Under the pieces are notes generated by a model. It worked only from the letters and a program-made list of their open reading frames with translations, was not told where the DNA came from and did no database searches. From Dolichospermum sp. ST_sed8 (GTDB taxonomy: Bacteria; Cyanobacteriota; Cyanobacteriia; Cyanobacteriales; Nostocaceae), in contig JAKOGY010000021.1 of assembly GCA_028658405.1 (NCBI GenBank), positions 1 through 35,824 on the forward strand: a stretch of 35,824 nt of DNA, read 5' to 3'. Below, piece by piece: positions 1 to 35,824 of the stretch (the stretch's first letter is position 1; each line of letters begins with the position of its first letter). Made by a program: the position numbers and the translations under genes.

Positions 1-101
<101 letters not shown>

Positions 102-270
102 GGTTCGTCTGTTATAAGCTCTTTCAACCGTTTTTACAACCACGGTCAGGTTATTTTCTTTTTCTGACGCAGGGTACTTGTTGTATTCTGGCTTTCAAAC
201 TATAATATTTTCAAGGTTCGGTGTGACTTTTGGCGTTGCTTTTGTCTCGCTTCGCTTCAGGCACTTATTT

Positions 271-299
271 AATATATCGAATCTCCTTTGGTTTGTCAA
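271..299 (-). promoter_or_regulatory. rRNA operon promoter (sigma-70 type)
   Basis: On the minus strand a perfect -35 box TTGACA (294-299 on the plus strand as TGTCAA) is followed after exactly 17 bp by a -10-like TATATT (271-276). Transcription would start near 265 and read through a leader of about 160 nt into 16S. The two hexamers and their spacing are seen directly; function is inferred from position. The divergent glyQ gene starts about 110 bp away. Confidence 0.8.
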
Positions 300-411
300 C
301 TACTTTTTCAATCTTTTTTGAAGATTGTTTTTTATTCGCCTGAAAACTGCTCACAATGCTGGGTTTAGTCCACAATGGGTGAGGAATTGTTGACTCAAGG
401 AAGAGTAGATA

Positions 412-1296
412 GTGAATTTTCAGTCGGTAATAGCGATATTGCATCAGTTTTGGGGACAGCGTGGGTGCTTGATTGCCCAGCCCTATGATATGGAAAAGGG
501 CGCTGGTACGAAGAATCCCCATACTTTTCTAAGGGCTTTGGGTCCTGAGCCTTGGTCTGTAGCTTATGTTGAACCTTGTCGTCGTCCTACTGATGGACGT
601 TACGGGGAAAATCCAAATCGGTTTCAACATTATTATCAATACCAAGTTTTGATTAAGCCATCACCAGATAATATCCAGGAAATTTATCTTGATTCTTTAC
701 GGGCGTTAGGAATTTGTCCTGAAGACCACGATATTCGGTTTGTGGAGGATAACTGGGAAGATGCGACGGTGGGAGCTTGGGGTACTGGCTGGGAAGTCTG
801 GTTAGATGGGATGGAAATTACTCAATTTACCTATTTCCAGCAATGTGGAGGTATTGATTGCCGTCCTGTATCTATTGAGATTACTTATGGTTTGGAGCGA
901 TTGGTGATGTATCTCCAGCAAGTGGAGGCAATTACTAAGATTCAATGGACAGATGACATTACTTATGGTGATGTTCATCTTCAGGGTGAAATTGAGCAGT
1001 GTACTTATAATTTTGAAGCGTCAAATCCTGAGATGCTGCTGACGCTGTTTGGTTTATATGAGCAGGAAGCTACTCAATTAACAGAACGAGGTTTGGTTTT
1101 ACCTAGTTTGGACTATGTGATTAAGTGTTCTCATGCTTTTAATTTGCTCGATGCTAGAGGGGTGATTTCGGTGACGGAACGCACTCGTTATATTACTAGG
1201 ATTCGGCATTTGGCTAAGAAAGTAGCTCATTTATATGTTGAGCAAAGGGAAAAGTTGGGTTTTCCGTTGCTGAAAACTACTGTTGGTACGAAATAG
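412..1296 (+). CDS. glyQ: Glycyl-tRNA synthetase alpha subunit
   Basis: This is the alpha chain of the bacterial alpha2-beta2 glycyl-tRNA synthetase, which charges tRNA-Gly in the cytoplasm. The 294-residue length is normal for GlyQ, and the whole protein is highly family-like: N-terminal [17 protein letters not shown], then the catalytic-core segments [25 protein letters not shown] and [20 protein letters not shown]. The start is GTG at 412, preceded by an AAGGAAG ribosome-binding site about 8 bp upstream. The beta subunit (glyS) is not adjacent, as is usual in cyanobacteria. The gene is divergent from the rRNA operon and followed by a terminator-like hairpin. Confidence 0.97.
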
Positions 1297-1309
1297 AAAT
1301 CTGATCTAG

Positions 1310-1335
1310 CGTTACCAGCCTTAAAACTGGTAACG
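1310..1335 (+). terminator. Hairpin after glyQ, probable terminator
   Basis: A perfect 9-bp inverted repeat (CGTTACCAG / CTGGTAACG) with an 8-nt loop lies 14 nt after the glyQ stop. There is no clear U-tract behind it, so termination or mRNA-end protection is inferred from position only. Confidence 0.5.
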
Positions 1336-1402
1336 TATAACGTATATAGTGTTTGTTGATAGCGTAGTGTGGTGTAATCCATAACAGTCTTTTCGTGAAG
1401 GT

Positions 1403-1534
1403 TAGTAGGGGCGTATAACAATACGCCCGTACAGCAATACGTCCGTACAGCAATACGTCCGTATAGAAATCAGTAGAAATGTATAGCAATACGCCACTAC
1501 TGAACCACGAAGGAGCAAAGGACACGAAGGAGTG
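1403..1534. repeat. Mosaic intergenic repeats (GGGCGTAT hairpin, 16-bp tandem, CACGAAGG element)
   Basis: The 385-bp gap between glyQ and the next gene carries no convincing gene. It holds an 8-bp hairpin with AACA loop (GGGCGTAT/ATACGCCC, 1409-1428), then 16-bp units ACAGCAATACGTCCGT repeated twice (about 1430-1461) and degenerate further copies to 1497. After that comes a GAACCACGAAGG...ACACGAAGG element (about 1501-1530), which recurs at 5301 and, inverted, near 21620. These resemble the dispersed repeats of filamentous cyanobacteria. Confidence 0.7.
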
Positions 1535-1681
1535 CTATTCGTTGTGAGTGAATCACGATGTAAGGGAAAAATTAGCTATTACCAATTCCCTCGGGTACAT
1601 TTTTTCTGTTATCTATACTACAATAGGGATTATTTTAAAATTTCATGAAGAAATATCAATAGTTTTGGCAAAATAGTGATC

Positions 1682-2842
1682 ATGTCTAATCAACATTCTA
1701 CTGAAACTTTATCTACTCAAACAAAAGAATGTAGAGACGTTCCATGGAACGTCTCCACAATTGCCCCAGGGAAAGTAATGCGGGGTGCGGGTGTGTTGTC
1801 AACTGTTGCAGGTGAAGTAGCTAAGTTAGGAAGTCGTCCGTTAATTATTGCTGGAAATCAGACTCTCAATTTTAGTCAGGAGAGTTTACAACCTCTTTTC
1901 CAATCTCAACAATTACATCCTGTCTTAGTTTCTTATGGTGCTGATTGTTGTGAAGCTAGTTTGAAGGCTTTACGCAAAGCCGCCAAGGAACATAAGACTG
2001 ATATGATTATCGGTATTGGTGGTGGCAAAGCTTTAGATACGGCTAAGTTAGTCGCCCACCAATTAACATTACCCATTGTCACAATTCCCACTTCTGCGGC
2101 TACCTGTGCAGCCTGGACAGCCCTTTCTAATGTCTATTCGGCTATGGGAGCGTTTTTGTATGATGTGGCTTTATCTCGCTGTCCTGATTTGCTGATTTTG
2201 GATTATGATTTAATTCAGACTGCACCCCAACGGACTTTAGTGGCAGGTATTGGAGATGCGATCGCTAAATGGTACGAAGCATCTGTGAGTAGTGGACACT
2301 CAGAGCAGACTTTAATTATAGCCGCAGTCCAACAAGCGCGAGTTTTAAGAGATATTTTATTACAAAAGTCTGCTTCTGCGTTAGAGTCTCCCGGTAGTGA
2401 AGTTTGGCAAGAAGTTGTAGACGCAACTGTACTTCTAGCGGGGGTAATTGGGGGACTTGGTGGGGCGCAATGTCGCACAGTTGCGGCTCATGCAGTTCAT
2501 AATGGCTTAACCCATATTTCTGGACATGGTAGTATTCACGGGGAAAAGGTCGCTTATGGTATTCTGGTACAACTGCGGTTAGAAGAAATGATCCAGGGAA
2601 ATCAACTAGCAGCGTCAGCAAGACAACAATTGTTGAAGTTCTATGACCTTATTGGACTACCCCAAAAATTAGCAGATTTAGGATTGGGTAATATCACTCT
2701 GGTTGAGTTACAAACAGCAGCAGAAATTAGTTTAGAACCTAATTCTGATATCCATCGTTTACCTTTTAATGTAGCCTTGGAACAATTGATGGCCGCAATG
2801 GTTTCTACTACTGCACCAAGTCAATTAAAATTTAAAAGTTAA
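1682..2842 (+). CDS. Iron-containing alcohol dehydrogenase / glycerol dehydrogenase-like oxidoreductase
   Basis: A 386-residue member of the group III metal-dependent alcohol dehydrogenase fold. Nucleotide binding is shown by GIGGGKALD (about residues 111-119). Likely metal ligands are Asp in GDAIAKWYE (about 192), His in HAVHNG (about 273) and His in IHGEKV (about 287), in the order seen in glycerol dehydrogenase (GldA). The true substrate cannot be told from sequence. ATG 1682 is preferred over an in-frame GTG at 1676; neither has a strong ribosome-binding site. Odd point: the N-terminal extension is coded partly by a 28-bp palindromic repeat (1731-1758) read in frame as CRDVPWNVST. A downstream Met in GKVMRGAG is too close to the conserved core to be an attractive start. 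Confidence 0.85.
   Translation: MSNQHSTETLSTQTKECRDVPWNVSTIAPGKVMRGAGVLSTVAGEVAKLGSRPLIIAGNQTLNFSQESLQPLFQSQQLHPVLVSYGADCCEASLKALRKAAKEHKTDMIIGIGGGKALDTAKLVAHQLTLPIVTIPTSAATCAAWTALSNVYSAMGAFLYDVALSRCPDLLILDYDLIQTAPQRTLVAGIGDAIAKWYEASVSSGHSEQTLIIAAVQQARVLRDILLQKSASALESPGSEVWQEVVDATVLLAGVIGGLGGAQCRTVAAHAVHNGLTHISGHGSIHGEKVAYGILVQLRLEEMIQGNQLAASARQQLLKFYDLIGLPQKLADLGLGNITLVELQTAAEISLEPNSDIHRLPFNVALEQLMAAMVSTTAPSQLKFKS
1731..1758. repeat. Palindromic repeat inside a coding region
   Basis: A perfect 22-bp palindrome (1734-1755, centre CCATGG) extends to 28 bp with one mismatched pair. It lies within codons near the N-terminus of the dehydrogenase gene and keeps the frame. A degenerate copy sharing the CCATGGAACGTCTC core is at 28481-28518 between genes, so this is a dispersed element. 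Confidence 0.8.
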
Positions 2843-2892
2843 AAATGGGTAATGGGTAATTGGAGATAGAAAGCAAAAGCTGATTTTTCCTA

Positions 2893-2913
2893 TTCCCTGT
2901 TCCCTGTTCCCTA
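2893..2913. repeat. Short heptamer tandem repeat (TTCCCTG)
   Basis: About three copies of a TTCCCTG/TTCCCTA heptamer lie between the dehydrogenase and the aminotransferase gene. The same heptamer occurs in longer arrays at 31347-31410 and, inverted, near 31196-31226. Confidence 0.7.
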
Positions 2914-2928
2914 TTTTGAGGTGAAAGA

Positions 2929-4113
2929 ATGAGTTTGAGTTGGATTACTCCCGCAGAACGGATACGAAAATTACCGCCTTATGTGTTTGCTCGTTTGGAT
3001 GAATTAAAGGCTAAGGCTAGAGAACAGGGACTAGATTTAATTGATTTGGGTATGGGAAATCCTGATGGTCCCACACCACAGCCTGTAATAGATGCCGCAA
3101 TTGCAGCTTTGCAAAATCCGGCTAATCACGGTTATCCACCTTTTGAAGGAACTGCTAGTTTCCGTAAAGCTATTACTCAATGGTATCATCGCCGTTATGG
3201 TGTGGTTTTAGATCCTGATAGTGAGGCTTTACCTTTACTCGGTTCTAAGGAAGGTTTGGGGCATTTAGCGATCGCCTATATTAATCCTGGTGATACTGTA
3301 TTAGTACCTTCACCATCTTACCCTGTGCATTTTCGTGGACCGATTATTGCTGGGGGAGTGATTCACAATTTAATTCTTAAAGAAGAAAATAACTGGTTAA
3401 TTGATTTAGCAGCTATTCCTGACGAAGTGGCAAGAAAAGCCAAAATTCTCTATTTTAATTATCCTAGTAATCCTACCGCAGCCACAGCCCCCCGTGAATT
3501 TTTTGAGGAAATTGTGGCGTTTGCACACAAATATGAAATTCTTTTAGTCCATGATTTATGTTATGCAGAATTAGCTTTTGATGGTTATCAACCTACTAGC
3601 TTATTAGAAATTCCTGGTGCAAAGGAGATTGGTGTAGAGTTTCACACTCTCTCTAAAACCTATAATATGGCAGGTTGGCGGGTTGGGTTTGTTGTTGGCA
3701 ACCGTCACGTTATCCAAGGTTTGCGGACACTAAAAACTAATTTAGATTATGGCATTTTTTCGGCTTTGCAAACTGCGGCAGAAACAGCTTTGCAACTTCC
3801 TGATAGTTATTTACATGAAGTGCAGCAACGTTACCGCACTCGTCGAGATTTTTTAATTGATGGTTTGGGTAAGTTGGGGTGGAATATTCCCAAAACTGAA
3901 GCAACTATGTATTTGTGGATAAAATGTCCTGTGGGGATGAATTCCACAGATTTTGCTTTGCACGTTCTCCAGCAAACGGGTGTGGTTCTGACTCCTGGTA
4001 ATGCCTTTGGTGTGGGTGGTGAAGGCTATGTGAGAATTAGTTTAATTGCAGATTGCGATCGCTTGGCTGAAGCTTTACAAAGATTCAAGGAAGCAGGAAT
4101 TTGCTATCAATAG
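2929..4113 (+). CDS. PLP-dependent class I/II aminotransferase (aspartate/LL-diaminopimelate aminotransferase-like)
   Basis: A fold-type I aminotransferase of 394 residues. The Schiff-base lysine is K243 in LSKTYNMAGWR; NYPSNPT (177-183), D209 and Y212 bind the PLP ring; R369 in GYVRIS should bind the substrate carboxylate. It most resembles cyanobacterial proteins often labelled LL-diaminopimelate or aspartate aminotransferase, but it is shorter than the canonical plant/cyanobacterial DapL and starts differently, so the amino donor is uncertain. A clear ribosome-binding site (GAGGTGAAAGA) precedes the ATG. It may be co-transcribed with the dehydrogenase 86 bp upstream, although a repeat lies between them. 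Confidence 0.88.
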   Translation: MSLSWITPAERIRKLPPYVFARLDELKAKAREQGLDLIDLGMGNPDGPTPQPVIDAAIAALQNPANHGYPPFEGTASFRKAITQWYHRRYGVVLDPDSEALPLLGSKEGLGHLAIAYINPGDTVLVPSPSYPVHFRGPIIAGGVIHNLILKEENNWLIDLAAIPDEVARKAKILYFNYPSNPTAATAPREFFEEIVAFAHKYEILLVHDLCYAELAFDGYQPTSLLEIPGAKEIGVEFHTLSKTYNMAGWRVGFVVGNRHVIQGLRTLKTNLDYGIFSALQTAAETALQLPDSYLHEVQQRYRTRRDFLIDGLGKLGWNIPKTEATMYLWIKCPVGMNSTDFALHVLQQTGVVLTPGNAFGVGGEGYVRISLIADCDRLAEALQRFKEAGICYQ

Positions 4114-4163
4114 GAAGTTTCTGTATACCTAAATTGATATTTAGTTCCACCAACACCATAATT

Positions 4164-5234
4164 TTAACTATTTTTCGGTCTTCTTAATGGCTGAGAATTA
4201 ATCGGACCAAGAATTTGATTTAAACCCCGTAATTGTTCAGCCGTACCCATGCAAATTAAGGTATCTCCTGACATTAAAACCGTATCTCCAGTTGGTCCAC
4301 CAATGAGATTACCATCAAGGCGGCGAATAGCGAGAACTAATGCTCCTGATTGCGATCGCAATTTGGCTCTTTGTAAAGTTTGACCTACATAGGGACATCT
4401 ATCCGGATCTAGTAAAAATTCTTCCATATATAATTGACGGTCTGCACCCGAGAGAATCCCATCCACAAAGTCTAAAATTTGAGGTCTGAGGGCTGCTGCT
4501 GCCATGCGTTTACCGCCAGTAATATATGGTGAAATTACGGCATCTGCGCCACCACGTTGTAATTTTTGTACCGCTTCTTCTGTACTAGCGCGAGCGATCG
4601 CTCTAATTTCTGGATTCAGAGTTTTTGCTGATAAAACAGTATATAAATTTTCCGCATCCGAAGGTAAAGCCGCCACAATACAAATTGCTTTGACAATGCC
4701 AACTTTTAACAAAGAATCATCTAATGTGGCATCACCTTGAAAAACAGTGTAACCAATTTCCTGAGCCTTTTGGACAGATTCAAGTTCCGAATCAATAATC
4801 ACAAAAGAAACACCTTCAGCCTGAAATTCCTTAGCAATTTGTCGCCCTGTGCGGCTAAATCCACAGATAATATAATGTCCTGATAATGATTGCATTAAAC
4901 GCCTTTGTTGTCGGAGTCGAATTCCTTCTAAAAAATAGCCTTCAATCACAGCGGCTGTAAATCTATTGACAATATAAGTAAGATTCACCACACCCATTAA
5001 AATTAAGACAATGGTAAATAAACGCCCTCGACTACCTAATGGGTGAGTTTCTCCATAACCTACAGTTGCTAAAGTAATCACGGTCATGTAAGCCGCATCT
5101 TCCCATTTCCAGCCCTCAACTAAGGAATACCATAAAGTCCCAATTAGGGAAATACCAGCTAAAGCAAGCGCCCCAGCCATTAATTCTTTTTGAATCCGTT
5201 GATATTTTTGTTCAAGGGTAGAATACACAGGCAA
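4164..5234 (-). CDS. Potassium channel protein with RCK (TrkA-N and TrkA-C) domains
   Basis: A 356-residue MthK-type channel subunit in the membrane. TM1 is at about residues 19-38, the pore loop carries the selectivity filter TVGYGE (57-62), and TM2 is about 71-98. The cytoplasmic part begins with a Rossmann RCK domain (HYIICGFSRTG, 120-130, with acidic D148 at the end of the second strand, suggesting a nucleotide ligand) and ends in a TrkA-C-type domain (about 265-345). It should gate K+ flow by ligand binding. It is convergent with the aminotransferase gene, with 50 bp between stops, and divergent from argD. Confidence 0.92.
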   Translation of the reverse strand: MPVYSTLEQKYQRIQKELMAGALALAGISLIGTLWYSLVEGWKWEDAAYMTVITLATVGYGETHPLGSRGRLFTIVLILMGVVNLTYIVNRFTAAVIEGYFLEGIRLRQQRRLMQSLSGHYIICGFSRTGRQIAKEFQAEGVSFVIIDSELESVQKAQEIGYTVFQGDATLDDSLLKVGIVKAICIVAALPSDAENLYTVLSAKTLNPEIRAIARASTEEAVQKLQRGGADAVISPYITGGKRMAAAALRPQILDFVDGILSGADRQLYMEEFLLDPDRCPYVGQTLQRAKLRSQSGALVLAIRRLDGNLIGGPTGDTVLMSGDTLICMGTAEQLRGLNQILGPINSQPLRRPKNS

Positions 5235-5300
5235 TTAAAAATTAAGAATTAAAAATTAAAAAACTCCTACTCCCTTCCCAATAGAAGAATATGGATTAAA

Positions 5301-5366
5301 TGAACCACGAAGGGACGAAGAACACGAAGGAAGAAAGAAGAAGGAAGAAGGAAGAAGGAAGAAGAT
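5301..5366. repeat. CACGAAGG element followed by GAAGAAG heptamer array
   Basis: The gap between the channel gene and argD has a TGAACCACGAAGGGACGAAG element related to those at 1501 and 21620. It runs into about four tandem GGAAGAA heptamers. This is typical cyanobacterial short tandem repetitive DNA; no gene is seen here. Confidence 0.75.
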
Positions 5367-5477
5367 AGGTAATCTTATCCTGGGAGGGGAGTAATATCAA
5401 GATTGAGAATAAATTTTGCTCATATTTCCCAGAACCTAGTACAGTATTACGATAAAAGCTTTTCAGGAGTAGCGGTA

Positions 5478-6761
5478 GTGAGCGTGCAAACTCTAATTGA
5501 ACAAGCCACGAACCTCTCGGAGTCAGGTATTATGCCATCTACACCTTTTGATGTTGATAGCTTTGATGCGGCTGTCATGTCTACTTATGGACGGTTTCCT
5601 TTGGCTTTAGAACGGGGTGCTGGTTGCCGTGTTTGGGATAGTCAGGGGAATGAATATCTGGATTTTGTTGCGGGTATTGCCACTTGTACTCTAGGACACG
5701 CCCATCCAGTAATGGTAGAGGCTGTAACTAGACAAATCCAAAAATTGCATCATGTTTCTAATTTGTACTATATTCCTGAACAGGGTGAATTAGCTAAATG
5801 GATTGTTAATCATTCCTGTGCAGATAGAGTATTTTTCTGCAATTCTGGTGCTGAAGCTAACGAGGCAGCAATTAAACTAGCGCGGAAATATGCCCACACT
5901 GTCCTAGAAATTGCCCACCCGATCATTTTAACTGCCCATGCCAGTTTTCACGGACGGACTTTAGCCACCGTTACCGCGACTGGACAACCAAAATATCAAA
6001 AGCATTTTGATCCTTTAGTTCCTGGTTTCCATTATGTAAATTACAACGATATTAGAGCAGTGGAAGCCGCTGTTACTGAATTAGATGAGGGTAATTATCG
6101 GGTCGGGGCAATTTTAATTGAACCATTGCAGGGGGAAGGTGGCGTTCGTCCTGGGGATGTTGCTTACTTTAAGCGGTTACGAGAGATTTGCAACGAAACA
6201 GGCATTTTGTTGATTTTCGACGAAGTGCAGGTTGGTATGGGACGCAGTGGCAAATTATGGGGTTATGAACATTTGGGAGTAGAACCAGATATTTTCACCA
6301 GTGCGAAAGGTTTGGGCGGTGGTATTCCCATCGGTGCGATGATGAGTAAGAAATTTTGTGATATTTTCCAACCAGGAGAACACGCAAGTACATTTGGCGG
6401 TAATCCCTTTGTTTGTGGTGTGGCGCTGAGTGTTTGTGAGACTTTGGAAAAAGAGAATATTTTAGAAAATGTCAGAGAACAGGGCGCACATTTACGAGAA
6501 GGATTAAGAGCGATCGCTCGTCAATATCCTCAGCATATCTCAGAAGTGCGTGGTTGGGGTTTAATCAGCGGTATGGAAATCAAAGCCGATATTCCTTTAA
6601 CAGCGCCTGAAGTTGTCAAAGCTGCTATGGCGGAAGGTTTATTACTTGTTCCCGCAGGTCCAAAAGTAGTGCGGTTTGTTCCCCCTCTCATTGTCACAGA
6701 GGCAGAAATCAAGCAAGCATTAAAAGCTGTAGAAAAAGTATTAGCTAAACTGACAGCATAG
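5478..6761 (+). CDS. argD: Acetylornithine aminotransferase
   Basis: Converts N-acetylglutamate semialdehyde to N-acetylornithine in arginine synthesis. The class III aminotransferase core is complete: NSGAEANEAAIKLAR (phosphate-binding region), FHGRTL, FDEVQVGMGR with the ring-binding Asp (about 248), FTSAKGLGGGIP with Schiff-base Lys (about 277), and STFGGNPF. The reading frame is open back to 5403, but GTG 5478 is preferred: it gives the usual N-terminus (SVQTLIEQ) and length (427 residues) and has an AGGAG ribosome-binding site 8 bp upstream. An AT-rich hairpin follows the stop. Confidence 0.94.
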   Translation: MSVQTLIEQATNLSESGIMPSTPFDVDSFDAAVMSTYGRFPLALERGAGCRVWDSQGNEYLDFVAGIATCTLGHAHPVMVEAVTRQIQKLHHVSNLYYIPEQGELAKWIVNHSCADRVFFCNSGAEANEAAIKLARKYAHTVLEIAHPIILTAHASFHGRTLATVTATGQPKYQKHFDPLVPGFHYVNYNDIRAVEAAVTELDEGNYRVGAILIEPLQGEGGVRPGDVAYFKRLREICNETGILLIFDEVQVGMGRSGKLWGYEHLGVEPDIFTSAKGLGGGIPIGAMMSKKFCDIFQPGEHASTFGGNPFVCGVALSVCETLEKENILENVREQGAHLREGLRAIARQYPQHISEVRGWGLISGMEIKADIPLTAPEVVKAAMAEGLLLVPAGPKVVRFVPPLIVTEAEIKQALKAVEKVLAKLTA

Positions 6762-6768
6762 GTAATCA

Positions 6769-6812
6769 AAAATTCGTAATTAGTAATTTAATAATTATCA
6801 ATTACGAATTTT
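6769..6812 (+). terminator. AT-rich hairpin after argD
   Basis: A 13-bp perfect inverted repeat (AAAATTCGTAATT / AATTACGAATTTT) with an 18-nt loop begins 8 nt after the argD stop, and its right arm runs into a T-rich stretch. It could act as a terminator; similar AATTACGAATT elements recur in cyanobacterial spacers. Confidence 0.6.
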
Positions 6813-6910
6813 TTATCTTGATAAATTTAAACAGATCAATTTGGAAGAAATTAATCAAAAAATGCCATAAAATATAAGTAAGGATGTTTTTCAGTAATAC
6901 ATAACAAATT

Positions 6911-7228
6911 ATGCCAGAAACAAAATCTACTCATACAGTCCGCAGAGGCAGAATCTTCCCGGAAATTCAATGGACTCAAGAACAGAAAGCGCAATGGCAG
7001 GCTGAACGGGAAACATTGTCTCAAAACTGCAAAATAATTTTTGAGCAGTTACAACCAGAACTAATTAAAACTCACTATAACTGGTACATAGCCATTGAGC
7101 CAAATAGTCGTGAATATTTTATTAATGAAGATCCCCTATTAGCCGCACAACAAGCACATCAAAAATACCCAAATGTCAAATTGCACGTTTTCCGAATTAA
7201 TGAAACTGGAGTATGTGGCAAAATATGA
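6911..7228 (+). CDS. Small conserved cyanobacterial protein of unknown function
   Basis: A 105-residue soluble protein with no signal peptide or membrane segment. The N-terminal half is charged (RRGRIFPEIQWTQEQKAQW). The C-terminal half has the pattern HYNWYIAIEPNSREYFI followed by DPLLAAQQAHQKYPN and LHVFRINETGVCG, a WYVAIE...A..KYP...VFRI layout like DUF5678-type small domains seen beside proteases and toxin-antitoxin genes. I do not recognise a function. No strong ribosome-binding site is visible. It precedes the DUF1963 gene by 103 bp on the same strand. Confidence 0.7.
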   Translation: MPETKSTHTVRRGRIFPEIQWTQEQKAQWQAERETLSQNCKIIFEQLQPELIKTHYNWYIAIEPNSREYFINEDPLLAAQQAHQKYPNVKLHVFRINETGVCGKI

Positions 7229-7331
7229 GCTTGGGTAAATTTGCTGACTAGAATAATACTTACTACAAATAAAAGAAAGACTTTTCAAATATTAACAATA
7301 TCATTCATTATCACATCTGAGGTTAATTATC

Positions 7332-8387
7332 ATGAAATCCAATAAAATATTTAGATTAAGTTCTCTGAGAACTTCCATTCACATAGACGGCTGCAATGTT
7401 ACCCATTATCAAGAACTTCATAAATTCTCTGCTGAAGCAGAAGCAGTAGCTTTTTTTAATCAAAGTATTCAAGAATTACTCACACATGGTTGGTATGATA
7501 TCGAATCTATCCCAGCAGAGGAAAATAACAAAGATTTTACTCCAGATGAATTATATGGAATGTTCTTAGAATTAAAAAATCAGGTAGATAAATTTGCCAA
7601 TACAATTATCAAATCTTATATAAAAATTACTCCAACTTCAACATCAGAAACTAGCTTATGGCAAAGTAAATTTGGTGGGTTACCTTATTTTCCTAAACAT
7701 CTTGATTATCCCAAAGCCCAAGATTCTACACCCCTTCATCTTTTAGCACAAATCAACTTTTCAGAAACTCCTAAATTAGAAGATTTACCAGAGAAAGGGA
7801 TTCTTCAGTTTTATATTGAAGCCGGAGGTGAGACAGCCTATGGAATTGAAGAATATCCCCAATTAGCACAAACTACTTTTAGAGTTATTTATTTTCCTGA
7901 ACCAGATTTGAATATTGATAATCTCCTAGATAATTTTGAGTTTTTACCTCCAGGAATGGGTTTACCATTATCAGATTGTCTAGGTTTGAATTTTGCTATT
8001 AAATCAACTCCCATGAGTGCATCAGATTATCGGTTTAGATCCTTAGTTAAAAGCTATTTTCCCATCTTCAAACAAAGTAATTTAACTAAAGCAATGGAAA
8101 ATTCTTTAGAAGAACTTGCAGATGATTTCATCAATGAGTATGAAGAAAAATATGAGGAATTATTAGGAGGACACCGTTTAGGAGGATATCCCGCATTTGT
8201 GCAAAATGATGATCGTGCGGAGTTGCAGGAAGAGGAAGGTTATGATTTTCTGCTATTACAAATGGACTCTGATGATGATCACTCAATTATGTGGGGAGAT
8301 GAGGGAATTGGCAACTTTTTCATTCAGCCTTCTGCATTGAAACGGTTGGATTTTTCTAAGGTTTTGTACACCTATGCTTGTTGTTGA
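7332..8387 (+). CDS. DUF1963 (YwqG-like) domain protein
   Basis: A 351-residue soluble protein. Residues of about 100-350 match the DUF1963/YwqG layout: SLWQSKFGGLPYFPK, PLHLLAQINF, GILQFYIE, then LGGYPAFVQND, LLLQMDSDDD and a C-terminal MWGDEGIGNFFI. The first roughly 75 residues (THYQELHKFSAEAEAVAFF...HGW) look like a separate small domain, possibly WGR-like. YwqG proteins occur in polymorphic-toxin and immunity neighbourhoods, but their biochemical role is not established. The gene stands alone between a small hypothetical and an Rpn nuclease. Confidence 0.8.
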   Translation: MKSNKIFRLSSLRTSIHIDGCNVTHYQELHKFSAEAEAVAFFNQSIQELLTHGWYDIESIPAEENNKDFTPDELYGMFLELKNQVDKFANTIIKSYIKITPTSTSETSLWQSKFGGLPYFPKHLDYPKAQDSTPLHLLAQINFSETPKLEDLPEKGILQFYIEAGGETAYGIEEYPQLAQTTFRVIYFPEPDLNIDNLLDNFEFLPPGMGLPLSDCLGLNFAIKSTPMSASDYRFRSLVKSYFPIFKQSNLTKAMENSLEELADDFINEYEEKYEELLGGHRLGGYPAFVQNDDRAELQEEEGYDFLLLQMDSDDDHSIMWGDEGIGNFFIQPSALKRLDFSKVLYTYACC

Positions 8388-8440
8388 GAAATGGGTTTCT
8401 CTTGATTAAATATCCGATACAAACATCTACCAATTAACAC

Positions 8441-9388
8441 ATGACCAAAAAGCGTGAAAGAGCCGACCAAGACAGCCCGTGGAAAGAAATATTAGAAGCA
8501 TACTTTCCTCAAGCGATGCAATTTTTCTTCCCGGAAACAGCCGCATTAATTAACTGGGAAATACCCCACGAATTTCTAGATAAAGAATTTCAACAAATAG
8601 CCCGCAAAGCCAAACAAGGCAGAAGATATGCAGATAAATTAGTCAAAGTGTGGCAACACCAGGGAGAAGAAATTTGGCTATTGATACACATAGAAATTCA
8701 AGCAAAAGCAGAAGAAATCTTTCCCGAAAGAATGTTTTCCTACAACCTGCGGATTTTCGACTGTTTTGGCAAACCTGCCATTAGTCTCGCTATTTTATGC
8801 GATTCAGATCCTAAATGGCGACCAAAGCAATACAGTTATAATTATCCTGATACCAGATTAAACTTTGAATTTGGCACAGTCAAACTGCTAGATTATCAAA
8901 ACCGTTGGCAAGAATTAGAAGCCAGCAATAATCCTTTTGCAACGGTGGTAATGGCACATTTGAAGACACAACAAACTAGCAAAAAACCTCAAGAACGAAA
9001 AACCTGGAAATTTAGCTTAATTCGCCGGTTGTATGCACAAGGATTGCAAGAAAAGGATATTCGTAACCTTTACCACTTTATAGATTGGGTTATGATATTA
9101 CCAAAAGCATTAGAAGCGGAGTTTTGGCAAGATTTTAAACAATTTGAACAGGAGCAAACTATGACATATATTACTACAGGTGAGCGCATTGGCTACGAGC
9201 GCGGAATAGCAGAAGGTGAACAAAATATTGTGATCCGACTACTACAAAAACGGGTGGGAAGTTTACCAGAAGAAATTAGGAAGAAAATTCAAACTCTTTC
9301 TTTAAATCAGCTAGAATCACTTGGTGAGGCGTTACTAGATTTTACAGCTATTGAGGATTTGTTTAACTGGTTAGACTCTTATCAGTAA
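8441..9388 (+). CDS. Rpn family PD-(D/E)XK nuclease with C-terminal DUF4351
   Basis: A 315-residue recombination-promoting-nuclease family protein, also labelled putative transposase in older annotation. The nuclease core shows YADKLVKVW (Asp about 65) and WLLIHIEIQ (Glu 85, Gln 87), the D...ExQ pattern of this PD-(D/E)XK group. The last roughly 60 residues (RLLQKRVGSLPEEIRKKIQ...LGEALLDF) form the DUF4351 tail. Proteins of this family cut DNA and are linked to mobility and phage defence. Its paralogue is the gene at 27454-28449, about 50% alike by eye over the core but with another C-terminus. Confidence 0.88.
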   Translation: MTKKRERADQDSPWKEILEAYFPQAMQFFFPETAALINWEIPHEFLDKEFQQIARKAKQGRRYADKLVKVWQHQGEEIWLLIHIEIQAKAEEIFPERMFSYNLRIFDCFGKPAISLAILCDSDPKWRPKQYSYNYPDTRLNFEFGTVKLLDYQNRWQELEASNNPFATVVMAHLKTQQTSKKPQERKTWKFSLIRRLYAQGLQEKDIRNLYHFIDWVMILPKALEAEFWQDFKQFEQEQTMTYITTGERIGYERGIAEGEQNIVIRLLQKRVGSLPEEIRKKIQTLSLNQLESLGEALLDFTAIEDLFNWLDSYQ

Positions 9389-9399
9389 AAATATGTAAT

Positions 9400-9416
9400 G
9401 CGGGCATATTGCCCGC
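9400..9416. repeat. GCGGGCA/TGCCCGC hairpin repeat
   Basis: A perfect 7-bp stem with a TAT loop lies 12 nt after the Rpn gene stop and is followed by AAAAATT, so it may serve as a terminator. Sister copies are at 11305-11321 and 13248-13264, showing it is a dispersed small palindrome. Confidence 0.75.
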
Positions 9417-9460
9417 AAAAATTATACAAATTAAATAAAGTACAGCTTAATATTATCTCT

Positions 9461-9504
9461 GATATTGCAAAGATATTGCAAAGATATTGCATAAGCATTG
9501 CAAA
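9461..9504. repeat. Direct 11-bp repeats upstream of porin gene
   Basis: Three exact tandem copies of GATATTGCAAA (9461-9491, the last ending in T) and a degenerate GCATTGCAAAA lie 50-100 bp before the porin start. The 11-bp period is about one helical turn, so all copies face the same side of the DNA. That fits a multi-copy operator, but this is inference. Confidence 0.6.
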
Positions 9505-9557
9505 AAGCAAAGACATTAATATATCATCACTTATTAATATGTGGTGTACCAGCAAAG

Positions 9558-11180
9558 ATGATAACGTTAATAAAAAGAATATTAATAGCATCTGTAGTTT
9601 ATTTAACTTATGCTTTATTTGGTCATACTATAGCTAATGCCGATATCAATGTTAATGTTGATTCATCAGAGATAGAACAAGTTACATCAGTTTCTCAATT
9701 AAGAGATGTAGAACCCACAGATTGGGCATTTCAGGCTTTACAATCTCTAGTAGAACGATATGCTTGTATTGCTGGATATCCCAATGGAACTTTCCGAGGA
9801 AATCGGGCTTTAACTCGCTATGAATTCGCTGCTGGGTTAAATGCTTGTTTAGATAGAGTTAATGAATTGATAGCTACAAGCACCAGTAACGCAGTCAATA
9901 AAGAAGATTTTAGTAAATTACAAAAATTAGGAGAAGAATTTGCTGCTGAATTAGCCACACTTCGGGGAAAAGTAGATATTTTAGAGGCAAAAACCACAGA
10001 ACTAGAAGCAAATCAATTTTCGACAACTACCAAACTATTTGGACAAGCAATTTTTGGTATTCAGGGACGGAGTGAAAATAGTGGAGATTTATCACCCAAA
10101 GATGGAATTAAAGAAACAAGAGACAACGGGACAAAAATCAACGTTATTAGTAATCTGCAACTAACACTACTTACCCAATTTAAAAACCGCAGCTTTTTAC
10201 TAACAGGATTACAAGCTGGTAATGGGGGTACAGCTAGTTTCAATGCCCCCCGAATCACCAACGATACCCGATTAGCTTATGAAGGTAATACAGATAATAG
10301 CTTAGTTTTAACTGACCTCAATTATCGGTTTTTAGTAGATGATAAAGTAGCAGTAATAGTTGGTCCAGCAGGGGTTAATCCTATCAACACTTTTCGGGGA
10401 GCAAACCGGATAGAAAGTGCGGGTAAAGGTCCCATTTCTGCCTTTGCTCAACGTAACCCAATTTTAGCAATTGGTAATGGTACAGGTGGTTTGGGATTTG
10501 ATTGGCAAATGAATAAACGAATTAGTTTGCAAGCAGTTTATACAGCCAGTAAACCCGCCGATAGTAGCCAAAATGCAGGATTATTTAATGGCGGAAATGC
10601 CACCGGAGTGCAATTAAATCTTGCCCCTACTAATAACATTGATTTAGCACTAAATTATATTAATTCCTACTCGACTACAGGATTGTTAGGAACTGGAGTG
10701 GGTGATGATTTATTGGCTTATACACCTACTTCTACTAGTCCCCTAACAACTGATGCTTTTGGTGCTACTGCATCTTGGCAGGTTAATCCTAAGTTAACAA
10801 TTGGTGGTTGGGGTGGTTTTACTACTTCTCACATACCGGGACAATCAGGGAGTGTAAAAACTAATAATTGGATGGCTTTTCTTAACTTTCCTGATTTATT
10901 GGAAAAAGGAAATTTGGGGGGGATTTATGTAGGACAACCTCCGAAAATTGCTAGTAGTGATTTACCAATAGGGAATAATCTTCCAGGTATTCTCAAAGAT
11001 TCTCTTGGTAATGCTGGAGGACAACCAGGAACTACTACTCATGTAGAAGCTTTTTATCGTTATCGAATGTCAAATAATATTAATATTACTCCTGGTGTAA
11101 TCTTGATATTTGAGCCAAGACATAGCCCGAATAGTGACATGATTACCATTGGTGTTTTAAGAACAACTTTTAGTTTCTAG
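9558..11180 (+). CDS. SLH-domain porin (OprB-type, iron-uptake-porin-like)
   Basis: An outer-membrane porin of about 540 residues. A signal peptide (MITLIKRILIASVVYLTYAL...ANA) is followed by an SLH domain (about residues 40-100: LRDVEPTDWAFQALQSLV, GYPNGTFRGNRALTRYEFA) that anchors cyanobacterial porins to peptidoglycan-linked polymers. Next comes a coiled coil (about 115-155, LGEEFAAELATLRGKVDILEAK) and then a beta-barrel region ending in Phe (TTFSF), the outer-membrane insertion signal. The frame is open upstream to 9498, but ATG 9558 puts the signal peptide at the N-terminus and is preferred. Relatives are annotated as carbohydrate-selective or iron-uptake porins; the solute is unknown. 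Confidence 0.9.
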   Translation: MITLIKRILIASVVYLTYALFGHTIANADINVNVDSSEIEQVTSVSQLRDVEPTDWAFQALQSLVERYACIAGYPNGTFRGNRALTRYEFAAGLNACLDRVNELIATSTSNAVNKEDFSKLQKLGEEFAAELATLRGKVDILEAKTTELEANQFSTTTKLFGQAIFGIQGRSENSGDLSPKDGIKETRDNGTKINVISNLQLTLLTQFKNRSFLLTGLQAGNGGTASFNAPRITNDTRLAYEGNTDNSLVLTDLNYRFLVDDKVAVIVGPAGVNPINTFRGANRIESAGKGPISAFAQRNPILAIGNGTGGLGFDWQMNKRISLQAVYTASKPADSSQNAGLFNGGNATGVQLNLAPTNNIDLALNYINSYSTTGLLGTGVGDDLLAYTPTSTSPLTTDAFGATASWQVNPKLTIGGWGGFTTSHIPGQSGSVKTNNWMAFLNFPDLLEKGNLGGIYVGQPPKIASSDLPIGNNLPGILKDSLGNAGGQPGTTTHVEAFYRYRMSNNINITPGVILIFEPRHSPNSDMITIGVLRTTFSF

Positions 11181-11304
11181 AAATACACTAATCCTAAATA
11201 ATTTCTAGAAAATATTAAGAGAACTCCACAAAAAAAATGAACTGCTTGCAGCAGCGCTTCGCTATCCAATGGTATCTTGTATCTTGCCCGTCCTTGTATT
11301 ATTA

Positions 11305-11321
11305 GCGGGCAAGATGCCCGC
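11305..11321. repeat. GCGGGCA/TGCCCGC hairpin repeat, second copy
   Basis: A perfect 7-bp stem with an AGA loop, in the spacer between the porin and the secreted protein. Part of the dispersed family also at 9400 and 13248. Confidence 0.75.
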
Positions 11322-11369
11322 ACTACAAGAAATTTTGGGATATTTTTTAAATTGGAAGTCTCTCAGCAA

Positions 11370-11456
11370 CGTAGGGTGGGCATTGCCCACATTAAACTGG
11401 TTTTGGTGGAAAATGCCCACATTAGACTGGTTTTGGTGGGCAATGCCCACCCTACG
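11370..11456. repeat. 87-bp element with 21-bp perfect terminal inverted repeats
   Basis: The arms 11370-11390 and 11436-11456 are exact reverse complements over 21 bp; each arm itself contains GTGGGCAATGCCCAC, a nested palindrome. The 45-bp interior is two near-identical units carrying ATTARACTGGTTTTGGTGG. It is transcribable into a long stem and has a MITE-like form without coding capacity. The 336-bp spacer 11181-11516 holds this and the GCGGGCA hairpin but no gene. Confidence 0.8.
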
Positions 11457-11516
11457 TATAGGTTAAAAATTAAACAATTAAAATCTAAGGTTTTGCATAA
11501 TAGGAGTTGTAAAAAA

Positions 11517-12233
11517 ATGTGGACTAAATCTATTAGTAATATTTTAGGAATGGGAATATTTGGCAGTTGTTTTTTAGCTGCTAGTTTACCTGTTCAAGCG
11601 CAAATTATGATTCAAGGTGGTAATCTGGCTGGAAATCTGAATTATAACTATGACAATCCCATAGTCCCTATTGCTAATAGATTAACAGGCTTAGATGTTA
11701 ACTCATTTAACTTAGAAACTGACATTGGTAGAATATCTAATTTTCAAGGTACTGGACAATTAAAAGAAGTTAGTAATTTAGCAGGTATTCTCCAAAATGG
11801 TCAACCGACAATTGGGACTTTATCTGGTTTAATAACTGGGAGATCACAAACTGCTGATGGTAATTCTCTACTTTTTAATAATACGCCTATAACTATCAAT
11901 GGTGTTGTCTCTTCTCTTCAGAAGATTAATAACTTTACCCAAGCCGGAAATATCGCCATTACTGGTGGCCAGATCGATACTAATTTACTCACAAATATAA
12001 CTCAACCTGGAGCATTTAATTTTGGGACAAATTTGACAAACCTTGGTGTATTATCAAATCTAGGGAGAACAGCCACAGAGCAGTTTAACTTACCTCAATT
12101 AGGCTTGAATCCCCAAGTTATTCAATCATTAACTAATAATCTCAACTCCGGGAGAGTTGGTTCTCCTGGGTTGATAACAACTCCTGGACTACCTTCGAGA
12201 ATTTACCCCGGTTTAACAGCGCCCAGAAGATAA
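11517..12233 (+). CDS. Secreted protein of unknown function
   Basis: A 238-residue protein with a clear signal peptide (MWTKSISNILGMGIFGSCFLAAS, cleavage near VQAQ). The mature part is rich in Asn, Gly, Thr and Leu (NLAGNLNYNYDN, NLTNLGVLSNLG) with no Cys, typical of a secreted or periplasmic low-complexity protein. I recognise no domain. ATG 11517 is chosen over open frame reaching 11277, because it has an AGGAG site 10 bp upstream and gives the signal peptide; the upstream frame runs through repeat DNA. Confidence 0.75.
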   Translation: MWTKSISNILGMGIFGSCFLAASLPVQAQIMIQGGNLAGNLNYNYDNPIVPIANRLTGLDVNSFNLETDIGRISNFQGTGQLKEVSNLAGILQNGQPTIGTLSGLITGRSQTADGNSLLFNNTPITINGVVSSLQKINNFTQAGNIAITGGQIDTNLLTNITQPGAFNFGTNLTNLGVLSNLGRTATEQFNLPQLGLNPQVIQSLTNNLNSGRVGSPGLITTPGLPSRIYPGLTAPRR

Positions 12234-12311
12234 AGTTAAATCAACTATAATTTGATAAACTTACAGTATTTTATTGTACAACAGTATAACTGAGTTTATT
12301 AATTACAGAAA

Positions 12312-13088
12312 ATGCCGCAAGATTTAACTTTAATCCATAGCTTACTTCTGTTCAGCACCGCATTTATTGCCGGTGGACTCAATGCTGTGGCGGGTGGTGG
12401 TAGTTTTATTACATTTCCTACTTTGATATTTACGGGTATAGCACCAATTAATGCTAATGCTACAAATAATACTGCTTTGTGGATAGCATCTATAGCTAGT
12501 GCGAGGGCGTATCGTCAAGATTTGAATATCGAAAAACGGCAATTATTATTACTAGCTGGCACAAGTTTAGTTGGTGGTATCATCGGTTCTGTAGCTTTAT
12601 TATATACATCACCGGATGTATTTAAAAAGATGTTGCCCTATTTGTTACTATCTGCAACCTTGATATTTACATTTAGTGAATCTCTGAAAAACTGGCTGCA
12701 AGTTCAGAATAAAAATGATACTTCTGCACCTCCACCTTTATTTATGCTCCTTATTTCTCAATTGCTAATCTCTATATATGGTGGGTTTTTCGGTGCGGGT
12801 GTAGGCATTTTAATGTTAGCAACTTTAACTTTTTTAGGTATTAAAAATATTCACTCTATTAATGCTTTTAAAACCTTGTTAGGTAGTTGTATTAATGGTG
12901 TGGCAATTATTCCTTTCATGTTCGCTAATTTGATCGCTTGGCATCAAGTTATTATCATGGCGGTTGGTGGTTCTTTGGGTGGTTATTTATGCGCTCATTT
13001 TGCCCGCAGACTAGAACCCAGCTTGGTGCGAAAATTCGTGATTGTGGTAGCTTTTGGTATGACTACTTACTTTTTTATTCATGGCTAA
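12312..13088 (+). CDS. TSUP (TauE/SafE) family permease
   Basis: A 258-residue inner-membrane protein with about eight hydrophobic segments. The family motif is seen twice: near the N-terminus (AGGLNAVAGGGSFITFPTL, about 20-38) and in the second half (GGFFGAGVGILMLATLTFLG, about 155-174), the internal duplication typical of TauE/SafE (DUF81) transporters. Members export sulfite, sulfoacetate or other small anions; the substrate here is unknown. It starts 78 bp after the secreted-protein gene on the same strand and could be co-transcribed. Confidence 0.88.
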   Translation: MPQDLTLIHSLLLFSTAFIAGGLNAVAGGGSFITFPTLIFTGIAPINANATNNTALWIASIASARAYRQDLNIEKRQLLLLAGTSLVGGIIGSVALLYTSPDVFKKMLPYLLLSATLIFTFSESLKNWLQVQNKNDTSAPPPLFMLLISQLLISIYGGFFGAGVGILMLATLTFLGIKNIHSINAFKTLLGSCINGVAIIPFMFANLIAWHQVIIMAVGGSLGGYLCAHFARRLEPSLVRKFVIVVAFGMTTYFFIHG

Positions 13089-13142
13089 GTAGGTAAATAC
13101 AATTATACTCAAAACGGCTTATCTGTTGCCTTCCACAACCGT

Positions 13143-13264
13143 CAGGGAATAAATTCCCTGTCTCATAGCTCAAGTCCGTTAAAACGGACTAATCCAGCAG
13201 ATTTCGCTCTAATAAGATACAAAATTGAATTATGAAACTCTTGTAGTGCGGGCATCTTGCCCGC
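13143..13264. repeat. Cluster of three small palindromes
   Basis: CAGGGAAT-AA-ATTCCCTG (13143-13160), AGTCCGTT-AA-AACGGACT (13173-13190) and GCGGGCA-TCT-TGCCCGC (13248-13264) lie within 120 bp after the permease. All are perfect short stems, and the third belongs to the family at 9400 and 11305. The remainder of the 626-bp spacer (13265-13714) is AT-rich, and I see no gene or clear regulatory site in it. Confidence 0.75.
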
Positions 13265-13714
13265 TATAAGCTATAAGTAGGTAAACAAAATAAAAATAAG
13301 GGGTATTGCGTTTTGTAAAATGGCTGAAACTCAACCAGAATATCGCATTAAGACAACTTTACATACCGTTACATAAGTTTGATTTTTTTGATTCACTCTG
13401 TCCAAATATTAATTAAATATAAAACTATTGATTTTGTGACTTTGATTACAGTTTTTTCTATTTGGTAACGCTTGAATGGGAGAATAGCTTATTTTTCCAC
13501 AAGAATAAACAAGAGTATCTCAAGGATTACACTATAGGGATCACTGCTAATCCCAGAAAAGTTATATCTAAAGTAAATTTATATATCCCAGGCATGATGA
13601 TAATAATTATCAGGTTTAAGATAATAACAAAGGATATCAACTTTTTGACATTCACAATAATTAAACAGTTTTTTTCAGGTTCTCTAAAAATTTATTAACT
13701 TCAGGGATTTTAAA

Positions 13715-13897
13715 ATGCAAGTATCACAAAAGATTCACTGCCCAAATTGCGGTAGTGCTGCTGAACGTCACTATATTACTGATAGTCAAGTTACACGGAC
13801 ACAATGCCCTAGTTGCGATTATTTGATGATTACTTGCACTCGCACTGGTAAAGTCATTGAGGCTTATGCACCAGGTATTTATGCTAAAAGTCGTTAG
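13715..13897 (+). CDS. Small zinc-ribbon protein
   Basis: A 60-residue protein with two CxxC knuckles, CPNCG (about residues 9-13) and CPSCDY (about 33-38), spaced as in a zinc ribbon, then a short tail (GKVIEAYAPGIYAKSR). Highly similar small proteins occur across filamentous cyanobacteria. The role is unknown; nucleic-acid or protein binding is likely from the fold. It has no adjacent operon partner: 60 bp further, rlmN lies convergent. Confidence 0.75.
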   Translation: MQVSQKIHCPNCGSAAERHYITDSQVTRTQCPSCDYLMITCTRTGKVIEAYAPGIYAKSR

Positions 13898-13930
13898 TTA
13901 TTAGTCATTGGTCAGTTGAAAGTAAAAAAC

Positions 13931-13962
13931 TACCAATTACCAATTACCAATTACCAATTACC
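13931..13962. repeat. TACCAAT heptamer tandem repeat
   Basis: Four and a half copies of TACCAAT between the stops of the zinc-ribbon gene and rlmN. Another of the heptamer arrays of this genome. Confidence 0.8.
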
Positions 13963-15028
13963 TTTTAGTTGTTCTTAATTGTCCACAAGCAGCGTCAGCT
14001 TCTAAGCCACGGGAATAACGGACACTAACTGCTGTATTTTGTTGTTGAAGAACGTTAACAAACGCTTCTATTCTGTCGCGGGTTGGTCTTTTGTAATCTA
14101 CTTCCTCAATGGGATTGTAGGGAATTAAGTTAACGTGACTTTGAAATCCGCGCAGACGTTTTGATAGTTCTAAAGCGTGTTCGGGTAAATCGTTGACTCC
14201 AGCCAGAAGAATGTATTCAAAGGTAACTCTCCGTCCAGTTATTTCTACGTATTCTCGACATTCTGCCAGTAAGTCTTCTATGGGGTAGGGTTTGGCGCTG
14301 GGAATAAGTTGTTCTCGCAATGCTTGGTTGGGTGCGTGGAGACTCACAGCTAGGGTAATTTGCAGTTGGTGTTCTGCAACTTCCAAAATTCTATCGCGGA
14401 TGCCTACCGTAGATAGTGTCAGCGATCGCGCACCAATTCCGATATCTTGATTAATGGATTTAATTGCTAAAATCACATTTTCTGTATTCAACAGTGGTTC
14501 ACCCATGCCCATGAATACTACATTGCTCACCCGTTCTTGAAAATCTTCTTGCACAGTTAGCACTTGATCAACAATTTCTGCACGGCTAAGATTACGCTTG
14601 TAACCACCTTTACCAGTAGCACAGAAATCACAAGCCATTGGACAGCCGACTTGAGTAGAAACACAGACAGTTAAACGTTTATCGCTAGGAATACCCACAG
14701 TTTCGACAATTTCTCCGTCGTCCAATTTGAGGAGATATTTGACTGTATCGTCGGGGGCAACAGAACGGTAATGTAGAGATGAACGGCCTATGGGAATATC
14801 TGCAACTTCTGAGCGCCAATTTTTGGGAAATACAGAAATATCAGCGAGCGATCGCACGCCTTTATTATAGATCGAATCATGCAATTGTTTACCCCTGTAT
14901 CCGGGTTGTCCCTGCTGCTGTACCCAAGCAGTTAACTCCGTTACCGAAGCACCAAGCAGGGGAGGGAGAAGTTCGGATTTTGAGGAGTTAGGTGAATCTA
15001 CCTGAGATACAAGCGGCGTAGCAGACAT
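13958..15028 (-). CDS. rlmN: 23S rRNA (adenine(2503)-C(2))-methyltransferase
   Basis: A dual-specificity radical-SAM methyltransferase of A2503 in 23S rRNA and A37 in some tRNAs. The 356 residues include the CxxxCxxC iron-sulfur motif CPMACDFC (C129, C133, C136). The methyl-carrying cysteine pair is C348 near the C-terminus (ADAACGQLR) and C122 before the cluster. Other signatures are [12 protein letters not shown] and PYNPI. Length and motif spacing are normal. The start gives [10 protein letters not shown]; a HIP1 site lies inside the gene. Confidence 0.96.
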
Positions 15029-15186
15029 AAGAAATTACACATTGATGCTAATTTTCTATTTTACTATTTTTATGGCTATTTTTCCAATTTTGTTTTTTGC
15101 ACACCGAGACGCAGAGGGAGGAAGGGGTTAAGCAAGTTTTGACACTCTCACTGGCTTTAGCCGCAGGATTCGCTTATATCTCAGGT

Positions 15187-16044
15187 CTAAAGACACGCTT
15201 GCTTTACGCTTGCCGGATGCTCTTGTAAGGTAATGATTGTAACTTCTGGTGGACAAAATAACCGTCCTGGGTAATAAGTTCCTAAGCCCCGATTTACATA
15301 TAATTGATTATGTCCTACTTGATGTAAACCCTCAGACCATTCCCAGTGGCGTAATACAGAATGGGTTTTCCGTAAAAATGGTAATTTACGGAGTATTTTT
15401 TTCGGTATTTTTTTGACTGTTTTTATATAGTAAATTACTGCTGGTCCCAAACCAGGAATTACGATTTGTCCCCCGTGACTATGACCTGATAATTGTAAAT
15501 CTACTCGCCATTTTTGCAAAATTTCGGCTGTATCTGGGTTATGGGATAAGACAATCCGAGGCGTGGTAGAATCTAGTTGATTCATAATTGGTTCGGGATT
15601 AAATTCTCGTGAATAAACATCTGCTAATCCCACTAGCGGTAATTCTTTTCCTACTGGGTAAGCAATTTTATTCCACAGCACATTAATATCTACTTTTGTT
15701 AAAGCTTCTATAATTTCTGATTTTGAATTGGGATAACAAATATCATGATTTCCAAGTACAGCATAAGTACCATAGCGACTTTCTAGTTTTTTTAGTCGTA
15801 ATGCTAGTTGATGAATTGGTTTTGCTATTGAGTTAACGTAGTCACCAGTTAAAATAACTAGATCTGGTTTGGCTGCATTACTAATAGCAATTGCTTCTGT
15901 TAACATTTTTTCTGATAATAGACCATTATCATAGTGAAAATCTGACATTTGTACCAGCTTTAATCCTGCTAATGATAGAGGTAAGTTGGGTATTTTCACT
16001 ATCAATTTTTCTGTACTTAAAGCTCCAGATAATAATCTGTGCAT
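15187..16044 (-). CDS. Calcineurin-like metallophosphoesterase (YkuE/LpxG-type)
   Basis: A 285-residue phosphoesterase with all five blocks: MSDFHYD (D35, H37), TGDY (D67), GNHD (98-100), SHNPD (H167) and GHSHGGQ (H187, H189), giving a two-metal site. It resembles the YkuE group, whose relatives include the lipid-A-pathway UDP-diacylglucosamine pyrophosphatases; the substrate cannot be assigned. The protein begins MHRLLSGALSTEKL with no obvious signal peptide, and the C-terminal RGLGTYYPGRLFCPPEV segment is typical of the group. It is downstream of the regulator gene on the same strand but separated from it by a terminator-like hairpin. Confidence 0.88.
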   Translation of the reverse strand: MHRLLSGALSTEKLIVKIPNLPLSLAGLKLVQMSDFHYDNGLLSEKMLTEAIAISNAAKPDLVILTGDYVNSIAKPIHQLALRLKKLESRYGTYAVLGNHDICYPNSKSEIIEALTKVDINVLWNKIAYPVGKELPLVGLADVYSREFNPEPIMNQLDSTTPRIVLSHNPDTAEILQKWRVDLQLSGHSHGGQIVIPGLGPAVIYYIKTVKKIPKKILRKLPFLRKTHSVLRHWEWSEGLHQVGHNQLYVNRGLGTYYPGRLFCPPEVTIITLQEHPASVKQACL

Positions 16045-16237
16045 AATATTTTTTATAATAGGGAACAGGAAACAAGAAAATGTAGGTTGGGTTGAGGGAC
16101 TCTTAACCCAAAATTGCTATGCAAATACACACTGCTATATAAGTTAACAGAAGATTTTTATATTAGCTGTATCAAAAGAGTAATATATTTTAAAATTAGT
16201 TGAAGTTTTTCAGCACAGCCTAATTAATAAACTTTCT

Positions 16238-16267
16238 AGAGATTCTGGTATAATTTACAGAATCTCT
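16238..16267 (-). terminator. Terminator-like hairpin downstream of the LuxR-type gene
   Basis: A perfect 10-bp stem (AGAGATTCTG / CAGAATCTCT) with a 10-nt AT loop lies about 35 nt past the stop of the minus-strand regulator gene. The pairing can be extended imperfectly on both sides to about 19 bp. Confidence 0.6.
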
Positions 16268-16301
16268 GGAGAACTTTTTAAAAGTTTATTTTTACGACTT
16301 T

Positions 16302-16979
16302 TCAGGAAACTAATCGCTCTTGGAGTTTCGCTACCATTTCCGCACGAGTAGAAACCTCTAATTTACGGAACATCCTTTTCAAGGCTTGCTTGACAGAATT
16401 TTGAGTAATCCATAATTTAACCGCAATTTCCCCATTAGTTAAACCTTGGGCTACTAATTTGGCAATTTCTAATTCCCTCGCTGTGAGGGGACAACTATCC
16501 GCAGATGCAAAGGTTTTTGGTGTTGCTTGGAGTGTGGCCATTTTTGCCGACAAATGCAGACAGACTGCACTTAAATCAGCTAAATCATTACTATCAAAAG
16601 GCTGACTTCCGGGGTCACGAGCAAAATTCAAAGTCCCCACTAATTGACCATTACAAACTATGGGGCCAGTCATAACGTGTTCATGACGAGAACAATAGTT
16701 TTTCCAGTCTTCTGGGGATAAAATTAATTGCTCATGGGTGGGAGCATGACGTTCCAAAACATAGCGTCCGACGGGATTAGCTTCTAAGCAAACTGCGGGA
16801 ATTTCGGGAATTTCAATTTGAGTATTTAATTGGTCATCTAGGAGATCAATACCCCAATGTTGTACTGCAAAATGGTCGCCAATGGTATCCATGAGAGCTA
16901 GTTTTAATTCTTGCTCATTTTGGACGTTAGCGATCGCTTGGAAAATGGCGTGGAGAGTTTTAGCCATAAGTGTACCCAT
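16302..16979 (-). CDS. GAF-LuxR transcriptional regulator
   Basis: A 225-residue DNA-binding regulator. Residues of about 5-150 form a GAF-like sensory domain (HAIFQAIANVQNEQELKLALM, GPIVCNGQLVGTLNFARD, LADLSAVCLHLSA). Residues of about 162-222 are a LuxR/GerE helix-turn-helix (LTARELEIAKLVAQGLTNGEIA, ITQNSVKQALKRMFRKLEV). It resembles the cyanobacterial PedR-type redox/light-responsive LuxR regulators, with an added GAF domain; the signal is unknown. Either ATG 16979 or ATG 16967 could be the start. It is divergent from the DUF3386 gene with only about 91 bp between, so it may control that gene. Confidence 0.87.
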   Translation of the reverse strand: MGTLMAKTLHAIFQAIANVQNEQELKLALMDTIGDHFAVQHWGIDLLDDQLNTQIEIPEIPAVCLEANPVGRYVLERHAPTHEQLILSPEDWKNYCSRHEHVMTGPIVCNGQLVGTLNFARDPGSQPFDSNDLADLSAVCLHLSAKMATLQATPKTFASADSCPLTARELEIAKLVAQGLTNGEIAVKLWITQNSVKQALKRMFRKLEVSTRAEMVAKLQERLVS

Positions 16980-17070
16980 TTGGGGTCTATGCGAACCTCG
17001 ATAATTACCTCTATGCTAATACCAGCAAAGATAAAAAGCTATTTTAACTTGTAACCAGAGGACAAGCACA

Positions 17071-17715
17071 ATGACAGTTACTCAAATCTCAGCCCAAGAA
17101 CTTTTCCAGGCTGCATATCAAAACCGTTATACTTGGGACGCAAATTTCCCTGGATATACCGCAGATATTACTTACAAGTATGATGACCAAGTGATCAAAG
17201 GTCAAGTGGTGATTGATGCCAATATGAAAGCTGAGGTTCTGAACGTGGAAGACGAAGCCGCTAAAAAAGCCATTCACGGACAAGCTTGGGAAATCGCTGT
17301 TCACCGCGTCCGTAGAGCGTTTGAACAAACTCACGGTGCAAATACTTTTAGGGCTGGTAACACTGACGCAACCGGCGCAGTAGAAATTTTTCTGGGTGGA
17401 AAGTCGGAAGGAGATAAGTACAAAGTGCGTAACAATGAAGTTTGCCACGTTCACCGTTTAATTCACGGTACTTTTGTGACTATTGACACTTTCAGCAGTC
17501 ACGATACAGGGGAAGGATATCTTTCTCACACATACAATTCTGTATACAACGACCCTGAAACTGGCGCACAAAAGGGCGGTAAAAGCGATTTTACTGATGA
17601 GTATGAAAAGGTAGGAAATTATTACATTCTCAACCGTCGAGAAATCCGCACGGAAATAGCAGAACGTATTTCTATTCAAGATTTCATCTTTTCTAACATT
17701 GAGTTGTTGGGTTAG
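17071..17715 (+). CDS. DUF3386 family protein
   Basis: A 214-residue soluble protein of a family found nearly only in cyanobacteria and plastid-bearing organisms. Recognisable stretches are FQAAYQNRYTWDANFPGY, ITYKYDDQVIKGQVVID, VHRLIHGTFVTIDTFSSHD and YLSHTYNSVY. No catalytic motif, signal peptide or membrane segment is visible and the function is unknown. A ribosome-binding-like AGAGGA precedes the ATG. It is transcribed divergently from the GAF-LuxR regulator. Confidence 0.85.
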   Translation: MTVTQISAQELFQAAYQNRYTWDANFPGYTADITYKYDDQVIKGQVVIDANMKAEVLNVEDEAAKKAIHGQAWEIAVHRVRRAFEQTHGANTFRAGNTDATGAVEIFLGGKSEGDKYKVRNNEVCHVHRLIHGTFVTIDTFSSHDTGEGYLSHTYNSVYNDPETGAQKGGKSDFTDEYEKVGNYYILNRREIRTEIAERISIQDFIFSNIELLG

Positions 17716-17749
17716 ATTTTTGAGTAGTCTTTGACAATCTTAGTTTTAT

Positions 17750-17815
17750 GTCTCTATCTTCTATGAACCCACAATGATTACATACACGGGTTCTAGTTGA
17801 TAGGGACTTTTTCAC
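17750..17815 (-). pseudogene. tnpB remnant (C-terminal zinc-finger scrap)
   Basis: Read on the minus strand from 17815, the frame gives VKKSLSTRTRVCNHCGF and then EDRD. KKSLSTRTH.C..CGF..DRD is the second zinc knuckle and final catalytic Asp region of IS200/IS605-type TnpB proteins. Similarity stops at 17750 (a non-TnpB tail follows), and nothing TnpB-like lies upstream of 17815. So only about 22 codons survive, overlapping in another frame the end of the small remnant at 17793. Confidence 0.6.
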
Positions 17816-18005
17816 TTTCTAATACTTCTAACATACTATTGGCAGCGTCGAAAGCATCATAAGGCGACCAAACTGGATAAGATTGATCAGGTTTAATTAA
17901 GTTAGTTTCTTCTTGAGCTAGTTCAGATATCAAAACCTGCATGACGTACAGTTTATCTGCACGACTGAGAGTGTGTAAGCTTGTAAAAATCTCCGGGATT
18001 TTAAA
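17793..18005 (-). pseudogene. Antitoxin-like small protein lacking a start codon
   Basis: The minus-strand frame reads LFKIPEIFTSLHTLSRADK, then LYVMQVLISELAQEE, then PDQSYPVWSPYDAFDAANSM and ends at a stop at 17793. This is the layout of a small cyanobacterial protein family often found beside toxin genes. The family's N-terminal LPEIF-type segment is present, but no ATG, GTG or TTG lies before it within the frame. The first in-frame ATG (17942) would give only 49 residues and has no ribosome-binding site. It may be a truncated gene cut when the upstream island arrived, or a short functional 49-residue protein. Confidence 0.5.
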
Positions 18006-18019
18006 GAGCGATATAGATT

Positions 18020-18970
18020 TTATTCTATTTCTGTTAAATTAGCTGCCTGTTGGAAATAAACATTTAACATTAAACCTATATCATGAAGAATAGCAGAATT
18101 AATATTCTTCTCTATTTCTGGTAAAAGCATTTTCCCAATAAAAATATCATAGTTAAGATGTTGTATGGATAGGTATTTTTTTGCTTGATCAAACAAATGT
18201 TTCAATGCCTGTCTACCCTGAAACAATCTCTTTGCTTGATTAATATCTAGTACCATAGGGTCATGAAACCAAGATTGCCATGTAATTTCTTGTAATTTAT
18301 TATTAAGTATTGTTTCTAAAGCTTGAATTTTTGTTTGAGATTCTCCACACTTGATTTGTATTTGTTCTTTAAACCAAATCTCAATTTCCTCTAAAGAAAA
18401 TATTTCATTTTGTGGTTTATCTAATTTTAATCTCTCGTAATTTTGTCTAAAGCGAAATCTTAAACACTCAACTAATTCATTACATATAGAACTTTGCAAA
18501 TATTCTATTAGCCATTGGTCTAATTGTTCTTTTGTCAATGTATTTATAGTATTTGTTTTATATGGTTTTCTGCCTTGAACTTGAGTAGGTAACTGATTTA
18601 AGATGTTAGCTATAGTTGCAGTTTCTTCCAAAAGATAATTTTCCCATTCGTTTCTTTGCCAATAGACTATTTTAGCTGCTTTAGTCTCAATTAAATTAGA
18701 ATCATTCTTATCATTTTCCTGATTAATTTTTTGTTGTTCGGTAAAATCTCGATCCTTAATTGCAATAACAGGTATATGTTTGTGCAAACTACGATCCGTA
18801 TATAAAATTTTGGCAATAGCATTAAAGTTTCCGCTACCACCAACCTCAATCACATCATAGTTTATCTGAGGCAGAATATTTGCATAAATTAACTCTTGAA
18901 TGGCTCTCTCTATAAATGACCATTCCTTTCCTTCAACAAGAATATATAAAATATTTTTAGATATTTCCAT
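18020..18970 (-). CDS. TOPRIM/DUF4435-like nuclease subunit of a two-gene defence-like pair
   Basis: A 316-residue protein whose N-terminal part has the TOPRIM pattern: LYILVEGKE (E13), a hydrophobic strand ending in EVGGSGNF, then VIAIKDRDF (D73, D75), followed by WQRNEWENYLLEE (E110-N111-Y112), the ExENY signature seen in DUF4435 proteins. The C-terminal half is helical and unfamiliar. Its ATG overlaps the stop of the AAA ATPase gene by one base (TAATG), so the two are translationally coupled. AAA ATPase plus DUF4435/TOPRIM is the architecture of the anti-phage PARIS system (AriA-AriB) and of RloAB-like pairs; assignment to one of these by name is inference. Confidence 0.72.
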   Translation of the reverse strand: MEISKNILYILVEGKEWSFIERAIQELIYANILPQINYDVIEVGGSGNFNAIAKILYTDRSLHKHIPVIAIKDRDFTEQQKINQENDKNDSNLIETKAAKIVYWQRNEWENYLLEETATIANILNQLPTQVQGRKPYKTNTINTLTKEQLDQWLIEYLQSSICNELVECLRFRFRQNYERLKLDKPQNEIFSLEEIEIWFKEQIQIKCGESQTKIQALETILNNKLQEITWQSWFHDPMVLDINQAKRLFQGRQALKHLFDQAKKYLSIQHLNYDIFIGKMLLPEIEKNINSAILHDIGLMLNVYFQQAANLTEIE

Positions 18971-20037
18971 TATTTTTCTGCCAAATCACCCAAATTAATA
19001 ATTTCAAAATCATAAAACATTTTTGCTACAGTTGGGGAATGAGTGGTAAAAATATATTGATTATTTGATTCATCCTTTCGCAAAACTTGGATTAATCTTT
19101 TTTGCCAAGCAGGATGTAAATGTAGTTCAACTTCGTCAATAAGAACAATAGAGTTTTTCGCCGTATCTGCTGCTAAACCAACCAGAATTCTTAAAATTTG
19201 ATGTTCCCCTGAACTCATTTGTAGTAAATCATATTCTATACCCTTTTTTTTCAAAATGAGAGTATCGGAAGCTGGACCAGACTCCAAACCGATTAATTCT
19301 GAAGGGAAGCAAATTTTATTAAATAATCTTTGAACTCTCTTCCAATAGGATTCTCCATATTTTTCCTCATTCCAAGTTAGGTCTTTACGGTAATATTCAT
19401 TTAACCATGATAAAACATCACCATGTGCATTTTTATCTTCCTGATTTTGTTGATTAAAACTCTTAAATAATCTTACAGTACGTCTTTGATCTAAATAGCA
19501 AACTCCACCAATTCTATCAAATATTTGTGAAGTTTGAAGGTTTTTATATACTGATTGAGAAGCTCTTCCTCTTGCACCTAAAACTTTAATAGAATTTTTA
19601 GGTAGATAACTATAGTGATATGGACTATTTGGTTCTCTATTTGGAAAAGACCAAGTAACTTTTGCTGGAATTTCTAAAGGTGGAACTGGGTTTGATAAAT
19701 TAAAGTTTTGCTTTAATTCAAGTGATGAATAAACATCGTTAATAGCTTCAGCTTCATCTCTTTCAATAGAATATTCAAATGCGATTTGAGCTATATTTCC
19801 TCTACATCTAACTAATTGTTGTACATTGTATTCCAAACCCTCTCTTAACTCTGGATTTTGTGGATTTTCAAAGACTTTAACTACAACATGAATTGCATCT
19901 AAAATTGAAGTTTTCCCAGAACCATTAGGACCGACAATTAAATTAATAGTTCGAGGACGACTAAGTAAATCGGTAAAATCTAAAGAGATATCGTTAATGG
20001 CACGAAAGTTTTTTATTTCTAAGGAGTGTAGTTTCAT
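18970..20037 (-). CDS. AAA (RecF/SMC-like, AAA15/21) ATPase of a two-gene defence-like pair
   Basis: A 355-residue ABC/SMC-type ATPase: N-terminal LEIKNFRAINDISLDF, Walker A GPNGSGKT (36-43), signature MSSGEHQ (about 274-280), Walker B IVLIDEVELHLHP (about 297-309) and switch THSP (about 332-335). The insert between the two ATP-binding halves is short, so the protein is smaller than OLD nucleases and has no TOPRIM of its own; that domain is in the coupled downstream gene. In known systems such an ATPase senses a phage protein and releases or activates its partner. A 12-bp inverted repeat lies upstream, in the divergent promoter region shared with the PIN-like gene. Confidence 0.82.
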   Translation of the reverse strand: MKLHSLEIKNFRAINDISLDFTDLLSRPRTINLIVGPNGSGKTSILDAIHVVVKVFENPQNPELREGLEYNVQQLVRCRGNIAQIAFEYSIERDEAEAINDVYSSLELKQNFNLSNPVPPLEIPAKVTWSFPNREPNSPYHYSYLPKNSIKVLGARGRASQSVYKNLQTSQIFDRIGGVCYLDQRRTVRLFKSFNQQNQEDKNAHGDVLSWLNEYYRKDLTWNEEKYGESYWKRVQRLFNKICFPSELIGLESGPASDTLILKKKGIEYDLLQMSSGEHQILRILVGLAADTAKNSIVLIDEVELHLHPAWQKRLIQVLRKDESNNQYIFTTHSPTVAKMFYDFEIINLGDLAEK

Positions 20038-20119
20038 ATAAATATTTTTATTTTTAAACTATACGCAATGTGGATCGTCAAATAAATTATTCGTTTTTTA
20101 TGTGACAAATTACCAAATA

Positions 20120-20159
20120 TAGATTGATTATAGCTTGTATTCATGCAATAATCAATCTA
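20120..20159. promoter_or_regulatory. 12-bp perfect inverted repeat between divergent island genes
   Basis: TAGATTGATTAT (20120-20131) and ATAATCAATCTA (20148-20159) are separated by 16 bp, about 85 bp from the AAA gene start and 130 bp from the PIN-like gene start. It may be an operator for one or both genes, or a structured element; function is inferred from position only. Confidence 0.45.
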
Positions 20160-20170
20160 ATTTACATCAC

Positions 20171-20212
20171 TGTCTGAATCAGGATTTTCAGGATTTAAGG
20201 ATTTACAGGATG
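20171..20212. repeat. CAGGATTT-type dispersed repeat
   Basis: Contains consecutive 9-11-bp units built on AGGATTT (TCAGGATTTT, CAGGATTTA, AGGATTTA, CAGGATG). I recall this sequence as a recurrent intergenic element in many bacterial, including cyanobacterial, genomes. It lies just upstream of the PIN-like gene. Confidence 0.55.
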
Positions 20213-20289
20213 AAAAAATAATATATTGTATGTTATCCTTGTATGGATTGTCACTATACTTTAAGCATCTCTTAGGAAGTTATCATAAA

Positions 20290-21477
20290 ATGAATATGCG
20301 TTATTTATTCCCCGGCTATTATCAACCTACAGAGGAAGAGTTTACTGAATTATGGAAAGAATGTATTTTTTCTTTTGATACAAATGTTCTTTTACATATC
20401 TATCGTTACTCTCCTAAAACAAGACAAAGATTGTTTGATATTCTTGAAAAGCTTCAGGAAAGAATTTGGATTCCGCATCAAGTTGGTTATGAGTTTCATA
20501 AAAATCGCTTGACTGTGATATTTGATCAGTCCAAGGCTTATGAGAAAATCAGTAAAATCTTAGAAGAAAATTTAAAAATAGAAAAAATTGGAACACTGAA
20601 AAAAGATTTAGAGGCATATAAGAAACATTCTACAATTGAAGTAAAAGAAATTATAGAAAAGATTGAAGCACCAATTAAAGAGGTTAATAAATCTCTCAAA
20701 AATAATTTACAGGACTTAAAAAAAAAGCATCCTGATCTCTTGAAAGAAGATATATTTCAAGATAAAATGATTGAGATACTAAATGGCAAGATTGGTAATC
20801 CATATCCCGACCTGCTATATATTTACAAATTATCTGAAGAAAGATTTAAATATTCAATTCCACCAGGTTATGAGGATGCAAAAAAGAAACCAGTCCCAGA
20901 TATGTACGGTGATGCTATACTTTGGTTGCAATTAATTGACTATGCAAAATCTGAGAAAAAACCCATTATTTTCGTGACAGATGATGACAAAGAAGACTGG
21001 TGGCTAGAAAGTGGAGGAAAAACAATCAGTCCAAGACCAGAGTTAGTACAAGAAATGCTAACTGAAGCTGGAGTGAAATTTTATATGTATTCTGCTGATA
21101 GATTTTTAGATTATGCTCAGAAGTTTCTACATCTTTCAGAACAGCCAGAAGTAATTGAGGAAGCTAAAGAAATTAGGGAACAGAATGTAGAATTTGAGCC
21201 ATTTATAACTTACCAAAACTTTTATCAAGCAGATCAAACAAGATTGCAAAAAGAAAATTTGCAAGTAGAATTGCGAGAACTTGCTCAAGTATACAACTCG
21301 CTTCAAGAGCAACAAAAGGAATTGCTTAGTTCAATGGATATGGATAGTATTAAATTTGATAGCCTAGGCTTTCAGTGTTTTAAAGAAGCACTTGAAACAG
21401 TTCAATCACAGATGAACACAATAAGCACACTACAAAATTTGTATAAAAAACAGTTGGCTGCTTTAGTATTAGAGTAG
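20290..21477 (+). CDS. PIN-like domain protein (PIN_8 / DUF4935-type putative RNase)
   Basis: A 395-residue protein with a PIN-like nuclease fold: the first acidic residue is D30 in FSFDTNVLLHIYRY, the second E68 in VGYEFHKNR, and the later acidic cluster is in PDMYGDAILW and IIFVTDDDKEDWW. A long lysine-rich coiled-coil insert (about 75-170) splits the fold, and a C-terminal coiled coil (about 310-395) follows. PIN-like proteins of this type are predicted RNases found in defence islands. ATG 20290 is chosen because it gives MNMRYLFPGYYQPTEEEF, with an AGGAAG motif 11 bp before it. It is divergent from the AAA/TOPRIM pair. Confidence 0.8.
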   Translation: MNMRYLFPGYYQPTEEEFTELWKECIFSFDTNVLLHIYRYSPKTRQRLFDILEKLQERIWIPHQVGYEFHKNRLTVIFDQSKAYEKISKILEENLKIEKIGTLKKDLEAYKKHSTIEVKEIIEKIEAPIKEVNKSLKNNLQDLKKKHPDLLKEDIFQDKMIEILNGKIGNPYPDLLYIYKLSEERFKYSIPPGYEDAKKKPVPDMYGDAILWLQLIDYAKSEKKPIIFVTDDDKEDWWLESGGKTISPRPELVQEMLTEAGVKFYMYSADRFLDYAQKFLHLSEQPEVIEEAKEIREQNVEFEPFITYQNFYQADQTRLQKENLQVELRELAQVYNSLQEQQKELLSSMDMDSIKFDSLGFQCFKEALETVQSQMNTISTLQNLYKKQLAALVLE

Positions 21478-21599
21478 TGTCTCTTTAACTCCTTATAGCG
21501 GTGTGAGCTTGAGTGAGATACAGGAAAAGCCTTTTTTAGCAGAGATTATAGCCCATCCAAGTGTACCTCATCCGACTGAATACCGCTCGCTCTATTATC

Positions 21600-21655
21600 C
21601 TTTCCTCCTTCTTCTTCTCTTCCTTCGTGTCCTTCGCATCTTCGTGGTTCGTTCC
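21600..21655. repeat. Inverted copy of the CACGAAGG element with CTTCTTC tract
   Basis: Reads CTTCGTGTCCTTCG and CATCTTCGTGGTTCG on the plus strand, the reverse complement of the element at 1501 and 5301, preceded by a TCCTTCTTCTTCTC tract. It lies in the 236-bp spacer before higA, in which I see no gene. Confidence 0.75.
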
Positions 21656-21713
21656 TTACCCACCCTCAACATAAACAAGAAAATAAGAAATAACTAAAAA
21701 GCAACTTCCCTAC

Positions 21714-22115
21714 TCAGCCAACAAATAAACTTCCATCAACGTGAAAAAACTTCCCTAATATCTCAGATTGTTCTTTCGTCACTCCCACCTCACCATTAAT
21801 CACCTGAGAAACCAACTCACTCGAACCCAAAACAGGAACTAAATCACCTATTTCTAAATCCCGCGCTTCCAATAAATGCAAAATTCTCGAACGAGGAGTA
21901 GAAACATTCAACTGGTAATGCTGACTTTCAAAATCTTCAATTAGCCTTACCAATAATTCCAACAAAGCATTTTCTTCTGCTGTCAGACGAGAACGAGAAA
22001 GCAAATCTTCCACAACTGCCAAAAGCCGATCATTTTCTTCCTCAGTTTTGATAACTCGCGGTTGAGACTGAGAAAGTAATTTGCTGTAAACTTCTGAATC
22101 AAAAGTAAGGGTCAT
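21714..22115 (-). CDS. higA: HigA-type antitoxin
   Basis: A helix-turn-helix antitoxin of about 133 residues, second gene of a HigB-HigA pair. The N-terminal part (MTLTFDSEVYSKLLSQSQPR, LTAEENALLELLVRLIEDFE) is the helical region of this antitoxin family. The C-terminal part (RSRILHLLEARDLEIGDLVPVLGS, VISQ-like VSQVINGEVGVTKEQSEILGKFFHV) is an Xre-type HTH that should bind the operator. The frame is open to ATG 22145, but ATG 22115 gives the usual MTLTFD start and a 17-nt overlap with higB, with a weak TGGAAA site. Gene order toxin-first is typical of Hig systems. Confidence 0.82.
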   Translation of the reverse strand: MTLTFDSEVYSKLLSQSQPRVIKTEEENDRLLAVVEDLLSRSRLTAEENALLELLVRLIEDFESQHYQLNVSTPRSRILHLLEARDLEIGDLVPVLGSSELVSQVINGEVGVTKEQSEILGKFFHVDGSLFVG

Positions 22116-22398
22116 TTTTCCAGTAGTCTTTGTCATATTCTGCATGAGTTAAGACATATTTAATATAGATGACCTGGTTCTCATAATTAATACTAGCAAT
22201 TAAACGGTATTTATTGCCTTTAATATTGAAAACTGTCAAATTACCAACAGATTCAGCCTTGGGATAAACAGACTGTATCTCTACTAAATTACCCCAATTA
22301 GCTTTACTAACAGTAAAATACCAGTCATCAAGAGCTTCACAACAGTCTGCGTGTTCTTGACAATATTCTCTGAGCTTTTTCCGGCTGATAACGTGCAT
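22099..22398 (-). CDS. higB: HigB-type mRNA-interferase toxin
   Basis: A 99-residue toxin of the HigB_toxin/RelE-like group. It begins with MHVISRKKLREYCQEHADC, has LDDWYFTVSKANW and a basic core IKGNKYRLIASINYENQVIYIKY, and ends in THAEYDKDYWKND, the C-terminal signature of this family. It is predicted to cut translated mRNA when freed from HigA. The 3' end overlaps higA. No ribosome-binding or operator site could be named with confidence upstream (22399-22519). Confidence 0.87.
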   Translation of the reverse strand: MHVISRKKLREYCQEHADCCEALDDWYFTVSKANWGNLVEIQSVYPKAESVGNLTVFNIKGNKYRLIASINYENQVIYIKYVLTHAEYDKDYWKNDPYF

Positions 22399-22519
22399 TA
22401 AACTTTGATTTAAACTTGTGCAGCCAATAATTTTATACAGTTATTACTACAATATCACATTCTCAGAATTAGATGGTGTGCGATTCCTACGAACCGCTTT
22501 GCAGTAGAATGTTGAAGGT

Positions 22520-23869
22520 TTATAATGTATAGGTGAAATCGTTCACCAACATACCAGGAACTAAACTACCTCCTAACTGTCGGCTTTCGTAAGTTCCCAC
22601 TTCGGGAATAAATTCTTGGAAGTTGGTTAAATCTATGAGATTTTCTGCACCCCAAAAACGATAAAGACTTTCATCAAAACGCAGATTTTCAATAGGTGCG
22701 ACAATTTCGCCGTTTTCTACCCAAAAGCAAGCATAACGAGTCATACCTGTAATTCTGCCAGATGGGCGATCGCTCCAGTTCAAATAATGTAAATTAGAAA
22801 CATATAATCCTGTATCTAAACTGGGTAAAATCTCTGCAAATGCTAAATTACCAGGGCTGATTTCGGGAGAACGTAAGGTTTCTGAACTATTCGCACCATT
22901 AGCGGGTTTATGATATTCTTTAGCTGTGCGAGAATTAACTAAACTATTAATTAAAATGCCTTTTTCAATTAATATTAATTCTGGTGCAGCTATTTCTCCC
23001 AAATTATTAAATCTAGGAACTAGACCACTTTGAAAATTTTCCTTTAAAGTAAATTTTGGGGAAAGTTGTTTTTCTTGAAGTGATAAAGCCGCTAAAGCAC
23101 TATTACCTTGTTGAATATCTGCCTCACTGATAGCACCCCAGGAAAGCATAGCCAATAAATCAGCTACCGCAGCCGGAGCGAAATAAGTTTTATATTGTCC
23201 TTTTGGTAATTCTTTGACTGGACGAGATAACATTTCTAGTTGCTGTTTTCCATCATTTATTTTAGCTAGATAAGCATTTTCATTCCATTCACTCCCAGCA
23301 AAACTTCCTTTCACAGCTTGTCCTGATGCCATAAATAAGGAATAATCTAAATTAAATGAATCAGTGGTAAACCAGTGTTTTTGTCCACTAGAATCACCAT
23401 AACCTTTGATGACAATTCCCCCAGCATACATACCAGTAAAATCTAAATTATTTACAGGTTCGAGAATACTCGGAACTAATATTTCTGGACTTAGTAACTT
23501 ACCAGTATTAACTTCTCTACTGGTATTATTTTCTGATGGTAAAATTAAATAAGGATCAATTGGTAATAATGGTAATTCATCACGCAATTCTTGTAAAGCT
23601 GTATAAGCTAATTCCCAATCTATATCCCAATTTCCGGTAAAAGGAAACTGACGAGAACTACTGCGTTGATTAGCCATTAATGTAAGTTGAATCCCACCAT
23701 CATCAACACAGCCAGTTTGTCTAACTTTGGCACAATTAAAGCGAGTAAATTGACTACTTTCGCTACTAAGTCTGACTGTGAAATATTCATTTTCTGCCTT
23801 TTTAATCAGCAGAGTTTCCACAAGTTGATTAAAGGTTTTTTCTAAAGTTGATAATTCTACTATTTTCAT
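22520..23869 (-). CDS. TldE/PmbA family protein (metalloprotease partner subunit)
   Basis: A 449-residue TldD/PmbA-family protein lacking the HExxxH zinc motif, so it corresponds to the non-catalytic TldE (PmbA) chain. Recognisable parts are NNLDFTGMYAGGIVIKGYGDSSG, the LVPRFNNLGEIAAPELILIEKG segment and the C-terminal IENLRFDESLYRFWGA and ESRQLGGSLVPGMLVNDFTY. With TldD it forms a protease known for peptide maturation and antitoxin degradation. It starts only 3 bp after the uma2 stop, so it is in one operon with uma2 and, upstream of it, the tldD-like gene. Confidence 0.85.
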   Translation of the reverse strand: MKIVELSTLEKTFNQLVETLLIKKAENEYFTVRLSSESSQFTRFNCAKVRQTGCVDDGGIQLTLMANQRSSSRQFPFTGNWDIDWELAYTALQELRDELPLLPIDPYLILPSENNTSREVNTGKLLSPEILVPSILEPVNNLDFTGMYAGGIVIKGYGDSSGQKHWFTTDSFNLDYSLFMASGQAVKGSFAGSEWNENAYLAKINDGKQQLEMLSRPVKELPKGQYKTYFAPAAVADLLAMLSWGAISEADIQQGNSALAALSLQEKQLSPKFTLKENFQSGLVPRFNNLGEIAAPELILIEKGILINSLVNSRTAKEYHKPANGANSSETLRSPEISPGNLAFAEILPSLDTGLYVSNLHYLNWSDRPSGRITGMTRYACFWVENGEIVAPIENLRFDESLYRFWGAENLIDLTNFQEFIPEVGTYESRQLGGSLVPGMLVNDFTYTL

Positions 23870-23872
23870 TTT

Positions 23873-24637
23873 TTAAATTGTTTCTGGATCAATATTTAAT
23901 TCTCTCAATTTTGCTGCTAAACGTTCTGATCTTCTAGCTTCCCATTCTGCTCTTTGGAATTCTATTTCTGCTCTTTGGGATTCTATTTCTGCTTTTTGCA
24001 CTTGTATTGCTGTTTTTTTAGTTTCCTCTTCTGCGGTTTCTTCTGGTGTTGGTACTAACTCTCCTGCTGAGGTAAAATACCTTAACAATCCTTGTTTAAT
24101 TCCTAAATATAAACCTAATTGTTCACTCCATAAATGTCCTTTTTCATTGGGTTCTAAAGGTTGATATTTTCCATTTGTCAAATAAAAACCTGCAAATTCT
24201 AATGTATAAGGATCAAACCAAAAGTAATCCGGTGTGCGAAAAGTATTTTGATAAAGTTCTTTTTTAAATTCTCTATCAGTCTTAGCTGTACTGGGTGAAA
24301 GAATTTCTAAAATGAAATTAGGATATTTACCATCTTCTTCCCACACTACCCAACTTTTACGGGTTTTGCGTTCAGTTTCCAAGACGACGAAAAAATCAGG
24401 ACCCCGGAAATATTCTGATTTTTTCTGGTTAGGACTATAGTAAATACTAAGATTTCCCGCAGCATAGAAATCATATCTATCTTTCCACAACCATTTGAGA
24501 CATTTAATTAAGAGCATAATCTGCTCTAGGTGCAGTTCTGATTCCACAGGAGGTTCGTCACTATATAAATCACTAGGAGGAAAGATGACATCTGTCCAGA
24601 TGTCTTGTTGCAATTCTAATTCTTGAGCAATGATCAT
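23873..24637 (-). CDS. Uma2 family (DUF820) nuclease-fold protein
   Basis: A 254-residue Uma2 protein, a PD-(D/E)XK-like fold abundant in cyanobacteria. The expected elements are FYAAGNLSIYYS, GPDFFVV (acidic Asp), and NFILEILSPSTAKTDREFKK (Glu and Lys), then TPDYFWFDPYTLEFAGFYL. The C-terminal roughly 50 residues repeat QRAEIE-type heptads and end AAKLRELNIDPE, a common Uma2 tail. Biological function is unproven. It sits between the tldD-like gene (99 bp) and the tldE-like gene (3 bp) on the same strand, an unusual insertion into that pair. Confidence 0.88.
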   Translation of the reverse strand: MIIAQELELQQDIWTDVIFPPSDLYSDEPPVESELHLEQIMLLIKCLKWLWKDRYDFYAAGNLSIYYSPNQKKSEYFRGPDFFVVLETERKTRKSWVVWEEDGKYPNFILEILSPSTAKTDREFKKELYQNTFRTPDYFWFDPYTLEFAGFYLTNGKYQPLEPNEKGHLWSEQLGLYLGIKQGLLRYFTSAGELVPTPEETAEEETKKTAIQVQKAEIESQRAEIEFQRAEWEARRSERLAAKLRELNIDPETI

Positions 24638-24736
24638 ATTGATATGGCATCAAGTAGTTACTTGTTCATTGTAGCATTTATAGGAGGAGTCAAGAGTCAG
24701 GAGTTAGAAAGAAGGAAGAAAGCAGGAAAAATGTTA

Positions 24737-26173
24737 TCAACCACCACCAAAAACCTCAACATTTGCAAATTCACAAATCGGTGAACCATGTCCTACAGAA
24801 ATGGCTTGATTTGGTTCTCCTTTACCACAGAAAGGTGTACCGTATATTTGCCAATTAGAATCATTACCAACTTTAATTAAACTATGCCAAAATTCTGGTG
24901 TGGTAGCACGATAGTTAGGATTACGAAGGGTTTTAGTAAGTTTACCGTTTTCAATTAGCTTGGCATATTCACAACCAAATTGAAATTTATAACGTTGATC
25001 ATCTATTGACCAAGAACGGTTGGATTCCATGTAAATACCATGTTCTATTCCTGAGATAATTTCTTCAAAGCTGGCATTTCCTGGTTCTAAATTTAAGTTA
25101 GCCATTCTGTCTATGGGGGGACGATTCCAAGAACAAGCTCGCGCACAAGCAACACCGGGTAAATCTGCTCTAGCTTGACTTTCTAAGCTGCCTAAACCGC
25201 GTTGTAAAATGCCTTTTTTAATCACATATTCTTTGGTAGCTACTGCACCAGTATCATCAAATCCATAACTGGCAAATTCACCCGCTACTGTAGGATCAAA
25301 GGTGATATTCATCAGGGGTGAACCATATTCTAATTTTCCAAAATCATCTTTGGTAACAAAGCTACCGCCGGCATAGTTGCGTTCATCTCCTAAAATGCGG
25401 TCAATTTCTAAAGGATGTCCGATACTTTCATGAATTTGTAGCATCATTTGATCTGGCGCTAAAACTAAATTAGTCCGAGTAGTTGGACATTCTTCCGCTG
25501 TTAATAATTCTAATGCCTGTTCACCAACTTTTTGAACTTGATGCCATAAATTATCGTGTTTGAACAGTTCCCAACCTCCTTGATAAGAGTTTGCATGAGC
25601 GCCGTTGTTGGTGCGTGGTTGGACGATTGCGCCGTCTTGAGCGATCGCTCCAAAATGATGACTAAGAGATAGAATATTTTGATATACTTCTGAACCGTTA
25701 CTACTCACAAACCAAGTTTCTTTTTGATCTGTACCGACGGTGGCTGTAGTTTGAATGATTTTATCATTAATTTTGAGTTGCTGACAAATCCGAATTAATA
25801 GATTGTTGATTTCTCCAGGACTAAAAGCGTTAAATGGTTCTAAAAATGGCGAGTTATATTCACCAACTACTTTGGGACGGGTATTTTCACTAAGGGGATA
25901 TATCCACCATTTACTAGCGGCTAATGCTTGTTTGTAGGCGATTTCCGCAGCATTTTGTAAGCTAGAAACATCTAAGGAGTTGGTGGCTGCATAGCCTAAA
26001 CAACCATCAACTATAACTTCTATCATTGCTCCCATATTCAATGATTTACCATTGCTTTGGGGTAAACCATCACGCACGGAATGATAGTTTGAAGTTGTTT
26101 TTACGGCTCTAATTCCTACCCAATCAGCAGGGATGTTTAAATGAGAAATTGCGTTTGTTAGTTCTTTCCACAT
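24737..26173 (-). CDS. TldD-like zinc metalloprotease
   Basis: A 478-residue TldD-family protein with the zinc motif HESIGH (248-253) in QMMLQIHESIGHPLEIDRI. The likely third ligand is Cys449 in the CGKGEPNQ stretch, as in E. coli TldD. Other blocks are GDERNYAGGSF, YGFDDTGAVA and a C-terminal PICEFANVEVFGGG. It should form a heterodimer with the TldE-like protein of the same operon and hydrolyse unfolded peptides inside the chamber. The sequence belongs to the cyanobacterial subgroup distinct from the canonical proteobacterial pair, so the substrate is unknown. Confidence 0.88.
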   Translation of the reverse strand: MWKELTNAISHLNIPADWVGIRAVKTTSNYHSVRDGLPQSNGKSLNMGAMIEVIVDGCLGYAATNSLDVSSLQNAAEIAYKQALAASKWWIYPLSENTRPKVVGEYNSPFLEPFNAFSPGEINNLLIRICQQLKINDKIIQTTATVGTDQKETWFVSSNGSEVYQNILSLSHHFGAIAQDGAIVQPRTNNGAHANSYQGGWELFKHDNLWHQVQKVGEQALELLTAEECPTTRTNLVLAPDQMMLQIHESIGHPLEIDRILGDERNYAGGSFVTKDDFGKLEYGSPLMNITFDPTVAGEFASYGFDDTGAVATKEYVIKKGILQRGLGSLESQARADLPGVACARACSWNRPPIDRMANLNLEPGNASFEEIISGIEHGIYMESNRSWSIDDQRYKFQFGCEYAKLIENGKLTKTLRNPNYRATTPEFWHSLIKVGNDSNWQIYGTPFCGKGEPNQAISVGHGSPICEFANVEVFGGG

Positions 26174-26206
26174 GATATTAATTAAAAATTGAGCATTAAA
26201 AATTCA

Positions 26207-26285
26207 GTAGGGTGTGTTAGTGATAACGTAACACACCAAATTTTTGATAAAGGTGCGTTACAGATTTCATCTTAACGCACCCTAC
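26207..26285. repeat. Nested palindromic repeat (GTAGGGTG...CACCCTAC)
   Basis: An outer inverted repeat GTAGGGTG/CACCCTAC (26207-26214, 26278-26285) encloses two perfect hairpins: GGTGTGTTA/TAACACACC (26211-26237) and GGTGCGTTA/TAACGCACC (26252-26281). It is a common cyanobacterial element form. The following stretch 26286-26554 shows no gene or site that I can support. Confidence 0.8.
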
Positions 26286-26554
26286 AATACTAGGGGGGGT
26301 AAATGAGCAATCGCACAGAAAGTTACGCTAAGACTGTAAGCCATACTGGATAAGCATTATGTCAATCAATATTTTTGGTAATTCTCAACGTACCAATTAA
26401 CCCAAGGTTTATTTGATACAGCATTTTACAACATAGCCATCAGGATTTCAGACTACAAAAATTGGAGGCGTTCAAATGGTACAGTTTTATTCATGTCAAT
26501 CAGAATGTTACCAGAAGGTTGTCAAATCATGATCGTAACTTTCGGAATCATTAC

Positions 26555-26707
26555 TCATTTGACCCCTAATTCTGCATTAATTAATGTTTGAAACTCATCC
26601 AGTGAATTAACGCTGATGGTTTGTACAAGTAGTTGTTTTAAACTCGTTAAATTATCAATTTGCTGAATAGTTTTCATTAATTTTTCAGGTAAAGTACCAA
26701 ATTTTAT
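26555..26707 (-). pseudogene. Rpn nuclease C-terminal remnant
   Basis: The minus-strand frame reads KFGTLPEKLMKTIQQIDN, then SLKQLLVQTISVNSLDEFQ, then LINAELGVK and a stop at 26555. This matches the last 45 residues or so of the Rpn proteins at 26848 (LPELM...IDDM...SLEEFQKLIDAEL) and 27454. No matching upstream portion remains in this copy, so it is the decayed tail of a third tandem gene. Confidence 0.75.
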
Positions 26708-26802
26708 AGAAACTGTAAGTTAAACGATTAATATTGTCTGCATTTAATCAATTGCTAAATATCAAAGTAATAATTTTTGAACTTTAGTAGTTTGTTATGC
26801 TT

Positions 26803-26838
26803 ATCTCTGACTCCCTCGTAATAGAAGAAATCAGAGAT
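26803..26838 (-). terminator. Hairpin downstream of the interrupted rpn copy
   Basis: ATCTCTGA and TCAGAGAT (8 bp) flank a 20-nt loop, starting about 10 nt after the stop of the minus-strand rpn fragment. Terminator function is a guess. Confidence 0.35.
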
Positions 26839-26847
26839 ATGATATCA

Positions 26848-27358
26848 TTAATTTTGCTGTAATTCTGCATCAATTAACTTTTGAAATTCCTCCAATGAGG
26901 GAACACTAATACTCGACAAAAGTAGATTCTCTAGAATAAGCATATCATCAATTTTTGTGATAGAATTGCTCATCAATTCTGGAACATCATCAAATCTATT
27001 AGCTAGAATTTTGATAATATTGTCTTGGCAGTTTTTTCTAGCTCCTTTGATTTCACCTTTTGCTTCTGCAAATTCTTCAATAGTGCTGAGGAAAGGCATA
27101 TTTAACTCCTTTTCATAAGACCTCGCGGTATGCGGGAAACTCAGTCCCTTTAGGGCTGAGAGGGAAACGACTCAAGCGGTTTTAACCGTCTTGAATATTT
27201 TTTCATACTGTTCTAATTTATCCTTAAACTCTAATTGCAATGGTGGTGTTAACGTCATCATTTTATCAATAAACTTGACTAAATTAATAATGTCAAACTT
27301 AGTTAAGCCTTTTTGATACAATGGTCTGACTAAACTCTATTTCCATTTCTCTCTCTGG
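26848..27358 (-). pseudogene. Interrupted Rpn nuclease gene
   Basis: Two segments align with consecutive parts of the intact paralogue at 27454. Upstream, 27358-27207 reads REKWK, a TAG stop where the paralogue has Trp, then SLVRPLYQKGLTKFDIINLV and FIDKMMTLTPPLQLEF up to EQYEK. Downstream, 27112-26848 continues with ELNMPFLSTIEEFAEAKG and runs to the normal C-terminus (KLIDAELQQN). The 90-bp element 27117-27206 lies exactly between them. Removing it restores an open EQYEKELNMP junction. The N-terminal nuclease core is lost. An 83-residue open frame from 27099 could still be translated, with an AAGGAG site in front. Confidence 0.85.
27117..27206. mobile_element. 90-bp TCAT-bounded mobile mini-element, copy 1
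   Basis: The element sits between two TCAT tetranucleotides (27113-27116 outside, 27203-27206 at its right end) and interrupts an rpn gene. It folds as two hairpins: CTCAG-CCC/GGG-CTGAG with TTTA loop (27140-27160) and CAAG-CGGTT/AACCG-CTTG (27173-27193). It has no coding capacity. Copy 2 at 29989-30078 is the same length, with 13 differences. No target duplication beyond the shared TCAT is visible (a 7-bp TTTTCAT overlap exists), which fits single-strand IS200/IS605-type transposition at a tetranucleotide. Confidence 0.78.
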
Positions 27359-27453
27359 TTTATTATTTATTTACCAGATCCCCGACTGCTTTTTTCCATT
27401 TTCTCAATAAATGATGAATTTAGTTAATAATTCAGGGATCTGATCTGATATGG

Positions 27454-28449
27454 TTAATTTTTATGCAAAGCCGAGTCAATTAACTGTTGAAATTCCTCCA
27501 AAGAATTAACATTAATACTGGGTAAAAGTAAATTTTCCAGGATGGACATATCATCAATTTGCTTGATAGTATATATCATCTTTTCTGGAAGATTATCAAA
27601 TCTATTGGTGAGGATTTTGATAATGTTTTCTTGGCAAGTTTTTCTAGCCCCAATTTCTTTACCGATTTCCTTGCCAATTTCCTTGCCAATTTCCTTACCT
27701 TTTTCTTGGGCATTTTCTTCAATAGTGCTGAGGAATGGCATATTTAACTCCTTTTCGTAATCATCTAATTTGGTTTGAAATTCCGTTTGTAATGGTGGTG
27801 GCAAAGTCATCATTTTATCAATGAACTTGACTAAATTAATAATGTCAAATTTAGTTAAGCCTTTTTGATACAATGGTCTGACTAAGTTCCATTTCCATTG
27901 TTCTCTTTGCGTTAAGTCCTTAGTAGTGACTTTGGTTTTCAGATGTGCCATTACTATTATAGCAAACAGATTGTTACTTGCAGCTAGTTCTGACCATTGA
28001 TAGTCTAGCAGTTTCACTGTACTGAATTTGATTTTAACTTTACTATCTCCTAAACCATATTCATAACTATTCGGTCGCCAACTTTTGTTTTCATCTCCTA
28101 ATATTGCTAAACTTATTACTGGTTTATTAAATAAATCAAATGAACGATAATTATAGATAAACATTCTTTGAGGAAACTGTTTATCATATTGACTTTGGAC
28201 TTCTATATGAATCAAAATCCAAATTATTTTATTATTCAATAACCAGACTTGAAACAATTTATCCGCATAACGTTTTTCTGTTTGACTAGATGCAGTAATT
28301 TGTTCTAGTTCTTTATCTAAAGAAATAGGGGGTTTGCTCCAGTCAATTTGTTCGTATATTTTTGGATAAAAGAATTGTAAAAATGATTCAAAATATTGTC
28401 CTATGGCTTCTTTCCATGTTTGATCATAGTTCGCTGTTACCTCTGTCAT
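27454..28449 (-). CDS. Rpn family PD-(D/E)XK nuclease
   Basis: An intact 331-residue Rpn protein. The active-site pattern is YADKLFQVW (D63) and WILIHIEVQ (E83, Q85), then the family blocks RMFIYNYRSFDLF, PVISLAILGDE and FSTVKLLDYQW. After MPFLSTIEENAQEK the protein has four GKEI repeats (251-266), followed by ARKTCQENIIKILTNRFDNLPEKM and a helical tail. It lacks the DUF4351 tail of the paralogue at 8441. It is the only intact member of a three-copy tandem cluster. Members cleave DNA and promote recombination; a role in defence or element mobility is suspected. Confidence 0.87.
   Translation of the reverse strand: MTEVTANYDQTWKEAIGQYFESFLQFFYPKIYEQIDWSKPPISLDKELEQITASSQTEKRYADKLFQVWLLNNKIIWILIHIEVQSQYDKQFPQRMFIYNYRSFDLFNKPVISLAILGDENKSWRPNSYEYGLGDSKVKIKFSTVKLLDYQWSELAASNNLFAIIVMAHLKTKVTTKDLTQREQWKWNLVRPLYQKGLTKFDIINLVKFIDKMMTLPPPLQTEFQTKLDDYEKELNMPFLSTIEENAQEKGKEIGKEIGKEIGKEIGARKTCQENIIKILTNRFDNLPEKMIYTIKQIDDMSILENLLLPSINVNSLEEFQQLIDSALHKN
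27652..27699 (-). repeat. In-frame 12-bp minisatellite (four GKEI codon units)
   Basis: Four tandem 12-bp units encode GKEIGKEIGKEIGKEI within the rpn gene. The interrupted paralogue has EAKGEIKGARK at this place, so copy number differs between paralogues, and changes keep the reading frame. Confidence 0.85.
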
Positions 28450-28480
28450 GTTTGCCTCTGTTTTAGAATTTATTATGAAT

Positions 28481-28518
28481 GTAGAGCCGAGAATCCCTAC
28501 CCATGGAACGTCTCTACA
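28481..28518. repeat. Degenerate copy of the GAGACGTTCCATGGAACGTCTC palindrome
   Basis: The right half (CCATGGAACGTCTCTAC) matches the palindrome at 1731-1758; the left half (GTAGAGCCGAGAATCC) has decayed. It lies between the rpn gene start and the cysS stop. Confidence 0.65.
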
Positions 28519-28539
28519 AGGGTTTTAGGTGACGCATAT

Positions 28540-29988
28540 TTAATTAATGGTAGGATGCCAGAGTGTACCACCTCCTTTCGTATCAATTAAGTCAAAACCT
28601 TTTGCTTTTATTTCATCACGAATACGGTCAGATTCGGCAAAGTTCTTGGCGTTTCTTGCTTCTTGTCTTTGTTGAATTAGAGCTTCAATTTCTGCATTAC
28701 TTATACCATCCTGTGTAGGAGTTTTTGTTTCTGGTTGGGCGGTTAAACCCAAAACATCTGCTAATGTAATTAATGTTCGCCATTTTTGCTGTAATTCATG
28801 GGCTGGAGTTTCTGTTTTTCCTTGATGTACAATAATATTCCCTTCTCGAATTAGTTCTTTAGCTAATTCAAAAATTACTGTTAACCCACCAGGGAAATTA
28901 AAGTCATCATTAACGGCTTCTTTGAATTTATCAATGTAGCTATGAGAAATTAAATTAGTTTCAGTTCCCAATTGTTGATTATGGTGATAGCCAAAAAGTA
29001 ATCCTTCTTTGATAGTATGCCAGCCATTTGTTGCTGCTAATATAGCATCATCGGTAAAATCTATGGGTTTACGATATTGTGCGATCATCACAAATAATCT
29101 TACCGCCATTGGGTCTACACCCCGATCTAATAATTGGCGAATGGTGATAAAATTACCCAAGGATTTGGACATTTTTTCCCCATCAACTTTTACCATGCCA
29201 TTGTGTAACCAATAATTTGCTAAAGGTTTTCCTGTAACAGCTTCCGATTGGGCAATTTCGTTTTCGTGGTGGGGAAAAATTAAGTCAGCACCACCAGCAT
29301 GAATATCTATAGTATCACCCAAGCGATCGCGCACCATCGCCGAGCATTCAATATGCCATCCGGGGCGACCTTTTCCCCAGGGAGACTCCCACGCAGGTTC
29401 ATCGGGTTTTGCAGCCTTCCACAGGGCAAAATCAAAGGGGTATTTCTTCTTTTGATATTCTGCATCTTCGATATTTACCCGTTCACTTGCGCCGGCTTGC
29501 ATATCCTCTAATTTACGTCCTGAAAGTTTGCCATATCCTGCAAAATTCTGTACTGCATAATACACATCACCATCAGCAGGATAAGCAAATCCTTTATGTT
29601 CTAAATCGTGAATTAATCTTTGAATACCATTCATAGTATGTGTTGCGCGGGGATATTCATCAGCTTCTTTAATTCCCAACCGCGACATATCCTCGAAATA
29701 TGCTTGAATGTAGCGTTCTGCGACTTCTTCCATTGAGGAATTTTCTTCTCTAGCCCGTTTGAGAATTTTATCATCAATATCAGTAAAATTCTGGATATAA
29801 CGCACATCATAGCCAATAAATTGCAGATAAGAACGCACTACATCCCAGACAATGCACGCTCTAGCATGACCCAAATGGCAGTAATCATAAACTGTCACGC
29901 CGCAGTAATACATTTTAACCTTTCCAGGTTCAACGGTGATAAATTCTTCTTGACGACGGCTGAGAGTATTGTAAATAGATAGGGTCAT
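28540..29988 (-). CDS. cysS: Cysteinyl-tRNA synthetase
   Basis: A class I synthetase charging tRNA-Cys, 482 residues, complete. It has the HIGH-type motif HLGH (38-41), KMSKS (272-276), the specificity zinc ligands C29, C215, H240 and E244, and normal blocks such as NFTDIDDKI, PGWHIECSAM and HAGGADLIFPHHENE. The start ATG at 29988 gives the usual MTLSIYNTLSRRQEEF. Odd point: the 90-bp mobile element begins at 29989, the very base before the start codon, so the native leader and ribosome-binding site have been displaced. The sequence just upstream (CGCGATGTCTT on the mRNA) shows no Shine-Dalgarno motif. Confidence 0.97.
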   Translation of the reverse strand: MTLSIYNTLSRRQEEFITVEPGKVKMYYCGVTVYDYCHLGHARACIVWDVVRSYLQFIGYDVRYIQNFTDIDDKILKRAREENSSMEEVAERYIQAYFEDMSRLGIKEADEYPRATHTMNGIQRLIHDLEHKGFAYPADGDVYYAVQNFAGYGKLSGRKLEDMQAGASERVNIEDAEYQKKKYPFDFALWKAAKPDEPAWESPWGKGRPGWHIECSAMVRDRLGDTIDIHAGGADLIFPHHENEIAQSEAVTGKPLANYWLHNGMVKVDGEKMSKSLGNFITIRQLLDRGVDPMAVRLFVMIAQYRKPIDFTDDAILAATNGWHTIKEGLLFGYHHNQQLGTETNLISHSYIDKFKEAVNDDFNFPGGLTVIFELAKELIREGNIIVHQGKTETPAHELQQKWRTLITLADVLGLTAQPETKTPTQDGISNAEIEALIQQRQEARNAKNFAESDRIRDEIKAKGFDLIDTKGGGTLWHPTIN

Positions 29989-30078
29989 AAGACATCGCGG
30001 TAAGTGGGAAACTCAGTGTCTTTAGACCTGAGAGGGAAACGACTCGCGCGGTTTTAAGCGCATTGAATCTTTTTTCAT
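29989..30078. mobile_element. 90-bp TCAT-bounded mobile mini-element, copy 2
   Basis: Same length and about 86% identity to copy 1 at 27117-27206. The left TCAT (29985-29988) contains the complement of the cysS start codon; the right end is TTTTTTCAT at 30078. The first hairpin has GTC/GAC (30018-30020, 30025-30027) where copy 1 has CCC/GGG, i.e. two compensated base pairs. The second hairpin is re-paired as GCGC/GCGC. It directly precedes the structured RNA at 30089. Confidence 0.75.
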
Positions 30079-30088
30079 TACCGCCTTG

Positions 30089-30431
30089 GAGTTGAAAAAT
30101 TCGGGGTACTGTTGTGATGTACTTTCAACGGGACAGTTACCGATTCAAATTTCTCAACTCTGTACGCATAATGTTTTGCTCGAAAGAGCCTCCCATTTCT
30201 GGGGTAATGTTAGCAACGACTGAGTTATAAGAGCTTGTTAGACTTGCAACACTGTTCCTGTTACCTGAGAACTGTTTAATCGCAAGCGACAGAGCAGGGA
30301 ACTAGCTTCGCATTCCGGGGTGTCGTGACTCAAATAACGGCTACCCTTTGACTATGCTCAGGGTGGTCTGGTCAGTACAGCTTGTTTGATTTCTCTTACA
30401 AGCTCAGTCCCTTTAGGGCTGGGTTACTGAC
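30089..30431 (+). ncRNA. HEARO / IscB omega-RNA-like structured RNA, no adjacent iscB
   Basis: No coding frame is plausible, but pairing is dense. Stems seen: GAGTTGA/TCAACTC (30089-30095, 30154-30160) enclosing GGTACTGT/ACAGTTACC (30105-30112, 30133-30141); GCTC-GAAA-GAGC (30178-30189); CCCA-TTTC-TGGG (30192-30203); GGAA...TTCC core (30298-30316); an 8-bp stem 30339-30346/30361-30368; and a 3' three-way junction closed by GTCAGTA/TACTGAC (30371-30377, 30425-30431) holding AGCTTGT/ACAAGCT and CAG-CCC/GGG-CTG. A GAAA hairpin directly followed by a second short hairpin, then a GGAAC..GC core, is the order I remember for IscB omega-RNA. In that class the guide lies just 5' of the first stem, here about 30070-30088. 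Identity is inference; structure is seen. Confidence 0.6.
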
Positions 30432-30512
30432 AACAGAGTAATGCGGGAATCTGACGATAAACAATGATAACGCAAGTTGATGACAATGGCGTAAGTGAAT
30501 ATTTTAGTAGCT

Positions 30513-30532
30513 AATAATTGGCTATAATTATT
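30513..30532 (+). promoter_or_regulatory. Possible promoter -10 within a small inverted repeat
   Basis: TATAAT at 30523-30528 overlaps the inverted repeat AATAATT/AATTATT. It lies 35 bp before the uma2 start. No convincing -35 box is seen at 17 bp upstream. The paralogous uma2 at 32763 also has CTATAAT (about 32728) in the same relative place. Confidence 0.4.
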
Positions 30533-30562
30533 GTTATTAACACTAACAGATAGAGGTAAAGT

Positions 30563-31180
30563 ATGATTCAAACATTACCGAAGACTAAATCAGTAACTTT
30601 TGAAGAATTTGTGCAATGGAAGCCAGAGGGAAAGTATTATGAATTACATAATGGAGTAATTATTGAAATAAATCAACCTTTAGGAGATCATGAAGATATT
30701 AGTAGTTTTTTGGCTGAGATAGCTACGGCGGAATATCTGCGCTTAAATTTACCCTACCGTATTCCTAAAACGGTTTTAGTAAAACAATCTGAAAGTGAAT
30801 CAGCTTACTCACCAGATGTCTTGATACTAAATCGTTCTAATTTAATCAATGAGCCATTATGGAAAAAACAAGCTACAGTTACTCAAGCAGCATCAATTCC
30901 CTTAGTGATTGAAGTTGTTAGTAGCAATTGGCGTGTTGATTATTTGACAAAAGTTAAAGACTATGAAGAAATTGGATTCGGTGAATATTGGATTGTTGAT
31001 TATTTAGCTTTGGGTGGAACTCCCTATATAGGAAATCCTAAACAACCAACTATTTCTATTTATGATTTAATCAATGGGGAATATCAAGTTAGACAATTTC
31101 GAGCAAATGAAACTATAGTATCACCAACTTTTCCAGAATTGACCTTAACTGCTAACCAAATTTTTCAAGCTGGTATGTAA
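30563..31180 (+). CDS. Uma2 family (DUF820) nuclease-fold protein
   Basis: A 205-residue Uma2 protein: TFEEFVQW, YYELHNGVIIEI, AYSPDVLIL (acidic Asp), IPLVIEVVSSNWRVDYLTK (Glu, Lys), EYWIVDYLALGG, and a terminal FPELTLTANQIFQAG. It is a full-length minimal family member. AGAGGTAAAG precedes the ATG. It is a close paralogue of the gene at 32763, which has the same ends and length; the two flank the CobW gene. The function of Uma2 proteins is unproven. Confidence 0.88.
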   Translation: MIQTLPKTKSVTFEEFVQWKPEGKYYELHNGVIIEINQPLGDHEDISSFLAEIATAEYLRLNLPYRIPKTVLVKQSESESAYSPDVLILNRSNLINEPLWKKQATVTQAASIPLVIEVVSSNWRVDYLTKVKDYEEIGFGEYWIVDYLALGGTPYIGNPKQPTISIYDLINGEYQVRQFRANETIVSPTFPELTLTANQIFQAGM

Positions 31181-31231
31181 ATATGTTACTGTCATAGGGA
31201 ACAGGGAATAGGCAACAGGGAACAGGAAAAA

Positions 31232-31251
31232 CTCATGTTTAAAAACATGAG
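31232..31251. terminator. CTCATGTTT hairpin after uma2
   Basis: A perfect 9-bp stem CTCATGTTT/AAACATGAG with an AA loop, 50 nt after the uma2 stop. It is a candidate terminator or a small dispersed palindrome; no U-tract follows. Confidence 0.45.
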
Positions 31252-31346
31252 ATTGAAATAATGACACTGTTTTTTTCGTGCTACGCATTTTGTAAAAATA
31301 TCTTTTTTTTGACTGAGCTTTAAACTCAAAACTAAAGTTTCTTATC

Positions 31347-31410
31347 TGTTCCCTGTTCCCTGTTCCCTGTTCCCTATTCCCTGTTCCCTATTCCCTGTTC
31401 CCTGTTCCCT
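31347..31410. repeat. TTCCCTG/TTCCCTA heptamer array with inverted partner upstream
   Basis: Nine tandem heptamers (TGTTCCC or TATTCCC) at 31347-31410. The reverse-complement array (AGGGAACAGGGAATAGG...CAGGGAACAGG) is at about 31196-31226, so the two can pair into a long stem over the whole uma2-cobW spacer. No gene lies in this 293-bp spacer. Confidence 0.8.
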
Positions 31411-31473
31411 TCTTCTGTCATGTCGAGTGACCAAAATCAAGATAAAATTTAAAATAGACCAAAATCCTCCGTT

Positions 31474-32583
31474 ATGACTATGCAAACAACTGTTAGTTCC
31501 GAATCTCAGACAATGGAAGTTGCCAAACAAGGTTTACCAGTAACTATTATTACAGGTTTTTTAGGTAGTGGTAAGACGACTTTACTCAACCATATTCTGA
31601 CAAATCAGCAAGGTGTAAAAACTGCGGTTTTAGTGAATGAATTTGGTGAAATTGGCATTGATAATGAATTAGTTGTTTCCACTGATGAAAACATGGTGGA
31701 ATTAAGTAATGGCTGTATTTGCTGCACCATTAATAATGACTTGGTTGATGCTGTTTACAAAGTTCTAGAACGGGAAGAAAAGCTAGATTATTTAGTTGTA
31801 GAAACCACTGGTTTAGCAGATCCTTTACCTGTAGCCATGACATTTTTGGGTTCAGAATTGCGAGATTTAACCAGGTTAGATTCTATTATTACTGTAGTTG
31901 ATGCGGCAAACTATAGTTTGGATTTATTCAATTCTGAAGCAGCTTTGAGTCAAATTACTTATGGTGATGTAATTATTCTCAATAAGACTGATTTGGTTGA
32001 TGAAACCACTTTGCAAGAATTAGAGAAAAAAATCAACAATATCAAAGAAGGTTCTAGAATTATTCGGACAACAAAATCACAAGTTCCCCTCCCTTTAATT
32101 CTCAGTGTCGGTTTGTTTCAATCTGATAAATATTTTGATTCTCACGCAGAAGAACATCATGATCATGATGATTCTGGACATGAACATCATGACGACCATG
32201 ATCATTCTACCTGTGGACATGACCACCATGATCATGAACATCATCACCATTCTGATCACTTGGAAAATGATGGTTTTATATCTATTTCTTTTCAAAGTGA
32301 GAAACCTTTTTCCATTAGAAAGTTTCAACATTTCCTAGATAACCAATTACCCACAAATGTCTTTCGCGCTAAGGGGATTATGTGGTTTGATGAAAGTCCT
32401 CAACGGCATATTTTTCATCTTTGCGGTAAACGCTTTACTATTGATGATGATAAGTGGAAAGGTGAAAAGAAAAATCAGTTAGTCCTAATTGGTCAAAATC
32501 TCGATACCGAAACCTTACTCCAACAGTTAGAAAACTGTATTTGTCTTCCTTCTACCACTAGAGGTAAGGGATTTGGGAAGTAG
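31474..32583 (+). CDS. CobW/CobW_C-family (G3E) GTPase, putative metal chaperone
   Basis: A 369-residue G3E GTPase: Walker A GFLGSGKTT (28-36), the metal-binding CxCC motif GCICC (80-84), TTGLADP (about 111-117) and NKTD (170-173). A histidine/aspartate-rich linker (about 224-262, with HHDHDDSGHEHH and HDHHDHEHHHHSDH) precedes the CobW_C domain (about 268-358). The family moves zinc, cobalt or iron into client enzymes, and the His-rich stretch suggests a zinc/nickel/cobalt buffer function. No Zur-box-like palindrome is visible in front. It starts at ATG 31474 with a second Met two codons on, and lies between two uma2 paralogues. Confidence 0.92.
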   Translation: MTMQTTVSSESQTMEVAKQGLPVTIITGFLGSGKTTLLNHILTNQQGVKTAVLVNEFGEIGIDNELVVSTDENMVELSNGCICCTINNDLVDAVYKVLEREEKLDYLVVETTGLADPLPVAMTFLGSELRDLTRLDSIITVVDAANYSLDLFNSEAALSQITYGDVIILNKTDLVDETTLQELEKKINNIKEGSRIIRTTKSQVPLPLILSVGLFQSDKYFDSHAEEHHDHDDSGHEHHDDHDHSTCGHDHHDHEHHHHSDHLENDGFISISFQSEKPFSIRKFQHFLDNQLPTNVFRAKGIMWFDESPQRHIFHLCGKRFTIDDDKWKGEKKNQLVLIGQNLDTETLLQQLENCICLPSTTRGKGFGK

Positions 32584-32670
32584 TCATTAGTCATTAGTCA
32601 TTAGTCATTGGTCATTAGTCATTGGTCATTGGTCATTGGTCATTGGTCATTGGTTATTAGTCATTAGTCA
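32583..32670. repeat. GTCATTA/GTCATTG heptamer array
   Basis: About twelve tandem 7-bp units directly after the CobW stop, mixing GTCATTA and GTCATTG. A short relative, TTAGTCATTGGTCA, is at about 13898. It is a short tandem repeat, not a CRISPR: there are no spacers. Confidence 0.9.
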
Positions 32671-32677
32671 AATATCT

Positions 32678-32711
32678 AGATCTCCGACTTCTTCTTTGAA
32701 ATTGGGGATCT
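32678..32711. repeat. GATC-CCGACTTCTTC type palindrome
   Basis: AGATCTCC (32678-32685) pairs with GGGGATCT (32704-32711) with one G-T. A diverged relative is at 27375-27442 (CAGATCCC ... GGGATCTG). Confidence 0.55.
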
Positions 32712-32762
32712 TGTTATTTGTTATTGCTATAATATTTGTACTGTCAGCAATACTCAACAGCC

Positions 32763-33380
32763 ATGATCCAAACTTTACCTAAAGTTACTACTTTTGAGGA
32801 ATTTGTCACTGAGCTACCTGAAAATTCCGGGGTACGTTACGAACTACATAATGGAAATATCATTGAAATGGCACAACCAGTAGGTGATCACGAAGAAATA
32901 AAAGGGTTTTCAACCATCAAGCTTAGTGGGATAATTGATCGATTAGACCTTCCCTATTTGATTCCTAACCAAGTTATAGTTAGACCAGAGGATAAAGATT
33001 CTGGTTATTTTCCAGATGTTTTAGTGCTAAATCGGGAAAATTTAGCTAACGAAAAACTATGGAAAAAACAATCTATTATTAGTAATGCTGCATCTATCCC
33101 TTTAGTAATTGAAGTTGTATCAACTAATTGGCGTGATGATTATCATTTAAAATATGCTGATTATGAAGAAATGGGAATCCCTGAATATTGGATTGTTGAT
33201 TATGCAGCTTTGGGTGGACGGAATTTTATTGGTAATCCTAAACAAGCAACAATCTCTGTTTGTAATTTAGTTGATGGAGAATATCAAATCAGTAAATTTC
33301 GAGATCATGAACGCATTGTTTCTAAAACTTTTCCTGAATTAAATCTCACCGCAAATCAGATTTTTCAAGCTTCGATATAA
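32763..33380 (+). CDS. Uma2 family (DUF820) nuclease-fold protein
   Basis: A 205-residue Uma2 protein closely matching the one at 30563: MIQTLPK start, TFEEFVTELPE, VRYELHNGNIIEM, SGYFPDVLVLNR, IPLVIEVVSTNWRDDYHLK, PEYWIVDYAALGG, and terminal FPELNLTANQIFQAS. ATG 32763 is chosen over the in-frame TTG at 32736, since it matches the paralogue's start. A CTATAAT box lies about 35 bp before it. It ends 5 bp from the convergent stop of the NB-ARC gene. Confidence 0.88.
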   Translation: MIQTLPKVTTFEEFVTELPENSGVRYELHNGNIIEMAQPVGDHEEIKGFSTIKLSGIIDRLDLPYLIPNQVIVRPEDKDSGYFPDVLVLNRENLANEKLWKKQSIISNAASIPLVIEVVSTNWRDDYHLKYADYEEMGIPEYWIVDYAALGGRNFIGNPKQATISVCNLVDGEYQISKFRDHERIVSKTFPELNLTANQIFQASI

Positions 33381-33385
33381 GGAAA

Positions 33386-34633
33386 TCATAATTTATGAAT
33401 AAATTGTTCCATCACATACTCCCTGAGAACAGGTTGCAAAGTGTACTTACCCGCTTCTTTCTCTATTAAAGAGCGTGAATATAGCCTCTCTATTGCTTGT
33501 AAAAGTTGGGATATAGAAACAGTCGGTAATATGTTTTGATTTGGTGCTAAATCAGTAATAGTTGTTAATCGCTGGTCAGTGGCCAGACAGTACATAATTT
33601 GCCATTCTAGAACCGAGAGGGGGTTTAACTGCTGTTCCAGTAAGCTGTTAATATAATTACTGACTAATAATGTATCTTGTTCTAGGAATTTTTCAATATT
33701 ACCATTAAATAAGTCAATGATGGTATTAACAACAATTTTAACTTTCAGAGGATTATTACTATACAGATGACATAATTCATACTTTTGTTCTTCAGTCCCT
33801 AACAATTGTTTTGATTGTATCAGGGAAAAGGCTATTTTTGATGAACCATGCAACCTCAAGCAACGCACTGATAATGACCAATTCTCCAGTAAGGTGACTT
33901 GAACAGGTTTAGCTCTAGTAGTGAAAATCAAACAGCTTTGATGGTTGGTTTCGGCAATTATGCAGAGTAAATGATTATATTCGGTATTACCCACATCTAA
34001 AACCGTGTTTAAATTATCCAAGATGATCAGACAACGATAGGTACGCAAATAATGAATAATTCGATTGATGTCGGGTTTGCTTTCTTTTTGATGGGAGAAA
34101 AAAGATAGCAAGTCAATCATTATATGATCAAAAGATGGAACTGTCGGCACTGAACGCCAAAAAACGTAATCAAATTGATCATGAATCTGTTTTGTGAGTT
34201 GAGTCGCTAAGGTTGTTTTCCCAACTCCACCCATACCGAACAATCCTACTAAGCGACAGCTATCTTGTAAAATCCATGATTCTAGCTGTGTCAGTTCTTC
34301 CTTGCGTCCGTAAAATGCGGAAATATCAATTGCTGTTCCCCAGTCTTGACCTGATATTTTTGTTTTTTTTTACGTATTTGTACGTATTGCGGGGGGGGTA
34401 AAAGTTACTTCCTCATTGGTAGCTGCAATTTCTCGCCAGTCGAGGTTTAATTTGCGACATAGTTCTTCAAATGTTGCATAACTCACAGGTTTACCCGTGA
34501 GGAAATTGCTAACTGTGGTTAAGGACAATCCGGTATCATGAGCTAAGGCTCTTTGATGGGGATAGCCATTATGTGTAACGGCTACCTTAACTTTGTTCAT
34601 GTAATCATGATGAACACATAGTGATCTAGGCAT
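33386..34633 (-). pseudogene. HTH-NB-ARC (STAND) ATPase gene with an in-frame stop
   Basis: The first 87 codons (34633-34373) give MPRSLCVHHDYMNKVKVAV, an HTH segment (QRALAHDTGLSLTTVSNFL) and ELCRKLNLDWREIA. A TAA follows at 34370-34372, then the same frame reopens: DWGTAIDISAFYGRKEELTQ, P-loop GMGGVGKTTLA (about codons 133-142), CLIILDN (Walker B), LIFTTRAK and an NB-ARC winged-helix part (about codons 300-415). No WD40/TPR sensor follows; the frame ends after EYVMEQFIHKL. The HTH and NB-ARC parts normally form one protein, so this is one gene split by a nonsense codon, or two separate products with an internal start at ATG 34243. A C8 and an A9 tract flank the stop. Confidence 0.85.
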
Positions 34634-34717
34634 TGGTGTTTTTTGATTATTTGCTTTATATAAAAATATATTTTTGATTCTATATTGGTTTGTCTATATT
34701 AATGTGACTTCAGCAAA

Positions 34718-34739
34718 GTCGGTCATAAGTCGGTCATAA
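34718..34739. repeat. Two 11-bp direct repeats (GTCGGTCATAA)
   Basis: Exact tandem duplication plus a partial third unit (GTCAGT) in the divergent spacer between the NB-ARC gene and the lysozyme-like gene. One-turn spacing would suit an operator, possibly for the HTH protein next to it. The rest of the spacer is AT-rich, and no other site is clear. Confidence 0.4.
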
Positions 34740-34870
34740 GTCAGTATTTCCCGGTACGGAACTTGGTACAGGGTTGGGTAGACTGGGTAAAAGCTAAGTA
34801 GTGTTACTAGCAGTGCTTGAAAATAGCAATCGGATAATTTTATCTACCAAATTATTAAAGGAACATCATC

Positions 34871-35824
34871 ATGGCAAAAGGAAATTTCGAGCAATTCCTA
34901 GAAGCGTTAGGTGCATTTGAATCAGGAAAACCATCAGGAGATTCACTACAGTACAGCGCAAAGAACCCATACACTAACGCTACAGGCAAATACCAGTTTA
35001 CGGAAGTAATATTTGCAGACCTGGGTTATTACAATGCCGACAATAACCTTTATGATGGAGTATTTAATGGAACGTGGACAGGGAAAAATGGAGTCACTAG
35101 CCTCAACTCTTGGACAACAAACCCCGCTGCTCAGGAAACAGCAATTAGAGAAGCTTTTTTCAAGAATTATGGCTATATCAATTCTGGATTAAGTGCAAAA
35201 GGAATAACCTCTATTGATGGGTATCTATCTAATGCTGCTAACCAAGGCGCAAAAACAGTAAAATATTACAAATTAAATGCCGCCCGTACTGACTTCGATA
35301 AAGATGCTAGTGGAAACCGAATAATATATACACAGCAAATCACCATCTCCTTGTCTGGCATTTTAGCGGGAGCGCATTTAAGGGGGGGTTCTGGTGTCGC
35401 AGAGGTTCTCGGACAGTTGAATAACAAGAGTTTAATTGATTTTACTGCGGCTCAATTCGACTTAAATTACTACAAAACTAATCTTTTAGATGAAATAAAC
35501 ACGCCAATTTTCAAGTATCTCGATGATTTTGGCAATTATACTGTTACAAATGCCGATTTCACTCTTTCCAGCTATGGAAATGCGACAAATTATGTTCTGT
35601 ATGGCACTCTCAATAATGACACCATAAATGGTGGTTCTGGCAATGACACCCTTAATGGTGGCGCTGGTAATGACATCCTTAATGGTGGTGCTGGTAATGA
35701 TATCCTCAATGGTGATAAACTCATAACCACCTTTACCCAACAAGCAGATTTGTCCAATCCAGGGATGTTTCACGGGGATCTTACCAATCTCATGGTTGGA
35801 GATTTCAATGGTGATGGAAAAGAT
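34871..35824 (+). CDS. Lysozyme-like RTX (haemolysin-type) calcium-binding protein, 5' part
   Basis: Open from ATG 34871 to the window end (318 codons, no stop), with AAAGGA about 10 bp before the ATG. Residues of about 5-60 (FLEALGAFESGKPSGD, NPYTNATGKYQFTE, LGYYNAD) look like the Glu-SG...GKYQF core of lysozyme/SLT-fold muramidases, with E18 the likely catalytic acid. Then come a helical middle, three to four RTX nonapeptides (GGSGNDTLNGGAGNDILNG, about 256-283) that bind Ca2+, and the beginning of an FG-GAP/VCBS-type unit (VGDFNGDGKD) at the edge. There is no N-terminal signal peptide, as expected for type I (C-terminal signal) secretion. The remainder lies outside the window. Confidence 0.82.
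   Translation, partial: MAKGNFEQFLEALGAFESGKPSGDSLQYSAKNPYTNATGKYQFTEVIFADLGYYNADNNLYDGVFNGTWTGKNGVTSLNSWTTNPAAQETAIREAFFKNYGYINSGLSAKGITSIDGYLSNAANQGAKTVKYYKLNAARTDFDKDASGNRIIYTQQITISLSGILAGAHLRGGSGVAEVLGQLNNKSLIDFTAAQFDLNYYKTNLLDEINTPIFKYLDDFGNYTVTNADFTLSSYGNATNYVLYGTLNNDTINGGSGNDTLNGGAGNDILNGGAGNDILNGDKLITTFTQQADLSNPGMFHGDLTNLMVGDFNGDGKD

Follow-up and report, generated by a model that had tools for sequence, protein, structure and literature searches.

A stand-alone IscB-type omega-RNA at one edge of a 443-bp non-autonomous element inserted at the cysS start codon of Dolichospermum sp. ST_sed8

The window, by which we mean the whole stretch of 35,824 nucleotides that was analysed, is one contig of a 5.78-Mb draft genome of 532 contigs. 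It contains a 443-bp mobile element, inserted at the start codon of cysS, one edge of which is formed by an omega-RNA on the minus strand; the opposite edge abuts ATGA. The ends of the element are exact and recur in other elements, its predicted guide and the adjoining motif are present in an empty site of a relative, and an intact iscB lies elsewhere in the source genome. We interpret it, with a probability of about 0.7, as a guide-only, MITE-like element of the IS200/IS605 superfamily that has kept the omega-RNA of IscB, has no iscB and uses IscB in trans. The original prediction of a nuclease-less omega-RNA in this region is partly supported; it did not foresee that the RNA belongs to a precisely bounded 443-bp mobile element with dozens of copies, here inserted at the cysS start codon. 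The features are:

28540-29988, minus strand: cysS, cysteine--tRNA ligase, with its start codon at the element edge (TIGR00435, 572 bits).
29985-29988, minus strand: ATGA, which holds the cysS start codon and is the predicted target-adjacent motif; the plus-strand TCAT is the presumed transposase target.
29989-30431, minus strand: whole non-autonomous element, 443 bp, with ends common to other copies and an exact empty site in L060.
29989-30061, minus strand: element end common to IscB, IsrB and tnpA/tnpB elements, from the comparison of copies.
30012-30032, no strand assigned: subterminal hairpin on the ATGA side, from the sequence and repeat families.
30089-30160, no strand assigned: long imperfect palindrome between the RNA and the shared end (inverted repeat I1; segment in other copies).
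30204-30431, minus strand: HEARO/IscB omega-RNA scaffold (RF02033, 129 bits, full model; compensatory changes).
30405-30421, no strand assigned: subterminal hairpin on the RNA side, within the first RNA stem, from the sequence; also in tnpA/tnpB elements.
30432-30447, minus strand: predicted 16-nt guide in the host flank (cysS 5' leader), identical and adjoining ATGA in empty site L060.
30563-31180, plus strand: Uma2-family gene (PF05685), divergent neighbour.

To identify the RNA, the window was subjected to an Rfam covariance search. HEARO (RF02033), the omega-RNA family of IscB and IsrB, matched at 30431-30204 on the minus strand with 129 bits (gathering score 83) and an E value of 1.1e-26, covering positions 1-211 of the 211-position model and bearing out the family assignment of the original prediction. 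Above gathering scores, the whole window yielded two Rfam matches, HEARO and an incomplete 16S rRNA gene, within which the contig starts (positions 1-101, minus strand). Two snoRNA models at 29500-31000 (E values of 2.9 and 5.5) were dismissed as chance matches. Folding confirmed a structured non-coding stretch at 30060-30470: the minus strand gave a z score of -3.76, with none of 100 shuffles equally stable, and the plus strand one of -2.45, with two of 100. The unit had been drawn at 30063-30470; structure is indeed present there, but the element itself extends from 29989 to 30431. The GAAA-capped hairpin and the hairpin next to it, both predicted, occur in the plus-strand fold (30178-30189 and 30192-30203) and lie outside the HEARO match, 3' of it on the minus strand.

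When 34 RNAs were aligned, 27 of the 44 predicted pairs displayed one or more compensatory double changes, and the stems are therefore conserved in homologous copies, as the original prediction required; the 34 were drawn from about 96 copies of four genomes and from some copies in further genomes, include RNAs linked to IscB or from other genera, among which the stand-alone copies are not isolated, and leave out L110 and L112. A scan for consensus promoters on the minus strand upstream of the omega-RNA returned no site. No nuclease gene adjoins the RNA, as had been claimed, but the place where a linked iscB would be expected is 30203-29989 rather than the 30432-30562 originally considered, and no iscB was found there either.

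Copies in the source genome begin with GTCAGTAAC or a near form at the 5' edge of the omega-RNA, and at their far end a CTCAG...CTGAG hairpin is followed about 24 bases further by ATGA. The palindrome at 30089-30160 is present in many copies, but not in all. Thirty plasmid records match the query 29600-31000; among the matches listed, one falls in the element (Dolichospermum sp. UHCC 0315A, 92.4% over about 447 bp) and the other 19 fall in the flanking genes. Elsewhere in the window, a 90-bp solo end of the element's family, flanked by CAGT and ATGA, is located at 27117-27206 (minus strand). Its flank, TAAATTAGAACAGT, carries a 614-bp copy with omega-RNA in G011 (L140), and the solo end looks like the product of an internal excision or deletion that again left flank and ATGA. 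Runs of short GGGAACA/CCCTGTT-like repeats occupy 31195-31420, in the gap that separates the Uma2 gene from the one after it.

The insertion site was compared across genomes. The cysS start, at which residue 3 aligns to position 1 of the TIGR00435 model, was recovered with its surroundings in 38 of 41 genomes (source genome included); the element end is absent from the 110 bases upstream of cysS in all 29 other loci, and the element is missing at cysS in all 15 same-genus genomes. The exact empty site among these, L060 of G011, has a flank identical to that of the window, with CCCGCATTACTCTGTT directly joined to ATGACC. Sister-genome empty sites, put forward earlier as a check, are at hand, and since both flanks abut letter for letter in L060, insertion was precise and without target duplication. 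The tetranucleotide target of IS200/IS605 elements sits where TCAT, the reverse complement of ATGA, stands. In terms of sequence position, L060 has the flank of the RNA 5' end on one side of the empty site and ATGA on the opposite one. The remaining 14 same-genus empty sites show two to six mismatches to the 16-nt guide, leaving L060 as the only perfect target; the source genome contains no empty copy of guide plus ATGA, and at two mismatches only the insertion junction was retrieved. The predicted guide length was taken from PMC9640706, excerpts of which place the guide of IscB RNAs at the 5' end with about 16-17 nt and state that mismatches at the 14 motif-nearest positions abolished IscB cleavage. 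Excerpts of PMC9581776 give the motif as NTGA for one IsrB and as NTG for a Dolichospermum IsrB, with which the ATGA beside the element agrees.

The end next to ATGA links the element to a transposase. Its 73-bp sequence directly follows the tnpA stop codon at five loci of G011, G009 and G004, where it precedes ATGA (L187, L180) or ATAA (L174, L191, L195). The tnpA of these elements encodes a 133-aa IS200/IS605 transposase; a divergent frame is also present, which in L191 and L195 is TnpB (Pfam PF01385), and the opposite end of L180, L187, L191 and L195 bears a hairpin of the same kind as the RNA edge. The window element's end is also carried by the IsrB-like frames without HNH (L035, L036, L038). 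Since this end is common to IscB, IsrB and tnpA/tnpB elements, the window element is a non-autonomous member of the IS200/IS605 superfamily. The comparison of the three nuclease types covered L035, L036, L038 and L258 together with the five tnpA loci; IscB, IsrB and TnpB elements seem to share one transposition site, which would be ATGA for one and TCAT for the other. In the draft of the source genome, a tnpA with this end was found only as the truncated L046, with a 65% identical relative in L041. Of the 70 ends counted, 69 precede ATGA and one GTGA under an end pattern that admitted ATGA, ATAA, GTGA and GTAA only; six of 40 further ends precede ATAA.

The source genome contains 43 HEARO matches, 31 of them above the cut-off, and nine RRXRR matches (eight above the cut-off), which by coordinates adjoin nine of the 43 and mark an IscB/IsrB gene or its remnant there. 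Among the 34 HEARO matches without an adjoining RRXRR, seven have no more than 335 bases left from the RNA start to the end of the contig; the other 27 have no RRXRR beside them, one (L054) being accompanied by a C-terminal piece of iscB recognised by eye. The IscB of L001 is intact and 427 aa long (NF040563, guided_IscB, 456 bits), and L034 holds an open, diverged IscB frame; L016 has by comparison lost part of the HNH stretch, the frame of L002 is interrupted by a stop codon and L010 is a remnant. HEARO matches occur in 34 of the 41 genomes, source genome included. A tree of 80 RNAs groups the stand-alone copies into clades of multiple members, with a few IscB-linked RNAs interspersed, a pattern suggesting that the stand-alone copies spread as non-autonomous elements. 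The nearest neighbours of the window RNA are stand-alone; the nearest IscB-linked RNAs belong to a truncated IscB (L139, G011) and a G009 IscB (L158), not to the intact L001, whose RNA is only 80% identical to that of the window. A short element type with the shared end and a different conserved upstream segment was also encountered (L255, L259, L262, L275-L278, L280), in which BLAST revealed no HEARO match.

In the guide-only reading that we favour, a Y1 transposase provided in trans would recognise the hairpin ends and insert the element beside TCAT, which the RNA strand shows as ATGA. The 16 flanking nt adjoining the RNA would serve as the guide, and each copy would be aimed at its own empty site with ATGA as the motif. 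An IscB (or IsrB) from elsewhere in the genome would bind the RNA and cut or nick insertion-free chromosome copies, whose repair with the inserted copy as template would keep or spread the element. Many cyanobacteria are polyploid, and polyploidy would supply targets after each insertion. Action in trans with an IscB elsewhere had already been proposed: the source genome does hold the intact L001 IscB, as well as the IsrB-like L035, L036 and L038, and, judged from the sequence, a partnership of the omega-RNA with IscB in trans is most likely. We infer this use in trans along with transcription of the RNA, its loading, cutting, copy-back and present mobility.

The position of the element at a start codon is not peculiar to cysS. 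The 96 copies checked for the end comprised 43 from the source genome and 53 from G011, G009 and G004, the latter being those among the matches listed for these three genomes and favouring high-scoring copies. No end was detected by pattern in 22, including L009, whose end was located by eye at an ATGA ahead of a 372-aa frame; a false pattern match (L034) and a locus with two ends in tandem (L020) were dropped by hand, and L125 and L131 were dropped since their flank was already counted. Of the 70 insertions left, 32 are at a gene start, 26 are intergenic and 12 are within genes; per genome, starts account for 7 of 23 (source), 15 of 28 (G011), 7 of 11 (G009) and 3 of 8 (G004). The background of 3207 ATGA sites, taken from 400 kb of G011 with a simple custom gene caller, divides into 187 at starts, 701 intergenic and 2319 within genes. 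Outside gene bodies, starts thus take 32 of 58 insertions versus 187 of 888 background sites (Fisher 5e-8), which rules out that the bias is due only to the sparing of genes. NCBIfam, against which 20 of the start frames were run, gave no family at E 1e-10 for 10 of them; HemA and NDH subunit 4 align with residue 1 on model position 1, CtpB with residue 9 on position 2 and AroB with residue 14 on position 1, a response regulator and a glycosyltransferase also align from near residue 1, and the rest are partial or weak.

Selection for RNA expression as the source of the bias is unsupported: starts were hit by 9 of 21 elements without omega-RNA versus 38 of 74 with it (p 0.62; six of 40 ends before ATAA excluded), L284 and L288 having been assigned to the 74 by eye (10 of 23 versus 37 of 72, p 0.63, if moved). 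Because elements without omega-RNA show a similar rate, the bias seems to be a property of the shared end. A ribosome site within the end was likewise rejected as its cause, starts accounting for 13 of 21 ends with a GAGG or AAGG nearby versus 19 of 40 without (p 0.42). Long copies lie at starts in none of nine cases versus 32 of 61 short ones (p 0.003), or in none of eight (p 0.006) when the misassigned L145 (distant end, no nuclease frame) is removed; avoidance of starts by long copies is not relied on, given that two further loci sit at starts: L258, which on visual inspection has the end of an IsrB-type gene, and L269, where part of the RNA is matched a long way upstream. The bias may stem from target choice by the transposase or from better survival of insertions that spare the reading frame.

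The similar start rate with and without RNA also speaks for the chief alternative, namely that the element is a decayed remnant whose RNA is an inactive fossil and whose copies spread only as transposase-mobilised MITEs. Same-end elements without RNA are abundant too, and the source genome has, among those found, no intact transposase with this end. Against this, compensatory changes keep the stems, in the mixed alignment of IscB-linked and other-genus RNAs, and the RNA is full length in many copies, with 31 of 43 above the Rfam cut-off; we regard the remnant explanation as rather unlikely. It is quite improbable that the element is a mobile 5' leader of cysS, providing a promoter, a ribosome site or regulation, with the RNA recruited as a riboregulator. 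Such a role would suit the 32 of 70 insertions exactly at start codons and the GAGG found four bases ahead of ATG in some ends, but GAGG/AAGG is not associated with starts, the window copy has GATG, and cysS goes without the element in 15 of 15 congeners. The original reading, in which the functional RNA comes from the plus strand and takes its guide from the 16 nt before 30089, is practically untenable and largely refuted. The plus strand also folds stably, but each of the three Rfam matches at 29500-31000 (E up to 10) is on the minus strand, and the 16 nt before 30089 are internal to the element, the predicted guide being the flank at 30432-30447.

An extension of the guide-only reading, which we find possible but somewhat doubtful, is that one or a few IscB serve dozens of nuclease-less guide elements per cell, as a genome-wide, transposon-written guide library at gene starts that propagates itself to every chromosome copy. 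Around half of the short copies lie immediately ahead of a host start codon, within the 5' leader; there the guide would be transcribed from the promoter of the host gene, with the start codon as target motif, and the gene starts aimed at would include cysS, hemA, aroB, NDH subunit 4 and ctpB. If the RNAs act in trans, they constitute a natural experiment in which numerous scattered guides program a relative of the Cas9 ancestor; the target of each guide is known, and sister strains provide the empty sites. The uncoupling of guide RNAs from the nuclease gene, a step also needed toward CRISPR, would become testable. The landing on gene start codons is the aspect that deserves follow-up; it shows a way for such elements to enter housekeeping loci while leaving the reading frame intact.

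Stand-alone omega-RNAs are of a kind already known, and the window element is a further member. It resembles HEARO (RF02033) in its full covariance match, the 5' guide outside the element and ATGA at the far side, and differs in having no nuclease gene. The HEARO family includes copies without an ORF; Weinberg 2009 reportedly described such HEAROs, with ATGA/GTGA sites, and Altae-Tran 2021 is said to have reported stand-alone omega-RNA loci with IscB. The latter are reported to be alike in being copies without iscB in an iscB-bearing genome, whereas for the window family ends, empty sites and start-codon sites are resolved. Non-autonomous IS200/IS605 MITEs and PATEs are similarly short, with hairpin ends, no transposase gene, a tetranucleotide at one end and no target duplication seen; unlike them, the window element carries a conserved guide-RNA scaffold. 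In excerpts of the respective papers, HEARO RNAs are tied to the 5' regions of nuclease genes (PMC9755519) and a HEARO RNA is used without its protein (PMC12286853). Among the open-licence papers listed on IscB/HEARO sites and cyanobacterial IS200 MITEs, none was a report of start-codon insertion. The TnpB of IS200/IS605 elements is described (PMC11870625) as a gene drive on multi-copy plasmids; the element proposed here would share with it the flank-derived guide and the cutting of insertion-free copies, and would differ in that the nuclease would be IscB and would act in trans.
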